Assembly: GCA_026707285.1 (NCBI GenBank)
Contig: JAPOXD010000048.1
Location: 1 to 64,000 of the forward strand
Direction: 5' to 3'
Length of the DNA stretch: 64,000 nt
From: Chloroflexota bacterium
GTDB lineage: Bacteria > Chloroflexota > UBA11872
Part shown: one piece after another, positions 1 to 64,000 of the stretch
Layout of the letters: the number at the start of each line of letters is the position of its first letter
How positions within the stretch are numbered: the first letter of the stretch is position 1
The notes under the pieces: generated by a model
The model's database searches: none
What the model was told of the DNA's origin: nothing
The model's input: the letters and a program-made list of their open reading frames with translations, nothing else
Made by a program: the position numbers and the translations under genes

Positions 1-45
1 AACCCCAGCCGAGGTCTTCTGGGATCAACCGTTGCACTTGAAATG

Positions 46-79
46 TGAATCCACCCTCCCGCCTCCGCAGGAATGACGG
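46..79. repeat. Diverged copy of REP-like repeat B
   Basis: The stretch begins with GAATCC and ends with GGAATGACGG, the two ends of the ATTCCGGC/GCCGGAAT palindrome seen more cleanly at 7350, 22387 and 50852. The centre is degenerate. It lies in the otherwise empty first 211 bases. Confidence 0.4.
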
Positions 80-211
80 AATCAAGTCGACGTACCACTC
101 GGAGTCGGCGACGTGGCAACTCCGGGTCTGCATCGAATCTGCAAACGGCCTGGACCGCACCTCAACCCGGTATGCCGAAACTCGGGCGAAACGCTTGGAA
201 TAGGCCTTGCG

Positions 212-1210
212 ATGCGTCCGGGATGGATCGGCAGGTGTACCGCGATAGCAGCTGCGGCTGCTTTCGCCGGCCTCATGGTGACCGCGTGCGGTGATGCCGG
301 TGAAGCGACCCGGGCCACGGCGCGAGCCACACGAGCGGCAGCGGCCGGCGTCGAGCAAACGGCGGCACCGCAGACGACGGCGCGCGCCCCCTCACCATCC
401 GCGACAACCGAAGCTCGGCTAGCCACCACGCCAGAGGCTCCGGCCTCGGGCAGACTGGGTGCGCGTCCGGGCGGCCCGGGACTTCCGGGCGGCCGTTTCG
501 GCGGCGCGGGGCTCGCGGATGCCGTGGTCGCCGCCGTGGCCGAGACGGCTGGGAAGTCCGTGGTAGAGATCCAGGCGCTCCAAGAATCCGGTATGACCGT
601 GGCCGAGATCATCGAGGCCGAGGGCATCGACCGCGAGGCGGTCGTCGATCAAGCCGTGGACCAAATCCTGTCCGGATTCGCCGGTGGGCGGGGTGGTCAG
701 GCCGGCGGTGCCGATGCCGGAGGCGGCGGGTTCGGGGGTGGTGGATTTGCTGGTGGCAGAGCTGGAAACGCGGGTGCTGGTGGTGGCGGATTCGGTGGCG
801 GGGCTGGCGGCGGGTTCGATCCGCGCGCCGCGCTGCGCACTGCCGTCAACACGATGATCGACGGGGAGCCACCGGTGGCGCCGAGTGGCGCCAGGCCCTT
901 CGTCGGCATGGGTCAGGTGATCATCAACGTTGTCGCCGAGCGCACCGGACGTGACCTCGCCGAGGTGCGTGACGCGCGCGCCGGCGGCCAATCGTTCGCC
1001 TCGCTCCTGTTCGTCGCGGGGCAGGACGTGGACACCGCGATCGACGCAATCGTGGAGACCATCGAGTCCAACGCCGCGGCCGCTGAACGTCCCGAGGGCG
1101 CGCCCGAGCTACCGTCCGGCGAGGATGTGCGCGAGGCCATCGAAGCGATCATGTACGCCACCGACGCCAGCGAAGCCGAGCTCACACCGCCCGCGGCGCA
1201 GGGAAGCTAA
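212..1210 (+). CDS. Gly-rich lipoprotein with two similar helical domains
   Basis: Predicted secreted lipoprotein of about 332 residues; function not recognised. The ATG at 212 is chosen because a signal peptide follows directly, with Arg residues, an Ala-rich core and a lipobox ending VTAC. An upstream in-frame ATG at 113 would bury this signal. An Ala/Thr-rich low-complexity linker comes next. Then there are two related helical segments, one with AVAETAGKSVVEIQ and one with VVAERTGRDLAEVR. They share the layout TGxxxxE, a central Gly, a hydrophobic helix and a closing IVETI-like helix. Such units resemble the short helical repeats common in bacterial secreted proteins of unknown function. 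They are separated by a strongly Gly-rich stretch (GGGFGGGG and similar). No operon partner: the next gene is on the other strand. Confidence 0.7.
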   Translation: MRPGWIGRCTAIAAAAAFAGLMVTACGDAGEATRATARATRAAAAGVEQTAAPQTTARAPSPSATTEARLATTPEAPASGRLGARPGGPGLPGGRFGGAGLADAVVAAVAETAGKSVVEIQALQESGMTVAEIIEAEGIDREAVVDQAVDQILSGFAGGRGGQAGGADAGGGGFGGGGFAGGRAGNAGAGGGGFGGGAGGGFDPRAALRTAVNTMIDGEPPVAPSGARPFVGMGQVIINVVAERTGRDLAEVRDARAGGQSFASLLFVAGQDVDTAIDAIVETIESNAAAAERPEGAPELPSGEDVREAIEAIMYATDASEAELTPPAAQGS

Positions 1211-1331
1211 GGATCCTCGAAGCAAGCAACGCCGCGTGGCGGGAATGATCCCAATTCGTTCGATGAGCCCTTCGACTAGCTCAGGGCGAACGGGCTAGGG
1301 CAACGCCCATTGCCTTGTTTGAACCTCTCCT
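1211..1331. repeat. MITE-like repeat A, copy 1
   Basis: The core is a near-copy of CCCTTCGACAAGCTCAGGG, flanked by CGTTCG (1257-1262) and CGAACG (1287-1292). The outer ends (GGATCCTCGAAGCAAGCAA near 1211 and TTTGAACCTCTCCTAA near 1330) resemble the terminal inverted repeats of the copy at 7213. The right end contributes the TAG stop of the aldo/keto reductase. Confidence 0.5.
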
Positions 1332-2208
1332 AAGTCGCGGCGTCGATGGCGAGCCTCGGCTCGGGCATGGGCGGGCACTGGGCGGCGATGGCTTCGGCTT
1401 GCTGGGTGGCTGAGAGCGGGCGGAAGCGCTCGGCGGCGTCCAGGATCTGGGGCAAGAGACGCAGGTCGCCGGTGCTTGGGGCGGTGTGCACCGGCTGGGA
1501 GAGCACGAACCAGAGCGAGCGGTCGATGTCCGGCTGCTCGCGGTGCGGGTCGTACCAGACGTTGATCTCGCGCTCGCGGCCGCCCCAGCCGCCGCGGGCC
1601 AGCATCTTGATGGTCTGCACGCCCACGTCCCGCGCGGCAGCTTCCGCCAGCAGTGCCTCGGCGTCTCGGCGGTAGGCCGCATTGCGATAGATGGCGGGCG
1701 AGACCGGAAACATGATCGTGTCGAAGTCGAACCGCCGCAGCGCTTCCAGGTGGACGCGCGGCGCGTCGGGACCGTGCCCGGTGATGCCGAGAAAGCGCGT
1801 GAGACCCTGCTCGCGCATCTCGACGAGCGCCCGCAGCGCGCCGTCATCGGCCGTCGCCGCGTCCAGGTCCTCGAACGTGCTGACGCTGTGGAGCTGGAAG
1901 AGGTCGAACACTTCGACTCCCAGACGCCGCTGGCAGGAGCGAATGCTCTCCCAGGCGTCCTTGTAGCCGCGCTCGCCGGTCTTGGCGCCGAGGAACACCT
2001 GGTCGCGAATGGTCGGCATCGAAGGCGCCAGCCGTTCCATGGCCTGGCCGTAGCTGGGGGCCACGTCGATGTGGTTGACGCCGCGGCTGACGACGAGATC
2101 GACGGCGGCGTCGGCCTCCGCCTGATCCACCCCGCGTCCAACGGCGAAGGCGCCAAAGGTGACCACCGAGCTCATGTGCTCCGTGCGGCCGAGTCGTCGG
2201 GTTTCCAC
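1330..2208 (-). CDS. Aldo/keto reductase family protein
   Basis: NADPH-linked oxidoreductase of the aldo/keto reductase superfamily, 292 residues, cytosolic; substrate unknown. The family tetrad is visible: Asp and Tyr in DVAPSYG, Lys in FLGAKTG and His in LFQLHSV. The GTG start at 2208 is preferred because AGGAGG sits seven bases upstream on the minus strand (2216-2221). The longer open frame to 2337 adds an unlikely Arg-rich leader. The stop codon lies in the end of repeat A copy 1, so the C-terminus may have been set by that insertion. It is a single gene, divergent from the export operon that begins at 2364. Confidence 0.88.
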   Translation of the reverse strand: METRRLGRTEHMSSVVTFGAFAVGRGVDQAEADAAVDLVVSRGVNHIDVAPSYGQAMERLAPSMPTIRDQVFLGAKTGERGYKDAWESIRSCQRRLGVEVFDLFQLHSVSTFEDLDAATADDGALRALVEMREQGLTRFLGITGHGPDAPRVHLEALRRFDFDTIMFPVSPAIYRNAAYRRDAEALLAEAAARDVGVQTIKMLARGGWGGREREINVWYDPHREQPDIDRSLWFVLSQPVHTAPSTGDLRLLPQILDAAERFRPLSATQQAEAIAAQCPPMPEPRLAIDAAT

Positions 2209-2363
2209 GCTTGCCCCTCCTACCGGGTTATCGCGATCCCGGCGCCTGCCCTGCGGGCCAAAATCCACGAAATCTGCACAGCCGGTCAACCGGATGACGA
2301 CAGGCGCAAGCCTAGATTCACCGTGGTCGCGGTGCACGTGCGGCCGCCAGCCTGAGGCCCATC

Positions 2364-5216
2364 ATGTCAAGTCTGCTTCGCAGGGCCGTCGTGGCGCTGC
2401 TCGTCGTGGCCGCCGCGGGAGGCGTGGCCGCCTTCCTGATCATTCGGCTCGAGGTCTTTCAGGCCGAAGAGGAGGCGCCGCCGATTACCGCCAGCGTGGA
2501 GCGCCGGGACCTGGTCAGCACGCTCGCCGTGATCGGCAACGTGGACTTCGGCAACACGGTCGGGCTGGGATTCGGGCATCCGGGCACCGTCCAGGCGTTG
2601 CACGTCGAGACCGGGCAACTCGTACCCGCGGGCACCGTGCTGGCCCAGCTTGACGTAGTCGATCTCGAGCGAGCCGTGGACGACGCCGCATCTTCCCTGC
2701 AGCAAGCCGAACTGCAGCTGGCCAAGCTGCTCCGGCCCGCCGACGACGCCGATATCGAGCGCGCCGAGCTGGACGTGCAGGAGGCGCAGGCGTCGCTCGA
2801 CGACCTGCGAGCCCCAATCAGCGCATGGGACGTCGCGGCCGCCGAAGCGGCGGTGGTCTCGGCGCAGATGAACTATGACCGTGCGGTCAAGGACCTGGAG
2901 GACGTCCAGGCCGGACCTTCGGCTCTCGATCTGGTCGAAGCCGAAGGGGCCATCGCCTCGGCGCAAGCCAGCCTGGCAAGCGCCGAGCTGGGGTTGCAGG
3001 CGCTGCTGGACGAGCCGTCCGTCGCCGCGATGGCCGACGCCCAAGGCGCCATCGAGTCCGCTCGTTCGAGCCTCGCCGGCGCGAAGGACGCGCTGGACAC
3101 GCTGGTGGAAGACCCGAGCACGAGCGACGTGGCCAATGCCGAACTGAAGCTGCGAACGGCGCGCGCGGCATTCGCCGAGGCCGAGGACCAGCTGGCCACG
3201 CTGCGCGCGGGCGCCACCCAGGCCGACATCGACGAGGCCGTCGCGAGCGTGGAGGCCGCCCGCACCGCGCTCGCCGAATCCGAGGACGACTTCGCGACGC
3301 TGACGGCCGACCCGACGCCCGAGGAGCTCACGGACGCCGAGAACGCCGTCCAGAGCGCGCAGGCCGGGCTGCTGCAAGCGCAAGCGGCGCTGGACACGCT
3401 GGTGAGCGGGCCGACGGAATCGCAACTGCAGGACGCTCGCGACCAGATCGCCACGGCGCAGGCCACCCTCGACGGTGCCCGCCGAGACGCCGCCGAGGCG
3501 CCCGCCAAGCAGATTCAGATTATCGCCAGCGCCGAATCGAGCTACGAGTCGGCTCTGGCCGCGTTCATCGCGGCGCGATACGCGGCTACAGCTTCCGCGT
3601 GGGACGGTTCCTCGGGCACGGAGATTGCCGAGACTGAAGCTCGCTTTCGCGCGGCCGAGGCCGGGCTTACATCGGCCAGACAGCAACTCGCCGATGCGCG
3701 GGCCGGACCCGACTACGCGGCCCTCAACGAAGCCATCGCGGCCGGTGAGCGTGGCCTCGCCGCCGCCCAGCGTCGGCTGGCGGAGCTCCAGGAAGCACCG
3801 ACCGAAGCGGACCTTGCGGAGGCCCAAGCAAGCGTTGCCCTGGCCGAGGGAGCGCTGCGCGGTGCCGACGAAGACCAGCGCGACCTGATCGAGGGGCCAT
3901 CGGCCACCGAGGTCGCCACTCAGGCGGCAGCCGTGAGAACCGCGCGAGCGGCGCTGGCATCGGCTCGCGAGCGACTCGCCGAGTTGACCGAGGGTCCGAG
4001 CGAGGTCGAGATCGCGGTGCAGGAGGCTGCGGTGGCTGAGGCTCGACAGGCAATCGCGGACGCCGAGACGGAGTTGGACGACCTGCTTGCCGGAGCGTCG
4101 GACGACGACGTAGACGCGCAGGAGCGCGCCATCGTGGTCGCCTCGCATAGCGTCACGGCGGCCGAGGCCCGCTTGCAGGACCTGCTCGCCGACCCCGACG
4201 CCGCCGAGCTGCTGCGCGAGCAGGCGGGCCTTACATCGGCGCAACTGTCGCTCGAGGCGGCCAGGCTGCGCCTGGACGAGTTGCGTGAGGGACCCGACCC
4301 AACGGATGTCCGCCTGGCCGAACAGGCGATTCGCGCGTCCGAGTTGTCCCTCACCGACGCCACCGCGCGGTTGGACCAACTACAGGAGGGACCGTCCGCC
4401 CTGGAGGTTCTCCGGGCGGAAAACGCCGTGCGCCGAGCCGCGCTGGCCCTGGCCGACGTGCAGGCCCCGCCGGACGCGCTGGACGTTGAGCAAAGCGAAC
4501 TTGCCGTGACCGATGCCGAGCGGCGACTGGCAGCCGCCCGCGAGGACCTGGCCGACGCGCTCATCGTGGCGCCGTTTGCCGGAGTCGTGCTGGACGTGAA
4601 CGGGCAAGTGGGACTTCAGGCGCCGGCAACCGTGGTCACCCTGGCCGAGGCGGCGTCGATCCACGTGCTGGTGAACGTCGACGAATCCGACATCGGGCTC
4701 GTCAAGCTGGGCCAATTGGTAACGCTCGAGTTCGAGGCGCTTGGCGGCACGGTTTTCGCCGGCACCGTGATTCGTCGCGGTCAGCAGGGCGAAGCGTCGC
4801 AGGGGCTGGTGACGTACCCGGTCGAAATCGGCTTCACGTCGCCCGACCCTCGCCTGCTGAGCGGACTGACGGCCGACGTCTCGATCGTGCTGGCCGAGTC
4901 ACCAGGCGCCCTGGCCATCCCGCGGCAGGCCGTGCAGACGGTTGGTCCCCGGTCGTTCGTGAGCGTGCTCGGCGCGGACGGCGTGATCCAGCAACAGCCG
5001 GTCACGGTCGGGCTGCAAGATGAGCTGTTCGTCGAGGTGACCGAGGGCCTGGTCGAAGGCGAGGCCGTGGTCCTCACCGGCGCGGCCATTGCCGGATTCC
5101 AGCTGCCGCAACTGCCCGCCGGCTTCACGCCGGGTCAGTTCAGACCCGGGCAATTCGGTGGCGGCGGCGGCTTCCGCGGTCCTGGCGGCGGCGGTCCGGG
5201 CGGAGGCGGCGGCTAG
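2364..5216 (+). CDS. Periplasmic adaptor (HlyD/MFP) with giant helical repeat region
   Basis: Membrane-fusion/adaptor subunit of a MacB-type ABC exporter, 950 residues; family members are usually 350-450. Residues 8-28 form an N-terminal membrane anchor. The first half of the lipoyl/barrel-sandwich domain is near 50-98, and the second half resumes at the APFAGVV motif (about 736), followed by beta-barrel segments to about 900. Between them, residues 122-731 are Ala/Glu-rich helical sequence in 33-residue units. The tail (about 905-950) is Gly-rich with GQF repeats. The stop overlaps the GTG of the ATPase gene, so the three-gene operon is translationally coupled. The function as adaptor follows from family and context; the substrate is unknown. 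No outer-membrane channel gene is nearby. Confidence 0.88.
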   Translation: MSSLLRRAVVALLVVAAAGGVAAFLIIRLEVFQAEEEAPPITASVERRDLVSTLAVIGNVDFGNTVGLGFGHPGTVQALHVETGQLVPAGTVLAQLDVVDLERAVDDAASSLQQAELQLAKLLRPADDADIERAELDVQEAQASLDDLRAPISAWDVAAAEAAVVSAQMNYDRAVKDLEDVQAGPSALDLVEAEGAIASAQASLASAELGLQALLDEPSVAAMADAQGAIESARSSLAGAKDALDTLVEDPSTSDVANAELKLRTARAAFAEAEDQLATLRAGATQADIDEAVASVEAARTALAESEDDFATLTADPTPEELTDAENAVQSAQAGLLQAQAALDTLVSGPTESQLQDARDQIATAQATLDGARRDAAEAPAKQIQIIASAESSYESALAAFIAARYAATASAWDGSSGTEIAETEARFRAAEAGLTSARQQLADARAGPDYAALNEAIAAGERGLAAAQRRLAELQEAPTEADLAEAQASVALAEGALRGADEDQRDLIEGPSATEVATQAAAVRTARAALASARERLAELTEGPSEVEIAVQEAAVAEARQAIADAETELDDLLAGASDDDVDAQERAIVVASHSVTAAEARLQDLLADPDAAELLREQAGLTSAQLSLEAARLRLDELREGPDPTDVRLAEQAIRASELSLTDATARLDQLQEGPSALEVLRAENAVRRAALALADVQAPPDALDVEQSELAVTDAERRLAAAREDLADALIVAPFAGVVLDVNGQVGLQAPATVVTLAEAASIHVLVNVDESDIGLVKLGQLVTLEFEALGGTVFAGTVIRRGQQGEASQGLVTYPVEIGFTSPDPRLLSGLTADVSIVLAESPGALAIPRQAVQTVGPRSFVSVLGADGVIQQQPVTVGLQDELFVEVTEGLVEGEAVVLTGAAIAGFQLPQLPAGFTPGQFRPGQFGGGGGFRGPGGGGPGGGGG
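2727..4556 (+). repeat. In-gene array of 33-residue (99-bp) repeats
   Basis: In the adaptor protein, units begin with a hydrophobic-xx-G/D-P/A-S/T pattern (e.g. VQAGPS, LLDEPS, LTADPT, LTEGPS). They start at residues 148, 181, 214, 247, 280, 313 and 346, exactly 33 apart. A 66-residue irregular segment (379-444) and a 30-residue unit follow. Units then start at 475, 508, 541, 574, 607, 640 and 673. The outermost units on each side (122-147 and 673-698) are 26 residues. The layout is therefore nearly mirror-symmetric. Confidence 0.85.
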
Positions 5217-5947
5217 TGGAAAGCGGCTCCCAGGAGAACGGCAATGCGACGCCGGTCGTGCGCGTGCAAGACCTCGTCAAGACCTATCACATGGGCTTGA
5301 TCGACGTGCACGCCCTGCGCGGCGTCTCGTTCGACATCGGCAAAGGCGAGATAGTCGCCATCATGGGGCACTCGGGCTCGGGCAAGTCGACGTTGCTCAA
5401 TCTGCTGGGGTGCCTGGATGCGCCCACGGCCGGCAGCTACTTCCTCGACGGCGAGCTGGTCGGCGACCTCTCCGACGACGCGCTGGCCGCCATTCGCAAT
5501 CGCAAGATCGGGTTCGTCTTCCAATCGTTCAACCTGTTGGCGCGGATGTCGGCGCTGGAGCAGGTTGAGATGCCGTTGCTCTACGCCCGCGACCGCCAGC
5601 GGCGGCAACGCGCGGAAGAGGCCTTGGCCGTGGTCGGGTTGGAGGACCGCATGCACCACAAGCCGTCGGAGCTGTCCGGCGGGCAGCAGCAGCGCGTGGC
5701 GATTGCGCGCGCCCTGGTGGGCAATCCCAGCATGGTGCTGGCCGATGAGCCGACCGGAAACCTCGACACGGCCACGGCCAACGAGATCATGGAGCTGCTC
5801 GTCCTCCTGAACGAGGAACGCCGCATCACCACGCTGATCGTGACGCACGAGGCCGACGTGGCGGCGCGCACGCAGCGCGTGATTCGCATGGTGGACGGGG
5901 CGGTCGCCGCCGACGACCTCACCGCTCGCGCGGAGAGCGGCGTATGA
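5216..5947 (+). CDS. MacB/LolD-type ABC transporter ATPase
   Basis: ATP-hydrolysing subunit of the export system, 243 residues, acting on the cytoplasmic face. Visible motifs are Walker A GHSGSGKST, Q-loop VFQSFNLL, signature LSGGQQQRVAIARAL, Walker B VLADEPTG and the H-loop His in VTHE. The GTG start at 5216 shares its first base with the TAG stop of the adaptor gene. The stop overlaps the permease ATG in an ATGA junction. Length and motifs match the stand-alone ATPases that pair with FtsX-type permeases in macrolide, lipoprotein or peptide export. The specific cargo cannot be read from sequence. Confidence 0.93.
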   Translation: MESGSQENGNATPVVRVQDLVKTYHMGLIDVHALRGVSFDIGKGEIVAIMGHSGSGKSTLLNLLGCLDAPTAGSYFLDGELVGDLSDDALAAIRNRKIGFVFQSFNLLARMSALEQVEMPLLYARDRQRRQRAEEALAVVGLEDRMHHKPSELSGGQQQRVAIARALVGNPSMVLADEPTGNLDTATANEIMELLVLLNEERRITTLIVTHEADVAARTQRVIRMVDGAVAADDLTARAESGV

Positions 5948-7194
5948 GTCTCGCGGACGGCGTGCGACTGGCGCTGCGGGCGCTGGCCGCCAACAAGCTG
6001 CGCACCAGCCTGACGGTGCTGGGCATGGTGATCGGCGTGGCGGCGGTGATCGCGCTGATGTCGCTGGGCGCCGGCGCGCAGGCGTCGATCGAGGCGAACA
6101 TCCGCGGCACCGGCTCCAACCTGCTCTTCATCAGCCCCGGCGTGCAGTCGGCGACCGGCGGCCGGTTCGTGGACGTGAGCGCCACGTCGCCGACGCTGAC
6201 CCTCGCGGACGCCGAGGCCATTCGCGACGCGGCCATTCCGGGCATCGTGGACATCGCCCCCACGCGCAACACGAACGCATCGCTGGTGGCGGGCGGCAAC
6301 GCGTTCTCGACCCAGATCATCGGCGTGACGCCAAGCTATGCCGAGGTGCGCACCTTCCAGCCGCAGGCCGGTCGCTTCATCACCGACGACGACCTACGTC
6401 GACGCGCCCGCGTGATCGCCTTGGGGCAAACGATTGCCACCGAGCTATTCCCGGGCCAGAACCCCATCGGCGCCACGCTGCGCCTCAACAACCAGACGTT
6501 CACCGTAATCGCCGTGATGGAAGAGTCGGGTCAAGCGACGTTCCAGAGCCGCGACAACCAGGCGCTGGTGCCGTTGACCACGCTTCAGACGCGCATCAGC
6601 CCATCGCGCACGCTGGCGGGCGACGACATCGTCTCGGAGATCAGCGTCACGCTGGCCGACGAGGACGAGGCGACGATCGAGGCGGTCACCAACGAGGTCA
6701 GCGCGCTGCTGCGGCTGCGGCACGACGTGACCGAAGACGACTTCACCATCCGCACGCAACAGGACATCATCGAAGCGCTGGGCGAGGTCACCGGCACGCT
6801 GACGCTGTTCCTGGGCGCGATCGCCGGCATCTCGCTGCTGGTCGGCGGCATCGGGATCATGAACATCATGCTGGTCTCCGTGACCGAGCGAACGCGCGAG
6901 ATCGGCATCCGCAAGGCCATCGGCGCGCGCCGCCGGGACATCCTGGTGCAGTTCCTGATCGAGGCCGTGCTGGTGAGCTTGGGCGGCGGGATCGCGGGCG
7001 CGGTCATCGGCGGCCTGCTGGCGACGTACATGGGCGGTGTGAGCTTCGGCGGCCGCTCGCTCGAAGGCGCCCTCACGCCCGAGCCGGTGATTTTGGCGCT
7101 GGCGGTATCGGTGGCCATCGGCCTGGTGTTCGGCATCTACCCCGCCAACCGCGCGGCAAGGCTGCGGCCCATCGAGGCGCTGCGGTACGAGTAG
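5944..7194 (+). CDS. MacB-like ABC transporter permease (FtsX domain)
   Basis: Permease subunit, 416 residues. One transmembrane helix near residues 19-45 is followed by a large extracytoplasmic MacB-type domain (about 50-285). Three C-terminal helices make up the FtsX domain, with the conserved stretch TERTREIGIRKAIGARRRDI and the closing RPIEALRYE. It starts four bases inside the ATPase gene (ATGA) and ends the adaptor-ATPase-permease operon. It acts as a mechanotransmission-type exporter by family; substrate unknown. Confidence 0.93.
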   Translation: MSLADGVRLALRALAANKLRTSLTVLGMVIGVAAVIALMSLGAGAQASIEANIRGTGSNLLFISPGVQSATGGRFVDVSATSPTLTLADAEAIRDAAIPGIVDIAPTRNTNASLVAGGNAFSTQIIGVTPSYAEVRTFQPQAGRFITDDDLRRRARVIALGQTIATELFPGQNPIGATLRLNNQTFTVIAVMEESGQATFQSRDNQALVPLTTLQTRISPSRTLAGDDIVSEISVTLADEDEATIEAVTNEVSALLRLRHDVTEDDFTIRTQQDIIEALGEVTGTLTLFLGAIAGISLLVGGIGIMNIMLVSVTERTREIGIRKAIGARRRDILVQFLIEAVLVSLGGGIAGAVIGGLLATYMGGVSFGGRSLEGALTPEPVILALAVSVAIGLVFGIYPANRAARLRPIEALRYE

Positions 7195-7212
7195 GCCGCG
7201 CTCGGCTTGCTC

Positions 7213-7335
7213 GGGAACCTCTGAATAAAGCAAAGACCATGGCATGCACGGACCCCAATCCGTTCGATTACCCCTTCGACAAGCTCAGGGCGAACGGATT
7301 GGGGTCTAGCCCACGGCCTATTTCAGAGCTTTCCT
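7213..7335. mobile_element. MITE-like repeat A, copy 2 (best preserved)
   Basis: About 123 bp with imperfect terminal inverted repeats. The left end is GGGAACCTCTGAATAAAGC (7213-7231); the right end, read on the opposite strand, is AGGAAAGCTCTGAAATAGGC (7316-7335). A perfect 15-bp inverted repeat lies inside (7252-7266 with 7291-7305), centred on CCCTTCGACAAGCTCAGGG. There is no open reading frame. The structure fits a non-autonomous miniature element, but no target-site duplication is evident. Confidence 0.5.
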
Positions 7336-7349
7336 AGGGTCCGACCGGA

Positions 7350-7378
7350 CTGGATTCCGGCTTCCGCCGGAATGACGG
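7350..7378. repeat. REP-like repeat B, reverse copy
   Basis: Reads CTGGATTCCGG...CCGGAATGACGG, the reverse complement of the copies at 22387 and 50852 apart from a few loop changes. The 8-bp arms form a palindrome. Confidence 0.7.
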
Positions 7379-7435
7379 ACGCAAATTGGCCCACGACCGC
7401 TTGGGTCGTCCTATCTCTGTTCGGTTTTTGTTTGG

Positions 7436-7441
7436 TATAGT
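7436..7441 (+). promoter_or_regulatory. Candidate -10 box of the imuA-imuB-dnaE2 operon
   Basis: TATAGT follows a T-rich stretch (7421-7433) just before the imuA reading frame. No convincing -35 box or GAAC-N4-GTTC-type SOS box was found around it. The assignment rests only on the -10 match and position. Confidence 0.25.
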
Positions 7442-7469
7442 GGCGTCCCGTCCTACCTAGGGCTCTCGA

Positions 7470-8306
7470 CTGCCTCTACCCGATAGCGAGCGTCCCGCCG
7501 CGCTGCGGCGCGCGGTCCGCGACATCGAGCAGCGCCTGGGGCTGCACGCGGCCGGCCGCCTGTTCGGCGTCAGTCCTCCCGAAGCCGGCTTTGCCACCGG
7601 CATCCCCGCGCTGGATCAGGCCACCGGGTTCGCGGGGATTCCCCGTGGCCGGGTGAGCGAGCTCACCGGCCCACGCGGCGGCGGCGCGCTGACGCTGGGG
7701 TTGCGGACGCTGGCCGCCGCGCTCGATCAGGGCGGGTTGGCGGCCTACGTCGATCTGCCCGGCACGTTCGCCCCCACCGCGGGCGCGGCCCTGAGCCTCG
7801 ATCTGTCGCGCCTGGTGGTGGTGCGCCCGCCGGACGCCGACGCGGCGCTGCAGGCGACGGCCACGCTGCTGCGCAGCAACGCCTTCGAGGCGCTGCTGCT
7901 GGACCTGGAGGCCACCCGGCCGCCCGTCAACCGCTGGTCGCACCTGGCCGACCTGGCGGGGCGCGGGGCGGCGGGCCTCGTGGTGGTGACGGCGTCCGGC
8001 GTCCGGCGCGTCACCGGGTTGCCCTACCTGGCCTCCCTGCGGCTCGGCGTGGCCTGCCGCGGCTGGCGCTGGCAGCGCAGCCGTCTGACCCAGGCGCCGA
8101 TCGGGCTGACGCTGGAGGTCCGGGTGCTGAAGTCGCGCAGCGGCACGGGCGTGCGGCGCCTCGTCATCGACTGTCCGTTTCTCAGGAGGTCCGGTGGACC
8201 GCAAGACGCTTTGCCTCTGGATGCCGCGCTTCCGCACCACGGTGGAAGCGCAGACGCACCCGGAGTGGTCGGCGCAGCCGCTGGCGATCTACGCGCCGCA
8301 AGCTAA
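7470..8306 (+). CDS. imuA: ImuA-like RecA-fold protein of mutasome cassette; start uncertain
   Basis: Accessory protein of the ImuA-ImuB-DnaE2 translesion mutagenesis system. It has a RecA-like core whose P-loop region reads GPRGGGALTL and lacks the usual GKT lysine, so ATP hydrolysis is doubtful. The stretches GGLAAYVDLPGTFAPTAG and RLLVV-like LSRLVVVRPPDA fit the family. Family-like sequence (ATGIPALDQATGF, IPRGRVSELTG) begins well upstream of the first GTG (7653). The frame is open back to 7461 without ATG, GTG or TTG. The coordinate given uses a CTG at 7470; the true start could be that CTG or lie beyond an undetected frameshift. The 3' end overlaps imuB by 113 bases. Confidence 0.65.
   Translation: MPLPDSERPAALRRAVRDIEQRLGLHAAGRLFGVSPPEAGFATGIPALDQATGFAGIPRGRVSELTGPRGGGALTLGLRTLAAALDQGGLAAYVDLPGTFAPTAGAALSLDLSRLVVVRPPDADAALQATATLLRSNAFEALLLDLEATRPPVNRWSHLADLAGRGAAGLVVVTASGVRRVTGLPYLASLRLGVACRGWRWQRSRLTQAPIGLTLEVRVLKSRSGTGVRRLVIDCPFLRRSGGPQDALPLDAALPHHGGSADAPGVVGAAAGDLRAAS
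8184..8189 (+). promoter_or_regulatory. Ribosome binding site deciding the imuB start
   Basis: AGGAGG lies four bases before the GTG at 8194, inside the imuA coding region. It fixes the imuB start and shows that the long imuA/imuB overlap is used for translation. Confidence 0.75.
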
Positions 8307-9750
8307 CCAGCGACGGCTGATCGAGATTTCCGACGCCGCCCACGGCGCGGGGCTGCGGCTGGGAATGGCGGCCAAGGAAGCGGCGCAGCGCTGTCCGCGG
8401 GGCGTCTTCGTGCCCGACGACCCGCCGCGCTACACCCACGCGTTCGCGGCGGTGCTGGACGTGCTGGATCGCTTCTCCCCGCTGGTGGAGGACGCCGGCG
8501 TGGGGCTGGCGTTTGCCGACGCGGCGGGCCTGGAGCCGCTCTACGGCCCCGACGCGGCGCTGGGCGCGCGGGTGCGCCGCGACGTCGCGGCGGCGACCGG
8601 ACACACGGCTCACATCGGGCTGGCGACGGGACGCCTGGCGGCGGAGGTCGCGGCGCGCACGGCGGGCGCCGAAGGCGTCGCCGTCGTCGCCACCTCCGAC
8701 CGGGCCTACCTGGCCAAGCAGCCCGTGGAGCGGCTGCCGCTGGACGAGCGGACGCTGGCCACCCTGGAAACGCTGGGCATCGCCACCATCGGCGCATTCG
8801 CCGACTTGCCGGCCAACGCCGTGCGGACTCGCTACGGGGCCGAAGGCGCGCAGGCCCGGCGGCTGGCGCGCGGCGAGGACCCGCGGCCCCTGCGCGGGCG
8901 GACGCGGCCGCTCGTGCTGCACGAGGCGGTCGACTTCGAGTGGGAGGAGCACAACGTGGACCGCCTGGCCTTCGCCCTGCAGGCCCTGGCGCAGCGCCTG
9001 GCCGCGCGGCTGGCCCAGCGGGGCCTGATGGCGCAGCAGGTCGGCGGCCGGATCGAGCGCGCGGACGGCACGGTCCAGCAGTTCGCCCTGCCGCTGCCCG
9101 AGCCGTCCGCCGCGGCCGCCACCTTTCGCGACGCAGCCCGCTGGCGGTTCGAGGCGTGGGCCGACACCGCGCAGGCCGGGGCGGTGATGCCGGAGATTTC
9201 ATCCCACCAGCCCGGCGTGGTGCGCATGAGCCTGGACGTGCGGCATCTGGCGCCTGGCGTCGGTACGCAGCGGTCGCTGCTCGGCAACCGGTCGGAGCGC
9301 GTGGCGCGCGCCAACCACGCGATCAGCCGGCTGCGGGCGCAACTGGGCGACGCCGCGCTGTTCCGCATGGCGCTCCGTCCCGACGCCTTCACGCTCGACA
9401 CGGCCAGCCGCCGGCTCGACGCCTACGTCGAGCCAGGCCCCACGCGCGAGGCGTCCCCGCCCTCGGCGGCGTGGCTGGCCGGCCTGGTGGGCGGACGCGG
9501 GCTCACGCGTCTCTTCACCCCACCCCGTCCCGTTCGCCTCGGCCAAGACAAGGACGCCCGCTGGGTGACGCTCGAAGGTGCGACCAGGAAAGTCGTCGCC
9601 AGCTATGGGCCGCAGCGGGTGCAAACGGAGTGGTGGGCGGAACCGGTCGACCGCGACTACCTGCATGTGCAGTTGGACGACGGCCGCGGCCTCGTGCTCT
9701 ACCGCGACCGCGCCCAGGGGCGTTGGTTTGCCCAGGGAGCGCTCGATTGA
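8194..9750 (+). CDS. imuB: ImuB, inactive Y-family polymerase-like mutasome protein
   Basis: Protein of 518 residues, related to Y-family DNA polymerases, that bridges DnaE2 to the sliding clamp in known ImuB systems. The N-terminal strand reads LCLWMPRFRTT, where active polymerases have an Asp-x-Asp metal motif. The second acidic motif is also degraded (PLVEDAGVGLAFADAAGL), so it is presumably catalytically dead, as in characterised ImuB. The palm and little-finger-like regions are recognisable up to about residue 380 and the C-terminal tail is family-typical. The GTG start is supported by the AGGAGG at 8184. The TGA stop overlaps the TTG start of dnaE2. Confidence 0.88.
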   Translation: MDRKTLCLWMPRFRTTVEAQTHPEWSAQPLAIYAPQANQRRLIEISDAAHGAGLRLGMAAKEAAQRCPRGVFVPDDPPRYTHAFAAVLDVLDRFSPLVEDAGVGLAFADAAGLEPLYGPDAALGARVRRDVAAATGHTAHIGLATGRLAAEVAARTAGAEGVAVVATSDRAYLAKQPVERLPLDERTLATLETLGIATIGAFADLPANAVRTRYGAEGAQARRLARGEDPRPLRGRTRPLVLHEAVDFEWEEHNVDRLAFALQALAQRLAARLAQRGLMAQQVGGRIERADGTVQQFALPLPEPSAAAATFRDAARWRFEAWADTAQAGAVMPEISSHQPGVVRMSLDVRHLAPGVGTQRSLLGNRSERVARANHAISRLRAQLGDAALFRMALRPDAFTLDTASRRLDAYVEPGPTREASPPSAAWLAGLVGGRGLTRLFTPPRPVRLGQDKDARWVTLEGATRKVVASYGPQRVQTEWWAEPVDRDYLHVQLDDGRGLVLYRDRAQGRWFAQGALD

Positions 9751-12700
9751 CCCGCGCCGCCTACGCCGAGCTGCACGCGCACAGCAACTTCTCGTTTCTG
9801 GACGGCGCGTCGCATCCCGAGGAAATGGCGGCGCGCGCCGCCGAGCTTGGGCTGAGGGCGCTGGCGATCACGGATCACGACGGGGTCTACGGCGCGGTGC
9901 GGTTCTCCCACGCGGCGCGCGAGCACGGCCTGCACCCCATCGTGGGCATGGAAGCGAGCATGTCCGGCGGCTGCCACCTCACCCTGCTGGCGCGCAACCG
10001 GGAGGGCTACGCCAACATCTGCCGGCTGGCCACGGCGGCGCATCGCGACCGGCCCAAGGGGACGGCGGAGCTGGACCTCGACACCCTGGCGCGGAACACG
10101 CGCGGCCTGGTTGGACTGTCGGGCTGCCTGCGGGGCGCGATTCCGGCAGCGGCGCTGCGCGGCGACGACCGCCAGGCCGTCGAGCTGGCGGGAACCTACA
10201 CCGAGCTGTTCGAGCCCGGCGGCTTTTTCCTCGAGCTCCAGGACCATCGACTCGAAGCGGAGCACCTGGCCAACGCCGGACTACTCGAGGTCGCGCGGCG
10301 CACCGGCCTGCCGTTGGTCGCCACCAACAACGTCCACTACCACGACCGTGCGCGTGCACGGCTGCAGGACGTGCTGGTTTGCATCAAGCACACCGCCACG
10401 CTCGAAACGGCGGGGCGGCGGCTGCGGCCCAATCACGAGTTCGCGCTCAAGTCCGCCGCGGAAATGGCGCGGCTGTTCGCCGGCGTCCCCGAGGCGGTCG
10501 GCAACACGCTGCGCATTGCCGAGATGTGCGACTTCGACCTGAGCCGCAAGCTCGAATACGGCCTGCCGACGTTTCCCACGCCCGATGGGAAGTCGGAATA
10601 CGGCTACATGGAGCGCCTGGTCTGGGAAGGCGCGCGGCGGCGGTATCCCGACCTCGATGAGGCGGTGCGCGAGCGCGTGCAGCGGGAGCTGCGGTACGTC
10701 AAGGACCTGCAGCTGGCGGGCTATTTCCTCACCGTGCGCGACCTGGTGGACTTCTGCCACCGTCACGACATCCTGGTCAACACCCGCGGCTCGGCGCCGG
10801 GATCGATCCTCTGCTACGCCCTCGGCATCTCGATGGTCGATCCCATCGCCGCCGGGCTGATGTTCGAGCGGTTCATGTCGCCGGACCGGGACGAGCCGCC
10901 CGACATCGACCTGGACATCGAGCACCAGGAGCGCGAGCGGGTGATCCAGTACGTCTACGAGCGCCATGGCCGTCGCCGGGCGGCCATGGTGGCGAACGTC
11001 ATCTGCTTTCGCGGGCGCTCGGCCATCCGCGACGTGGGCAAGGCGTTGGGACTGCCGCAGGCCCAGGTGGACCGGCTGGCGCAGCGCTTGCAGTGGCACC
11101 CCAGCGTGGAGATGCCGCATCCCGACCAGGCGGGCGGCGACGTGCCGCGCGAGGTCTCCAACCGCGTGGGCCGCGATCTGCTGGAGCTGAGCCGCCAGAT
11201 CGTGGACTTTCCCCGGCACCTGGGCATCCACACCGGGGGCATGATCATCGCCTCGCACCCGCTGGACGCGTCGGTGCCGATCGAGCCGGCGACGATGGAG
11301 GGGCGCACCGTGGCGCAGTGGGACAAGGACGACTGCGCCGACGCCGGGCTGCTGAAGATCGACCTGCTGGGGCTGGGCATGCTGACGCTGATCCAGCGGG
11401 CGTTCCGGCTCATCGAACGGCGGCACGGGCGGCGGCTGGCGCTGGCGGATTTCAGCTTCGACGACCCCACGGTCTACGACGCGATTTGCGCTGCCGACAC
11501 CATCGGCATGTTCCAGGTGGAAAGCCGCGCCCAGATGCACGTGCTGCCGCAGACCCGGCCGCGGTGCTTCTATGACCTGGTGGTGCAGGTGGCGATCATC
11601 CGGCCCGGGCCCATGACCACCAAGATGCACCGGCGCTGGATCCTGCGCCGTATCGGGCAGGAGGTGGACGATCCCGTGTGGCCGGGCCTGGCGACGGTGC
11701 TGCAACGCACGCTGGGACTGCCGATCTTCCAGGAGCAGTGCCTGCAGATCGCCATGGTCGCGGCCGGGTTCTCGGCAACCAAGGCCGACGCGCTGCGGCG
11801 CGCGATGAGCCGCAAGCGCTCCCTGGCGCATATCCAGGCGCTGCAAGAGGACCTGATGCAGGGCATGACCCGCAGCGGCATCCCCGCGGCGACGGCGGAG
11901 CAGATCTACGCGCAGATCGAGGGCTACGCGGGCTATGGATTTCCCGAGGCGCATTCCTGCGCCTTCGCGTTGCTGGTGTACGTCTCGGCGTGGCTGAAGG
12001 TGCATCACCACGCGGAGTTCACCTGCGCGATTCTCAACAGCCAGCCGATGGGCTTCTACAGCCCCCACACGCTGGTGGGCGACGCGCAGCGGCACGGGGT
12101 GACGGTGCGTCCGGTGGACATCCGGCACAGCCGCTTCGAGTGCACGGTGGAGCCGGACGGCGCGGTGCGCATGGGCTATCTGTACGTGGAGGGCCTGGGC
12201 GAGGCTCACCGTGAGCGCCTGGATGAGGCGTCGGCCCACGGGCCGTATCGCTCGCTCGAAGACTTCTGCCGCCGGACGCGGTTGCCGATCAACGTCCTGG
12301 AAGCGCTAGCCACGGCGGGAGCTTTTCGCAGCCTGGGGCTGAACCGGCGCGCGGCCCTCTGGCAGGTGCAGGCCCATGCGCCGGCGGCCCACGGCGGGGA
12401 GCTGCCGCACCTGGTGGCGGAGCTGGAGGAGCCGGTGGCGCTGCCGCCGGCCGACGCGCTGGTGCAGGTGCGGATGGACTTCGCCGCCACCGGCCTCTCG
12501 ACCCGCTGGCGCGGCCTGGAGTTCCTGCGGCCGGCCTTGGCGGAAGCCGGCGTGCTGCACGCCGCCGACCTGCTGGACCTGGCCGCCAAGCGGCGGGCGC
12601 GCCCGGATTGCGCAGGGACGGTCGAGGCGCGGCGCGCGCGCATTCCCCGGGTCTCAATTCCAGCCGGTGTGCGCCCACCGATCCCGCGCCCGCGTCGAGG

Positions 12701-13136
12701 TCGAGGCCGCTCGTTCGGCCAACCCACGGCGGGGCGCTATGGCGAGCGCGCCCGCCGCACCGGAAATCACTACGACGGGCAGAGCAGCGGGCGGCAGTTC
12801 CAGGGCCTGGGCGACAGCGGCGTTCCCGACGCCCTGCGCGAGCAGGCCCGCACCGGAGTCATGGTCACCGTGGCCGGCATCGTGATCAACCGCCAGCACC
12901 CGCCCACCGCGCGGGGCTACACCTTCCTGTCGCTGGAGGACGAGACCGGGCTGGTCAACATCATCATTCGCCCGTCGGTCTTCACCCGCTACCAGCGCGC
13001 GATCCTGGATTCGCCGGTGATGCTGGTCTACGGCGAGATGCAGGACGAGCACGGGGCGGTGCAGGTGATGGCCCACACCTGCCACCCCGCCACGAGCGAC
13101 GGCCTGGGCGCGCCGCCCTCGCGTGATTGGTCATGA
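9747..13136 (+). CDS. dnaE2: Error-prone DNA polymerase III alpha subunit DnaE2
   Basis: C-family polymerase of 1129 residues performing translesion synthesis with ImuA/ImuB. The N-terminal PHP domain has HAH at residues 10-12 and TDHD near 42. The palm shows RGSAPGSILCYALGI (about 350) and the catalytic Asp residues in PPDIDLDIE (386-391). A third conserved block is FQVESRAQMHVLPQTRPR. A C-terminal OB fold (about 1038-1110) contains GYTFLSLEDETGLVNIII. The start is TTG at 9747, overlapping the imuB stop as TTGA, with AGGGAG at 9734-9739. A longer open frame from 8940 is a frame artefact over imuB. This is a second, inducible-type polymerase in known systems; regulation is not visible here. 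Confidence 0.95.
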   Translation: MTRAAYAELHAHSNFSFLDGASHPEEMAARAAELGLRALAITDHDGVYGAVRFSHAAREHGLHPIVGMEASMSGGCHLTLLARNREGYANICRLATAAHRDRPKGTAELDLDTLARNTRGLVGLSGCLRGAIPAAALRGDDRQAVELAGTYTELFEPGGFFLELQDHRLEAEHLANAGLLEVARRTGLPLVATNNVHYHDRARARLQDVLVCIKHTATLETAGRRLRPNHEFALKSAAEMARLFAGVPEAVGNTLRIAEMCDFDLSRKLEYGLPTFPTPDGKSEYGYMERLVWEGARRRYPDLDEAVRERVQRELRYVKDLQLAGYFLTVRDLVDFCHRHDILVNTRGSAPGSILCYALGISMVDPIAAGLMFERFMSPDRDEPPDIDLDIEHQERERVIQYVYERHGRRRAAMVANVICFRGRSAIRDVGKALGLPQAQVDRLAQRLQWHPSVEMPHPDQAGGDVPREVSNRVGRDLLELSRQIVDFPRHLGIHTGGMIIASHPLDASVPIEPATMEGRTVAQWDKDDCADAGLLKIDLLGLGMLTLIQRAFRLIERRHGRRLALADFSFDDPTVYDAICAADTIGMFQVESRAQMHVLPQTRPRCFYDLVVQVAIIRPGPMTTKMHRRWILRRIGQEVDDPVWPGLATVLQRTLGLPIFQEQCLQIAMVAAGFSATKADALRRAMSRKRSLAHIQALQEDLMQGMTRSGIPAATAEQIYAQIEGYAGYGFPEAHSCAFALLVYVSAWLKVHHHAEFTCAILNSQPMGFYSPHTLVGDAQRHGVTVRPVDIRHSRFECTVEPDGAVRMGYLYVEGLGEAHRERLDEASAHGPYRSLEDFCRRTRLPINVLEALATAGAFRSLGLNRRAALWQVQAHAPAAHGGELPHLVAELEEPVALPPADALVQVRMDFAATGLSTRWRGLEFLRPALAEAGVLHAADLLDLAAKRRARPDCAGTVEARRARIPRVSIPAGVRPPIPRPRRGRGRSFGQPTAGRYGERARRTGNHYDGQSSGRQFQGLGDSGVPDALREQARTGVMVTVAGIVINRQHPPTARGYTFLSLEDETGLVNIIIRPSVFTRYQRAILDSPVMLVYGEMQDEHGAVQVMAHTCHPATSDGLGAPPSRDWS

Positions 13137-13154
13137 GCTGCTCGCTCGACTCGC

Positions 13155-14318
13155 CTAGTGATGGTGGTGATGGTGGCCGTGCCAACCACGGGCGACGGCG
13201 TCGATGACCTTGCCGCCCTTGACGACCTTGACGGGCACCAGGCGGCGCTCGCCGATGCGGGTCTGGCCGTGGGCGTCCTCGAAGCTGTGGGCGCCAATCT
13301 CCTCGCGGAACAGCGCGGCGTCCGCGTGGGCGCCGACGGCGAGGGTGCCGATCTGGCACTGCATGCCCAGGATCTCCGCCGGGGTGACGGTGCAGCGGCG
13401 CAGGGCGTCGGGCAGGTCCAGGCCCAAGTGCAGGAACTTGCTGAGAGTGGTGGCCAGGTCGAAGACGGGACCGTCGAAGTTGTAGGCGTGCAGATCGCTG
13501 CTGATGGTGCTTGGAACCAGGTCCTGCGCCATCGCCGACTCGGCCACGCTCCAGGAAAAGCTGCCCTGGCCGTGGCCCACGTCGAGGTGGACGCCGCGAT
13601 TCACGGCGGCGCGGACCGAGCCGCGCACGCGTCCGTCGTCGCCCAGGATGCCCTCGTCCAACCCGTGATAGCAGTGGGTCAGCAGGTCGCCGTCCTTCAT
13701 CTCGCGGAGGATGTCGTCCAGCGTGCAGACGGGCGCGTTGGGGTGAATCATGATCGGCAGCCCCACGGCATCCGCCGCCTCGCGGGCGCGGTGGAGGGCG
13801 GGCAGCGCGTTGTTCCCGGCGAGGTTCTCACTGAGCCGGGCCTTGACGCCCACGATCACGTCGCGGTGACGCTCGCAGACTTCGATGGCTTTCTTGGGGT
13901 CGATGAGCCGGATGTCTTCGAGCTCGCCCACGACCGGCGAGACCATGCCCGTGGTCGAGATGTTGAGACAGGCCTTGAGGCGGGTTTCGGAGACCTCGAT
14001 CACGTAGCGCCGGAGGCCCTCGAAGGTGTCGGCGCCGGCCGATCCGGCGTCGATGGCGGTGGTGACGCCGCTGGGCAGGACGTAGGTGTCGGCGTCGACG
14101 CCGTAGTGGCTTACGCCGTCGTAGACGTGCACGTGGACATCGACGAGGCCGGGCGTGACCAGCAGACCCGAGGCATCGAGGAGGCGCTTGGCCTGGACCG
14201 GGTCGATGCGCTCGGCGACCGCGCGCACGCGGCCGCCCGTGATCGCCACGTCGCGCCGGTGATTGAGGCCCTGCGCCGGGTCGACGACGGTGCCGCCGGA
14301 TATCAGGAGGTCGTACAC
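13155..14318 (-). CDS. Amidohydrolase/deacetylase-family metallohydrolase with natural His tail
   Basis: TIM-barrel metal-dependent hydrolase, 387 residues, of the EF_0837-like amidohydrolase/deacetylase group; physiological substrate unknown. The pattern runs N-terminal beta-sandwich (ISGGTVVDP), HVHV metal motif near residue 61, a probable carboxylated Lys in GVKARLSE (about 153), His ligands in IMIHPNAP and LTHCYHG, and a late Asp in SSDLHAYN. The protein ends in HGHHHHHH, encoded at 13158-13181, which is not a family feature. The gene is convergent with dnaE2 and divergent from ridA. Confidence 0.88.
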   Translation of the reverse strand: MYDLLISGGTVVDPAQGLNHRRDVAITGGRVRAVAERIDPVQAKRLLDASGLLVTPGLVDVHVHVYDGVSHYGVDADTYVLPSGVTTAIDAGSAGADTFEGLRRYVIEVSETRLKACLNISTTGMVSPVVGELEDIRLIDPKKAIEVCERHRDVIVGVKARLSENLAGNNALPALHRAREAADAVGLPIMIHPNAPVCTLDDILREMKDGDLLTHCYHGLDEGILGDDGRVRGSVRAAVNRGVHLDVGHGQGSFSWSVAESAMAQDLVPSTISSDLHAYNFDGPVFDLATTLSKFLHLGLDLPDALRRCTVTPAEILGMQCQIGTLAVGAHADAALFREEIGAHSFEDAHGQTRIGERRLVPVKVVKGGKVIDAVARGWHGHHHHHH

Positions 14319-14428
14319 GGCGAGGCCCTCTGCTGACGAGAGACGCCATGGTAGCCGTCGCGCGGCGGCCGCTTCGCGGGCGCGGCGTGTACCCTCGGGA
14401 ACCGTGTCGACTTGAGGAATAAACGCTC

Positions 14429-14809
14429 ATGGGAATCCAGCGCATCAACCCGGACAGCATGTCCGCGCCGATTGCTCCTTACACGCTCGTGGTTCGCAAG
14501 AACAACGTGGTGACGACCGCCGGCATGTTGGGCCTCGACGCCGACGGCAAGCTGGTGGGCGACGACATCACCTCGCAGACGCGGCAGACGCTGGACAACA
14601 TCACGACCGCGCTCGAGGCCGCCGGGGCGTCGCTCGACGACGTGGTGAAGGTGACGGTATTCATCACCGAGATCGCCAACTTCGCCGGCATGAACGAGGT
14701 CTACATCGAGTACTTCGGCGACACGAAGCCCGCGCGGTCGACCGTGGGGGTGGAGCTGGCGCTTCCGGGCGCCCTGGTGGAAATCGAGGCGACGGCGGTG
14801 CTCGACTAG
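14429..14809 (+). CDS. RidA family protein (reactive imine deaminase-like)
   Basis: Small cytosolic trimeric-fold protein of 126 residues that in known members hydrolyses 2-aminoacrylate and other reactive enamines/imines. Family signatures are the conserved Arg in KPARSTVGVE (the Arg needed for substrate carboxylate binding) and the C-terminal VEIEATAVLD. Gly-rich TAGMLGLD lies near residue 32. The ATG is preceded by GAGGAA. Many RidA paralogues lack proven imine deaminase activity, so the exact role is open. Confidence 0.9.
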   Translation: MGIQRINPDSMSAPIAPYTLVVRKNNVVTTAGMLGLDADGKLVGDDITSQTRQTLDNITTALEAAGASLDDVVKVTVFITEIANFAGMNEVYIEYFGDTKPARSTVGVELALPGALVEIEATAVLD

Positions 14810-14881
14810 CGGACGAGGGGCTAGCCGCGGCGCCCGAAAGTTCTGTCGAACGGATAGTTCGCGCAGGGGACTAGGTTCCGC

Positions 14882-14992
14882 TCGTGGTGAGCCCTTCGGC
14901 AGGCTCCGTCGAACCACGCCCTTCGACAAGCTCAGGGCGAACGGATTCGGAGCGATATGGGCTGTGGAGCTCGCTTGTTCAAGGGTTCTCTA
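14882..14992. repeat. MITE-like repeat A, copy 3 (compound)
   Basis: It contains CCCTTCGACAAGCTCAGGG (14919-14937), preceded by a related palindrome with GTGGT (14884-14888) and ACCAC (14913-14917). The right end, read on the minus strand, is AGAGAACCCTTGAACAAGCG (14972-14991) and resembles the copy-2 terminal repeat. The left end is unclear. This right end encodes the last codons and the TGA of dedA. Confidence 0.45.
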
Positions 14993-15692
14993 GCTGACGG
15001 GATTTGCCGCGCCGTCCGATCCATTCGCTCAGGCGCGCCGCCGGGCCCCTGACAAGCGGGGCCAGGCGGCGGCGGAAGCGGAGCACGACGAGAACCGCGA
15101 GAATGCCACCGACGGCGCCGGCCACGATCGCCGCCAGCGTCGGGTCCTCCAGCACGGTCGTGACCACGTGCTCGACCGTATCGCCGAAGGCCCAGCCGAT
15201 GCCCATGTAGAGCAGGGCCCACAGCGAGATGCCCGCGGCCGCGGCGGGCACGAAGCGGCGAAAATCGCCGCGCGCGACCCCGGCCACGACGGGAATGATG
15301 AGGCGAACGGCCGGCACGACGCGGCCGATCACGACCACCGGGAAGGCGCGCCGCGCGAACCAGCGTTCGAGGCGCTCCAGGTGCGTGGGGCGTATCCGCA
15401 GGATCCGTCCGTATCGATCGAGCAACGGTCGGCCGATGCCGCGCGCGATCCAATACTGCACGCTCACGCCCGCCGTGGCGGAGGCCACCACGGTGCCCAT
15501 CACCGCCCACGGGTTTGCCTCGCCGCGGTAGACCTGAAACCCCATCGTGACCACGACCACCTCGGCGGAGATCGGCAGCGGCACGCCGGCGCCCTCGAGA
15601 CCGACGGCGAGGGCGAGCGCGAGGTATTGGTGATCTTCGAGCAAGGCCAGCAGCAGCTGTCCCTGCTCGGCTACCCACTCGGCCATCGACAT
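14979..15692 (-). CDS. DedA family membrane protein
   Basis: Polytopic inner-membrane protein of about 237 residues in the DedA/SNARE-associated (VTT) family, whose members are linked to undecaprenyl-phosphate or phospholipid recycling. Features include the re-entrant-type segment GLEGAGVPLPISAEVVVV, the conserved GRVVPAVRLIIPVVAG block and a final hydrophobic helix (AAIVAGAVGGILAVLVVL). Start taken at the ATG 15692 (MSMAEW); a GTG at 15719 is possible. The last three residues and the stop are encoded in repeat A copy 3, so the native C-terminus was probably altered. Confidence 0.85.
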   Translation of the reverse strand: MSMAEWVAEQGQLLLALLEDHQYLALALAVGLEGAGVPLPISAEVVVVTMGFQVYRGEANPWAVMGTVVASATAGVSVQYWIARGIGRPLLDRYGRILRIRPTHLERLERWFARRAFPVVVIGRVVPAVRLIIPVVAGVARGDFRRFVPAAAAGISLWALLYMGIGWAFGDTVEHVVTTVLEDPTLAAIVAGAVGGILAVLVVLRFRRRLAPLVRGPAARLSEWIGRRGKSRQLENP

Positions 15693-15850
15693 CGCACCGT
15701 GCGCGGTCCCGCCGTCCACGGTAGCAACGCGGGCGTCAGCGGTCAGCGGCGCTCGCGGTCACCGGCCGCCGCGTTGACGCTATGTCGGCCACTGGCAGAC
15801 AATCGCGGCTCAACGCGCCCGCACTCCCCGGAAACGGGACGGAGGTTGCG

Positions 15851-16933
15851 ATGGACGTCGGACTGTTCGCCATGCCCCTGCACCCTCCGGGGTCCAACGT
15901 CACCGAGACGCTGGAAAACGACCTCGACATGCTCATCACGCTCGAGAAGCTGGGCTATAGCGAGGCGTGGATCGGGGAGCACTTCACGACGCAGTGGGAG
16001 AACATCCCCGCGCCCGACATCTTCATCGCGCACGCGCTGGCGAAGACCGAGCGCATGAAGTTCGGGACGGGCGTGACCTGCATGCCCAACCACAACCCGT
16101 TCATGATCGCCCACCGGATTGCCCAGCTCGACCACATGGCCAAGGGCCGCTTCATGTGGGGCGTGGGGTCCGGCGGCTTTCCGGGCGACTTCGAGGTGTT
16201 TGGCTTCGACCCGAAGACGGGCGAGCACCGGGCCATGACGCGCGAAGCGATCGAAACCGTCCTCATGCTCTGGAACGACCCGAAGCCGGGGCGCTACCGA
16301 ACGGCGTTCTGGGACTTCAACATTCCCGAGCCGGACGACCTGATCGGCCTGCGGGTGCACATGGAGCCCTACCAGAAGCCGCATCCCCCGATCGGGGTGG
16401 CGGGAGTGTCGGAGAACTCGGGCACGCTGACGCTGGCGGGCGCGCGCGGGTGGATTCCGATGAGCATCAACCTGGTGCCGACGCGCGTGATCAAGACGCA
16501 CTGGGAATCGGTGGAGGAGGGCGCGCTGGAGGCCGGCCGAACGCCGGACCGCTCGCAGTGGCGCATCGCGCGCGAGGTCTATATCGCCGAAACCACCGAG
16601 AAGGCGCGCAAGGAAGCCCTGGAAGGCACGCTGGCCCGCGACTTCCGCAACTACTTCCTGCACATCATGCCCAAGGTGCGCATGCTGGACGCGATGAAGA
16701 TCGACACGGACATGCCGGACTCCGACGTGACGGTCGAGTACCTGGTGGACAACGTCTTCATCGTGGGCAGCCCGGACGACGTCACCGCCAAGCTGCAGAA
16801 GCTGTATGACGACGTGGGCGGATTCGGCGTGCTGCTGGCCATGGCGCACGAGTGGCAGCCGCGCGACCAGTGGGTGCAGTCCATGACGCTGCTGGTGGAC
16901 GAGGTGATGCCGCGGTTGAACGGGGCGAGCTAG
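15851..16933 (+). CDS. LLM-class flavin-dependent oxidoreductase
   Basis: Luciferase-like TIM-barrel monooxygenase/oxidoreductase of 360 residues, expected to use FMNH2 or F420. The bacterial-luciferase pattern is clear: EAWIGEHFTTQWENIPAPD near residue 36, GTGVTCMPNHNPFMIAHRIA, and RFMWGVGSGGFPGDFEVFG. The ATG at 15851 is chosen over 15782 because GGAGG lies five bases upstream (15841-15845) and the family sequence starts there. It stands alone between dedA and modC; the substrate cannot be inferred. Confidence 0.9.
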   Translation: MDVGLFAMPLHPPGSNVTETLENDLDMLITLEKLGYSEAWIGEHFTTQWENIPAPDIFIAHALAKTERMKFGTGVTCMPNHNPFMIAHRIAQLDHMAKGRFMWGVGSGGFPGDFEVFGFDPKTGEHRAMTREAIETVLMLWNDPKPGRYRTAFWDFNIPEPDDLIGLRVHMEPYQKPHPPIGVAGVSENSGTLTLAGARGWIPMSINLVPTRVIKTHWESVEEGALEAGRTPDRSQWRIAREVYIAETTEKARKEALEGTLARDFRNYFLHIMPKVRMLDAMKIDTDMPDSDVTVEYLVDNVFIVGSPDDVTAKLQKLYDDVGGFGVLLAMAHEWQPRDQWVQSMTLLVDEVMPRLNGAS

Positions 16934-16971
16934 CGCGGGACTGTGCCCGCAGCCGTGGTTAGGTCGTCCGC

Positions 16972-18057
16972 CTATTCGCCGATGACGTGCACCGCTTCGG
17001 GCGGGATGTGGATGCGCCAGTCGCGGCGGGCGGGGACGTTGAGTACCTGGTAGGGATGCGCCGGGACGTCGATTTCTAGCGTGGGCGCGCCGGACGCGGC
17101 GTCGTCGACTCGCACGACGAGCGTGTGCGAGAAGCCGAACGCGGCCTCGTCGATGATGGTGACTTGAAAGCGGTTCTCGCGGTGGGTCGAGGGCCGATCG
17201 GGCCGCTCCAGGATGATCTGCTCGGCGCGAACGGCGAGTCGGACGTGATCCGTTGCGGGGCGGGACTCGGCTCGGGCGGCGACCATGCCAAGCCCAGTCG
17301 CGACGCGGACACGGTCGCCGTCGGAGCCCACCACCCGACCCGGCAGGATGTTCTGCACCCCGAGCAGTTCCGCGGCGCGCGCCGTGGCGGGACGGCGGAA
17401 GACCTCGTCGCGCGGGCCCGCTTGCAGCACGCGTCCGCGATCGATGACCGCCAGCCGGTCGCCCACGTTGTAGGCCTCGGTGAGGTCGTGGGTGACCATG
17501 ACCACGCTCAGGTCGAGGCGTTGGGCGAGCTGCCGGAGTTTCCGCCGCATGGTGCGTCGGTTGCTCGAGTCAACGGCGGCGAACGGCTCGTCCAACAGCA
17601 GCACCCGAGGCTCGCGCACGAGCGCTCGCGCCAGGGCCACGCGCTGAGCCTGGCCGCCCGAGATGCGCGCGGGACGGCGACGCAGCAAGTCGTCCACGCC
17701 GAACATGCGCGCGAAGCTCTCTACCCGCTCGCGGCGCTCGGAACGGCGGACATGGCCGAGGCCATAGGCGATGTTCTGCGCGACGGTCAGGTGCGGGAAG
17801 AGCGCGTAACTCTGCACCAGATAGCCAAGATCGCGCCGTTGCGGCGGCACGTTGACGCCGGCCGAACTGTCGAACACGACCCGGTCGTGCAGCGTGATGC
17901 GCCCCTGCCGCGGCGTGAGGAGTCCCGCGATTGCCTCCAGCGTCAGCGTCTTGCCGGCGCCGGAGTGGCCGTACAGCACAGTGATCTCGCGATCCACGGC
18001 GAGGTCGACCGCGAGGTCGAAGCTGCCGACAGTTGTGCGAATGTCCGCCCGAATCAC
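16972..18057 (-). CDS. modC: Molybdate ABC transporter ATPase ModC
   Basis: ATPase of 361 residues energising molybdate/tungstate import. Walker A YGHSGAGKT, signature ISGGQAQRVALARAL, Walker B VLLLDEPFAAVD and H-loop MVTHD are visible. A C-terminal MOP/TOBE-like regulatory domain spans about residues 235-361. The GTG start at 18057 overlaps the modB stop as GTGA; upstream extension of the frame to 18837 is an artefact over modB. Last gene of modABC. Confidence 0.92.
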   Translation of the reverse strand: MIRADIRTTVGSFDLAVDLAVDREITVLYGHSGAGKTLTLEAIAGLLTPRQGRITLHDRVVFDSSAGVNVPPQRRDLGYLVQSYALFPHLTVAQNIAYGLGHVRRSERRERVESFARMFGVDDLLRRRPARISGGQAQRVALARALVREPRVLLLDEPFAAVDSSNRRTMRRKLRQLAQRLDLSVVMVTHDLTEAYNVGDRLAVIDRGRVLQAGPRDEVFRRPATARAAELLGVQNILPGRVVGSDGDRVRVATGLGMVAARAESRPATDHVRLAVRAEQIILERPDRPSTHRENRFQVTIIDEAAFGFSHTLVVRVDDAASGAPTLEIDVPAHPYQVLNVPARRDWRIHIPPEAVHVIGE

Positions 18058-18860
18058 AGGACCCGGCCTCCGAGCCGCGCCAGAGCCTTGAAGACCAGCA
18101 GCCCGGCGAAGGCCAGGACGATGAGGACGATGGCAATGGCGAGGGCGGCGTCCACATCGGTCTCGATGGCTTCGAGGATCGCCAGCGGCATCGTCTGGGT
18201 GCGGCCGAAGACGTTGCCGGCAAACATGATCGTGGCGCCGAACTCGCCCAGGGCGCGGGCCCAGCACATCACCGCGCCGCCGATGAGCGACGGCAGCGCC
18301 AAGGGCACAGTCACTCGCCGGAAGGTGCGCCATCCGCTTGCGCCAAGCGTTGCGGAAACAGCTTCGAGCCGGCGGTCGACGCCCTCGAAGCCCGCGCGCG
18401 CGGCGCGAATGTAGAACGGCACGGCGACGAAGAGCTGCGCCAGGACCACTGCGCCGGTGGTGAACGCGACATCCACGCCGGCGGCGTCCAACGGACCGCC
18501 GATCACGCCGTGACGCCCGAACGCCACGAGCAGCGCCAGCCCGCCGACGACCGGCGGCAGCACCACCGGCAGATCGATCAGGGTGTCGACGATGCTTCGG
18601 CCGGGGAAGGCATGGCGCGCGAGGAGGTAGGCCGCCGGCGTTCCCAGCACCACGGCCACGGCGACGGCGATGGCCGAGGTGGCCAGCGAGAGCCACAGCG
18701 CGGTGGTGGCGACTGGGCTGCGAAACGCCGCGAGCACGTCGCCTTCGATGAACCCGCGGGCGATCAATGCGCCCACGGGAATGCCGATGAAGGCGACGAG
18801 GATCGCGGCGGACGCGGCAAGGGCAAGCCTGTTCCACGTGAGGGACTGGGCGCGCCGCAT
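18054..18860 (-). CDS. modB: Molybdate ABC transporter permease ModB
   Basis: Integral membrane subunit of 268 residues with about five to six hydrophobic helices and the binding-protein-dependent transport (EAA-like) segment EAVSATLGASGWRTFRRVTV. It matches ModB/CysT-type permeases. The ATG at 18860 has GAGGAA ten bases upstream; the longer frame to 18914 overlaps modA. It starts 22 bases after the modA stop and overlaps modC by four bases, giving a tight operon. Confidence 0.9.
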   Translation of the reverse strand: MRRAQSLTWNRLALAASAAILVAFIGIPVGALIARGFIEGDVLAAFRSPVATTALWLSLATSAIAVAVAVVLGTPAAYLLARHAFPGRSIVDTLIDLPVVLPPVVGGLALLVAFGRHGVIGGPLDAAGVDVAFTTGAVVLAQLFVAVPFYIRAARAGFEGVDRRLEAVSATLGASGWRTFRRVTVPLALPSLIGGAVMCWARALGEFGATIMFAGNVFGRTQTMPLAILEAIETDVDAALAIAIVLIVLAFAGLLVFKALARLGGRVL

Positions 18861-18882
18861 TTCGGAGATTCCTCGGCGAGCT

Positions 18883-19701
18883 TCAGCCGGCGGGCCGAAA
18901 GCCGTGCGATGCAAGCATGCGCTGGCCGACGGGCGAATGCACGAAGTCGACGAAAGCCGACGCAGCCTCCCGGCCGGCTCCGCGCTTCGTCACCGCAATT
19001 GGATAGGGCGCCGCAATTGCCGCCTGCGGAGGCAGCGCAATCTCGACCAGCGCACCGTCAGACGCGAGGACATCGGTCCGATAGACGAATCCGGCATCCA
19101 CCACGCCCAACTCCAGCTTCGCCGCCACCAGGCGGGCATTCGTCTCGAATGAGACCACATTGTCGAGGACGGCTCCCACGAAACCGTCGCGTCCATTCAC
19201 TGCGGCATAGCGCTCCAACGCCGCGCGGGCATAGCGTCCGACCGGTACGTCCGCAATGCCCATGACGACGCGCACGTCCGGCGCGGCCAGGTCTGTCAGA
19301 TGCGCGATCCCTGCGGGATTGTCGGCGGGGACGGCGAGCACCAGCGCGTTTTCGACGAAGGTGCGTGGCGAGGCCGCCAACAGACCGGCCGCTTCCAACT
19401 GCCGTGCCTGGACGTCGTCCGCCGTGGCGACGACATCAGCGGGAGCCCCGCGCTCGATCTGGGCCCGCAGCACCTGCGAGCCCGCGAAGTTGAGCACCAC
19501 GCGCGTGTTCGACCGAGTTTCCTCAAACTCGCGAGCGATTTCGGTGAACGCGTCGCGCAGGGAGACCGCGGCATAGACGGTGATTTCGTCGTCGTGAACC
19601 GGGCCGCAGCCACCGCTCACCAGAACCAGCGCAAGGCCGGACACGGCCACCGCGCGCCATGCTCGCCGAACGACCGCCACGCGGCGCCTATATGTCGTCA
19701 C
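18883..19701 (-). CDS. modA: Molybdate-binding lipoprotein ModA
   Basis: Extracytoplasmic oxyanion-binding lipoprotein that delivers substrate to ModB. A signal peptide ends in a lipobox (VSGGC, about residue 32). Mature sequence begins with EITVYAAVSLRDAFTEIA, the ModA signature with its conserved Ser-Leu, followed by NFAGSQVLRAQIERGAPADV, which contributes the second anion-binding segment. The start is uncertain (GTG at 19701 taken; GTG at 19680 or an upstream frame to 19803 possible) and no strong Shine-Dalgarno site was seen. First gene of modABC and divergent from the transhydrogenase gene. Confidence 0.9.
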   Translation of the reverse strand: MTTYRRRVAVVRRAWRAVAVSGLALVLVSGGCGPVHDDEITVYAAVSLRDAFTEIAREFEETRSNTRVVLNFAGSQVLRAQIERGAPADVVATADDVQARQLEAAGLLAASPRTFVENALVLAVPADNPAGIAHLTDLAAPDVRVVMGIADVPVGRYARAALERYAAVNGRDGFVGAVLDNVVSFETNARLVAAKLELGVVDAGFVYRTDVLASDGALVEIALPPQAAIAAPYPIAVTKRGAGREAASAFVDFVHSPVGQRMLASHGFRPAG

Positions 19702-19801
19702 TAGCTCGCTCACCGGCCGTAGGACGGTCGCCGCGCCAACTCCCGCGGTGTTGGTCACGCTACGATGCCTGCGGAACTGTTGCGGCAAACGGTTTGTGCG
19801 C

Positions 19802-21232
19802 ATGCAGAACGCTCAAGGCCCTGGCCTCGCCGGCCCGTCGAACGACAAGCCGCACTACGACATTGTGGTCATCGGCACGGGACCGGCGGGACGGCGCGCG
19901 GCGATTCAGGCCGCCAAGGGCGGGAAGCGCGTGGCCGCGGTCGATCGGCAGCGCTACGTCGGCGGACAGGCGGTCCATCGGGGCACCATTCCATCCAAGA
20001 CCCTGCGCGAGGCCGTTATCCATGTGACCGGCATCGGCCAGCGCTCGTTCTACGGCGAGTCCTACCGCGTGATGGCCGACGTGACCATGCACGATCTGCT
20101 GTTGCGCACGGCCCAGGTCGTGCAGGCCGAGGTGGACGTGGTTCGCGACGGGTTCTTGCGCAACGACGTGGAGCTGCTCAACGGCGTCGCGCATTTCGTC
20201 GACCCTCACATGCTCGCGATTCATACCGAGAACTCCATCATCGAGGTTCGCGCCGACAAGGTCATTCTGGCGACCGGGTCGAGCCCGTCGCGGCCGGCGC
20301 ACATCCCCTTCGACCAGGAGCGGGTCGTCGACAGCGACGGAATCCTGGATCTTCCCAGGATTCCCAAGTCGCTGACCGTGGTGGGCGGCGGAATCATTGG
20401 CACGGAGTACGCCAGCATTTTCGCCACGCTCGGCGTCGCGGTGACGCTGATCGACGGGCGCAAGGAGTTGCTCGACATCGTCGACGAGGAGATCGGCGAA
20501 GCGCTGAAGTTCCGCATGCGCGAGGACGGCATCACGATGCGCCTCGGGCATCGGGTGGAAAACGTGGAGTTCGATCCCAGGGGCCGTCCGGTCACGGTGC
20601 TCGAAACCGGCGCCCGCACGGTCAGTGACGTGGTGATGTACTCCATCGGACGCCGCGGTGCCACGGGACTGCTGAATCTCGACGCCGCCGGGCTGGCCGC
20701 CGACGACCGCGGACGGGTGAAGGTCAACAAGTTCTTCCAGACAGAGCTGGAGCACGTCTATGCCGTCGGCGACGTGATCGGACAGCCCGCGCTGGCGTCC
20801 ACGTCGGCGGAGCAGGGCCGCCTGGCCGCGCGCCACGCCCTGGGTTTGGACTGTCCCAGCATCGACGACGAGCTGCCCATCGGCATCTACACGATTCCCG
20901 AGATCGCCCTGGTCGGAAAGACCGAAGAGGAACTCACGATGGAAGGGGCGGCCTACGAGAGCGGCGTGGCCCGGTACAAAGAGATTGCTCGCGGCGCGAT
21001 CATCGGCGACGACTTCGGCATTCTGAAGCTCCTTTTCGACCCGGACACGCGCAAGGTTCTGGGGGTCCATATCTTCGGCAACCAAGCCAGCGAGCTGCTG
21101 CACATCGGCCAGGCCGTCATGCAGCTTGGCGGCACCATCGACTACTTCGTGGAGACGATCTTCAATTACCCGACGTTTGCCGAGGCCTACAAGGTTGCCG
21201 GCCTCAACGGGGTCAACAAGCTGATCCGGTAG
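19802..21232 (+). CDS. sthA: Soluble NAD(P) transhydrogenase (SthA/UdhA-like)
   Basis: FAD flavoprotein of about 476 residues, expected to move hydride between NADPH and NAD+. The full-length pattern follows the family: dinucleotide motif VVIGTGPAGRRAA, FAD-binding GTIPSKTLREAV, second Rossmann motif VVGGGIIGTEYASIF, YAVGDVIGQPALASTSAEQG, and the dimerisation-domain ending NYPTFAEAYKVAGLNG. The GG-x-C motif next to GTIPSK is GGQAVHR here, so the usual family Cys is absent. The ATG at 19802 lacks an obvious Shine-Dalgarno site; a GTG at 19748 is the alternative. Confidence 0.92.
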   Translation: MQNAQGPGLAGPSNDKPHYDIVVIGTGPAGRRAAIQAAKGGKRVAAVDRQRYVGGQAVHRGTIPSKTLREAVIHVTGIGQRSFYGESYRVMADVTMHDLLLRTAQVVQAEVDVVRDGFLRNDVELLNGVAHFVDPHMLAIHTENSIIEVRADKVILATGSSPSRPAHIPFDQERVVDSDGILDLPRIPKSLTVVGGGIIGTEYASIFATLGVAVTLIDGRKELLDIVDEEIGEALKFRMREDGITMRLGHRVENVEFDPRGRPVTVLETGARTVSDVVMYSIGRRGATGLLNLDAAGLAADDRGRVKVNKFFQTELEHVYAVGDVIGQPALASTSAEQGRLAARHALGLDCPSIDDELPIGIYTIPEIALVGKTEEELTMEGAAYESGVARYKEIARGAIIGDDFGILKLLFDPDTRKVLGVHIFGNQASELLHIGQAVMQLGGTIDYFVETIFNYPTFAEAYKVAGLNGVNKLIR

Positions 21233-21304
21233 GCCACGCGCCGCGTTCCGGCGGCTTGCAGTGGCACTATGGACTGCCCCCGCTCGCCGTTGAGGTCACC
21301 CCGC

Positions 21305-22366
21305 ATGTCGGAGCCTGCCAACACCTCCGCCGCTGAACGCCGCCGCATCCTGACCGGACTGCGCCCGTCCGGGCCGTCCCACGTGGGTCACTACGCCGGC
21401 GCGTTTTCGCAGTGGCTGGAGCTGCAGGACGAGTACGAGTCGTTCTTCCTGCTGGCGGACTACCAGGTCTCGGACTATGCCGACAACCTGCCCTGGATTC
21501 GCTGGGGACTTTGGGAAGTGACGCTCGACTGGCTGGGCGTAGGGTTGGATCCGGACATCTCGCACTTCGTCATCGAGAGCGGCGTGCCGGAGTTTGCCGA
21601 GCTCACGCTGCACCTGAGCTGGTTTCTGGGGCTGGGCCACCTGCAGCGAAATCCGACGCTGAAAGCCGAGCTGGCGGATCTCGAGGCGACGACCAAGTCG
21701 GTGCCCGTGGCCTTCTTCAACTATCCCGTCATGCAGATCGCCAACATCCTGCTGCCGTTGGCGCACCTGGTGCCGGTTGGCGACGACCAGCTGCCGCACA
21801 TCGAGATGACGCGAGACGTCGCCATCCGCTTCAACCGGCGCTTTGGGGACACCTTCGTGGTACCCGAGGCGCGGATCGGCGCGGTGCCGCGTCTGGTCGG
21901 CATTGACGGCAAGGGCAAGATGGGCACCTCGGCCGGCAACGCGATTTTCCTCAAGGACTCGGAGGACACGCTGCGGGCCAAGGTGCGCAGCATGTTCACC
22001 GACCCCAAGCGGCTGCGCGCCACCGATCCGGGCACCGTGGAGGGGAACCCCGTGTTCATGTATCACGACGCCTTCAATCCGAATACGGACGAGGTGGACG
22101 ACCTGAAAGCCCGCTATCGGACCGGCCGGGTTGGGGACGTCGAGGTCAAGGACCGGCTGTTCGACGCCATGAATGCCTTGCTGGCGCCGATTCGCGACCG
22201 GCGGGAGCACTGGGCGGCGCGGCCCGACGACGTGCGCGACGTGCTGGCAGCCGGCACGGCGGCAACGAAGCGCCGCGGCGAGGCGTTGGTGGAGCAAGTC
22301 CGCACGGCGCTTAGCCTGGACTACCTGCGCGACGGCCCCCCGCCCCCGCCGGAGGGCGCTCCGTAG
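21305..22366 (+). CDS. trpS: Tryptophanyl-tRNA synthetase
   Basis: Class I aminoacyl-tRNA synthetase charging tRNA-Trp, 353 residues. The HIGH-like motif appears as PSGPSHVGHYAG (about residues 22-33) and the KMSKS-like loop as GKGKMGTSAGN (about 201-211). VPVGDDQLPHIEMTRDVAIRFN is the conserved TrpRS segment that ends the catalytic domain. The ATG at 21305 follows GAGG by a short gap; an ATG at 21269 would add a basic leader. The C-terminus is Pro-rich (PPPPPEGAP) and runs up to repeat B. Confidence 0.93.
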   Translation: MSEPANTSAAERRRILTGLRPSGPSHVGHYAGAFSQWLELQDEYESFFLLADYQVSDYADNLPWIRWGLWEVTLDWLGVGLDPDISHFVIESGVPEFAELTLHLSWFLGLGHLQRNPTLKAELADLEATTKSVPVAFFNYPVMQIANILLPLAHLVPVGDDQLPHIEMTRDVAIRFNRRFGDTFVVPEARIGAVPRLVGIDGKGKMGTSAGNAIFLKDSEDTLRAKVRSMFTDPKRLRATDPGTVEGNPVFMYHDAFNPNTDEVDDLKARYRTGRVGDVEVKDRLFDAMNALLAPIRDRREHWAARPDDVRDVLAAGTAATKRRGEALVEQVRTALSLDYLRDGPPPPPEGAP

Positions 22367-22386
22367 GCTAGTGGCGCCTGTCTGTC

Positions 22387-22414
22387 CGTCATTCCGGCGA
22401 AAGCCGGAATCCAG
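22387..22414. repeat. REP-like repeat B, canonical copy
   Basis: It contains the palindrome ATTCCGGCGAAAGCCGGAAT flanked by CGTC and CCAG, so it can form an 8-bp stem with a GAAA tetraloop. It sits just downstream of trpS. Confidence 0.8.
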
Positions 22415-22534
22415 GTCCGCGCCTCGCGGGCAAGGTGCCCTTCGACCGGCCGCAGCGGCATGCCCGGGCCCAGCGGTGGGACTGCCGCCGTATCTCGGCC
22501 ACGGGGCCGACCGACTGCTTCAGATGGCGCCCTG

Positions 22535-22978
22535 ATGTCTGACAAGCGAAAGTCCCGGTCCCGCATACGCCCGGTGGCGCTGGCGGTGATTCGCGACGGC
22601 TCGCGTCTGCTGGTGCGGCGGTACACCGCGCCCGACGGCGAACACTACTACCGACCGTTGGGCGGCGCGATCGAGTTCGGCGAACGGGCGGCGCAGGCCG
22701 TCAAGCGAGAGATCCTGGAGGAGATCGAGGCGGAAATCGAGCAGGTGCGGCATCTGACCACCGTCGAAAACATCTTCGAGCGGGACGGTGAGCGCGCGCA
22801 CCAGATCGAGTTTCTCTTCGAGGCGCAATTGGCGGACCGGTCGCTCTACCGCGCCGAGCTGATCAACGGGACGGAGTCAAGCGGCAAGCGCATCGAGGCC
22901 GTCTGGCTTGACCTCTCCGAGCCGCTCGACGGCCCGCTTTATCCCTCGGGTTTGCGGGAAATGCTGACGACGGATTAA
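22535..22978 (+). CDS. Nudix hydrolase
   Basis: Hydrolase of nucleoside diphosphate derivatives, 147 residues, substrate unknown. The Nudix helix is at about residues 45-67: GAIEFGE, then REILEEIEAEI. The catalytic Glu residues of REUXEE are kept while the usual Gly near the end of the box is Glu. Start at ATG 22535; the upstream open frame to 22460 overlaps the repeat-containing spacer and is not supported. Confidence 0.9.
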   Translation: MSDKRKSRSRIRPVALAVIRDGSRLLVRRYTAPDGEHYYRPLGGAIEFGERAAQAVKREILEEIEAEIEQVRHLTTVENIFERDGERAHQIEFLFEAQLADRSLYRAELINGTESSGKRIEAVWLDLSEPLDGPLYPSGLREMLTTD

Positions 22979-23001
22979 CGCCGCCGAACGAACTGGCGGC
23001 G
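22979..23001. terminator. Hairpin directly after the Nudix stop codon
   Basis: CGCCGCC (22979-22985) pairs with GGCGGCG (22995-23001) across a nine-base loop, one base after the stop. No T-tract follows, so intrinsic termination is uncertain. Confidence 0.3.
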
Positions 23002-23222
23002 GTCCGCAAAGCCCACCGATCCACGCGCCTCTGCAATCGTCCGCCAACGGCTTTCGATTTCGCGAAATCCCGTCATCGGGCAGCGGACCATCGGGTACCC
23101 TTTGAGGCGCCTTTCGCGTGCCGCGGCCTAGGCGGCGTGCCTCGTTCGCCGCGTGACGGGCGCACCCGGGGAAGACTGACGATTTCCCTCCCCCGGCCTC
23201 CACTTTCAAGGAGCAGCGATTG

Positions 23223-25784
23223 ATGGCGCACAGCAACGGCAGCCAAAGCGTCACCGCCCGCGCGAGCGCGGTGCAGACGGTGGCGATCGACGACACGGTT
23301 GAAGTCCCCGCCTACGACCGCGAGCGGATCGAAGACGTCGGGTTCATGACCGCGATGACGCTGGTGCTGCTGGGCAACTACGCCCAGACCGGGCACTTTG
23401 GCGGGCCGCTGGCCTATACGCCCTACAACGTGGCGCTGCACCTGGGCGGACCCGAGAACGGCGCCCTGCGCTACGACTACCGCCGGCCCAAGCACCCGTT
23501 CTGCGACCGTTTCATGCTGGCCGGGGGGCACAACATCCCCACGGCCTACGCCCTCTGGATGATCATGGGCGAGGCCATGGCCCAGAAGCACGCGGCGACT
23601 GGCGACGACCGCTACGCCGTGGACCCCAACGTGGGCATGCTGCCGATCGACGCGCTGGGGTTCCGCCGCGGACGCGGCGCCCTGGACACGCTGCTGCAGG
23701 ACCACGGGCTGGAGGACCACCCGCTCTTCGCGCAGGCCAAGATCCGGGGCATCCGTTCGCTGGCCGGTCACTCGGAGACCACCGACCTGACCAACGACGT
23801 GAACGGCGGGCCGTCGGGAATCGGCGTCGCCACGGCAGCCGGCAAGGCGGCCTTCTGGGACTTCGTCGGCGCCGACGATTCGCTCAAGGTGATCGCGCTC
23901 GAGGGCGAGTTCGCCATGACCGAGGGCCACGCGCAGGAGCTGAAGACCCAGGCGCTCGCGCAGCAAGTGGGCAAGCGGCTGCGCGTGCTGCTGTCCTATA
24001 ACAACGCCGGCATCGACGATTCGCTCGTCGGCGGCGTCATCGACCCGTCCCTCACCCAGGGCTACGTGATCGAGGACCAGTGGACGTCCTACGGCTGGAA
24101 TGTGATTTCGCTCGAGGATGGCAACGACTACGACCAGGTGATGGCCGCGCTGCGGGCGATGGAAGAGTGGGACCCGAACGACCGCCGCCCAGTCATCGTC
24201 GTCGGGACGACGACCAAGGGTTGGTGGCCGGCCGCGGACAACGGACATGTGCCTGGGTTCGGCGACCAGCTCGTCGGCTATCACAGCCACCCCTACGAGC
24301 TGAAGATGAACGAGCCCTATTTCGTGGCGCTGGCCGAGACCTTCGAGCGACGCTACGGCGTGGAGTTCGACGGCATCCGCGACGGCCCCGTGGCCGACGA
24401 GCGCGAGCGGCTGATCCAGTTCAAGACCAACATCGACGTGGCGATGTCGGTGCTCAACCAGAACGGTTTGGGCGACTGGCTGGCGGACCGGCTGGTCGAG
24501 ATCGGCGACTCGCTGAACGACGAGCTGCCGCTCCGCATCGACCCGACGACCAATCCGTTCATGGACGAGCGGCTGCGTCCGGAGAACATTCCGCTCGAGC
24601 CGCAGTCGGTCGAGGTCACCAACGAGCTCACCGGCGAGACGGCGACGGTGGACATCGAGCTGGCCAAGAAGCCGGGCGACGTTGCCGGCACCCGGCGCGC
24701 CATCTCCGAGCTGATCAAGTGGGTCAACTACGTCACGGACAACCGCTTCATCACCCTGGCGGCGGACCTGTCCAGCTCGATCAACGTCGAGAAGGGCGCG
24801 CTGTGGGGGCACTACGACCCGGTGGACAACCCGTTGGGCACTCGCATGAAGGCGCCGATCGAGGAGGCCGGAAACGCCTCGTCGGCGATCGGGTTGGTGA
24901 GCCAGTCGGCGTCGCTCGACCCCGACCGCCACGCTGGCGTATGGGCCCTGAGCGGCACCTACGGCGCGTTCACGCCGCTGATGTATCTGCCGGCTCGCGT
25001 CTGGAGCCAGCAGAACCAGGACAGCCCGTTCCGGATGGGCGTGCTGCACATCCTGGCGGGACACTCCGGACCGGAAACCGCCGCGGACGCGCGCACGCAC
25101 TTCGGCATCTTCGCGCCGCAGGTGTGGAAGCTATTCCCGCGCGACCAGGCCATCAACCTGAGCTTCTGGGACTACAACGACGTGGCGCCGGGCTACTTCG
25201 CGGCGGCGTCACTGGCGGCGCGCGACCCGAAGGTTGGGCTCATCACCATCGAGGTGGCGCGGCCGGACTTCCCGGTGGCCGACCGCGCCGCATTCGCCGA
25301 CTCCGATCCGCTGGCGGCGGCCAAGGGGATGTACCTGATCCGCGACTGGGACGCGGGCAGCGAGCCGCAGGGCACGGTGTTCGTGCAAGGTTCGAACTCG
25401 ACGGTCAACTTGATGCGCGTGCTGCCGCAGCTCGAAGCCGAGGGCGTGAACGTGCGGGTGATCGCGGTGGTGAGCGAGGAGCTCTTCCAACGCCAGCCGC
25501 AGGACTATCGCGATCGCCTCATACCGGCCGGAGCGCGCTATGACGCGATGGTGGTATCCACCGCCACGCGGCGCGTGCCGCCGGTGCGCGACCTGGGGCC
25601 GCTGACCGACGAGTACTCCTTGTGGTCCGATTGGGACAACCAGTGGCTGACCGGCGGAACCGAGCCTGACGTGATTGCGGAGGCGAATCTCGACGCCGAC
25701 TCGATCCACGCCGGCATCAAGCGGTTCGCCGAGGCCCGATCGGAGCGGCTCGCACGACAGCGCGAGGTGTTGGCGGCGCTGTAA
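23223..25784 (+). CDS. Transketolase-like thiamine diphosphate enzyme
   Basis: Large TPP-dependent enzyme of 853 residues; transketolases are normally 620-700. The N-terminal half carries the pyrophosphate domain with HNIPTAYA near residue 102. The TPP-type motif starts with LEGEFAMTEGH (about 226) and ends with YNN about 30 residues later, with EGE where GDG is usual. Middle and C-terminal domains follow (SSGTYGAFTPLMYLP-like region; TVFVQGSNSTVNLMRVLP). The closest general match is the transketolase/E1 superfamily; the exact reaction is not assigned. ATG 23223 has AAGGAG nine bases upstream; TTG 23220 is an alternative. It is monocistronic. Confidence 0.75.
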   Translation: MAHSNGSQSVTARASAVQTVAIDDTVEVPAYDRERIEDVGFMTAMTLVLLGNYAQTGHFGGPLAYTPYNVALHLGGPENGALRYDYRRPKHPFCDRFMLAGGHNIPTAYALWMIMGEAMAQKHAATGDDRYAVDPNVGMLPIDALGFRRGRGALDTLLQDHGLEDHPLFAQAKIRGIRSLAGHSETTDLTNDVNGGPSGIGVATAAGKAAFWDFVGADDSLKVIALEGEFAMTEGHAQELKTQALAQQVGKRLRVLLSYNNAGIDDSLVGGVIDPSLTQGYVIEDQWTSYGWNVISLEDGNDYDQVMAALRAMEEWDPNDRRPVIVVGTTTKGWWPAADNGHVPGFGDQLVGYHSHPYELKMNEPYFVALAETFERRYGVEFDGIRDGPVADERERLIQFKTNIDVAMSVLNQNGLGDWLADRLVEIGDSLNDELPLRIDPTTNPFMDERLRPENIPLEPQSVEVTNELTGETATVDIELAKKPGDVAGTRRAISELIKWVNYVTDNRFITLAADLSSSINVEKGALWGHYDPVDNPLGTRMKAPIEEAGNASSAIGLVSQSASLDPDRHAGVWALSGTYGAFTPLMYLPARVWSQQNQDSPFRMGVLHILAGHSGPETAADARTHFGIFAPQVWKLFPRDQAINLSFWDYNDVAPGYFAAASLAARDPKVGLITIEVARPDFPVADRAAFADSDPLAAAKGMYLIRDWDAGSEPQGTVFVQGSNSTVNLMRVLPQLEAEGVNVRVIAVVSEELFQRQPQDYRDRLIPAGARYDAMVVSTATRRVPPVRDLGPLTDEYSLWSDWDNQWLTGGTEPDVIAEANLDADSIHAGIKRFAEARSERLARQREVLAAL

Positions 25785-25905
25785 GCACCGACCGGGCGAG
25801 GCGGACTGCCCAATACCGGCCGACAGGCGACCTCTGTCATCGGTTCGGGCCGGTGCGGGCCGCAGACTCGCACCGGTCCTTGACAATCAAAGCCGGAAGT
25901 GGCGA

Positions 25906-25934
25906 TTGACGCGGGCGGAGCGCGCAAATAGGGT
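25906..25934 (+). promoter_or_regulatory. Candidate sigma-70-type promoter for ppk2, possibly leaderless
   Basis: TTGACG (25906-25911), a 17-base spacer and TAGGGT (25929-25934) place the expected transcription start at about the ATG (25941). No Shine-Dalgarno site precedes that ATG, consistent with leaderless translation. Confidence 0.4.
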
Positions 25935-25940
25935 ATTCGC

Positions 25941-26834
25941 ATGGCGGCGGCGACTGCGGTGCGAGACGACACACGTCTCCTGCTCCCCACGGACGGGATT
26001 CCCAAGGAGATCCTGCGGAAGGTGGAGCGCGCCGGCCGCCGCGAGATCATCAGCGACTCTTACCCCTACCCCACCAAAATGGGCCGGCGCGGGTACGAAC
26101 GTCGGAAGGCCGCGCTGCAGGTCGAACTGCTGAAGATGCAGAAGTGGGTCAAGGAGACCGGACAGCGCGTCGTGCTGCTGTTCGAGGGGCGCGATGCCGC
26201 CGGCAAGGGCGGCACGATCAAGCGTTTCATGGAGCACCTCAATCCTCGCGGCGCGACGGTGGTGGCGCTGCCGGCCCCGTCCGAGCGGGAGCGCGGCCAG
26301 TGGTACTTCCAGCGCTATGTGCAGCACCTTCCGTCGGAGGGGGAGATCGTGTTCTTCGACCGCTCCTGGTACAACCGGGCGGTGGTGGAGCCGGTGATGG
26401 GCTTCTGCACGCCGGCCGAGACCGTGCGCTTCCTGCGCGACACGGTGTTGTTCGAGCAAATGCTGATCAGCGACGGCCTGCGGTTGTTCAAGTTCTGGTT
26501 CTCGGTGAGCCAGGAGGAGCAACTGCGACGCGTCTTGTCCCGCGCCCAAGACAGCCTCAAGCAGTGGAAACTGAGCCCCGTCGACATGCGGTCGCTGCCG
26601 CTCTGGGACGACTTCACCGAGGCCAAGAAGGTGATGTTCGCGGGCACCGACACCAAGGCGTCGCCCTGGACGGTCGTCAAGTCCGACGACAAGCGGCGCG
26701 CCCGGCTGAACTGCATGCGCTTCGTGCTGCGGAGCTTGGAGTACGACCCCGACGTCGACCGGCGGATCCCCAAGCCCGATCCGAAGCTGATCGGGCCCGC
26801 AAAGTCGCTCTACGCCAAGGACGAGGTCTGGTAG
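25941..26834 (+). CDS. ppk2: Polyphosphate kinase 2 family protein
   Basis: Cytosolic P-loop phosphotransferase of 297 residues that in this family phosphorylates ADP, GDP or AMP with polyphosphate. Walker A is EGRDAAGKGG (about residues 82-91). The lid/Walker B region reads FFDRSWYNRAVVEPVMGF, with the catalytic Asp-Arg. The sequence TRLNCMRFVL-like ARLNCMRFVL and length fit class I PPK2 (nucleoside diphosphate type), but class cannot be settled by eye. Monocistronic. Confidence 0.92.
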   Translation: MAAATAVRDDTRLLLPTDGIPKEILRKVERAGRREIISDSYPYPTKMGRRGYERRKAALQVELLKMQKWVKETGQRVVLLFEGRDAAGKGGTIKRFMEHLNPRGATVVALPAPSERERGQWYFQRYVQHLPSEGEIVFFDRSWYNRAVVEPVMGFCTPAETVRFLRDTVLFEQMLISDGLRLFKFWFSVSQEEQLRRVLSRAQDSLKQWKLSPVDMRSLPLWDDFTEAKKVMFAGTDTKASPWTVVKSDDKRRARLNCMRFVLRSLEYDPDVDRRIPKPDPKLIGPAKSLYAKDEVW

Positions 26835-26953
26835 CTCAGGCCTGGGCGGCGTAGCGGGCGGCGCGTTTCATTCGGGACCAAATGCTCCAGCCACCGACCC
26901 CGTCGATCCCCTGTCGATGTCGCGAGCACTGACCGTCCCCGAGGAGTGAACAG

Positions 26954-27595
26954 TTGCGCGATGCCGGTAACGCGCGGTGGGACTTTGACTGGCTCGCCCT
27001 CCTGATCGGAGGGCATTCGGCGGCCGGAAAGACCACTGCGGCGGCGCGCATCGGGCTGTCCCTGGGCGTGCCGTGGCTGATGGTCGACGACGTGCGGCTC
27101 GGGTTCCAACGGGCCGAGGTCACGCTGCCCACCGGGACCGAGGCGCTTTACCTCGACCAACAGCCCCGCTTCTGGCGACGTACGCCCAGGGAGCATTGCG
27201 ATGCTCTGATCGACGTCGGTCATGTCATGTCCGCCCCGCTGGAGGCAATCGTCGAAAACCACGTCGACCAGCAAATCCCCATCGTGATCGAGGGGGACGG
27301 CCTTCTGCCGTCGCTGCTTGCTCGCCCATCAATGCTCGATCGCGCGGCCTGGATCCGCGCGGCGTTCGTCGTGGAGCCGGAAGAATCAGCGCTTCGGGCC
27401 GCCCTGGTGGCTCGCGGCGGCGGCTGGGTTGCGGGCCGGACGGATGCCGAGATTCAGGCCGAGGCCAACGGCAAGTGGCTGTTCGGCCAGTGGCTTGCCG
27501 CGGAGGCTTCGCGGCACAACCTGGCGGTCGTGGAGCCGCGCCCGAGGGACACGCTGCCCGAACGGCTTATCGAGGCGGTCTCTCAGGCACGTTAG
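26954..27595 (+). CDS. P-loop kinase-like protein (2-phosphoglycerate-kinase/AAA-like)
   Basis: P-loop NTPase of 213 residues. Walker A is GGHSAAGKTTAAARI (about residues 19-33); a second acidic strand is VDDVRLGF and a later strand is IPIVIEGDGLLPSLL. This layout resembles small kinase-like proteins such as 2-phosphoglycerate kinase or Zeta/chloramphenicol kinase folds, without a specific assignment. The TTG start at 26954 is decided by GAGGAG at 26941-26946. The stop overlaps the stop of the convergent MBL gene. Confidence 0.75.
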   Translation: MRDAGNARWDFDWLALLIGGHSAAGKTTAAARIGLSLGVPWLMVDDVRLGFQRAEVTLPTGTEALYLDQQPRFWRRTPREHCDALIDVGHVMSAPLEAIVENHVDQQIPIVIEGDGLLPSLLARPSMLDRAAWIRAAFVVEPEESALRAALVARGGGWVAGRTDAEIQAEANGKWLFGQWLAAEASRHNLAVVEPRPRDTLPERLIEAVSQAR

Positions 27596-28476
27596 GCAGG
27601 CTCGGGAAATGTCAGGCAGAGACCGTCGGCGCCGCCGACGACGCAGCCGTCGAAGACCTCCTTCGCCTCCTTCACCATCGCGTTCATATATGCCGGGTCG
27701 TCGGCTTCGGTCATGACATGCACCAGCACCAATCGCTGGACGCCCGCGGCGGCGGCAATCTCGCCGGCACCGCGGGCCGTGGTGCAGGCAGAGTAGATGT
27801 CCGGCCACTGCTGGCGCGCGGCATCGACCTCCATGGCCATGTGGACGAGGGTGTGGGCCCTGCGCGCCAGCTCGACGATCTCCGGCAAGGGGCGCGTGTC
27901 CCCGGAGATCACAATCGAGCCGCCCTCGGCGTCGAGCCGGTAGGCCAATGAGGTGAGGTAGGGCTGCGCGTGCTGGGCATGCCCCACGCGAACCGTCCAC
28001 CCGTCGGCTGCGACCGTGTCCCCGACGGCGAGCTCTCGAACGTGAATCCGCGGGCGCGGGCGGGGCATCACGCCGCCGCGATTGCGGAACGCCTGCAAGC
28101 TCATGGGATGGTTGGTGCGCGCGACGAGATCGGGACCGAAGGCGCCGTCGTGGCCGAACAGGCGCTCCGTCATGCGTTCCAGCGGTCGCGGGCCAGAGAC
28201 CGAGAGGTCGTCGCCGCGTCCGGCGCCCTGGTCCCAGCGCGACAGCGCGAAGTGCGCGTAGTCGGTGGAGTGGTCGAAGTGCAAGTGGGTGAAGAACACA
28301 TGGCCGATCGTGGCCAGGTCGATGCCCGCGGCCGCTAGGTTCCGCGTCGCCCCGGGTCCCAGATCGAAGACCACGCCGGCATCTCCCACGCCGACGTACG
28401 TGGACGACCCGCCGCGATGCGGTCGCGGGTCGGGCGTGCCGGTACCCAGCAGCACCACTCGCAGCGGCTGGCTCAT
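27592..28476 (-). CDS. MBL-fold metallohydrolase (RNase Z-like)
   Basis: Metallo-beta-lactamase-fold hydrolase of 294 residues, cytosolic. Di-metal ligands are visible in THLHFDHSTD (about residue 66), the later Asp in VISGDTRPL, and a C-terminal His in VLVHVMTEAD. The N-terminus VVLLGTGTPDPRP is typical of RNase Z/arylsulfatase-like MBL proteins. No tRNA-processing exosite is evident, so a small-molecule ester or phosphodiester substrate is as likely. Start at ATG 28476 (MSQPL) preferred over 28494. Confidence 0.88.
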   Translation of the reverse strand: MSQPLRVVLLGTGTPDPRPHRGGSSTYVGVGDAGVVFDLGPGATRNLAAAGIDLATIGHVFFTHLHFDHSTDYAHFALSRWDQGAGRGDDLSVSGPRPLERMTERLFGHDGAFGPDLVARTNHPMSLQAFRNRGGVMPRPRPRIHVRELAVGDTVAADGWTVRVGHAQHAQPYLTSLAYRLDAEGGSIVISGDTRPLPEIVELARRAHTLVHMAMEVDAARQQWPDIYSACTTARGAGEIAAAAGVQRLVLVHVMTEADDPAYMNAMVKEAKEVFDGCVVGGADGLCLTFPEPA

Positions 28477-28532
28477 CCGTGGGGCCTTTCGCACAATGCG
28501 GGCGGATTGTGAGCGCCGGAGGCACTGCCCGC

Positions 28533-29681
28533 GTGTCTGATTGGGATGTCATCGTAGTCGGCGTGGGCGCCATGGGCAGCGCCACGGCCTTCCACCTGGC
28601 GCGCCGCGGCGTGCGCGTGCTGGCGCTGGAGCAGTTCAACCTGGCGCACGACCAGGGCAGCTCCCACGGGTATACCCGCATCATGCGGCATGCGTACTAC
28701 AACGCCCCCGGGTACGTGCCGCTGGTGCAGCGGGCCCAGACGCTGTGGCGCGAGCTTGAAGCGATCAGCGGCGAGACGCTGTTCATCCCCACGGGCGGAC
28801 TGTCGATGGGGCGCCCGGATGCGCTCGTGGTGCGCGGCGCGCTGCTGGCCGCCGAGCGTTTCGGGCTGGAGCACGAGGTGCTCGATTCCTCAGAGGTTCA
28901 GCAGCGGCATCCAGCTATTCGGCTCTCCGAGGACATGATCGGCGTGCACGATCCGTCGGCTGGGTTCTTGCTCCCGGAGCGGGCGATTCTGGCGCACGCC
29001 GCGGCGGCTCGCTCGCACGGAGCGGAAGTGCGGACGCGGGAAGCCATCACCGGCTGGGAGTCCACACCGGACGGCGTGGAGGTCCAGACCGAACATCGCG
29101 TTTACCGAGCCGAGCGGCTCGTGTTCACGGCCGGCGCATGGATGGCGGAGTTGCTGGCGGACCTGAATCTGTCGCTGGAGGTGACGCGACAGGTGGTCGG
29201 GTGGTTCGAGCCGGATGAACCGGCGCTTTGCGAACCGGACCGCCTGCCGGTGTGGCTGCTGCAGCCGCCGGGCGACGAGGAGTATTTCTACGGACTGCCG
29301 CGATACGGTCCACCCGGACTCAAGCTCGGGCGCATGTTCCACCTGCAGCCGGCGGTCACGCCGGCTGAACTCACGCGGACCACGGATGAGTCGGACGAGG
29401 CGCTGTTACGGACGTGCCTGGCTCCCTACTTTCCGGGCGCCAACGGCCGCGCCCTGGAGCTGATGACCTGCATGTTCACCAGCACGCCGGACGGCCACTT
29501 CATCATGGATGCCCACCCACGACACCCCAACGTCACGGTGGTGTCGGCGTGTTCCGGGCACGGCTTCAAGTTTGCGTCGGTCGTCGGCGAGATTGCGGCC
29601 GAGCTGGCGCTGGACGGTCAATCCCGGCACGACATCGAGATGTTCCGCCTGGGCCGATTCGAGAATTCCGCGCCGGACTAG
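28533..29681 (+). CDS. Sarcosine oxidase / N-methyl-amino-acid oxidase-like flavoprotein
   Basis: FAD-dependent amine oxidase of 382 residues in the monomeric sarcosine oxidase/SolA family, oxidising N-methyl amino acids to formaldehyde, amine and peroxide. The dinucleotide motif is VVGVGAMGSATAFHLARRG. The Cys in CMFTSTPDGHFIMD aligns with the Cys that binds FAD covalently in this family. SACSGHGFKFASVVG is the C-terminal FAD motif. The GTG start at 28533 follows GGAGG by ten bases; the frame back to 28479 overlaps the MBL promoter region. Exact amine substrate unknown. Confidence 0.9.
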   Translation: MSDWDVIVVGVGAMGSATAFHLARRGVRVLALEQFNLAHDQGSSHGYTRIMRHAYYNAPGYVPLVQRAQTLWRELEAISGETLFIPTGGLSMGRPDALVVRGALLAAERFGLEHEVLDSSEVQQRHPAIRLSEDMIGVHDPSAGFLLPERAILAHAAAARSHGAEVRTREAITGWESTPDGVEVQTEHRVYRAERLVFTAGAWMAELLADLNLSLEVTRQVVGWFEPDEPALCEPDRLPVWLLQPPGDEEYFYGLPRYGPPGLKLGRMFHLQPAVTPAELTRTTDESDEALLRTCLAPYFPGANGRALELMTCMFTSTPDGHFIMDAHPRHPNVTVVSACSGHGFKFASVVGEIAAELALDGQSRHDIEMFRLGRFENSAPD

Positions 29682-29684
29682 GCC

Positions 29685-31460
29685 CTAGACCGGCCACACG
29701 ATCGGCACGACGATCAGCGACGTGACGAGGATCAGCAGCGTCAGCGGCGCGCCCACCTTCAGGAAGTCCACGAAGCGGTAACCGCCGGCGTTGTACACGA
29801 GCAGGTTGGCCTGGTGGCCGATGGGCGTGAGAAAGGCCGTCGAGGCCGAGATGGCGACCATCATGAGGGCCGGTTGCGGGGCGATGCCCGCGCCGGCGGC
29901 GATCTGGAGCGCAACCGGCGCGATGAGCACGACGGCGGCGGCGTTGGACATCAGTTGCGTCAGCAGCGCGGTGGCGACAAACAACCCGGCGAGCACGGCC
30001 AGCGGGCCAATGGGGCTCACATATTCCTCGGCGAACTGCGCCGCGAGGTCGGCGAGCCCGGTGGACGTGATGGCGTCACCCAGCGGGATGAGCGTGCCGA
30101 TGAGCACGATCGTGCGCCAATCGACAGCCGTGTAGAGACGCTGGTAGGGCAGCACGCGGAAGAGCAGCATGAGGATGATGCCGGCGGCGGCCGTCACGCC
30201 AATGGGCGCGATGCCCGCGGCGGCCAGCCCAACGACGCCCCCGAGAATGAGCACGGCCACGGCCATGTGCGGTCGAACGGCCGGCCGTGCCGGTCGACGA
30301 CCGATGAGGATGAACTCGCGCGAGCGGGCGAAGGTGTCGACGCGATCGATGGGCACCCGGACGACCAGCACGTCGCCCGGCCTGATTTGCACATCGCGGA
30401 TCGGGCGTCCCAATCGCTGGCCCTGGCGCCAGATGCCGAGCACCACCCCGCCGTAGCGACGTCTAAAGTTCATCTGCACGACCGTTTGGTGCGCAAACCT
30501 GAAGGCCGGTCCGGCGACGAGCTCGACCACGGCCATTCCGTCGCTCGCGCTGTCCGGAGAGGCTCCGGCATGTTCACCGGCAAAGCGCAGGCGCTCGGAT
30601 TCGGCAAAGCGGGTGACGGCTTCGAGCTCACCCTCCACGATCACCCGGTCGCCGGCATAGATCGCGTCCGACGGTCCCGGGAACCGGTTCCGGACGCCGA
30701 GATGGGTGATCTCGACCACGGCGATACTGAAGCGAGGCCGCCAGCGCAGTTGTGCCAGCGTGCGTCCGGCGAGCTCCGAATCGCCCGGCACCTCGAGCTC
30801 GACCATGAAGTCGCGCCGCTGTTGGATTTCTCGTTCAACGTCGGCGCTCTCGCGCGCGGGAATGAGCCGCGGCCCGGCAAGCAGCAGGTAGAGCAGCCCG
30901 ACCGCCATGACGGCCAGGCCGGTCGGCGCGTAGTCGAACATTCCGAACGGCGTCTCGCCGGCCCGCGCCAGCGCGTCGCTGACGAGCAAGTTGGGCGGCG
31001 TGCCGATGAGGGTGACAAGCCCGCCGAGCAGGGAGCCGAATGAGACCGGGATGAGCAGCTTGGAGGGCATGGTCTTCGCGCCGAGCGCGAGGGTGGTTGC
31101 CGCGGGGATCAGGATCACAGTGGCGGCGATGTTGTTCATCACGGCCGACATCACGCCCACGATCAGAACCAGCAGCGCCATGCGCAGGCGCAGACCGCCG
31201 CCGAGGCGCGCGATCATGGCAGCGATCGCGGCCGGCACCCGGGCCTCGACGAGACCCGCGCTCAAGACGAACATTCCCGCCACCGTGATCACGGCGGGAC
31301 TGCCGAAGCCGCTGAACACCCGGTCCGGCGTGACGAGGCCGGCGAAGGCCACCGCCAGCAACGCCAGCACACCGACCAAATCGGGGCGCACGCGTTCGCT
31401 GGCGAAGAGCGCCAAGGCGCCGCCCAGCACGCCGATGAGGATCCAGGCGTCGGTGGTCAT
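29685..31460 (-). CDS. SLC13/DASS-family permease with two RCK_C domains
   Basis: Sodium-coupled anion permease of 591 residues. Five or more N-terminal helices contain the SNT-like motif MSAVMNNIAAT and GTPPNLLVSDAL. Two TrkA-C (RCK_C) regulatory domains occupy about residues 220-385 (VIVEGELEAV; GDVLVVRVPIDRV). The second membrane half ends with a repeated SN-type motif LMSNAAAVVLI and TPIGHQANLLVYNAGG. The family moves dicarboxylates, sulfate or similar anions; the substrate is not readable. Gene ends convergently with the oxidase gene, four bases apart. Confidence 0.92.
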   Translation of the reverse strand: MTTDAWILIGVLGGALALFASERVRPDLVGVLALLAVAFAGLVTPDRVFSGFGSPAVITVAGMFVLSAGLVEARVPAAIAAMIARLGGGLRLRMALLVLIVGVMSAVMNNIAATVILIPAATTLALGAKTMPSKLLIPVSFGSLLGGLVTLIGTPPNLLVSDALARAGETPFGMFDYAPTGLAVMAVGLLYLLLAGPRLIPARESADVEREIQQRRDFMVELEVPGDSELAGRTLAQLRWRPRFSIAVVEITHLGVRNRFPGPSDAIYAGDRVIVEGELEAVTRFAESERLRFAGEHAGASPDSASDGMAVVELVAGPAFRFAHQTVVQMNFRRRYGGVVLGIWRQGQRLGRPIRDVQIRPGDVLVVRVPIDRVDTFARSREFILIGRRPARPAVRPHMAVAVLILGGVVGLAAAGIAPIGVTAAAGIILMLLFRVLPYQRLYTAVDWRTIVLIGTLIPLGDAITSTGLADLAAQFAEEYVSPIGPLAVLAGLFVATALLTQLMSNAAAVVLIAPVALQIAAGAGIAPQPALMMVAISASTAFLTPIGHQANLLVYNAGGYRFVDFLKVGAPLTLLILVTSLIVVPIVWPV

Positions 31461-31552
31461 GGCGCCTCTGTCGTCATGCGGCGGTCAGGCAATGGGATAG
31501 GCTGAAGCCCGCGCATCGGGAACCGCCGCCGTGACCGGGAGGAGTGAAGGCA

Positions 31553-32668
31553 ATGGCCGAGAAAGGCGTGGCCGCCGCGTTCTTGGGTTTTCGCAAGCCC
31601 TTCGAGTTGCGCGAGTTTCCAATCCCAGACCCACAGCCGGGCGCCGCGGTCGTCAAAATCAGCCTCGCAAACATCTGCGGATCGGACATGCACTACTGGC
31701 GCGGCGAGATGGACATGGTCAAGATGGGCCGGCCGATGCCGGCGTGTCTGGGGCACGAAGGCACCGGCGAGATCTATCGCCTGGGAAACGGCGTGACGAC
31801 CGACACGATGGGCGAGCCGCTCCAGGAAGGGGACCGGGTTCTCTTCTCATATCTCTATCCCGACCTGCAATGCCCCACCTGCCTCAAAGGTCATACCTAT
31901 GCCTGTCCCACGCGTCAGCACGATCGCATGGGTGGGCTGGAAGAGTGGCCGCACTTCCGGGGCACGTTTGCACAGTACTACTACCTGCACCCCAACCACA
32001 CGCTGTACAAGGTGCCCGACCATCTCACCGACGACATGGTGGCGGGCCTGAACTGCGCGTTGGTGCAGGTGATCTCCGGTCTGCGGCGCGCCCGCCTGAC
32101 GTTCAACGAGACGGTGGCCATCCAGGGCGCGGGCGGACTCGGCGTCTACGCCGCCGCCGTGGCCAAGGCGCACGGGGCCTCCAAGGTCATCGCAATCGAC
32201 GGCGTGGATGAGCGCATCGACCTGATCCGCTCGTTCGGCGCGGACGAGATCGTGGACATACGCGAGTTCGAGACCCCGGAGCAGCGCGTGGACCGCGTGC
32301 GGGAGTTGACCGACGGGCTGGGCGCCGACGTGACGCTGGAGCTGGTGGGGCATCCGGGAGTCGTGACCGAGGGCCTGCAGATGACCGCGCCGGGCGGGCG
32401 ATACCTAGAGATCGGCAACATCAACGTCGGCTGGCATACCGAGTTCGATCCGTCGTGGATCGTCTTCCGCAGCATCTCGATCATCGGCGTGGCGCACTAC
32501 ACCTCGCAGGACCTGCGGCATGCCCTGGATTTCCTGAAGGACAACGTGTCGCGCTTGCCGTTCGACCGGGTGCTGTCGCATCACTTCCCGCTCGCCGACA
32601 TCAACGAAGCTTTCGCGCAGCAGGACTCCGGGCGGATCACGCGCAGCGCCTTGGTGCCGCACGTCTAG
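31553..32668 (+). CDS. Zinc-dependent medium-chain alcohol/polyol dehydrogenase
   Basis: MDR-superfamily oxidoreductase of 371 residues. Catalytic-zinc ligands are in ICGSD (about residue 44) and LGHEGTGE. The structural-zinc loop, QCPTCLKGHTYACP, shows three of the four usual Cys. The nucleotide motif is GAGGLGVYAAAVAK, followed by the strand ending VIAIDG, whose Asp suggests NAD. ATG 31553 is chosen because AGGAG (31540-31544) is eight bases upstream; a GTG at 31544 overlaps that site. It ends 15 bases before the palindrome at 32683. Confidence 0.9.
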   Translation: MAEKGVAAAFLGFRKPFELREFPIPDPQPGAAVVKISLANICGSDMHYWRGEMDMVKMGRPMPACLGHEGTGEIYRLGNGVTTDTMGEPLQEGDRVLFSYLYPDLQCPTCLKGHTYACPTRQHDRMGGLEEWPHFRGTFAQYYYLHPNHTLYKVPDHLTDDMVAGLNCALVQVISGLRRARLTFNETVAIQGAGGLGVYAAAVAKAHGASKVIAIDGVDERIDLIRSFGADEIVDIREFETPEQRVDRVRELTDGLGADVTLELVGHPGVVTEGLQMTAPGGRYLEIGNINVGWHTEFDPSWIVFRSISIIGVAHYTSQDLRHALDFLKDNVSRLPFDRVLSHHFPLADINEAFAQQDSGRITRSALVPHV

Positions 32669-32682
32669 AAAGCCTGCGGTTT

Positions 32683-32713
32683 GCCTTGGCTAATATTCGG
32701 CATTAGCCAAGGC
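32683..32713. promoter_or_regulatory. Perfect 12-bp palindrome, candidate metal-regulator operator
   Basis: GCCTTGGCTAAT (32683-32694) and ATTAGCCAAGGC (32702-32713) are exact inverted repeats separated by seven bases. The left arm overlaps TAATAT (32691-32696), a possible -10 box. It sits between the dehydrogenase and the ABC ATPase gene, whose next neighbour is a DtxR-type regulator. No T-tract follows, which argues against a terminator. Confidence 0.5.
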
Positions 32714-32733
32714 TTGCGCGTTAGGATGCGCCG

Positions 32734-33837
32734 ATGACGCCCGAAGCGCCGCCGATCGCGCTGCACTGCGAGGGCCTGAGCAAGAGCTTTGGCGCGGCCA
32801 CCGCCGTGGATGACGCGTCGTTCCACGTCCGGGCCGGATCCATCCTGGCGCTGCTGGGACCGAGCGGGTGCGGCAAGACGACGACGCTGCGCCTCATCGC
32901 GGGCCTGGATCAGCCTGACGCCGGGATGATCGTGCTGGGCGGCTCGGTCGTCCAGGGACCCGACGTGAGCGTGCCGCCGGAGCGACGTCGGGTTGGCCTG
33001 GTGTTTCAGGACTATGCGCTGTTTCCCCACCTGGACGTGCGGGCCAACGTGGGGTTCGGCTTGTCGCGGCGGAACGGGCGTGCCGCCAGGGTTGCCGAGA
33101 CGCTGGAGCTGGTGGGCCTCTCGGCGCTGGCGTCACGCATGCCGCACGAGCTGTCGGGCGGGCAGCAGCAGCGCGTGGCCTTGGCCCGCGCGCTGGCGCC
33201 CAACCCGCGCGTGGTGCTGCTGGACGAGCCGTTCTCGAACCTCGACGCGGCGCTGCGCAACGACCTGCGGAACGACGTGCGCCGCGTGCTGCGCGAGTCC
33301 GGCACGACTGCCGTGTTCGTGACCCACGATCAAGAGGAGGCCCTGAGCCTGGCCGACCGGGTGGCGGTGATGATTGACGGCCGCGTGCTGCAGGTCGCGC
33401 CGCCGCACGAAATCTATCGCCAGCCCGTCGGTCGCGCCGTCGCCGATTTCATCGGCCAGTTCAACGTGATCGAGGCTGCGGGCATCGGTCGCGCGGTGGT
33501 GTGCGATCTGGGCACGGTGACGATTCCCGAGCCCATGATTGGAACGGTCGACCTCTACGTTCGACCCGAAGCGCTGCAGATCTCCGAAGATCCCAGCGGC
33601 CAGGGTGTGATCGAATCGCGCCGCTTCTTTGGGCACGACCAGCTGGTGCGGGTGCGCTTTGACTCCGGGCTGACGGTGGAGTGCCGGGCCGGTCCGACGT
33701 TCCTTCCTCCGCCGGGAACGCGCGCGCGAGTGCAGCTCGACGGCGACGTGCTGGCCTTCTTGCGCGCGGGCGTGGCGCCGCGACGGCAACCCGGCGCGGC
33801 CTTCGCGCCGCCCGCCGCCCGCGGACGCCCGGCCTAG
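32734..33837 (+). CDS. ABC transporter ATPase, FbpC/PotA-like
   Basis: Import-type ATPase of 367 residues. Walker A GPSGCGKTT, Q-loop VFQDYALFPHL, signature LSGGQQQRVALARAL, Walker B VVLLDEPFSNLD and H-loop FVTHDQEEAL are clear. A C-terminal TOBE-like domain follows from about residue 245 and the tail is Ala/Pro/Arg-rich. The CUT1/ferric-type architecture fits iron, spermidine or sugar importers. No permease or binding protein is adjacent, so it is an orphan ATPase. The operator-like palindrome upstream and the DtxR gene downstream suggest metal control. Confidence 0.88.
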   Translation: MTPEAPPIALHCEGLSKSFGAATAVDDASFHVRAGSILALLGPSGCGKTTTLRLIAGLDQPDAGMIVLGGSVVQGPDVSVPPERRRVGLVFQDYALFPHLDVRANVGFGLSRRNGRAARVAETLELVGLSALASRMPHELSGGQQQRVALARALAPNPRVVLLDEPFSNLDAALRNDLRNDVRRVLRESGTTAVFVTHDQEEALSLADRVAVMIDGRVLQVAPPHEIYRQPVGRAVADFIGQFNVIEAAGIGRAVVCDLGTVTIPEPMIGTVDLYVRPEALQISEDPSGQGVIESRRFFGHDQLVRVRFDSGLTVECRAGPTFLPPPGTRARVQLDGDVLAFLRAGVAPRRQPGAAFAPPAARGRPA

Positions 33838-33872
33838 CCCTTTCGCCCTGATCGCGGCCTTACCTACCCCTC

Positions 33873-34553
33873 ATGGCAGAATGGATGACTATGGCGCTGA
33901 CCAGCACGGCTGAAGACTATCTGCTGGCGATCTATGGGTTGCGCGCCGAGGGCGGACCCGTCATCGCCGCCCGTCTGGCGGAGCGCCTGGGGGTTTCGGC
34001 CCCAACTGTGTCGGCGTCACTCGACCGGCTGGTGCGCGATGGGCACGTATGGATCGCTCCGCAACGCGAGGTGTTCCTGACGCTTGGCGGCGAGCGCACG
34101 GCCGAGAAGCTGGCCCGCCGCCACCGGCTGATCGAGCACTGGCTGATCCGGACGCTGGGTCTCGGCTGGGCCGAGGTGCATCACGAGGCCGACCGCTTGG
34201 AGCACGCCATCTCGCCTGAGCTGACGGACCGGATTTCGGAGGCGCTGGGCCATCCGCCCACGTGTCCGCACGGGTTGCCGATCCCGGGCAACTACCCGGA
34301 AACCGACGTGGGCAACCTCTTCAAGCTGTCAGCGGCCGAGGTCGGGTCCAAGGTGCGGGTGGTGCGGCTCTCCGAGCCCGCGGAGGATGACAGCGAGCTC
34401 CTGCGCTATTTCGAGGAGAAGCAGCTCGTCCCCGGACGGGTGATCGACGTCGTGGAGCAGACGCCGGCCGGGCACATCGTGGTGCAGGTGGACGACCAGC
34501 CGGCCGTGGTTGACGACACGGTCGCCGCCAATCTTTGGGTGATGGCGGCGTAG
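33873..34553 (+). CDS. DtxR/MntR-family metal-dependent transcriptional regulator
   Basis: DNA-binding repressor of 226 residues that senses Fe(II) or Mn(II). It shows a winged helix (about residues 10-70; LAERLGVSAPTVSASLDRLVRDG), a metal-binding/dimerisation region with HHEADRLEHAIS, and a C-terminal FeoA/SH3-like domain (SKVRVVRLSEPAEDDSELL onward). His and Glu positions match primary metal ligands by pattern; metal identity is open. An alternative start is ATG 33891. It lies 35 bases after the ABC ATPase gene and probably shares its transcript. Confidence 0.92.
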   Translation: MAEWMTMALTSTAEDYLLAIYGLRAEGGPVIAARLAERLGVSAPTVSASLDRLVRDGHVWIAPQREVFLTLGGERTAEKLARRHRLIEHWLIRTLGLGWAEVHHEADRLEHAISPELTDRISEALGHPPTCPHGLPIPGNYPETDVGNLFKLSAAEVGSKVRVVRLSEPAEDDSELLRYFEEKQLVPGRVIDVVEQTPAGHIVVQVDDQPAVVDDTVAANLWVMAA

Positions 34554-34649
34554 CCGCCAATCGCATACGCCCCGCGCCATGATCACTCGTCGTTCGCCGC
34601 ACGCTGCGCCAATGCGCCGCCGTCTTCCCCCGCACGAACCACCCGGCGC

Positions 34650-37232
34650 ATGACAGCCGAGGTTCGTCCGAGTCGCATCTTCACCGTTCGGCCGGCGCTT
34701 CCACGGCGTCTCGAACGGTTGCGCGATCTGGCGTTCAACGTGTGGTGGGCGTGGACGCCCGCGGCGCAGGACCTGTTTCGGCGCATCGACGCCGAAGCCT
34801 GGCATGCCTCGCAGGGGAATCCGGTAGCCGTGCTCACCCGAGCCGCTCCGGGCCAGCTCCAAGTGCTGGCCGAGGACCCGATCTTCGTCGCCGACCTTGA
34901 CCGCGTATCCGAAGCCTATGACCAGTATTTGAGCCGCCCCACGTGGTTCGAGCAGATGCACGGGCATCTGGAGGGACTGCGCGTGGCCTATGTCTCCATG
35001 GAGTTTGGCGTGGCGGAGTCGGTGCCCTTGTATTCAGGCGGCCTGGGCGTGCTGGCGGGCGACCAACTCAAGGCCGCCAGCGATCTCGGGGTGCCGCTGG
35101 TCGGCGTCGGCATGCTCTATCGCCAGGGCTACTTCCGGCAGTCGATCGATCCCTCCGGCGCGCAGCGCGAGCAGTTTCCGGAAAACGACGTGGAGGTCCT
35201 GCCGGTTGTCGCGGTGCGGTCAGGCGACGGCCAACCGCTGACGGTCCGGGTGCCGATCGACGGGCACGAGATCGCCGTACGGCTGTGGCGAATGGACGTG
35301 GGCCGCGTGCCGCTGATCCTGCTCGATGCCAACACGCCGGAGAACAGCCCGGCGGACCGCGAGCTGACGTCCCGGCTGTACATCGGTGACAGCGACATTC
35401 GCATTCGGCAGGAGTTGCTGCTGGGCGTCGCCGGCATGCGCGCGTTGGACGCGCTCGACCTCACGCCGACCGTAGCCCATTTGAACGAGGGGCATAGCGC
35501 GTTTCTCATTCTCGAGCGCTTCCAGGCGCTCCGCGCCCAGACCGGCCTCAGCGAGGCCGCGGCGATGCAGATCGTGCGCGCGACCAATGTCTTCACCACG
35601 CACACCCCGGTTGCGGCCGGCCACGACGAGTTTTCGGCGGACCAGGTGCAGCGTCATGCCGGGGCCTACCTGCAGGCATCGAACATCGACGTCGAGCACG
35701 CGCTGGCCCTGGGCCGGGTTGACGGCGCCGACGACGGCGAGCCGTTCGGCATCACCACCCTGGCCATGCGCGGTTCCGCCTGGCGCAATGGCGTGAGCGC
35801 GCTTCACGGCGCCGTGAGCCGTCGAATGTGGGGACGGCTGTGGCCGGGCGTGCCAGCGAGCGAGGTTCCGATCGGACACGTGACCAACGGGGTGCATTTG
35901 CGTACCTGGGTGTCTCGCGAGCTGAACGGCCTGCTCCAGCGCTACATGGGGCGCCATTGGGCCGAGCGCACCGATCCGCAAGGCATCGAGGAAGGCCTGG
36001 CGGCCATTCCCGACGACGAGCTGTGGCGGGTCCATACGCAACGTCGCGAGCGTCTGGTGGCCAACGTCCGGCGACGGCTGCGAGCGCAGGCGGAGCATCG
36101 AGGAGCGGCGGCGCACGAGCTGGCGCAGGCATCCGCCGCCCTGCACAGCGACGTGCTCACGGTTGGGTTTGCGCGCCGCTTCGCGCTCTACAAGCGCCCA
36201 ACCCTGCTCCTGCACGACGTGGAACGGCTCAAGGCCATCGTCGCGAACTCCCACCGCCCGGTGCAGATCATCTTCGCGGGCAAGGCCCATCCCAACGACG
36301 ACCTGGCCAAGGACCTGCTGCGCGAAATCACGGCCATCAGCCGCGATCCGGCATTCGAAGGTCGGCTGGTCTTCGTGGAGGACTACGACATGGGACTGGC
36401 GCGCGACCTGGTGCAGGGTTGCGACGTGTGGCTGAACTTGCCGATTCCACCGCAGGAGGCCAGCGGCACGAGCGGGATGAAAGCGGCGGCCAACGGCGTG
36501 CTCAATGCCAGCGTCCTGGACGGTTGGTGGGACGAGGCCTACACGCCGGACGCGGGATGGGCGATTGGCCGGGCGGATGTTGACGACGAACGGCAACGGG
36601 ATGCCAGCGACGCCGCAGCCATCTACGACCTGCTCGAGCACACGGTGGCCCCGCTGTTCTACGACGTCGGCGCGGGGGAAACACCGACTGACTGGATCCG
36701 AATGGCGCGACGCTCGATGGCCCTGGCGCTGACAAGCTACAGCGCGAATCGAATGGTCCAGGATTATGTCAAGTCCTTCTATGGCCCCGCACACCTGCTC
36801 GGCCGGAGCCTGCGCGAGCACCAGGGCGGTGCGGCCAGCGACCTCGCCCATTGGCTCGACCACGTGGTGGCGCAGTGGCCCCACGTGCACATCATGGAGG
36901 TCCAGGCCGACGGTCCGAGCCAGGTTGACGCGGGAGTGGTCGTGCCCGTGCGAACCCGCGTGGCCCTGCCGGGGCTGAGTCCCGACGACGTGACCGTCGA
37001 GGTGTTCGTGGGGCACGTGGACTTCGACGGAGCACTGATCGGCGGTCTCGCCGAGGTGACAGAGCATGCAAGCGCGGACGCGGATGGCGCCCATTGGTTC
37101 ACGGGACGCGCGGTTCTGTCCCAAAGCGGACGCCTGGGCATTGCCGTCCGGGTGATTCCACGCCATTCCCTGCTGGCCGGGCCGTACGATACCGGGCTGA
37201 TTCGCTGGAGCGAGGCGGCCGGCGCGACCTGA
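34650..37232 (+). CDS. glgP: Alpha-glucan (glycogen) phosphorylase
   Basis: PLP-dependent phosphorylase releasing glucose-1-phosphate from storage glucan, 860 residues, of the bacterial/archaeal form with an N-terminal DUF3417 domain. The PLP-lysine motif EASGTSGMKAAANG is near residue 602. Other blocks are LNEGHSAFL (about 275), TTHTPVAAGHD and GFARRFALYKRP. The C-terminal beta domain (about 745-860) is typical of the long form. It stands alone between the DtxR gene and ferredoxin; no glgB/glgC is in the window. Confidence 0.95.
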   Translation: MTAEVRPSRIFTVRPALPRRLERLRDLAFNVWWAWTPAAQDLFRRIDAEAWHASQGNPVAVLTRAAPGQLQVLAEDPIFVADLDRVSEAYDQYLSRPTWFEQMHGHLEGLRVAYVSMEFGVAESVPLYSGGLGVLAGDQLKAASDLGVPLVGVGMLYRQGYFRQSIDPSGAQREQFPENDVEVLPVVAVRSGDGQPLTVRVPIDGHEIAVRLWRMDVGRVPLILLDANTPENSPADRELTSRLYIGDSDIRIRQELLLGVAGMRALDALDLTPTVAHLNEGHSAFLILERFQALRAQTGLSEAAAMQIVRATNVFTTHTPVAAGHDEFSADQVQRHAGAYLQASNIDVEHALALGRVDGADDGEPFGITTLAMRGSAWRNGVSALHGAVSRRMWGRLWPGVPASEVPIGHVTNGVHLRTWVSRELNGLLQRYMGRHWAERTDPQGIEEGLAAIPDDELWRVHTQRRERLVANVRRRLRAQAEHRGAAAHELAQASAALHSDVLTVGFARRFALYKRPTLLLHDVERLKAIVANSHRPVQIIFAGKAHPNDDLAKDLLREITAISRDPAFEGRLVFVEDYDMGLARDLVQGCDVWLNLPIPPQEASGTSGMKAAANGVLNASVLDGWWDEAYTPDAGWAIGRADVDDERQRDASDAAAIYDLLEHTVAPLFYDVGAGETPTDWIRMARRSMALALTSYSANRMVQDYVKSFYGPAHLLGRSLREHQGGAASDLAHWLDHVVAQWPHVHIMEVQADGPSQVDAGVVVPVRTRVALPGLSPDDVTVEVFVGHVDFDGALIGGLAEVTEHASADADGAHWFTGRAVLSQSGRLGIAVRVIPRHSLLAGPYDTGLIRWSEAAGAT

Positions 37233-37359
37233 TCAACAGGCGTTGCCCAGTGGCCGCGCCTTTTGTGAGTGACCGTTCAAGCGTTTACCCTGAGGTACCG
37301 TTCCGGCCGGCAGACCGGTCGGACAGCGCTTGCGCCGACACAGGAGGAATCCCCCGTCG

Positions 37360-37617
37360 ATGACGTACGTAATTGCCGAGCCATGCATCGGTACGAAGGA
37401 CGCCTCGTGCGTGGACGTTTGCCCTGTCGACTGCATTCATCCGGGTCCAGACGCACCCGAGCATGAGACGACCGAAATGCTCTACATCGACCCCGTGGAG
37501 TGCATCGACTGCGGCGCCTGCGAGCCTGTATGCCCCGTGACGGCCATCTTCCCGGACTTCGACGTGCCCGAGGAGTGGGAGCACTACACCGCAATCAACG
37601 CGGACTATTTCGCGTAG
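37360..37617 (+). CDS. 7Fe/8Fe-type ferredoxin
   Basis: Small electron carrier of 85 residues with two cluster motifs. The first is Cys-x7-Cys-x3-CysPro at [14 protein letters not shown], with a further Cys in VDC. The second is [12 protein letters not shown]. This spacing is that of seven-iron ferredoxins (3Fe-4S plus 4Fe-4S). AGGAGGA (37342-37348) precedes the ATG by eleven bases. Redox partner not identified; it is monocistronic. Confidence 0.93.
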
Positions 37618-37632
37618 CCGGACACTCGGCGG

Positions 37633-38964
37633 CTACACGGCGCCTTTGTGCATGGCGGCCAGCGCCTCATACGAGGGTCGGGGCGTGCCGTCGGGGCGCA
37701 GGACGCCGAAGGGGAACTTCTCGTCTTCCGGTCCCACGACGGACTGGAAATTGAGATTCCACACGAACGCGTGGGTGATGTAGTCGTATTGCTCGCGCAC
37801 GAGCCGGATGGCATCGACGAGAAACTCCGCTTGATCGGCCTCGGAATTGTCGACGCCGTAGCCGTAGGCCGGGTCCTGATTGGCGGTTGACCAGCCAAAC
37901 TCGGTGATCCAGATGGGCTTTGCCCCGTCGCCAAATTCCTCCATGACCGCCCGGTGCTGCGTGAAGCGCTGGAAGTAGAAGCTCGCATGACCGTTCCAGC
38001 CGTCGCCGCGCGGAGATCCGATCTCCTGGCGCGGGGCATTGTTGAATCCCCCCGGGTGGATGCCCCACGCGTCGAACCCGTCGCGAACGATTCCATCGTT
38101 GTACTCATACATGCGGCGGAGGAACGACACATCGTCCACGGCCTGCACCTGCTGGTCGGGAATGTCAACGTCGCCGGCGGGCGTGAGGGCGCCGCCAATG
38201 GTCACGGCGTCGGGATCGCCGGCGCGCACCCCGCGATGGCCGGCCAGGAGCAGCTCCACGAACTCTCCGGCGTTGATGCGGCCATAGCCCCATTCGCGTG
38301 AGAGATTGGCCTCGTTCCACAGCTCATAGGCCTGCACGGCGCCCCGATACCGGGACGAGATGGCGGCCATGAAGTCCTCGAAGTCCTCGGGATCGGCCGG
38401 AGGGCCGTGCGCGCCCTCGCCGAGCGCCCAGCCGGGCGCGCGCACGACGCTGAGCAGCAAGCTCAATCCGGCGGCCGAAGTGGCGGCCACGACCTTGTCC
38501 AGCTCTCGCCAGTCGTAGCCGCCCTTCTCGATCGGCTCGGTCTGGCTCCATTCCACCTGCTGCTTGAGCCAGTTGAATCCGGCGTCGAGCGTCCGGCTGA
38601 CAATGAGGTCGCGGTCCTGGTTATAGATATGGGCCTGAAAGCCGTAGCCGTCGAGACGGCGGAGCGCCGCGTCGGGGTCATTCGGATCGGGAGTCGGCAC
38701 CGCCGGACTCGGCGCGACCGGGGCCGGGGTGGCGGGGCTCGGCGTGGCTGGGCTCGGTGTGTCGGAGCTTGGCGTGAGGACTCGAGGCGTGAGCACGCCT
38801 GCGGTGACCGCGGAAGCCGCCTGCGTCGGCGTCGGCGTCGGCTCGGAAGGCGCGGTGATGGTAACGGGGTCGGTCTCACCGTCGCCGGTTTCGCCACAGG
38901 CCAGAGTTGCCGCTCCGGCCGCGAGGACGGTCAGCAAGCGTCGCCGCGACCACTGGCGCGACAT
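37633..38964 (-). CDS. Secreted glycoside hydrolase (clan A, GH39/GH5-like)
   Basis: Predicted extracytoplasmic hydrolase of 443 residues. The start at 38964 gives an RRRLL twin-Arg-like signal and a lipobox ending LAC. A long Thr/Pro/Ser/Ala linker (about 20-95) leads to a TIM-barrel domain. Acid/base Glu is likely in YELWNEANLS (about residue 226) and the nucleophile Glu in WITEFGWST (about 353). These sites suit a retaining clan A glycosidase; the polysaccharide target is unknown. Convergent with ferredoxin, and divergent from the Band-7 gene. Confidence 0.8.
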   Translation of the reverse strand: MSRQWSRRRLLTVLAAGAATLACGETGDGETDPVTITAPSEPTPTPTQAASAVTAGVLTPRVLTPSSDTPSPATPSPATPAPVAPSPAVPTPDPNDPDAALRRLDGYGFQAHIYNQDRDLIVSRTLDAGFNWLKQQVEWSQTEPIEKGGYDWRELDKVVAATSAAGLSLLLSVVRAPGWALGEGAHGPPADPEDFEDFMAAISSRYRGAVQAYELWNEANLSREWGYGRINAGEFVELLLAGHRGVRAGDPDAVTIGGALTPAGDVDIPDQQVQAVDDVSFLRRMYEYNDGIVRDGFDAWGIHPGGFNNAPRQEIGSPRGDGWNGHASFYFQRFTQHRAVMEEFGDGAKPIWITEFGWSTANQDPAYGYGVDNSEADQAEFLVDAIRLVREQYDYITHAFVWNLNFQSVVGPEDEKFPFGVLRPDGTPRPSYEALAAMHKGAV

Positions 38965-39089
38965 GGAAATCGGCACTGTGCGACGTATCCTTGAGTACAA
39001 ACCGCGTGGATGGTATCAAGGCAGGGATGGCGCGCCGGCGACCGCCAATCCGGCGCCGCCCAACCAACCGTCGTTAGAGGAAGGTCCGC

Positions 39090-39953
39090 ATGGCCCAGCG
39101 CAGATATGGCAATTCAGCCCTCGGCATCGGCGTGATCCTGGTGATCGCGGTGATCATCATCGGGTTGTTCAGCATCCGCTTCGTGGGTGTTGGCGAAGTC
39201 GGGGTGATTCACACGTTCGGCGTCGTGGACCCGGTACCAAAGCCGCAGGGCCTGCTGCTGAAGCTGCCGTGGGCGACGCTGGACACCTACAGCGTGCGGA
39301 CGCAGTCAATCACGATGAGCTCGCGCGCCGAGGAAGTCGGAGCCTCGGATCAGACCGTCCGCACGCTGACCTCCGAAGGGTTGTCGGTCGGTCTCGACAT
39401 TACGACGCTCTTCGTGCTCAACTTCGCCAATGCGCCGGAGGTGCGCAATAACGTCGGGCCGGAAGGCGTCTACCAGGAAATCATCGTTCGGCCGGCCATT
39501 CGCGACGCGATTCGCGACGTGGTGGCGCAATACACGGCCGAGGCGCTCTACACGACGGCTCGTGAGGAAATCAGCAGCCGCATCCAAGACCAGTTGGACG
39601 AGTTGCTCAATCCGCGCGGCGTTGCCATCCAAAACGTGCTGTTGCGCGACGTGACCCTGCCGGCGGTGATCACCCAGGCCATCGAGAACAAGCTGGCCGC
39701 CGAGCAAGCGATTCAGGAACGCCGCTTCCGGGTCGACGAGGCCAAGGAAGAGGCCCAGCGCCGGATCGAGGAGGCGAACGGTATCGCCGAAGCCAACAAT
39801 CGCATCAACGAATCGCTCACTCCCAGGGTGCTGCAGGACAAGTACATCCAGGCGCTGCGCGAGATGGGCTCGGGCAGCGTGGTGTACGTGCCCACGAATC
39901 CCGAAACCGGGTTGCCGGTGATCCTGGGCACCCCGGAGCTCGGATCGAGCTAA
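39090..39953 (+). CDS. Band-7/SPFH (prohibitin-like) membrane protein
   Basis: Membrane-anchored scaffold protein of 287 residues. An N-terminal transmembrane helix spans about residues 11-32. An SPFH domain then contains VGEVGVIHTFGVV and ITTLFVLNFANAPEV. A charged coiled coil (about 200-245, EERRFRVDEAKEEAQRRIEE type) precedes a short tail. SPFH proteins organise membrane microdomains and proteases. A GAGGAA site lies upstream of the ATG. No NfeD partner is adjacent. Confidence 0.92.
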   Translation: MAQRRYGNSALGIGVILVIAVIIIGLFSIRFVGVGEVGVIHTFGVVDPVPKPQGLLLKLPWATLDTYSVRTQSITMSSRAEEVGASDQTVRTLTSEGLSVGLDITTLFVLNFANAPEVRNNVGPEGVYQEIIVRPAIRDAIRDVVAQYTAEALYTTAREEISSRIQDQLDELLNPRGVAIQNVLLRDVTLPAVITQAIENKLAAEQAIQERRFRVDEAKEEAQRRIEEANGIAEANNRINESLTPRVLQDKYIQALREMGSGSVVYVPTNPETGLPVILGTPELGSS

Positions 39954-39988
39954 CGGCTGACTGAAGCGTCCGAGGCCTAGGGTAGGAT

Positions 39989-40011
39989 GCCGCCGGGCTC
40001 GACCCGGCGGC
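39989..40011. terminator. Strong GC hairpin between Band-7 gene and tRNA-Val
   Basis: GCCGCCGGG (39989-39997) pairs perfectly with CCCGGCGGC (40003-40011) around a CTCGA loop. No T-tract follows. It could end the upstream transcript or assist tRNA processing. Confidence 0.4.
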
Positions 40012-40014
40012 GAT

Positions 40015-40087
40015 GGGCGATTAGCTCAGCTGGGAGAGCGCTACGTTTACACCGTAGAAGTCGCAGGTTCGAGTCCTGCATCGCCCA
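40015..40087 (+). tRNA. tRNA-Val (UAC anticodon)
   Basis: Acceptor GGGCGAT (40015-40021) pairs with ATCGCCC (40080-40086), with discriminator A at 40087. The D loop AGCTCAGCTGGGAGAGC is normal. The anticodon loop TTTACAC is held by CTACG/CGTAG. The T loop is GGTTCGAGTCC. Genomic bases after the discriminator are CCG, so the final CCA is not fully encoded. Confidence 0.95.
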
Positions 40088-40630
40088 CCGAGATGCGGTT
40101 GGGGCCGACGGGAGGCGAAACCTCGCCGGCTCCCGAGTGGCGCGACGGTCACTGCCCCCACGAGGGCGGAATGGGCATCGACTCGAGTCGGCCCACCGGT
40201 CCGGCGGCGACGGCAGGGCGTTGCTTCAGCACAGAGGTCGAGGATCGCGAGCGGACGACACACGGGCGCGGTGGGCTTGGAAACTTGGCGCATCCAGCCA
40301 TTTCTGCTGACGAGCGATCCGAAGGCCACCCTGTTGGTCGGCGTGGAGCGAACCGCCGGCCAACTCGCCAGCAAGCTGACGAAGCCGTGGTCACTGCCGT
40401 GCACCTGGGTGGGACAATAGGCGGCGAGGCGGTCAGCACGAAGCACGAAAACGGGGGCTGGTGGAGCTGTGTGGAAGGGTCCGACGAGGGCTCTCAAGAA
40501 TCTCGGATATGCTCGCGAGCCCCGATGCCGGGAACGCGGAGCCAGGGGCGGGCGGTGGGAGCGCCTCGGGGGCAGCGATGACCCGTCGTGACGCGTGTGC
40601 GGCGTCTCCCCGAGCCGGTAGGCGGCCCGT
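40088..40630. other. Gene-poor spacer after tRNA-Val
   Basis: About 540 bp with no supported gene. Open frames here have no signal, no motif and unlike-protein composition. The minus-strand frame that enters the tRNA is the well-known antisense artefact (CRTRTCDFYGVNVAL). Confidence 0.6.
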
Positions 40631-43150
40631 TTGACGGCACGTATTGGCGGAAGCCGGTGGCATTGGGCTGCGGTCGTCGTGGCCGGAATACTCGTCCTGC
40701 TGGGTCTGGCGGTCTGGTTGGTCTTGCGAACGGCCGCCCCGCCTGTGTCGAGCACAGACGCTTCGCCCGACGTCACGCCGGTCGCCTCGCCGGTCGCGAC
40801 GAGGGACGTCTCGCAGATTGAGCGCGGCGCGACGGTCTATGCGACGACCTGCGCGGTCTGTCACGGCGCCAGCCTCGACGGCGGCGCTGGGCCGAAACTG
40901 ACCGACCCCGGGCTGCACAACCGTTTCGCCACGGCGCTGGACCTGTATCAATACGTGAAAACCTCAATGCCGCCGGGCGACGACGGCCCGGGCAGTTTGT
41001 CCGACGCCGAATACCTCGCGGTCGTCGCCTTCATGTTGGACGCGCGCGACGTGACCTATGCCGACGCCATAGCTCCGGCAACCGCGGCCGAGGTCTCGCT
41101 GGCGCCAGTTGCCGCCGCGTCACCGCCAGCGGAGACACCTGACGCACCAGCCGCTCGTGCGGCTCCGCAACTCCCAGCGCCCGCGTCCAGCGGCAACTCG
41201 CCGCCATTTGCCCCAACACTCACCGAGCCTGCGCCCGTCCTCCTCGCGCGTGAACAGCCACCGTTTGTCATGACGCTACAAACGGCCCCGTTTGCCGATA
41301 CGGACTCCGAAGACTGGCACACGGCCACGGAATTTGAGATCCGCGAGTTCCACAGCGGCATCCGCGTGTGGTCTTCACAGGTCAAATCATGGCCGCTGGA
41401 TGAAACGGTGCTGGAGCGCGGGGTCTTTGAAGGACCGCTGGCTGGACGGATGAGTCTCAATCACAAGACGGTCTACGCCATCCGCGCCCGGCATCGAGAT
41501 TCCAGCGCTGATCCCGGGAGCGAGTGGTCGGCTTGGTCGGCGCCGCGCGTCCTTCTCACCGCCCAGCAGGGCCTGCCGACTCCCAACCCAATGCGGCTGC
41601 GCGACATCCAGCACGACACGTTGCAGTGGGAGGCAGACGACGGAACGCCGGTGATCCTCCAGGACGGCAGCACCCTGCTGATCACGGGGTCGGCGAGCCC
41701 ACACCTTGAAATCGCCGGGGATGGCGGGCGTCACACCGTGCGCGATTTCAGCCGCGCCGCCCATTTCGAGAGCACCTACTTCAAGTTCGTTGCCGGCCCG
41801 GACGGGCTGGAAGTGCCGGCGTCGCGGATCTCATTCCGCGACAGCGCGGGCGTGCGACGGACGGTCTGGATGCCATTCATGAAGCTAGATCCGGAGCGAT
41901 TCTTGATCGCGGCGTCCACAGCCGAAGGCGGGTTCTACTTCGAGCCGGACGTGACCGAGCTGGGAAATGCAAGGATCGAGCCACTCCTTATCACCCGCGT
42001 CCGCTCACCTGAGGTGCCCTGGCGCGTCGCGGACGGCTTTCGCGTGGAGCTGGTGGCCGACGGGCTGGTGCTGCCGGTTCAGATTGCGCCCAACCCTCGT
42101 TCAATCGACGATCCCGCGGCGCCCGTCGCCTACATCACCGAGCTCTACGGCTCGGTGCGGGCACTCGGCGCGGACGGGGTCCACTGGCTCTACGCAGCGG
42201 ACGTGCTCGACGAGCGGCCGTCCGAGCCACCGGCACGCCTGAGCGGTCAGACGGGGACGTCCGGCGTGGCGGTTGATCCGCTGACGGGCGATGTCTTCGT
42301 ATCCACGACCTACCGTGGCGAGGGCGGCGATTTGCACAACAAGATCGTGCGATTGGAGAGCGATGACGACGGTCGAACGGCCGTGCGCGCGGTTGACGTG
42401 CTGCGCATGGACGGGGAAGACACCGGTCCGTCGCACCAGATTCACGGCCTGCTGTTCGGACACGACGGCCACCTTTACGCCGCCGTGGGAAATGGCATGC
42501 ACAAGTGGCGCGGTCTCGACGACAAGTTCTTCGGCGGCAAGCTGCTGCGCCTGAATCGTGACGGCAGCGCACCGGCCGACAATCCTCACTTTGACCCAAC
42601 CCAGCCCGATGCACCGATTTCGTACCAATGGGCCAAAGGGTTGCGCAACGACTTCGCCCTCGCCCAGCGTCCCGGCGACGAGGCGATCTACACCGCTGAG
42701 AATGGCCCAGCCATTGACCGCCTGTTGCGACTGGAAGCCGGGCGCAACTATGGGTACGCCGCGACCGACGCGAGCATCGTGCGGCAGGGCCTGTGGTTCT
42801 TTGGGCCTCCGGCGGTTACGCCGGTGGGGATTGCCTTCGCCATCGGCGGTGCATTTCCGGCGGAGCGCCAGGGCAATTTCTACGTGGGGACGCATGGGTT
42901 TAACTTCGTCGAAGGCACGGTCGATAACGGCAAGCGGATTTGGGAGTTCGAGCTCGATGCGGACGGCGACGTGGCGCGTCCGCCGTCAGTTTTCCTCACC
43001 TACGTGGGCGACGGCTTCGCCAACATTACCGGGGTCGCCTACCTCGCGGACGGCCTGTATTTCCTCGACTTCTACAACGACCATCCGCCGGAGGGTGAAC
43101 CGACAGCTCCCGGGGCCCGCCTGTGGCGCATCGTCCCCGATACCGAATAG
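40631..43150 (+). CDS. Cytochrome c / sorbosone-dehydrogenase-like fusion protein
   Basis: Predicted membrane-anchored, extracytoplasmic redox protein of 839 residues. One N-terminal helix spans about residues 12-34. A class I cytochrome c domain carries CAVCH at residues 74-78 and a probable Met ligand in MPPGDDG near 115. A Pro/Ala linker leads to a beta-rich, fibronectin-like stretch (about 200-320). The C-terminal third (about 470-839) is a glucose/sorbosone dehydrogenase-type beta-propeller (PVQIAPNPRS; GLLFGHDGHLYAAVGNG; YGYAATDA). The start is TTG at 40631 with only a weak upstream AGGCGG. The role is presumably sugar or alcohol oxidation with electron transfer to the heme. Monocistronic. 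Confidence 0.8.
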   Translation: MTARIGGSRWHWAAVVVAGILVLLGLAVWLVLRTAAPPVSSTDASPDVTPVASPVATRDVSQIERGATVYATTCAVCHGASLDGGAGPKLTDPGLHNRFATALDLYQYVKTSMPPGDDGPGSLSDAEYLAVVAFMLDARDVTYADAIAPATAAEVSLAPVAAASPPAETPDAPAARAAPQLPAPASSGNSPPFAPTLTEPAPVLLAREQPPFVMTLQTAPFADTDSEDWHTATEFEIREFHSGIRVWSSQVKSWPLDETVLERGVFEGPLAGRMSLNHKTVYAIRARHRDSSADPGSEWSAWSAPRVLLTAQQGLPTPNPMRLRDIQHDTLQWEADDGTPVILQDGSTLLITGSASPHLEIAGDGGRHTVRDFSRAAHFESTYFKFVAGPDGLEVPASRISFRDSAGVRRTVWMPFMKLDPERFLIAASTAEGGFYFEPDVTELGNARIEPLLITRVRSPEVPWRVADGFRVELVADGLVLPVQIAPNPRSIDDPAAPVAYITELYGSVRALGADGVHWLYAADVLDERPSEPPARLSGQTGTSGVAVDPLTGDVFVSTTYRGEGGDLHNKIVRLESDDDGRTAVRAVDVLRMDGEDTGPSHQIHGLLFGHDGHLYAAVGNGMHKWRGLDDKFFGGKLLRLNRDGSAPADNPHFDPTQPDAPISYQWAKGLRNDFALAQRPGDEAIYTAENGPAIDRLLRLEAGRNYGYAATDASIVRQGLWFFGPPAVTPVGIAFAIGGAFPAERQGNFYVGTHGFNFVEGTVDNGKRIWEFELDADGDVARPPSVFLTYVGDGFANITGVAYLADGLYFLDFYNDHPPEGEPTAPGARLWRIVPDTE

Positions 43151-43452
43151 GCGCCACCGTTCCTAACTCCGAATGCATCTCGTGGGCGGAAGAATTGAAG
43201 GATGACAACCGAACGGTGGCAAGCGACTTGGAGGACGACCACCGGATGCGGCCGGTGCCGCAAGCAGTCGGCTACGACGCCCATTTCCGCCCACTGCTGA
43301 ATCCGTCCCGATTTGATTGGACGGCTTAGACCGCGCCTCTTCGGCAACCGCACCCATTGCACGTCTATGGGCTGCGGGCATGCCAGCGCTTGCCGCAGCA
43401 CCAACCCTCCCACCATGCGCTGTCCGCCCGGAAGGCGCCGCGAATCTCGGCC
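43151..43452. other. Spacer with no supported gene
   Basis: Short frames only. The downstream half may be the eroded 5' end of the LRR gene remnant that follows; no start or signal peptide can be read. Confidence 0.5.
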
Positions 43453-44037
43453 CTGACCCAGCCCACGACGGGCGTGTGCGCCCACACGGCGGCGGTGCGC
43501 ACCACGATTCTATGCAAGCTGCCCGGGAGGAACACCTGCGCCCAAGTGGCGGCCGCCGACCTGCGCGGCATCACCGGCGCCCTCAATCTCTTCCGGATGC
43601 GCCGCACCGCATTGAATGCCCGGGACTTCCGCGGGCTCACCGGCCTGGACGCGCTGTGGTTGAACCACAACTCGCTTGCAACGCGGCCAGCGGACCTGTT
43701 CGACGTCCTCACAAACCTGTGCGGGTTTTACCTGGCCAATAGTCCGGGCAGCTCCTTCACCTTTACGGCGACGGTGGCGCAGACGGCGCCCACCCTGGTC
43801 AAGGTCACGGTCCGGGTCACCGCCGCCGGCTTCCCCGCCTCCGGCGTCACGCACAGCGGCATTCGGACTGGCGTGGGCACCTCGAACCAAGCGCCGACGG
43901 TCAACTCGGGCCCCGAGCTTCGAGGCCCTGCAGAGCGGTGCGAACGACGACTCCAATACCTACACCCTCACCGTCACCAACGGTACCGGCGACCGCGCCC
44001 TCACAACCACCCAGGACCTCACGGTCACTAACGTGTA
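43453..44037 (+). pseudogene. Remnant of an LRR plus cadherin-like secreted protein gene
   Basis: The first frame encodes a typical start of an LRR module: VCAHTAAVRTTIL, CAQVAAADLRGIT, then LNARDFRGLTGLDALWLNHN and LATRPADLFDVLTNLCGFYL, with the LxxLxLxxN spacing partly broken. The frame then changes near 43911. The next frame reads PSFEALQSGANDDSNTYT, followed by LTVTNGTGD and LTVTNVYETP, a cadherin/Ig-like repeat end. Both modules are common in large secreted adhesins, so this is the frameshifted and truncated remainder of one. No intact start or C-terminus. Confidence 0.6.
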
Positions 44038-44253
44038 CGAGACGCCACCGCCGAAGCGCATCCCTCCGCGCCGAAGGTGGTGTCGTCCCTGTCCGGCAGG
44101 ACGCGGGATTCGGGATGGTACGAACCCAACGATCGGGGCTCGCCGATCACTAGATAGGACGTGGAGTATCGGCCGCCGGGCGGGAACTTGCGGAACCGCG
44201 GTTTCGCCACGAGCCGCAGCAAGTCCCTGAGCGGGTTGGGGAAAGGCCGTCAT
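44028..44253 (-). pseudogene. Possible coding remnant, unrecognised
   Basis: On the minus strand a frame reads LRDLLRLVAKPRFRKFPPGG, then YLVIGEPRSLGSYHPESRVL, then DRDDTTFGAEG. Codon third positions are G/C-rich, as in the real genes here, and the residue mix is protein-like. It has no plausible start in the same frame, and an ATG just upstream (44253) is in another frame. I do not recognise the family. It overlaps the end of the LRR remnant. Confidence 0.3.
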
Positions 44254-44397
44254 GAGTCACGCATAGTTGCGCACGATGCGCATGGCTGCGGGACTTGGGG
44301 ACATGCGTCACTGTTGATCAACTAGCGGCGACTTGCCGACCACGGAATCGACGGTGCTAGTTTGGCGTGCGGCTAACGCATCCCAGCGATTGCCCAA

Positions 44398-45918
44398 TTG
44401 ACCTTATCGCCCCCAGATTTGGCCGGAGCGGTCCCGCCGACCGGCGGACGGCGTGGGCGGATATCACCACGGTCACGGGAACGGCTGCTCGCGGGGTTCT
44501 TGGTGGCGAACCTGGTGCTCACCGTGCCGTTGGCCTTCCTCGCGGCCGGCTGGAATTGGCCCTTGCCCGCCGCCTGGTTCCATCGCCTGGATCTCAACGC
44601 CGAGGGATCGGCGGCGAATCTTTATTCAGGGATCCTTTGGGGGATAGTCGCCGCGCTGGCGGCGGCGCAGCTGCTCCGACCGGTCATCGCCATGCGAGGA
44701 CCGCAATGGCTGTGGCCACTCGGCTGGCTCGGCGCCGCGCTGTTCGCCGCGCTGGTTGCGTTCGAGGAAATCGCCAGCCTCAAGAACACCTTCGCGAGAT
44801 CGGAGTGGCTCGCCGAATTGCTCGCGACGTTGAACCTGTCGGACCTGCCACTCCAAGTCCGCTGGGCCGTCGTGATCGCGCCGCTTGCCGCTCCGCTGGC
44901 GGCGGCGGCGGGTTGGGCCCTATACGCCTCGCTGCGGCACCGCCCGGCATTGGCGCTGCTCACTGTGCTGGCGCTGGCGCTCGGCGTGAGCGCGGTCTTA
45001 CACGACGGCTTCACTGACCACTATGGGTCGACGAGCCCCTGGGTGCTGTTGCTCGACGACGGCGCCGAGCACATGGCCGGCGCCATTTTGGCCGTAGTGC
45101 TCGTCGAGGCGCTCGCGGCCAGACACACGCCGGGCGCCGCCGACGGGGACCATGGTGGCCGGCGGCACGCTCGTTGGGCGGCCCTCGGGCTCCTAGCGGC
45201 CCTGCTGGGGGTGACGGTGCCCGCGCTGCTCGCGGAGTATGAGTGGGAAGACTCCGGCTGGACGCGGCCACTCTTCTACGCCGGGCCCATCTACCAACTC
45301 AAGCAGCCATTTCAGGCAAACCTCAACTGGCTGTCGCGGATTGACGTGTGGGGCCATGCCGCCGGACGGGGAGGCGCGAGCGCGACTGCGGAGATTCTGG
45401 TGCGCCTCATCCCTCACGAGGGCGGACCGGTGAGGTGGGGACAGGCCGAGGTGCACGGTCACCGCTCCAACCCAATGGTCACCGTCATTAACTTCGACCC
45501 GGTCCCCGATAGCAAAGGGAAACGCTACGACCTGGTAATCGTCAGCGAGCCGTTTCCCTACATCCACCTCGGCCTGATAGGCAGCAGCGCCAGTCCCCTT
45601 GGTGGGGTCAGCGTCAACGGGATAGAGCACGAGCGTCGGCTCGCCATGGCCATCTATTCGCGCGCCACGGGTGGTCGAGTGATCCTCGACCTGCTCACGC
45701 GTGACCCGCGGCGGTTGTTTGTGATCGGCGAGGTCGTGGCGATGCTGTTCCTGTGGGTGTTTGCCGTGGTGGCCGCGTGGCGCGGTCTATCCTGGCCCAA
45801 ACCCCGGTTCTGGCGCGGCTTTGTGTGGAGCGCGGCCCGACGAAGTGCGTTTGTCACGGTCGGGCTGCTCGTCATCGCCCTGGCCATCACGGCACTGCCA
45901 AGGATCTTCTTCGCTTAA
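44398..45918 (+). CDS. Multi-pass membrane protein of unknown function
   Basis: Protein of 506 residues, not recognised. About seven hydrophobic helices lie in residues 28-285 (first VANLVLTVPLAFLAAGW; later LLDDGAEHMAGAILAVVLVEAL). A soluble, beta-rich stretch follows (about 315-425) with AEILVRLIPHEGGPVRWGQ and VTVINFDPVPDSKGKRYDLV. Two C-terminal helices end at the last residue. The start is TTG 44398; no ATG is available until about residue 98. The soluble region may face the outside. No partner gene is adjacent. Confidence 0.7.
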   Translation: MTLSPPDLAGAVPPTGGRRGRISPRSRERLLAGFLVANLVLTVPLAFLAAGWNWPLPAAWFHRLDLNAEGSAANLYSGILWGIVAALAAAQLLRPVIAMRGPQWLWPLGWLGAALFAALVAFEEIASLKNTFARSEWLAELLATLNLSDLPLQVRWAVVIAPLAAPLAAAAGWALYASLRHRPALALLTVLALALGVSAVLHDGFTDHYGSTSPWVLLLDDGAEHMAGAILAVVLVEALAARHTPGAADGDHGGRRHARWAALGLLAALLGVTVPALLAEYEWEDSGWTRPLFYAGPIYQLKQPFQANLNWLSRIDVWGHAAGRGGASATAEILVRLIPHEGGPVRWGQAEVHGHRSNPMVTVINFDPVPDSKGKRYDLVIVSEPFPYIHLGLIGSSASPLGGVSVNGIEHERRLAMAIYSRATGGRVILDLLTRDPRRLFVIGEVVAMLFLWVFAVVAAWRGLSWPKPRFWRGFVWSAARRSAFVTVGLLVIALAITALPRIFFA

Positions 45919-46823
45919 CGCCGCCTCATTGGCCGCCAGGGCGTGATCGCACGTGAGGCCCCCGCACGGTAGACACCCTCGCCTTCCTGGATCGGATCCT
46001 GGCCTCATTCCGCACCGAAGACATCCCGTGCAGGCGGTGACGCCCGATAACAGGTCGGCCCACACTTCGCACGCTTGGCGGCTTTTCCCCGTGGCTCTAC
46101 GCCTGCAATCACTCCCGTCCCCACACCGAATTCGACGCACGCACTCCGGCTCAGCAACTCGGTGTCAACAACCTCAGTAGGAAGAACAACTCGGCCGCAG
46201 CAGCCTGTCGAGCTGACTTCGGCGGCGATCCTGCCCGGTGAATGCGAGCGTTTCGCCTTTCACGCACGGCGACAAACGGCAGCGCGGCGCCAAACGCCAG
46301 CCAGGCTGCCCATCGCACCGACATCGTCGTGTGCGCCGGGCGGTCGTGGATGAACACCGCGGCGAAAACCGCCGCTCCGAATATCAACAGTCCCGCGCCG
46401 TCGAGCAGCAAGGTTCGCGAGAGAAAGGACGCCTCGCGGAATCGGTGCACTTAGCCGTCCTTCGCACCGACGGCATCTCTCGCAGGGTGATTGACCATGC
46501 CGATCGCCATGCCTCTCGCCACGGTGAGTTGCCGTCCGGCCGCCCACTGCCCATCGGCAGCGGTGATCGCGGCGGCGTCGAGCGTCTCGTGCGAGCTGTT
46601 CGCTGTTAACAGCCTCTGTAGTCAGTACAGCTAGCTACGATCACTCGCCGAACGCTCCCCGATTGGTGCACTACCGAACTGCACGTCGGCTTCCATTGGC
46701 CCGAGAGTCGAGCAAGGGCATTCTGAGTCACGGCCTGCAACGAAGCCTCTCACCAGAAGGCCCGTAGTACAGTGCAGGCTCGCCCACCGGCATCGCGCGA
46801 CGACCCGTCGGGGCAGTGCGCAT
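45919..46823. other. Gene-poor spacer before tRNA-Phe
   Basis: About 900 bp with stop-rich frames. Apart from the weak small membrane ORF listed separately, nothing is supported. It is one of the longest empty stretches of the window. Confidence 0.55.
46151..46450 (-). CDS. Possible small membrane protein
   Basis: The 99-residue frame has two hydrophobic segments, LLLDGAGLLIFGAAVFAAVF and AAWLAFGAALPFVAV, and a basic C-terminal half. The GTG start is preceded by AAGGA at a workable distance. No family is recognised, the composition is only moderately coding-like, and it lies in a gene-poor spacer, so it may be a remnant or chance. Confidence 0.25.
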   Translation of the reverse strand: MHRFREASFLSRTLLLDGAGLLIFGAAVFAAVFIHDRPAHTTMSVRWAAWLAFGAALPFVAVRERRNARIHRAGSPPKSARQAAAAELFFLLRLLTPSC

Positions 46824-46896
46824 GGCGAGATAGCTCAGTCGGTAGAGCAGTGGACTGAAAATCCATGTGTCGCCAGTTCGATTCTGGCTCTCGCCA
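46824..46896 (+). tRNA. tRNA-Phe (GAA anticodon)
   Basis: Acceptor GGCGAGA (46824-46830) pairs with TCTCGCC (46889-46895) with one mismatch-free helix; discriminator A at 46896. The D arm is AGCTCAGTCGGTAGAGC. The anticodon stem GGACTGAAAATCC holds GAA. The T arm is CCAGTTCGATTCTGG. The bases after the discriminator are CCT, so CCA is not encoded. Confidence 0.95.
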
Positions 46897-47174
46897 CCTG
46901 GAATGCTGCGTTTCCCGTTCCGCCCGGGGCGTGTGGGGAAGGGCGGCGCCACATGGACTCAGCTAAGGCCTGCCTCCCGCCGTCGGAGACCTTGGCAACA
47001 GTGGTCAATATCCCACGCCCAGGCCTCGAATCACCCTCACCCTAGCCCTGTCCCATCAAGTGAGAGGGGACCGGACCCGATCTTCCGTCTCCACGCACGG
47101 AAGACGCAACGATCACCCTTCGCGGGCATGACACGAGCGGGTGTCCGTCGAGACGATCCTGACCGGCAGCGGCT
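46897..47174. other. Spacer with repeat-like segment
   Basis: No gene. 47033-47070 reads like the widespread CCCTCACCCTAGCCCTGTCC-type repeat with a nearby GAGAGGGGA arm, giving a weak hairpin. 47100-47150 resembles an eroded relative of repeat B. Confidence 0.35.
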
Positions 47175-47834
47175 CTAGCAGCCGCTGTAGATGGTCATGC
47201 TGGGCAGGCAGCCGAAGTTGATCTTGGTGGTCTGAATCGTGACTTCCTCCACCGGCGCCGACACCTCACCGTCCGATCCCGGACCCAGCGCCACACCGCC
47301 GATCTTGTCCAGCGTCGCCAACGAGGGCGCGTGGTTCTCCTTGACGCGTCCGAAGATGGTGTAGTTCGGCGGCAACTCGGCGTCCGTGAGGTCGCTGAGA
47401 ATGATGTAGAAGCGCGACCCATTCGAGTTTGGCGCGCCGGTGTTGGCCATGACCAGATCACCACGCCGGTAGGGCTGCTGCGGCGGCTCGATCTCGAACG
47501 TATAGCCGGGGTCGCCCGTTCCCGTGCCGGTGGCGTCGCCGGTTTCAATGAGCACGCCCGGCAGCACGCGATGCACGGTGATGCCGTCGTAGTAGCCCTC
47601 CTGGGCCAGGAACAGGAAGCTATTGACCGCCCGCGGCGCCTCTTGCGGCACCAGGTTGAAGGTCATCCGTCCAAGGCTCGTGGTGAGGACGACGCTGTAG
47701 GGCCGGAGCTCCTCTACCGTCATCTCCGGCTCGGCGGCGAACGTCGGCGGACCCTCCGGCTCCGGCTCTCCGCACGCGGCGACCGCAACTGCCGCGATCG
47801 CCACGACCAACGCAATCACGATTGCTCGCCACAT
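47175..47834 (-). CDS. Cyclophilin-type peptidyl-prolyl isomerase lipoprotein
   Basis: Predicted membrane-anchored prolyl isomerase of 219 residues, helping extracytoplasmic folding. The ATG at 47834 gives a clean signal peptide with lipobox VAAC. The cyclophilin domain begins at about residue 45: YYDGITVHRVLPGVLIETGD keeps the catalytic Arg in HRV, while the usual Gln-Gly-Gly-Asp is ETGD. GDLVMANTGAPNSNGSRFYI is the next conserved block. The protein ends unusually with two Cys (FGCLP, YSGC) that could form a disulfide. Activity is likely but the Gln change may reduce it. Confidence 0.9.
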   Translation of the reverse strand: MWRAIVIALVVAIAAVAVAACGEPEPEGPPTFAAEPEMTVEELRPYSVVLTTSLGRMTFNLVPQEAPRAVNSFLFLAQEGYYDGITVHRVLPGVLIETGDATGTGTGDPGYTFEIEPPQQPYRRGDLVMANTGAPNSNGSRFYIILSDLTDAELPPNYTIFGRVKENHAPSLATLDKIGGVALGPGSDGEVSAPVEEVTIQTTKINFGCLPSMTIYSGC

Positions 47835-47986
47835 TGCCGTTTGCTCCGCATCCATCCGCCGTTTAGCCCGCTATTCTGCCGCGTCGGCCGCCCAATCGCC
47901 ATGCAGGGCCCGCTGAGCTGACCAACGACCCGCGTGCGCTACGGTTTGGGGCCGTGCCCGGTACGCCGGCAGGCAGGGGGGAATCC

Positions 47987-48751
47987 GTGAGCGTCGACAT
48001 TGACCAATGCGTCGCCGACGTCCTGGACATCGGCCATTGCGTCTTGCCCAATCACTTCCCCAAGCCGGCGATTGACGCATTCCACGAGGGGTTCCTGCCG
48101 CTGCTGGGACGGGTGGCGGCCCGCATCCCCGAGGGCAATCGCCGCGCCAACCGCTGGGCCATCGGCCTTCCCTTCGCCCCGCCGTTTTATCAGTCCGCAT
48201 TCTTCGGCGACGACACGGTCAATGAAATCGTGGGGCGCATCCTGGGCGAAAGCATGTTCATTGCCTACTACGGCACCGACACGCCGGTCGCGGGATCCGA
48301 AGACCAGCAGGTGCACTCGGACATCCGCCCGCTGTTTCCGGAGCAGCCGGACCTGCGCTATCCGCCACCGACGCTCTCGGTGCGGTTCACGAGCGTGGAC
48401 ATGACCCTCGACAACGGACCCTACAGCACATCCGAACGCACGCAGCACCTCACGCGAGACGACGCCCAGGCAAAGCTCGCCGCGGGCGAGATCGAGCTCG
48501 CGCCGCTGCTCCTCCGCGCCGGCGACGTGCTGATCAGCGATGCCCGCACGCTGCACCGCGGCACGGCCAATCGAACCGATGCGCCGCGTCCCTTCGCGGT
48601 GATCGTCTACAACCGCGACTGGTACCACCTGGAAGGCGAGTTGCGGCTGGAGGCCAACGAGAACACGCCAATGCTGCTGGAGTCGTTCTATCGGACTCTG
48701 CCGCCGGCTGAGCAGGAACTCCTCCGACGCGTGCCGAGGACGGATGACTGA
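47987..48751 (+). CDS. Phytanoyl-CoA dioxygenase (PhyH) family protein 1
   Basis: Fe(II)/2-oxoglutarate oxygenase-like protein of 254 residues. The HxD metal motif is in QVHSDI (about residue 107), and the distal His is in TLHRGTANRTDAPR with an Arg that could bind 2-oxoglutarate. The GTG at 47987 follows a G-rich GGGGGGAA; the frame is open to 47954. Substrate unknown. It overlaps the first GrpB gene by eight bases, so the two are co-translated. Confidence 0.85.
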   Translation: MSVDIDQCVADVLDIGHCVLPNHFPKPAIDAFHEGFLPLLGRVAARIPEGNRRANRWAIGLPFAPPFYQSAFFGDDTVNEIVGRILGESMFIAYYGTDTPVAGSEDQQVHSDIRPLFPEQPDLRYPPPTLSVRFTSVDMTLDNGPYSTSERTQHLTRDDAQAKLAAGEIELAPLLLRAGDVLISDARTLHRGTANRTDAPRPFAVIVYNRDWYHLEGELRLEANENTPMLLESFYRTLPPAEQELLRRVPRTDD

Positions 48752-49325
48752 GCCGGCACGCTCCGCGTCTAGGAACGGTCGGGGGAAGCGGGTCCACATC
48801 AAAGAGGGTGTAGTCCTCAAGCCCTACGACCCGCAATGGCCGGCCATGTATGAGAAGGCGCGCGCGGAGCTTGTCGCGTGTATCAGCCAGCACATCCTGC
48901 GAATCGAACACGTCGGCAGCACGTCCATACCTGGACTGGCTGCCAAGCCAACGATTGACATTCTTGTGGGCGTGCGCGATTGGGACGATGCCAGGATCAC
49001 CATTGCGCCGCTAACCGACATCGGATGGGGATACGTTGGCGAGTACGGTATCCCGCGCCGGCACTATTTTCGCCGGGGCGCCGTGAGCGGTCGCCGCACA
49101 CACCACCTGCACATGCTCGAAGTGACGCACCCGGAGTGGGAGGCCATGCTGTCGTTTCGAGACTACCTCCGCGGCCATCCGAAAGCCTCGGCCGATTACG
49201 AACGCCTGAAATACGACCTCGCGCGCAGAAACCTCGACGGGCCGGGCTACCAGGCGGCGAAGGCGCCGTTCATCCAGGGAATCCTCGAGCGGGCGCGCGG
49301 CACTTGCCCCACAACGGATGGCTGA
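48744..49325 (+). CDS. GrpB family nucleotidyltransferase-like protein 1
   Basis: GrpB/UPF0157 protein of 193 residues. The nucleotidyltransferase-type core keeps EHVGSTSIPGLAAKPTIDIL (about 53-72), with the GS motif and the DxD-like acidic pair. HMLEVTHPEWEAMLSFRDYL is the second family block. Known members have poorly defined nucleotidyltransferase or coenzyme-related roles. It overlaps PhyH1 upstream and the paralogue downstream by eight bases on each side. Confidence 0.88.
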   Translation: MTEPARSASRNGRGKRVHIKEGVVLKPYDPQWPAMYEKARAELVACISQHILRIEHVGSTSIPGLAAKPTIDILVGVRDWDDARITIAPLTDIGWGYVGEYGIPRRHYFRRGAVSGRRTHHLHMLEVTHPEWEAMLSFRDYLRGHPKASADYERLKYDLARRNLDGPGYQAAKAPFIQGILERARGTCPTTDG

Positions 49326-49887
49326 GGCGAAACGCCCAATCGTTCGCGTGCCGGCGGAGACCCGTCTGGTCGTCGTCCCCTACAACCCGGAGTGGCCGGC
49401 CATGTACGACCGAGAACGCGCCGAGATCGACGCCTGCATCGGCCAGCACATCCTTTGCATCGAGCACGCGGGCGGCACCGCCATACCGGGCATGGCCGGG
49501 AAGCCGACGGTCGACATCCTGGTGGGCGTCCACGATTGGGACGAAGCCAGAGTCACTTTCGGGCCGTTGGCCGCAATTGGATGGGAGTTCCGCGGCGAGC
49601 GCGGTATGCCGCGGCGGCACCTCTTTCGTCGGCTCAATGCGCAGGGCCGCCGCACGCACCAGCTGCACATGCTCGAAGTCACGCATCCCCAATGGGAGGC
49701 GATGCTGCTCTTCCGCGACTACGTCCGCAGCCATCCGGATGCGGCAGCGGAGTACCAGCAGCTGAAGCTCGACCTCGCGCGACGGTTCCCCGACCGGCGG
49801 GGCAAATACACCGCGGGAAAAGAGGCGTTCGTGATGTACGTGCTGGCGCAGGCGCGGCGAGCGCGTGAGGACGGGCGAGACGCGTGA
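49318..49887 (+). CDS. GrpB family protein 2, tandem paralogue
   Basis: Second GrpB copy of 189 residues, clearly related to its neighbour across its length (shared HMLEVTHP, FRDY, KLDLARR). The GST motif of the first copy is GGT here (EHAGGTAIPGMAGKPTVDIL), so the Ser expected to contact the triphosphate is missing. The acidic pair in VDILVGVHDWD remains. ATG 49318 overlaps the stop of the first copy. A recent tandem duplication with divergence is the simplest reading. Confidence 0.88.
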   Translation: MAEAKRPIVRVPAETRLVVVPYNPEWPAMYDRERAEIDACIGQHILCIEHAGGTAIPGMAGKPTVDILVGVHDWDEARVTFGPLAAIGWEFRGERGMPRRHLFRRLNAQGRRTHQLHMLEVTHPQWEAMLLFRDYVRSHPDAAAEYQQLKLDLARRFPDRRGKYTAGKEAFVMYVLAQARRAREDGRDA

Positions 49888-49959
49888 TTCCGAGGTCGAT
49901 CTGACCCGCTCGCCGCTAGAATTGACACCACGAGGTCGCCTGGATGAAGGGCCGGCGCC

Positions 49960-50808
49960 ATGTCGCTCTCCGACCAACAACTTTCGTTCTTCGAAACCTT
50001 CGGCTACCTGACCTTTCCCGGAGCCTTCGCCGACGAAGCCGAGAGGATTACTGACGAGTTCGAAACGGTGTGGGCGGAGCACGGCGGCGGCCACAACCAG
50101 CAGGCGCACGATCATGAGCGTCGGTCGGCGCTGGTGCCGTTCATCGACCAGAGCGAATATCTGAGCGCGCTGCTGGACGACCCACGGGTCGACGGCGTCG
50201 TCAGCGCGTTGCTTGGCGACGACTACAACTACACCGGGAGCGACGGCAACTTCTACGTGGGCGACACGCGTTGGCACTCCGACGGGTTCGCCCGCATGAA
50301 ATACCGCTCCATCAAGATCGCGTTGTACCTGGATCCCGTCACGCGCGACTCGGGGTGCCTGCGAGTGATTCCCGGCAGCCACATTCGCGGTGACGGCTAT
50401 GCCGAGTCCCTCCAGGAGATCATGCCAAGCAGTCGGTCAACGTCGCTCGAGGAGCACCTGGGCGTCGAGGGCCGCGACGTGCCGGCGGTGGCGCTGGAAT
50501 CGCAACCGGGCGACATGGTGCTGTTCATTCACGACCTGAAGCACGCGTCGTTCGGGGGCGGAACCCGCCGGCGCATGTTCACGATCAATATGTCTGAGCG
50601 CTTCCACGACGACGATTTGGAGGCGCTGCGAGAGGACGTTGCGACGATGGTCAGGTTCTGGGCCGAGCGGGCGTACGGCGACGCGATGATCCGAACCGCC
50701 GGTCCGGACCGCATGCGGCATCTGGAGCAACGGCTGGCCAACGACGACCACCTTCCCGAGCTTGTGCGCCAGGCCCGCCAGGAGATGAGCGAGCCGTCGC
50801 GCAGCTAG
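49960..50808 (+). CDS. Phytanoyl-CoA dioxygenase (PhyH) family protein 2
   Basis: Fe(II)/2-oxoglutarate dioxygenase of 282 residues. The HxD pair is in RWHSDGF (about residue 106); the distal His is in LKHASFGGGTRRRMFTIN with the following Arg residues. RVIPGSHIRGD is another family block. Not closely similar to PhyH1. Likely a hydroxylase of a lipid-like or natural-product substrate, not identifiable here. Ends 7 bases before a hairpin. Confidence 0.9.
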   Translation: MSLSDQQLSFFETFGYLTFPGAFADEAERITDEFETVWAEHGGGHNQQAHDHERRSALVPFIDQSEYLSALLDDPRVDGVVSALLGDDYNYTGSDGNFYVGDTRWHSDGFARMKYRSIKIALYLDPVTRDSGCLRVIPGSHIRGDGYAESLQEIMPSSRSTSLEEHLGVEGRDVPAVALESQPGDMVLFIHDLKHASFGGGTRRRMFTINMSERFHDDDLEALREDVATMVRFWAERAYGDAMIRTAGPDRMRHLEQRLANDDHLPELVRQARQEMSEPSRS

Positions 50809-50814
50809 CCCGCG

Positions 50815-50837
50815 GGGGCTCTCCCAACAGGAGCCCC
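50815..50837. terminator. Hairpin downstream of PhyH2
   Basis: GGGGCTC (50815-50821) pairs with GAGCCCC (50831-50837) across a nine-base loop, followed only by TTG. Position just after the stop fits a terminator, though the T-tract is short. Confidence 0.45.
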
Positions 50838-50851
50838 TTGCGTGACCTCTT

Positions 50852-50879
50852 CGTCATTCCGGCGGACGCCGGAATCCAG
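50852..50879. repeat. REP-like repeat B
   Basis: Contains ATTCCGGCGGACGCCGGAAT between CGTC and CCAG, the same as the copy at 22387 apart from the loop. Confidence 0.8.
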
Positions 50880-51030
50880 TCCGATCGGATCTGGGGCACG
50901 CCGGATGCTTGACATGCGGGCAGGTCCAAGACTTGCCCCTACGCCGCTCTGCAAAGGCCTCCAACGGCAATAAGGAGTTGCCGCTAGGCTGTGACCACGG
51001 CCGCAGCGACTAGCCGGCATAGGTGGAGCA

Positions 51031-52326
51031 ATGACAAAAACGATCCCAGGCGACCACGAGTGCTTCAGCGAGGACTGGCGGCGCACCGATCCCGACCTCG
51101 TGCTCTATCTGCCCGAGGAGCCCTCGTACTGGATCGAGGCGGTGGATCACGTCCTGGTGGACGTCACGCCGGGCGGCGACCTGCTGGCGATCTTCGCGCT
51201 GGCCAGCCAGCCGCACGGGGCCGACTACCGGGTCGCGTACTCACGCAGCGCCGACGGCGGCCGGACGTGGTCGCCGGTGGGCGTCATTGACGGCCCGGGG
51301 GCCAAGCCCGGACAGGTGAGCGCCTTTGGGTTCCCGGTCATCAGCCGGCGCGGGCGCATCTACTGCTACTACAACCACGGCCGAGCGATCGGCGACAGCT
51401 ATCAGACCAGCTTTCTGCGCTGCAAGTACTCCGACGACGACGGCCGCACGTGGATCGACGGGGAAGTGGTGATTCCATACCGCTCCAGCGCGAACGACCA
51501 CCCGGACCGCTCCATCGGCGCCAACTGCGTGGTGTGGCAAAGGCCCATCCGCGACGTGCACGACCGCCCCATCATCGGATTCACCCGCTGGACGAACTCC
51601 TACGTCAAGACGGCGCGCCGCGAGGACGACTTCACCATGTCCCGCCGCGATAGCCAGGCGGAGTTCATGCGGTTCGAGAACATCGATGAGTCACCGCATC
51701 CGCGCGACGTGCAGATCACCTGGCTGCAGGACGACGACACAGCCATTCGCGTGCCGGTGCCCTACGAGCCGGAGGCCTCGCGCAACTACTCGTACTGCGA
51801 GGAGCCGAGCGCGGTGCTGCTGCCCGACGGCCGCCTCTTTACCGTGGCGCGCACGGCGACGGGGCAGATCTGGTACACGGTTTCGACCGACGACGGCGTC
51901 ACCTGGCGCCCAACGGAACCGCTGCTGAACCGCGACGATGGCGCGCCCATGCTCAACCCGGTCTCGCCGTGTCCCATCTTCGCGCTGGACGACGGTCGGT
52001 TCCTGCTGATGCTGCAAAACCACGACGGGCATGGATTCGGCGGTCGCGGGCCCCGCGACTTTCATGCGCGGCGTCCGCAGTTCATCGCCGTGGGCGAGTT
52101 CCGGACCGACGCCCACCAGCCGATCTGGTTCAGCCAGCCCCAGTTGCTCTTCGACACGCAGAACATCGGGGTGTTTCCCTTCTATATGAAGTGGCTGTCA
52201 ATGTACGCCAGCGTCACGGAGCACCGCGGCGAGCGCATCCTGTGGTACGCCGACCGCAAGATCTTCGGCCTGGGACGCTACATCACCGACGAGCTGCTGG
52301 CCCCGTTGACGGCGCCCTCGGAGTAG
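51031..52326 (+). CDS. BNR-repeat / sialidase-like beta-propeller protein
   Basis: Six-bladed-propeller type protein of 431 residues without a signal peptide. Asp-box (BNR) motifs appear as SADGGRTWS (about residue 73), SDDDGRTWID (about 133) and STDDGVTWRP (about 292). This is the sialidase/exo-glycosidase superfamily, but the Arg triad and nucleophile cannot be confirmed by eye, so catalysis is not assured. It is the first gene of a row with TauD and a methyltransferase on the same strand. Confidence 0.8.
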   Translation: MTKTIPGDHECFSEDWRRTDPDLVLYLPEEPSYWIEAVDHVLVDVTPGGDLLAIFALASQPHGADYRVAYSRSADGGRTWSPVGVIDGPGAKPGQVSAFGFPVISRRGRIYCYYNHGRAIGDSYQTSFLRCKYSDDDGRTWIDGEVVIPYRSSANDHPDRSIGANCVVWQRPIRDVHDRPIIGFTRWTNSYVKTARREDDFTMSRRDSQAEFMRFENIDESPHPRDVQITWLQDDDTAIRVPVPYEPEASRNYSYCEEPSAVLLPDGRLFTVARTATGQIWYTVSTDDGVTWRPTEPLLNRDDGAPMLNPVSPCPIFALDDGRFLLMLQNHDGHGFGGRGPRDFHARRPQFIAVGEFRTDAHQPIWFSQPQLLFDTQNIGVFPFYMKWLSMYASVTEHRGERILWYADRKIFGLGRYITDELLAPLTAPSE

Positions 52327-52409
52327 CCCGGATTTCGGCGGGGCGCTGCTACGATTGGCGCCCCAACTCCCGCAGGACGCGCGGGGCTCCCCGAAATCGA
52401 GACGGCTCC

Positions 52410-53264
52410 ATGGCGATAGAGGTCAGGCCGATTTCGCGCGCCCTCGGCGCGGAGGTCATTGGCGCCGACTTGACGCAGCCGGACGACGACGAGCAATTCG
52501 AGACGATCCACCAGGCGTTGCTGGATCACAACGTGGTGGTCATTCGCGACCAGCAGATCTCGCCGGCGGACCACGCGGCGTTTAGCGGCCGGTTCGGCAA
52601 GCTCGAGCTCCACGTGTTGAACCAATTTCTGCTGCCCGAGCAGCCCGAGGTCCTGGTGCTGTCCAACAAGCACGTGAACGGAGTGCCCGTGGGGCTGCAA
52701 GACGCGGGCCGCGAGTGGCATAGCGACCTCTCCTACATGCGGCTCCCCTCGCTTGGCTCGTTGCTGTACGCGTTGGAAATCCCGCCGACCGGCGGCGACA
52801 CGCTGTACGCCAATCTCTACTCGGCCTACGAGACGCTGTCGCCCGAGATGAAGGAACGCGTCGAAGGGCTTCGCCTACGGCACTCCTACGCCGACTTCAT
52901 CAATCGCCGGTTTCAGGAATCCGCCATGGAGCGGCCCACCCTGACCGCGGAGCAGGCGGCCAAGGTGCCCACGGCCGTCCATCCGCTGGTGCGCACGCAT
53001 CCGGAAACCGGTCGCAAGGCGCTGTACGTCAGCCCGTCGCTCGTCGCCGGAATCGACGGCCTGGACGACGCCGAGGGCCAGGCGCTGCTGCAAGAGCTCA
53101 ATGACCACGCCACGCAACCCGAGTTCGTCTACCGGCACGTGTGGCAGCTCCACGACATCGTGTTCTGGGACAACCGCTGCACGCTGCACCAGGCCACGGC
53201 GTTCGACCCGAAATACACGCGCCACATGCACCGCACCACGATTCAGGGCGACCTGCCGGTCTGA
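52410..53264 (+). CDS. TauD/TfdA family dioxygenase
   Basis: Fe(II)/2-oxoglutarate-dependent dioxygenase of 284 residues. The HxD motif is in REWHSDLSY (about residue 103) and the distal His is in NRCTLHQATAFD, with the 2-oxoglutarate Arg in MHRTTIQGD. The N-terminus RPISRALGAEVIGADL is typical of the taurine/2,4-D/AtsK group. Substrate unknown; sulfonates are one possibility by family only. The ATG at 52410 is chosen because the family sequence begins there; the long upstream frame runs through the sialidase-like gene. Confidence 0.92.
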   Translation: MAIEVRPISRALGAEVIGADLTQPDDDEQFETIHQALLDHNVVVIRDQQISPADHAAFSGRFGKLELHVLNQFLLPEQPEVLVLSNKHVNGVPVGLQDAGREWHSDLSYMRLPSLGSLLYALEIPPTGGDTLYANLYSAYETLSPEMKERVEGLRLRHSYADFINRRFQESAMERPTLTAEQAAKVPTAVHPLVRTHPETGRKALYVSPSLVAGIDGLDDAEGQALLQELNDHATQPEFVYRHVWQLHDIVFWDNRCTLHQATAFDPKYTRHMHRTTIQGDLPV

Positions 53265-53289
53265 TCACCGGTTGCCGGGTGCATCTCGT

Positions 53290-54117
53290 GTGAGCGCCGG
53301 GTCCAGCGAGTCCGGCGATCCCGGCAACTCCTTCACGGCGGCGAATCGCGCCGCCTGGGACGCGATTGCGGACAAGCGGCAGAAGATTTGGCCGCCGGCG
53401 GGCTTCTTCGCCGAGGGCGGGTCGGTGCTCGACAGGCGCGATCGCGAGGCCGCCGGCGACGTGCGGGGACTGCGGCTGTGCCATCTGCAGTGCGGGAGTG
53501 GCGAAGAGGCGCTCTCCTGGGCGAATGCCGGCGCCGAGGTGACGGGCGTCGACATCAGCCCGAAGCAGATCGAGCTGGCAACCGCCAAGGCCAAGGCAGC
53601 CGGCATCTCCGCCGAATTCGTCGTGGCAGACGTCGATGCGCTCTCCGAGGCCCTGCTGCGCCGGGAGTGGTTTGACATCGTCTACACCGGCGGCGGCGCG
53701 CTGGTCTGGATTCCCGACCTTGACCGCTGGGCGGCGTCGGTGCACCGGCTGCTCAAGCCCGGCGGACGATTCATCTGCCGGGAGGAGCATCCGGTCATCG
53801 CCTGCGTCGAGGTGCGTGAGGGCTCGATTGCGCTCGCGGAGGACTACTTCGAGCGTCAGCCCCAGCCGGCCACCGGTTGGCTTCATTTTCCCGGCGGCGA
53901 GAACGCCACCGAGACCTATTGGGGGTTCACGTGGACGCTGGGCGACATCATGACGAGCTTGGCGCAGGCCGGTCTCCGCATCGAGCGTTTGGCGGAGTTT
54001 CCGAGCACGGCCGCGTGGCGGTTCGGTGACGATTTGGAGCATCTTCAGAAACTGCCGGGCTCGTTTCTCCTCGTCGCCAGCAAGCCTCAGGACACTATTC
54101 AACAAGCGCCCGCGTAG
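53290..54117 (+). CDS. SAM-dependent class I methyltransferase
   Basis: Methyltransferase of 275 residues. SAM-binding motif I is HLQCGSGEEALSWANAGAEV (about residues 61-80), followed by VTGVDISPKQIELA. FDIVYTGGGALVWIPDLDRW and VHRLLKPGGRFICREEHP are motifs II/III. The start is GTG at 53290, 26 bases after the TauD stop. Acceptor substrate unknown. It may modify the product of the TauD step, which is inference from adjacency. Confidence 0.88.
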   Translation: MSAGSSESGDPGNSFTAANRAAWDAIADKRQKIWPPAGFFAEGGSVLDRRDREAAGDVRGLRLCHLQCGSGEEALSWANAGAEVTGVDISPKQIELATAKAKAAGISAEFVVADVDALSEALLRREWFDIVYTGGGALVWIPDLDRWAASVHRLLKPGGRFICREEHPVIACVEVREGSIALAEDYFERQPQPATGWLHFPGGENATETYWGFTWTLGDIMTSLAQAGLRIERLAEFPSTAAWRFGDDLEHLQKLPGSFLLVASKPQDTIQQAPA

Positions 54118-54214
54118 GGAGATTGGCTCACGAGCCGCCGACGTGCGAGACAGGCGGGGTCCGTGGTTCGAGCGGCGCGAGAACGTGAGCGCTTAGAGCT
54201 GCGCCCTGTCCAAT

Positions 54215-56140
54215 CTAGTCCCGCCGATCCGCAGCCTCGTCCGTTGTCTGGGCGCTACGCAAGGCAGTGAATCGACCGCCGGCTTGGAGAAGCTCGGCGG
54301 GCGTCCCCTGTTCGAGCACCCGGCCGCGGTCCATCACGACGATCCGGTCCGCGTCCATCACCGTTTCGATCCGGTGGGTGACGACGACCAGGGTGCGGCC
54401 GCGCCGCGAGGACGCCAGCGCGAGACGCAGGACTCGCTCGGTCGCCACGTCCAGGGAGGCGGTGGCTTCGTCAAGAATCAGCAGGCGCGGGTCGCGCAGC
54501 AGCGCGCGGGCGATGGCGATGCGCTGCCGCTCGCCGGCGGAGATGCTGTGCCCCTGCTCACCGACGGTGGTCTCGAGCCCTTGCGGCAATCGGGCAAGGA
54601 AGTCTTCGAGCTGGGCGTCCCGCAGCGCCCGCGCCAACTCGTCGGCACCAGCCTCCCCAGTTGGATAGCGGATGTTGTCGGCAATGGTCGCGTCCCACAG
54701 CTTGGGCTCCTGGGGCACGAAGCCGACCTGCCGGCGCAGCCACGAGAGATCGATCTCGCGCGTGTCGATCCCGTCGACATGTACCGATCCCGCATGCGGC
54801 GCGTAGAGCCCGACCAGCAGGTCCAGCAGCGTCGACTTGCCGCTCCCCGTTTCTCCCACGATGCCGAGGAATTCGCCCGGCAGCCCTGAGAACGAGACGT
54901 CGAAGACTCCCGCGTCTTCCCTCGAATAGCGAAAGGTGGCTTCGTGGAATTCGACGCGCGCACCCATATCACCCACCTGAAGTCTCGGCGTCCGGCCGCC
55001 GGCCCGTTCCGGAGCCAGGCCGAACACGGCGTCCATCAGTTCATATTCGGCTTGAACCCGCGCTCGCTCTGCCTGCAGGGTCAGAAGGCGCTGCAGGGCC
55101 GCATAGGCTCGGGGGACCAGCGTCACCGTGGCGATGAGCCCACCGACTGAGAGGTGACCACCGGCGATAAGCACGGCGCCGAGTCCGAAGACCGCCGCAG
55201 TCACCAGCACCTGAGCAGCCGGGGCCACGTGCGCGATCACCAAGTCGTGGAGGACGACGGTCTTGGACCTCACCTGCCACACGCTGTCGATCCAAGCCAG
55301 CCATCGACGCTGCTCGCGCGCCGTGGCGTCGAAAACGCGCACAACCCGAATGCCCGCCAACACTTCCTGCAGGAATACCTGCCCTCGCTGGAGACGACGC
55401 AACAACTCCTGATTGAGGCGGGTCGACAGCGGTCCCAGGCGGGCGGCGCCAAGCGTCGTCGCGGGAATGGCGATCACAGCCAGCAGCCCCAGTTGCCAGT
55501 CGACCACAAGCATGGCTATTCCGGCGGCCGCCAGCACAAAGGACTGCGAGATGGCGGGAAGCAGCGATTCCTTGACGTACACGTCGCCGATCCGCCCACA
55601 TGATCTGGTGAGTCGAAAGACCAGTTGCTCGGTCGGGATCTCCTCGAGCTCCTCGAACCGGGCAGTGGCGACGGTGTTGAAGGCGCGTTCGCGAAGATGC
55701 ATTGACACTCCCTCGCCAATCGCGGCTCGCATGTAGGTCTCAACGGACGCCAAAAGGAGCTGCACGAAGGCCGCTCCGGCCATCCCGCCGGCGAGCGCCG
55801 CCGCCAATCGGAGGTCGCCAACGGGCAGGGCGTGATCGATCAGGGCGGCGACAAGCAGGGCCGGAACAATGCCGACGGCCGCCCCGCCGAGCATCAGCCC
55901 GGACGTGAGCGCAATGGACCGCCAGCGCCGACGCAGCTCTCGCTGCACGCTGGCGGCCGACTTGGAGGCTTTGGGAGTTTCTCGGTTGGTCGCGATTGCG
56001 GGTGCAGGAATCCACGGCGTCGAGACTCCAATAGTCTGACGGCAATTCCCGGCGTCGTCAGTGCCGATTCCCGCTGAGACTTCGTCAGAACGGGGCTTAT
56101 AATGAAGTGCGCCAAATGAACGCAGCCCGCCGCGCGCCAA
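54215..56140 (-). CDS. ABC exporter with fused permease and ATPase
   Basis: Homodimeric-type ABC exporter of up to 641 residues. A six-helix membrane domain spans about residues 75-385. The ATPase domain has Walker A GETGSGKST, the variant signature SAGERQRIAIARALL, Walker B LLILDEATASLD and H-loop VVTHRIE. The start is uncertain: TTG 56140 carries an AGAGA-like upstream site, while GTG 55948 would remove a 64-residue leader of no known function. Cargo may be a lipid, peptide or drug. It is divergent from the TIM-barrel gene. Confidence 0.88.
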   Translation of the reverse strand: MARGGLRSFGALHYKPRSDEVSAGIGTDDAGNCRQTIGVSTPWIPAPAIATNRETPKASKSAASVQRELRRRWRSIALTSGLMLGGAAVGIVPALLVAALIDHALPVGDLRLAAALAGGMAGAAFVQLLLASVETYMRAAIGEGVSMHLRERAFNTVATARFEELEEIPTEQLVFRLTRSCGRIGDVYVKESLLPAISQSFVLAAAGIAMLVVDWQLGLLAVIAIPATTLGAARLGPLSTRLNQELLRRLQRGQVFLQEVLAGIRVVRVFDATAREQRRWLAWIDSVWQVRSKTVVLHDLVIAHVAPAAQVLVTAAVFGLGAVLIAGGHLSVGGLIATVTLVPRAYAALQRLLTLQAERARVQAEYELMDAVFGLAPERAGGRTPRLQVGDMGARVEFHEATFRYSREDAGVFDVSFSGLPGEFLGIVGETGSGKSTLLDLLVGLYAPHAGSVHVDGIDTREIDLSWLRRQVGFVPQEPKLWDATIADNIRYPTGEAGADELARALRDAQLEDFLARLPQGLETTVGEQGHSISAGERQRIAIARALLRDPRLLILDEATASLDVATERVLRLALASSRRGRTLVVVTHRIETVMDADRIVVMDRGRVLEQGTPAELLQAGGRFTALRSAQTTDEAADRRD

Positions 56141-56210
56141 TCATTCTCTTTCGACCTTTCGCGATTGGCAGGGCGACCCCCCTAGCTTCTGCCCACGTCG
56201 TGAGGGCGCC

Positions 56211-57059
56211 ATGAAGCTCGGCTACTTTCACAACGGGCACTTTCCGCCGATCGAGTTCAAGGACTTCGTGCGCTGGGGCGCGGCCAATGGCTATCAGGCC
56301 ATCGACGTGCCGCTGTTCCAGCCCGACGCGCGCGCCATCTGCGAGCGTCACGGCCTGGAGCCGACATCCACCACGGGCATGATCTGCCAGCCGATTGCCA
56401 CCGATGCTGAGGCGCGGGCGGATCAAGCCGCCCACGCGCGGCGGGCGTTGGACTACGCCGCCGCCGAGCACATCCCGCTGGCGTGGCTCGGGCACCAGAT
56501 GGCGCCGGACCTTGGGTTCGACGCCAACGTGCGCCTGTTCGCGGAGGGCGCGGCGCCGGTACTGGACCACGCGCAGCGCGTCGGCGTGCGCCTGGTGATG
56601 GAGAACTGGGCCGACGGGGGACGCAACCTGGCCTATGCCCCGGCGCACTGGGAGGCGATTTTCGACGCCGTCCCGCACGAGGCGCTGGGGCTGTGCTTCG
56701 ATCCATCGCACCTTGTTTGGCTGGGCATCGACTATCTCCGCGCGGCGCGCGAGTTCGGCCCGCGCATCTACCAGGCACACGCCAAGGACACCGAGTTCCT
56801 ACCCGAGGCGCGCTACCGCTTCGGCGTCATTGGCGCCGAGCGCGGGCGGATTGGCCAGGGAAGCTATCGCTTTCGGATTCCGGGATTCGGCGTGATCGAC
56901 TGGCCGGCCTTTATCACCGCGCTGCTCGACGTCGGCTACGACGGGCCGCTGGTCGTGGAGCACGAGGATCCGTTCTGGAGCGCCAGGACCGACCCCGAGA
57001 ACGACGCGCTCAAGGGATTAGTGCTGGCCCAACGGTTTCTGGCGCCGCTGCTAGTCTAG
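56211..57059 (+). CDS. Sugar isomerase/epimerase-like TIM barrel
   Basis: AP-endonuclease-2/xylose-isomerase-like protein of 282 residues. Metal-ligand pattern: Glu in VMENWADG (about residue 127), Asp and His in LCFDPSHLVWLG, His-x-Lys-Asp in QAHAKDTEF, and Glu in VVEHEDPFW. This matches TIM-barrel sugar isomerases/epimerases. It lies between the ABC exporter and the ProX-like gene and probably acts in sugar or inositol catabolism; exact substrate unknown. Confidence 0.88.
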   Translation: MKLGYFHNGHFPPIEFKDFVRWGAANGYQAIDVPLFQPDARAICERHGLEPTSTTGMICQPIATDAEARADQAAHARRALDYAAAEHIPLAWLGHQMAPDLGFDANVRLFAEGAAPVLDHAQRVGVRLVMENWADGGRNLAYAPAHWEAIFDAVPHEALGLCFDPSHLVWLGIDYLRAAREFGPRIYQAHAKDTEFLPEARYRFGVIGAERGRIGQGSYRFRIPGFGVIDWPAFITALLDVGYDGPLVVEHEDPFWSARTDPENDALKGLVLAQRFLAPLLV

Positions 57060-57085
57060 ACATCCAGTAGTCGACGTCGAGTTCG

Positions 57086-58111
57086 CTAGACGCTTGGCCA
57101 GCCGTCGGGAATCTCGTTGGCTTCGAGTGCGGCCTTGATGGCTTCGGCGGCCTCGGGCGTCACCCAGCTTGACCATACGCTCACGTTGCTCTTGAGCCAC
57201 CAGAGCGCGGTTTCGTTGATGCTGGCATCCCTGTTTTCGAGCCGCCACTTGCCGACATCTTTGTAGAGCTCGAGATTCAGATTCCAGGCCCGCAGCATCT
57301 CGACGATTTCCGGCGCCCGATCAGGGATGTCTCGGTGCACGGCAATGGAGATCGTCGCGTCTCGGTAGGCGCAAGCCCTCGTCGTATTCCAGCACTCATC
57401 GCTGTACTCGGGCTCCTTCAATCGGACCAGGTCAAGCTCGGCCGCGGGATCGTTGGTTCCCCATTGGTAGCCGAGCCACGGTTCCCGTCGCTCGTATGCA
57501 CCGTAGAGGTCGGCATTTGCCGCTGCGCCGTCTCCTGGATTGATGATGTGCACATGGTCTGAGAGTCCATAGGCCTCGATCTGCTGGGCGTTTATCTCCT
57601 CGCACACCCACCCGATGACGCAAGACACCAGCCGCGCTTTACCGCGCGTTTCAACCGTGGCGAACAGCGCCTTGAATTTCTCCTCTTTCAGATCCTCGAC
57701 ACTATCCAGCTCTGGATACTGCTCCTGAAGATATGCGGGGATTACGAATGCGGACTGCCAGTCGCGGCCGAGGCTTTCGCCGACCAATTCGACGTCGCCC
57801 GCTGCCAGCGCATCCACCCAGGCATCCTCCTGGTTCGGCAACCAGATCTCCATGGTGACCTGGGTGTCGCCTCGGCGCAGTCCCTGCAACAAGGGAAGGG
57901 TGGCGCCGAACACCAGATCGGTGGGGTAACCGTAGCCCTTTTCAACGATGTATTGGGCGACGCGATTCTGAAACTGCGCACTGGTCCAGTTCAGATCGCT
58001 GAAGACGATGGGCTCTTTCTCCGCAACTACTTCGGTCTCGGAGCAGGCGGTTCCAAATATGACGGCAATCAGCGCAATTGCCATGACCGACCGTCTGGAC
58101 ATCGCCCACAT
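57086..58111 (-). CDS. ProX/OpuAC-like substrate-binding lipoprotein
   Basis: Solute-binding lipoprotein of 341 residues of the glycine betaine/proline-type. The signal peptide has a lipobox ending GTAC. Mature sequence shows DLNWTSAQFQNRVAQYIVEK, LPNQEDAWVDAL and the C-terminal SSWVTPEAAEAIKAAL, with several Trp for an aromatic quaternary-amine cage. ATG 58111 is preferred because GGGAG lies nine bases upstream. No ATPase or permease accompanies it, so it must work with transporter parts elsewhere. Confidence 0.85.
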   Translation of the reverse strand: MWAMSRRSVMAIALIAVIFGTACSETEVVAEKEPIVFSDLNWTSAQFQNRVAQYIVEKGYGYPTDLVFGATLPLLQGLRRGDTQVTMEIWLPNQEDAWVDALAAGDVELVGESLGRDWQSAFVIPAYLQEQYPELDSVEDLKEEKFKALFATVETRGKARLVSCVIGWVCEEINAQQIEAYGLSDHVHIINPGDGAAANADLYGAYERREPWLGYQWGTNDPAAELDLVRLKEPEYSDECWNTTRACAYRDATISIAVHRDIPDRAPEIVEMLRAWNLNLELYKDVGKWRLENRDASINETALWWLKSNVSVWSSWVTPEAAEAIKAALEANEIPDGWPSV

Positions 58112-58294
58112 GCGGCAGGTCTCCCTTCTCGCTGCCCTCAGGCTGCTTGCTGAGTGACTCTTGGAGATTCCGTCATCGTGCAATCGGGAATCACCGGCCC
58201 CGATTCGAGGATGCTACTGCCTGCTTTCCGGTCCGGCCAATCGTCATGGCAGGGCCTGCAAGCCACTTCGCATGGGTGATCTGACCCGGTCCCG

Positions 58295-58720
58295 CTACAA
58301 CACGCCCTTGGTCAGGATCACGTTGCCGTAGAGCCGCCGTTCGCCGGTGGCGACGATTGCGAAGGCCTGCCGCGCCCGCTCGTAGAACGCAAAGCGCTCC
58401 ACTCGCTCGAAGCTCACGGGCGCCCCGTGGGCTGTCGCGGCAATGCGGCGAAAGCCGGTGACGACGGGCGGCTCGGCGTCCGGGTCGCCGGCCACCGCCA
58501 TCACCGCCGCCGGCGCCTCGACATACTCATCGAGCGGCAGCACCGACAGAATTGCTTCTGCGGCGCGGGTGGCGTCGACGCCGTCGAGGCGCACCAGCCG
58601 CCGGGCGTTGGCTTCGGCCGGGAAGTTCGCATCGACAATCACGACTTCGTCGCCATGCCCCATGGCCGCAAGCACGCGCAGCAGGTCCGGCCCGAGGAGC
58701 GGGTCGATACCTTTCAACAT
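58295..58720 (-). CDS. FucU/RbsD family sugar mutarotase
   Basis: Sugar pyranose mutarotase/pyranase-type enzyme of 141 residues, converting alpha and beta anomers of fucose or ribose-like sugars. Signatures: MLKGIDPLLGPDLLRVLAAM at the start, GHGDEVVIVDANFPAE with the catalytic Asp, and the FucU-type end FYERARQAFAIVATGE, then YGNVILTKGVL. ATG 58720 is the only start before the family sequence; the longer frame runs antisense to the acetyltransferase gene. Divergent from that gene. Confidence 0.9.
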   Translation of the reverse strand: MLKGIDPLLGPDLLRVLAAMGHGDEVVIVDANFPAEANARRLVRLDGVDATRAAEAILSVLPLDEYVEAPAAVMAVAGDPDAEPPVVTGFRRIAATAHGAPVSFERVERFAFYERARQAFAIVATGERRLYGNVILTKGVL

Positions 58721-58784
58721 CGGGACGTCCCACGGCGTCGGCGCGACGGCATCGTGGCACATGCGGACGGATATGCTCCGAAGC

Positions 58785-60011
58785 ATGGGCGAAGGCGAAG
58801 CGACGGACCGGGGAGGCGCTGTGACGCCACGCGCCAGCTCAAGCCGCATTGACGCGGATGGCGCTGGCCCGGCGCTCAAGGAGTTCGTCGAGCACGTGCC
58901 GGTGACGCTCAACGATGCCGGCGACACCGCCGGCTGGGTGTCCAAGGAATCGGTCGACCGCCTGTGGATCGAAGCGGACGGGGAGCTGGTCAGCCAACTC
59001 TGGGTCGTCGACGTCGCGGTGCGAGTGTGGGGCGCCGAGCTGCGCAGCGCCGGCGTGGCCGGCGTGGGGACGCCCGAGCCGCATCGTCTGAAGGGCTACG
59101 CGCGGCGGCTGATGGAGGCTTGCGAGCGGTTCGCGGCCGACCGGGGCTACGCGATCAGCACGCTATTTGGGATTCCGGACTTCTATCACCGCTTCGGCTA
59201 CGCCACGGTCTGCCCGGAGTACGAAATCCGGATCGAACTCGACGCCCTCGATATGGATGGGCCAGCCGCTTCGCTCCAGGGTCTCCAGCATTCGGACTGG
59301 GTTCCGATTGCTGGAATGTGCAACGCGGCGTACGGATCGCTCGACGGCTCGGTCGTCCGGCGCGAAGGCGCGTGGCGAGGTCCCAGGCAGGGCTCGGATT
59401 GGTTCAAAAGGCCGCAGGCGTTCGTGAGTCGCGACGCGCGCGGGCGTCCGGCGGCTTACGCGGTGGTCGACACCGAGCTGACGGACGGTTGCCTGGCGGT
59501 GTCGGAAGCGGTGGCCGGCCATGACGCCGCCGGATTAGCCCTGGCCGGCGGATTGGCCGGGATGGCCAGATCGCGCGGAGCGACGGGCCTGGCGGCCAGT
59601 CTGCATCCGGGCACGGGGTTGGGTGCGCTGCTGACTCGACTTGGTGGCGCGGTCGAGGTGACACGACCGGACGACGCCGGCTACATGGCGTGCATCGTCG
59701 ACCTGGACGCCGTGTTGCAGAAGTGCACGCCGGCGCTCGTAGACCGCGCAGCCGGCTGCGAGCTGCCGTTGCCCAAGACGCTGCATGTGAAGACCGATAT
59801 CGGCAATGGCTGCATCGCAGTCGGCGGACAGTCGCCGCCCGCCGAGCTGTCAATTGATCGGCTCGGGCTCGTCCAGCTTCTGTTCGGCTATCGGACGTTT
59901 AGCGAGCTTCGGGAATCGGGCAACACCCACGCTCAAGGCGTTTCCGACCAGGTGCTTGCGGAGCTCTTCCCACGCAATGACGGCTACTGCTTCTGGCCGG
60001 ACCGGTATTGA
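58785..60011 (+). CDS. GNAT acetyltransferase, Eis-like
   Basis: Acetyltransferase of about 408 residues. The first GNAT fold has GVAGVGTPEPHRLKGYARRL (acetyl-CoA P-loop, Arg/Gly-rich) and ISTLFGIPDFYHRFGYATV. A second GNAT-like half and a C-terminal SCP2-like stretch follow (LSIDRLGLVQLLFGYRTF), the three-part layout of Eis proteins. Starts at 58761, 58773 and 58785 are in frame and a GTG at 58821 has GGAGG upstream, so the N-terminus is unsettled. Substrate unknown. Confidence 0.85.
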   Translation: MGEGEATDRGGAVTPRASSSRIDADGAGPALKEFVEHVPVTLNDAGDTAGWVSKESVDRLWIEADGELVSQLWVVDVAVRVWGAELRSAGVAGVGTPEPHRLKGYARRLMEACERFAADRGYAISTLFGIPDFYHRFGYATVCPEYEIRIELDALDMDGPAASLQGLQHSDWVPIAGMCNAAYGSLDGSVVRREGAWRGPRQGSDWFKRPQAFVSRDARGRPAAYAVVDTELTDGCLAVSEAVAGHDAAGLALAGGLAGMARSRGATGLAASLHPGTGLGALLTRLGGAVEVTRPDDAGYMACIVDLDAVLQKCTPALVDRAAGCELPLPKTLHVKTDIGNGCIAVGGQSPPAELSIDRLGLVQLLFGYRTFSELRESGNTHAQGVSDQVLAELFPRNDGYCFWPDRY

Positions 60012-60431
60012 TGCCGGCGCTTAGACGACAGCCAATTCAATAGCAATCGGCGACCGTCGAAGCCGCGATGGATCAACTTTGAGCGATAGATAAACCAACC
60101 CTCGATAAACCAACAATTCGCTCCTATCGTCCGCATTTCAACTTCAAACGCGTCAACAATCGAGATTTACTTGTAGTCGTGGGCCTCGACTCAGTCGATA
60201 CACCCTTCGGCCGGAAAGCGGCGACAATTCGTACATTTGCCGCGGTGGTCGTATCCCCCGGAATTTTTGTGTATACGATCTATCATGGGTGCTATTGTCA
60301 AAGCCCGAATCAGTCGGGTATCCTTCCTGACCATCTCATTCGAGCCTACGGCTGTCAGGTGTGGGGATGGGTGGCGATCCGGCGTTGTGAGGGTTAGGCG
60401 CCCGGGGCATACGGGCGGGGAGGCGGCACGA
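60012..60431. promoter_or_regulatory. AT-richer control region upstream of the sugar ABC operon
   Basis: About 420 bp without a gene and visibly richer in A/T than its surroundings (60040-60300). It holds a direct repeat GATAAACCAAC at 60089-60099 and 60104-60114, and GTATACGATC near 60271, which includes -10-like TATACG and TACGAT. It probably carries the operon promoter; an exact promoter could not be set. Confidence 0.4.
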
Positions 60432-61916
60432 ATGAACAGTCGAAATGGAATGAGTCGCCGGCAGGTCATCCGGGCCGGATTGCTCAGCGTTATGGCGGGT
60501 GCCGGCGCGGCGGTGCTGGCGGCGTGCGGCGAGACCCAAGTCGTCACCAAGGAGATCATCAAGGAAGTCCCGGTCGAGACGGTCGTGACCAGGGAAGTGG
60601 TCAAGGAAGTCGCGATCGAGACAGTCGTGACCAAGGAAGTGGTCAGGGAAGTCCCGGTTGAGCGGCTGGTGAAGACCGAGGTCGTGAAGGAAGTCGTGCA
60701 GCAAGTCGAGGTTCCGGCCGAGTTCGGCACGGTGGAAGTCATCACGCCGTGGGGCGGCGCCGAGCTGGAAGCGTTCGAAGCCATCGTCAAGCCGTGGGAG
60801 GAAGCCACTGGCGGAAGGGTCGCGCACGAGCAGTCGCCCGACATGTTTGCCACGATGACCGCGCGCACCGAGGGTGGGCACCCACCGGACGTTGCCGTGC
60901 TCTTTGGCATCGGCCACGCCAGCCAACTCGCGCGGGACGGGCACCTGGTCCCACTCGAGACCTTCCTGAACATGGACGAGTTCGCCGAGCAATACTCGCC
61001 CGCGTTCATTGACATGAGCTCCGTTGACGGCACGGTCTACGGCGTGCACATGTATCTCTACATGCGAGGTCTCGTCTGGTACAGCCCGAGTCGGTTCAAG
61101 GCCCAGGGGTTTGAGGTCCCGACGACGTGGGACGAAATGATCGATCTCTCCGACCGGATCGTGGCTCAGGGCGAGAAGCCGTGGGCCATGGGCACCGAGC
61201 ACGATGTTCACAGCGGCTGGCAGGGCTCCGATTTCATCCAGGAATACGTGCTTGCCGACCACGGGCCACAGGTCTACGACGCCTGGGGGGCCCACGAGAT
61301 TCCGTGGAGCGACCCTCGCATCAAGCGCGAGTGGGAGCGGTGGGGCGAGATTGCGCTCAATACCGACTACGTATTCGGCGGCGTGGACACGATTCTGTCG
61401 ACCCGCTGGTCGGACGCGGCGGTGCTGCCGTTCATGGATCCGCCGCGCGCCTACATGCACCAGATGGGCTCCTTTGTGTTCGGCACTATCGCCGACCGGT
61501 TCCCGGAGTTGCGGCCGGGCGAGGACTTCTCGGTGTTCCGCTACCCGACGATCAACCCGGAATTCGAGGGCGCGAGCAGCGGCGGCTCCGGCGTGATGGT
61601 CTCGCTGACGGACCGTCCCGAGACGGGGTCGTTCATTCGCTACATCACCTCCACGGGCACGCAGCAGCTGTGGGCAAGCACCGGGGGGTTCCTTTCGAGC
61701 AACCGGCTGATTCCGCTCGAGGCATACGCGAATCCGGTCAACCGGGAAATCGCGCGGGTGTTCCAAGAGGCCAAGATCTACCGCCACGGCAACGACAACA
61801 CGTGGGGGGCTCCGCTTCAGCCGAAGTTCTTCGAGTCCGCCATCAAGTACCTCAGGAATCCGGACAGTCTCGACGAGATCCTGGCCGACTTCGACAGCAT
61901 CGTCGAGAGCCTGTAA
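60432..61916 (+). CDS. Carbohydrate ABC transporter substrate-binding lipoprotein
   Basis: Extracellular sugar-binding lipoprotein of 494 residues, CUT1-type. The start at ATG 60432 (GGGAGG upstream) gives SRRQVIRAG, a twin-Arg-like signal, and lipobox LAAC. A repetitive charged linker (residues 37-92) separates the lipid anchor from the binding domain. The domain begins at about 97 (VEVITPWGGAELEAFEAI) and contains the family block GHASQLARDGHLVPL. First gene of an operon with two permeases and an SMP-30 gene; the ATPase is not in view. Cargo unknown. Confidence 0.9.
   Translation: MNSRNGMSRRQVIRAGLLSVMAGAGAAVLAACGETQVVTKEIIKEVPVETVVTREVVKEVAIETVVTKEVVREVPVERLVKTEVVKEVVQQVEVPAEFGTVEVITPWGGAELEAFEAIVKPWEEATGGRVAHEQSPDMFATMTARTEGGHPPDVAVLFGIGHASQLARDGHLVPLETFLNMDEFAEQYSPAFIDMSSVDGTVYGVHMYLYMRGLVWYSPSRFKAQGFEVPTTWDEMIDLSDRIVAQGEKPWAMGTEHDVHSGWQGSDFIQEYVLADHGPQVYDAWGAHEIPWSDPRIKREWERWGEIALNTDYVFGGVDTILSTRWSDAAVLPFMDPPRAYMHQMGSFVFGTIADRFPELRPGEDFSVFRYPTINPEFEGASSGGSGVMVSLTDRPETGSFIRYITSTGTQQLWASTGGFLSSNRLIPLEAYANPVNREIARVFQEAKIYRHGNDNTWGAPLQPKFFESAIKYLRNPDSLDEILADFDSIVESL
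60540..60707 (+). repeat. Four 14-residue repeats in the lipoprotein linker
   Basis: Units are VVTKEIIKEVPVET, VVTREVVKEVAIET, VVTKEVVREVPVER and LVKTEVVKEVVQQV, each 42 bases long. The alternating Val/charged pattern suggests a stiff spacer that holds the binding domain away from the membrane. Confidence 0.85.
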
Positions 61917-61980
61917 CGATTCTTCGATTGGAACTCCAGCGGCCCGCCGGCGGCTGAATCGGTGACTGTCGGGGCGGCGG

Positions 61981-62868
61981 TTGATTAGGACAAGTCGGAT
62001 CGCGCCTTGGATCTGGGCTTTTCCGGGACTCCTCACGCTGGCGGTGTTTCTGGTCTACCCGTCCATCGACACGTTCCGCCGCAGCTTGATGAACTCCAAT
62101 TCGACGGAGTTCGTCGGCCTGGAGAGTTACGCCCGCGTCTTCGCCAAGGAAGAAACGCAGCTGGCGTTGCTGAACAGTCTCCTGTGGATGATCGTGTTCA
62201 CCGGCGTCACGACCCTACTCGGCTTGCTGATCGCCGTGATGATTGAGCGCGTCTGGTACGACGTGATCGTGAAGACGCTCGTGTTCCTGCCGATGGCCAT
62301 CTCATTCACGGCGGCGGCGGTGATCTGGAGATTCGTCTACGGGTTTCAGCCGACGGGGTTCCCGCAGTGGGGAGCGGCCAACGCGGCATTGACGACGCTT
62401 GGCTTCGACTCACATCCGTTTCTGATCAGCAAGGAGGTCATTCCGTTCTACGGCATCAACAATGTCGCCGTCATCGTGGCCGCGGTCTGGATGACCACGG
62501 GTTTCGCCATGATGGTGTTCTCCGCGGCCATCCGCAGCTTGCCGCAAGAGTTGCTGGAAGCCGCGCGAGTCGATGGCGCCAAGGAATGGCAAGTCTTCTG
62601 GCACATCATTCGCCCATCAATCATGCCAACGATCTACGTCGTCGCAACCGTGCTGGTGATATCCGCGCTGAAAGTCTTCGACTTGGTCTTCGTGATGACA
62701 GGTGGATTGTTCGAAACCGACGTCGTGGCTAATCGGATGTACAAGGAGATGTTCGAATACCGAGAGTTCGGGATCGCCACCGCGCTTTCGGTCATCCTGC
62801 TGTTCCTCTCGCTACCGGTGATCGCGATCAATATCCGGCGGTTTCGCCGGCAAGAGCGCGAGCGCTAA
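61981..62868 (+). CDS. Sugar ABC transporter permease, MalF-like
   Basis: Integral membrane protein of 295 residues with about six helices. The EAA loop is EAARVDGAKEWQVFWHIIRP (about residues 195-214), which contacts the ATPase. The start is TTG 61981; no ATG near the first helix is better placed. It follows the binding-protein gene by 64 bases and precedes its partner by two. Confidence 0.9.
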   Translation: MIRTSRIAPWIWAFPGLLTLAVFLVYPSIDTFRRSLMNSNSTEFVGLESYARVFAKEETQLALLNSLLWMIVFTGVTTLLGLLIAVMIERVWYDVIVKTLVFLPMAISFTAAAVIWRFVYGFQPTGFPQWGAANAALTTLGFDSHPFLISKEVIPFYGINNVAVIVAAVWMTTGFAMMVFSAAIRSLPQELLEAARVDGAKEWQVFWHIIRPSIMPTIYVVATVLVISALKVFDLVFVMTGGLFETDVVANRMYKEMFEYREFGIATALSVILLFLSLPVIAINIRRFRRQERER

Positions 62869-62870
62869 TT

Positions 62871-63815
62871 GTGAGACCAGCTACCGCCACGCAAGGCCTC
62901 AGGGCAATGCGCCTCCAGCCGGATACCCGGATTCAGCGGGTGATTCGGGCTGCATCTCGGGGACCGCTGCATCTGGCGCTCATCGCCATTGCGTTGCTCT
63001 GGACGTTTCCCAGCGTCGGGCTCCTTGTCAGCTCGTTTCGACCGAAGCTCAACGTCGCGACGTCCGGATGGTGGACCGCATTTCAGCTCCCGTTCGAGTT
63101 CACGCTCGAGAACTATGCGTTCGTACTCTTTCGACGGGGTGTTGGTGACAGCTTCGTGAGCAGCATCTTGATCACGGTGCCGGCCACATTCCTCACGATC
63201 CTCGTTGCCGCTTTCGCCGCCTTCGCGTTCGCGTGGATGAGTTTCCGGTTGCGTGATTTTCTGTTCTTCTTCGTGATAGCCCTGCTGGTGGTCCCTCTCC
63301 AGATGACGCTAATCCCGTTGCTCAATCTTCTCGGCTTCTTCAAGCTCAATGCCACCTACCTCGGAATCTGGTTGGTGCATATGGGGTTTGGATTGCCGTT
63401 TGCGGTCTTTCTCCTTCGAAACTTCTTTGCCGCGCTTCCCCGTGAAATGCTGGAAGCCTCGCAGGTGGACGGCGCCTCGAGTCGGGTGGTCTTCTTCAAA
63501 ATCGTCCTCCCGTTGTCCACGCCGGCTCTGGCTTCGCTCGCGATCTTCATGTTTCTTTGGATTTGGAACGACTTGCTCGTGGCGCTGATCTTTCTGGGGG
63601 GAAGCCCCGAGCTGGTGCCCGGGATCCTGCCGCCGGTGTCCGCGGACCGAGGTCCACTCACGCTCACGATCGCCAGTCTCGTGTCGTCGCGCGGCGCGGA
63701 CTGGGAGCTGTTGACGGCGGCGGCATTCGTCTCGATGGTTCTTCCGCTGGCCGTCTTTTTCGCCCTCCAGCGGTACTTCGTGCGCGGGCTCCTGACCGGA
63801 GGCCTCAGGGGCTAG
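62871..63815 (+). CDS. Sugar ABC transporter permease, MalG-like
   Basis: Second permease of 314 residues. Six helices are predicted, with the EAA loop EASQVDGASSRVVFFKIVLP (about residues 200-219) and a cytoplasmic N-terminus. The GTG at 62871 lies directly behind the first permease stop. The pair form the heterodimeric CUT1 channel. Confidence 0.9.
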   Translation: MRPATATQGLRAMRLQPDTRIQRVIRAASRGPLHLALIAIALLWTFPSVGLLVSSFRPKLNVATSGWWTAFQLPFEFTLENYAFVLFRRGVGDSFVSSILITVPATFLTILVAAFAAFAFAWMSFRLRDFLFFFVIALLVVPLQMTLIPLLNLLGFFKLNATYLGIWLVHMGFGLPFAVFLLRNFFAALPREMLEASQVDGASSRVVFFKIVLPLSTPALASLAIFMFLWIWNDLLVALIFLGGSPELVPGILPPVSADRGPLTLTIASLVSSRGADWELLTAAAFVSMVLPLAVFFALQRYFVRGLLTGGLRG

Positions 63816-63820
63816 CGCCG

Positions 63821-64000
63821 ATGACCGCCGCCGTTGAAGTTCGGGACGCGCGACTTGCCGACCTCGTGTCGTCGGACGCAACCATCGAGCGCGTGGCGGC
63901 CGGATTCAGGTTCACCGAGGGCCCTGTCTGGCGCGGAGACCATCTGCTCTTCGTCGACGTGGTCGGCAAGAGGATCATTCACTGGCGGCAGTTGCTGGAA
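63821..64000 (+). CDS. SMP-30/gluconolactonase-like protein, cut by window end
   Basis: The first 60 residues are visible. FTEGPVWRGDHLLFVDVVGK matches the first blade of SMP-30/gluconolactonase/LRE propellers, with the metal Glu in TEGPVW. ATG 63821 is five bases after the permease stop. It probably hydrolyses a sugar lactone taken up or formed by this operon; the remainder is outside the window. Confidence 0.8.
   Translation, partial: MTAAVEVRDARLADLVSSDATIERVAAGFRFTEGPVWRGDHLLFVDVVGKRIIHWRQLLE

Follow-up and report, generated by a model that had tools for sequence, protein, structure and literature searches.

Gene content and reading frames at the locus

The window, meaning the whole 64,000-nucleotide stretch of DNA analysed here (G000:C56:1-64000), comes from a 3.2-Mb genome that is 97% complete (G000). 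On its forward strand, tRNA-Val (TAC; 40015-40089) and tRNA-Phe (GAA; 46824-46898), both identified by ARAGORN, form the left and right borders of a variable interval. The forward-strand ORF at 40631-43150 encodes cytochrome c and glucose/sorbosone dehydrogenase domains (Pfam GSDH 2.5e-24, Cytochrome_CBB3 7.8e-11) and represents separate cargo, not part of the adhesin. A second forward-strand ORF at 44398-45918 is intact cargo that reads as a membrane protein by eye; it has DNA matches in several relatives and no Pfam or NCBIfam match at E 0.01. No intact gene was seen between these two ORFs. A protein neighbouring the locus is one that we take to be SPFH-type. Within the sister genus, a homolog of the dehydrogenase ORF lies just after tRNA-Arg in G009, G011 and G015.

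The stretch between the two ORFs contains LRR-type sequence in the frame of 43153+3n, which is open from 43331 to 44028 (233 codons). From about 43909 a cadherin-like end follows in another frame, 43151+3n; an fn3-like stretch containing a TAG at 44155 then returns to the frame of 43153+3n. Pfam searches of the raw frames yielded LRR_8 below the cut-off (E 0.049) and no match in the cadherin-like frame, so relatives were needed for recognition. At the protein level, matches to a single open frame in G000 reached E 1.2e-20 (LRR part, C53) and 1.1e-17. Whole-genome DNA searches matched the LRR start to own C53 at E 5.6e-37 and to the two G002 copies at E 4.8e-39; the cadherin piece reached E 1.4e-21. 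The original prediction of leucine-rich and cadherin-like modules in different frames is therefore confirmed by matches to intact relatives far above chance.

We consider it very likely that 43423-44238 is a pseudogene of a multidomain surface protein, shortened by internal deletions and drifting neutrally. It is a dead gene of an ordinary kind, about one fifth as long as the original gene, and larger than first described: the modules do lie at 43453-44037 as predicted, but the true span extends over about 43423-44170, perhaps to 44238. A distant-mode search of the plasmid collection with 43151-44400 gave no match, and a pattern search of the genome contigs with the alignment of the three intact proteins gave 88 matches, none of them confirmed. 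Promoter-like and terminator-like sites at the remnant numbered zero against 0.3 and 0.8 expected, which is uninformative.

Intact relatives and the architecture of the remnant

Three longer open relatives agree with the original view of the locus as what is left, after decay, of a large LRR/cadherin protein that was probably secreted. The G002:C14 copy (1307 codons) lies between the same tRNA-Val and tRNA-Phe as the remnant, and a second open copy in the same genome, G002:C36, has 1225 codons. The search for full-length relatives within G000, proposed with the prediction, found an open frame of more than 1000 codons in C53, cut by the contig end. The C-terminus of this protein very probably lies at the start of C57, given the 34-bp exact overlap of the contig ends and the fn3 domain on the C57 side. 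The organism has thus not lost such a protein, as had been supposed, since an open copy remains, though split over two contigs.

Domain analysis revealed LRR_8 (Pfam E 1.2e-37, 3.3e-26 and 3.8e-32), a PKD model and three to five Cadherin stretches (E 1.6e-37, 5.4e-23 and 1.4e-24) above cut-off in each of the three intact proteins. An N-terminal fn3 domain exceeds the Pfam cut-off in one of the three, and Calx-beta was detected in the C14 copy (E 1.8e-7), the one tested for it. The C-terminal fn3 domain is clear in the own paralog (E 5.8e-11), whereas C14 (0.0055) and C36 (0.00038) fall short of the cut-off. Judged from sequence, the intact order is a signal peptide (by eye), a fibronectin-like domain, Calx-beta, LRR, PKD, three to five cadherin repeats and a C-terminal fn3 domain, and these domains suggest an adhesive function. 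LRR-based type III effector families and PKD/cadherin-based M36 peptidases were also considered for the intact G002 protein and rejected as generic repeat similarity, their NCBIfam matches falling far below the cut-offs (47.8 against 450 bits; 119.6 against 1500).

An LRR query at E <= 0.001 found matches in 6 of 41 genomes (G000, G002, G015, G017, G034 and G037); the N-terminal domain, a better mark of the family, was found in 2 of the 41 (G000 and G002). Cadherin and fn3 genes are reported to be enriched in sponge MAGs and to be among the laterally transferred genes of sponge-associated bacteria, with fn3 abundant in Chloroflexota (PMC8163846). The cadherin, fibronectin-III and LRR proteins described there share their kinds of domain with the present family, one member of which is here a pseudogene, in a genome of presumed sponge origin. 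A search for literature joining Chloroflexota, sponge, leucine-rich repeat and cadherin found none, which is no proof of absence in print.

Five pieces and a probable sixth, all on the forward strand, make up the remnant, and they are colinear with the G002:C14 frame at 73-87% DNA identity, as well as with own C53. Piece 1 (43423-43470) holds the beginning of the N-terminal fibronectin-like domain (86% over 49 bp to G002:C14), and piece 2 (43471-43680) the LRR cap and first LRR (74-77% DNA identity to C53, G002:C14 and G002:C36). Piece 3 (43681-43812) comprises the last LRR and the start of the next domain, the inner LRRs being gone, and piece 4 (43813-43908) the end of that post-LRR domain and the first residues of the PKD domain. 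Piece 5 (43909-44050), in the other frame, is the end of one cadherin repeat, with 70-78% DNA identity to the cadherin units of C53, C14 and C36 and 65-74% protein identity to those of C14. The probable piece 6 (44062-44238) is the C-terminal fn3 domain (E 0.031, below cut-off) and contains the in-frame TAG. Its best relative outside the window (E 0.001) consists of the repeated units of a G005 frame, a long frame at 421-2748 of L097 (G005:C11) whose repeated units look fn3-like by eye.

Relative to G002:C14, the remnant lacks 639, 291, 144 and 21 bp, all multiples of three. The 639-bp loss removed the rest of the fibronectin-like domain together with the Calx-beta domain, and the 291-bp loss removed the inner LRRs; the latter deletion falls between homologous units, which explains why register was kept. 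The 5' end of the gene has no match in the remnant: the first matching base of C14 is at oriented position 7053, and the C14 frame opens at 6886. The frameshift originally placed near 43911 is a genuine change of frame, but not a one-base slip. It is the junction (43905-43916) left by an out-of-frame deletion that, measured against C53 and C36, took out at least about 430 bases between a point in the PKD domain and one in a cadherin unit; the exact length of the deletion varies with the cadherin unit taken as joined. The remnant thus carries three kinds of disabling lesion: a missing 5' end, an out-of-frame junction and a stop codon in the probable last domain.

These lesions bear on whether a live gene has been broken on paper only, by an assembly or sequencing error at 43905-43920. 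Repeat-rich genes do break assemblies, as the own paralog split over C53 and C57 illustrates, but a single error would not explain the lost 5' end, the other deletions, the TAG or the substitution pattern. Nor can repeat collapse give a divergence of about 24% from all three intact copies without a third-position excess, and we regard such an error as highly improbable.

The four in-frame deletions before 43905 might point to a time when a shortened protein was produced, but deletions between repeats in coding sequence usually preserve the frame in any case. It is likewise very unlikely that the 233-codon frame is translated as a new, trimmed LRR protein. The frame is open and was kept by the first four deletions, yet no stretch matches the 5' end of the family, TTG and GTG are the only starts in frame before 43597, third positions show no excess of change, and sequence of this G+C often contains long open frames.

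On the pseudogene reading that we favour, the gene sat in the variable tRNA-Val/tRNA-Phe interval and lost its 5' end, and internal deletions, in an order that we infer, shortened it. Several of these deletions may have occurred between short or long direct repeats of the gene's own coding sequence; one broke the frame, and the leftover sequence has drifted neutrally. Counted by eye and without chance control, 8-10 bases are common to the two sides of the junction at 43803-43812, about 6 at the 21-bp gap and 5-6 at the frame-breaking junction, and a repeat copy appears to be left at four of five junctions. The sides of the junction at 43470 share almost no bases, so a single mechanism does not fit all the deletions.

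Repeat-mediated deletions are reported in Haloquadratum walsbyi, also in a repetitive surface protein, with 16 cases involving repeats of 10-19 bp (PMC3119063). The likeness lies in deletion between short direct repeats. Unlike those cases, the repeats here are 5-10 bp by eye or whole LRR units, with almost none at one junction, and the comparison is between diverged copies rather than strains. The remnant provides a legible example of erosion in surface proteins built from repeats.

Codon constraint and age of the remnant

The codon-position test covered 429 columns, with 53 private changes in the remnant and 60 in the three intact copies. The remnant differs from these copies at 23.5-25.4% of sites (26-30% of third positions), and the intact copies differ among themselves by 15.6-17.6%. 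Private changes at codon positions 1/2/3 number 24/17/12 in the remnant against 17/12/31 in the intact copies together (C14 3/2/10; C36 8/8/8; C53 6/2/13). When third positions are set against first plus second positions, the remnant departs from the pooled intact copies in the direction of lost constraint (Fisher p = 0.0019), in a small sample in which C36 is itself even, so that the contrast comes from C14 and C53. The remnant shows no departure from an even spread (p = 0.13), whereas the intact copies together do (p = 0.008).

Per column scored, private rates at positions 1, 2 and 3 are 0.21, 0.14 and 0.13 in the remnant, 0.03, 0.02 and 0.11 in C14, and 0.06, 0.02 and 0.14 in C53. Third positions of the remnant have therefore changed no faster than those of the intact copies, while its first and second positions have changed several times faster than those of C14 and C53. 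The pattern looks as if constraint had been absent for much of the remnant's separate history. An early loss of constraint on the remnant branch would give such rates, which argues against the recent loss that was first proposed.

The same claim of recency finds no support in the flanking genes either, which have diverged less than the remnant: between G000 and G002, four of them differ at 9-19% of third positions, compared with 27% for the remnant and C14. We do not regard the loss as recent. The remnant and C14 may have separated ahead of the species split, or may be separate acquisitions. Informative sites give no clear closest intact copy (C53 11, C14 7, C36 7; C53 best in 74% of 1000 resamplings), so the G002 copy is not a proven orthologue of the remnant.

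Given 23.5% divergence, we rejected the idea that the remnant is a recent partial duplicate of the own paralog. That one genome holds both this partial copy and a longer paralog that is open also recalls a silent donor cassette, retained so that gene conversion can vary the expressed copy, as happens in antigenic variation. We give this reading very little credence, as a search to E 1 turned up no further piece of this kind in the genome, the remnant and the paralog are about 75% identical, and codon constraint is absent from the remnant.

Variable content between the tRNA genes and a probable second insertion

The pseudogene marks a tRNA-Val/tRNA-Phe interval whose content varies among congeners. 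In three of the six genomes of the genus (G001, G003 and G004), tRNA-Val and tRNA-Phe lie 35 bp apart, which represents the empty site; in the others, tRNA-Val is separated from the GAA tRNA-Phe by 6.7 kb (G000), 9.1 kb (G002) and 5.8 kb (G005). The coordinates used were 40015-46898 of the window, 3343-5544 of L079 and 3487-9378 of L080 (G005:C11). In G000 the interval holds the dehydrogenase, the remnant and the membrane protein; its G002 counterpart carries the open surface protein together with ORFs that look membrane-type by eye. In G005 it holds HerA-like, NurA-like (just below cut-off), methyltransferase-like and NUDIX genes. At 3657-7461 and 8316-9032 of L080, these form a possible defence module, the HerA-like gene also matching mad8 (E 1.6e-13). 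A second tRNA-Phe occurs 2.0 kb further on in G003, and G005 has an additional tRNA-Phe-like gene with anticodon AAA.

At 43236-43351 (unstranded), directly left of the remnant and now 3.1 kb from tRNA-Val, lies a stretch that matches the sequence directly after tRNA-Val in G002 (76% over 121 bp; local score 113, best of 200 shuffles 38). We read it as the old left end of the interval. By this match, the remnant and the G002 gene occupy the same interval, and the dehydrogenase ORF is a later arrival or the product of a rearrangement.

The interval is also bounded by a degenerate 19-bp direct repeat, identical at 15 of 19 positions including all of the last 10, the left copy of which (40072-40090, forward strand) consists of the tRNA-Val 3' end and one further base. 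The right junction (46764-46788, forward strand) is identical in G000, G002 and G005 (25 of 25 bases), its final 9 bases match the 3' end of tRNA-Val exactly, and with up to 3 mismatches it occurs nowhere else in the six genomes. A junction common to three genomes may reflect one old inherited insertion with turnover since. A further repeat, one that would mark the dehydrogenase ORF as a second tandem element, is no more than suggested: 36 bases at and after the tRNA-Val end, partly tRNA itself, resemble those of G002 (score 41, 0 of 200 shuffles), and the two arms in the window match each other weakly (score 29, 5 of 200 shuffles).

The marks of a genomic island at a tRNA gene, as given for Islander (PMC4383910), are an intact tRNA at one end and a displaced copy of its 3' end at the other. 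The present interval resembles such islands in its insert-free junction in relatives and in its different cargo in each genome. It differs in that only 9 bases of the displaced fragment are identical to the tRNA, or 15 of 19 in the wider repeat, and in that no tyrosine integrase (PF00589) was found in the interval of the four genomes searched (G000, G002, G005 and G003; 6-8 elsewhere per genome). A literature search on tRNA genomic islands or pseudogenes in sponge Chloroflexota gave, among the matches listed, none on the subject by title.

The own open copy in C53/C57 lies between two direct 85-bp copies that are 88% identical, at 3435-3518 of L009 (G000:C53) and 612-696 of L047 (G000:C57). 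The C57 copy forms the 3' end of a dehydrogenase-like gene (GSDH domain, E 2.4e-12). Each of five congeners has one copy of the 85-bp sequence, and none of the five has an adhesin match at E <= 0.001 beside it, in stretches of 4.5-7.5 kb. To the left of the repeat, 200 bases run through into it in G005 and G001, at about 69% identity, and partly in G002, but G003 and G004 lack this continuity; an insertion here is therefore indicated mainly by two genomes. This probable second adhesin insertion and the changeable setting of the remnant are more interesting than the decay itself.

Both surface-protein loci of G000 are variable among congeners and both lie at the 3' ends of genes. These features form the basis for an idea that we consider unlikely: the surface-protein genes of the genus might move as short integrase-free cassettes into gene 3' ends, leaving a copy of the target 3' end at the far border, and the pseudogene would then be a cassette that died in place. 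The C53/C57 join on which this draws is itself inferred, and no recombinase is tied to the loci. No strong flanking repeat was found at C36 (best E 0.006 over 40 bp), and no arm common to all adhesin loci was seen within the stretches compared. Such cassettes, if real, would help to explain the gain and loss of surface proteins among related, probably sponge-associated Chloroflexota.

Flank matches outside genes comprise the stretch after tRNA-Val, common to G002 and the window, and an 84-bp upstream match between C14 and C36. Around the interval, window 34398-40117 matches G002:C14 at 94% identity, and 46654-46923 and 47119-49138 match it at 87% and 91%. A dispersed repeat of about 100 bp, at about 46965-47133 of the window, has many matches in the six genomes, more in G002 than in any other genome among the matches listed. 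Two neighbouring ORFs at 48744-49887 resemble each other, and each of them matches one and the same stretch of G002:C14, the match of the second being at 74%.
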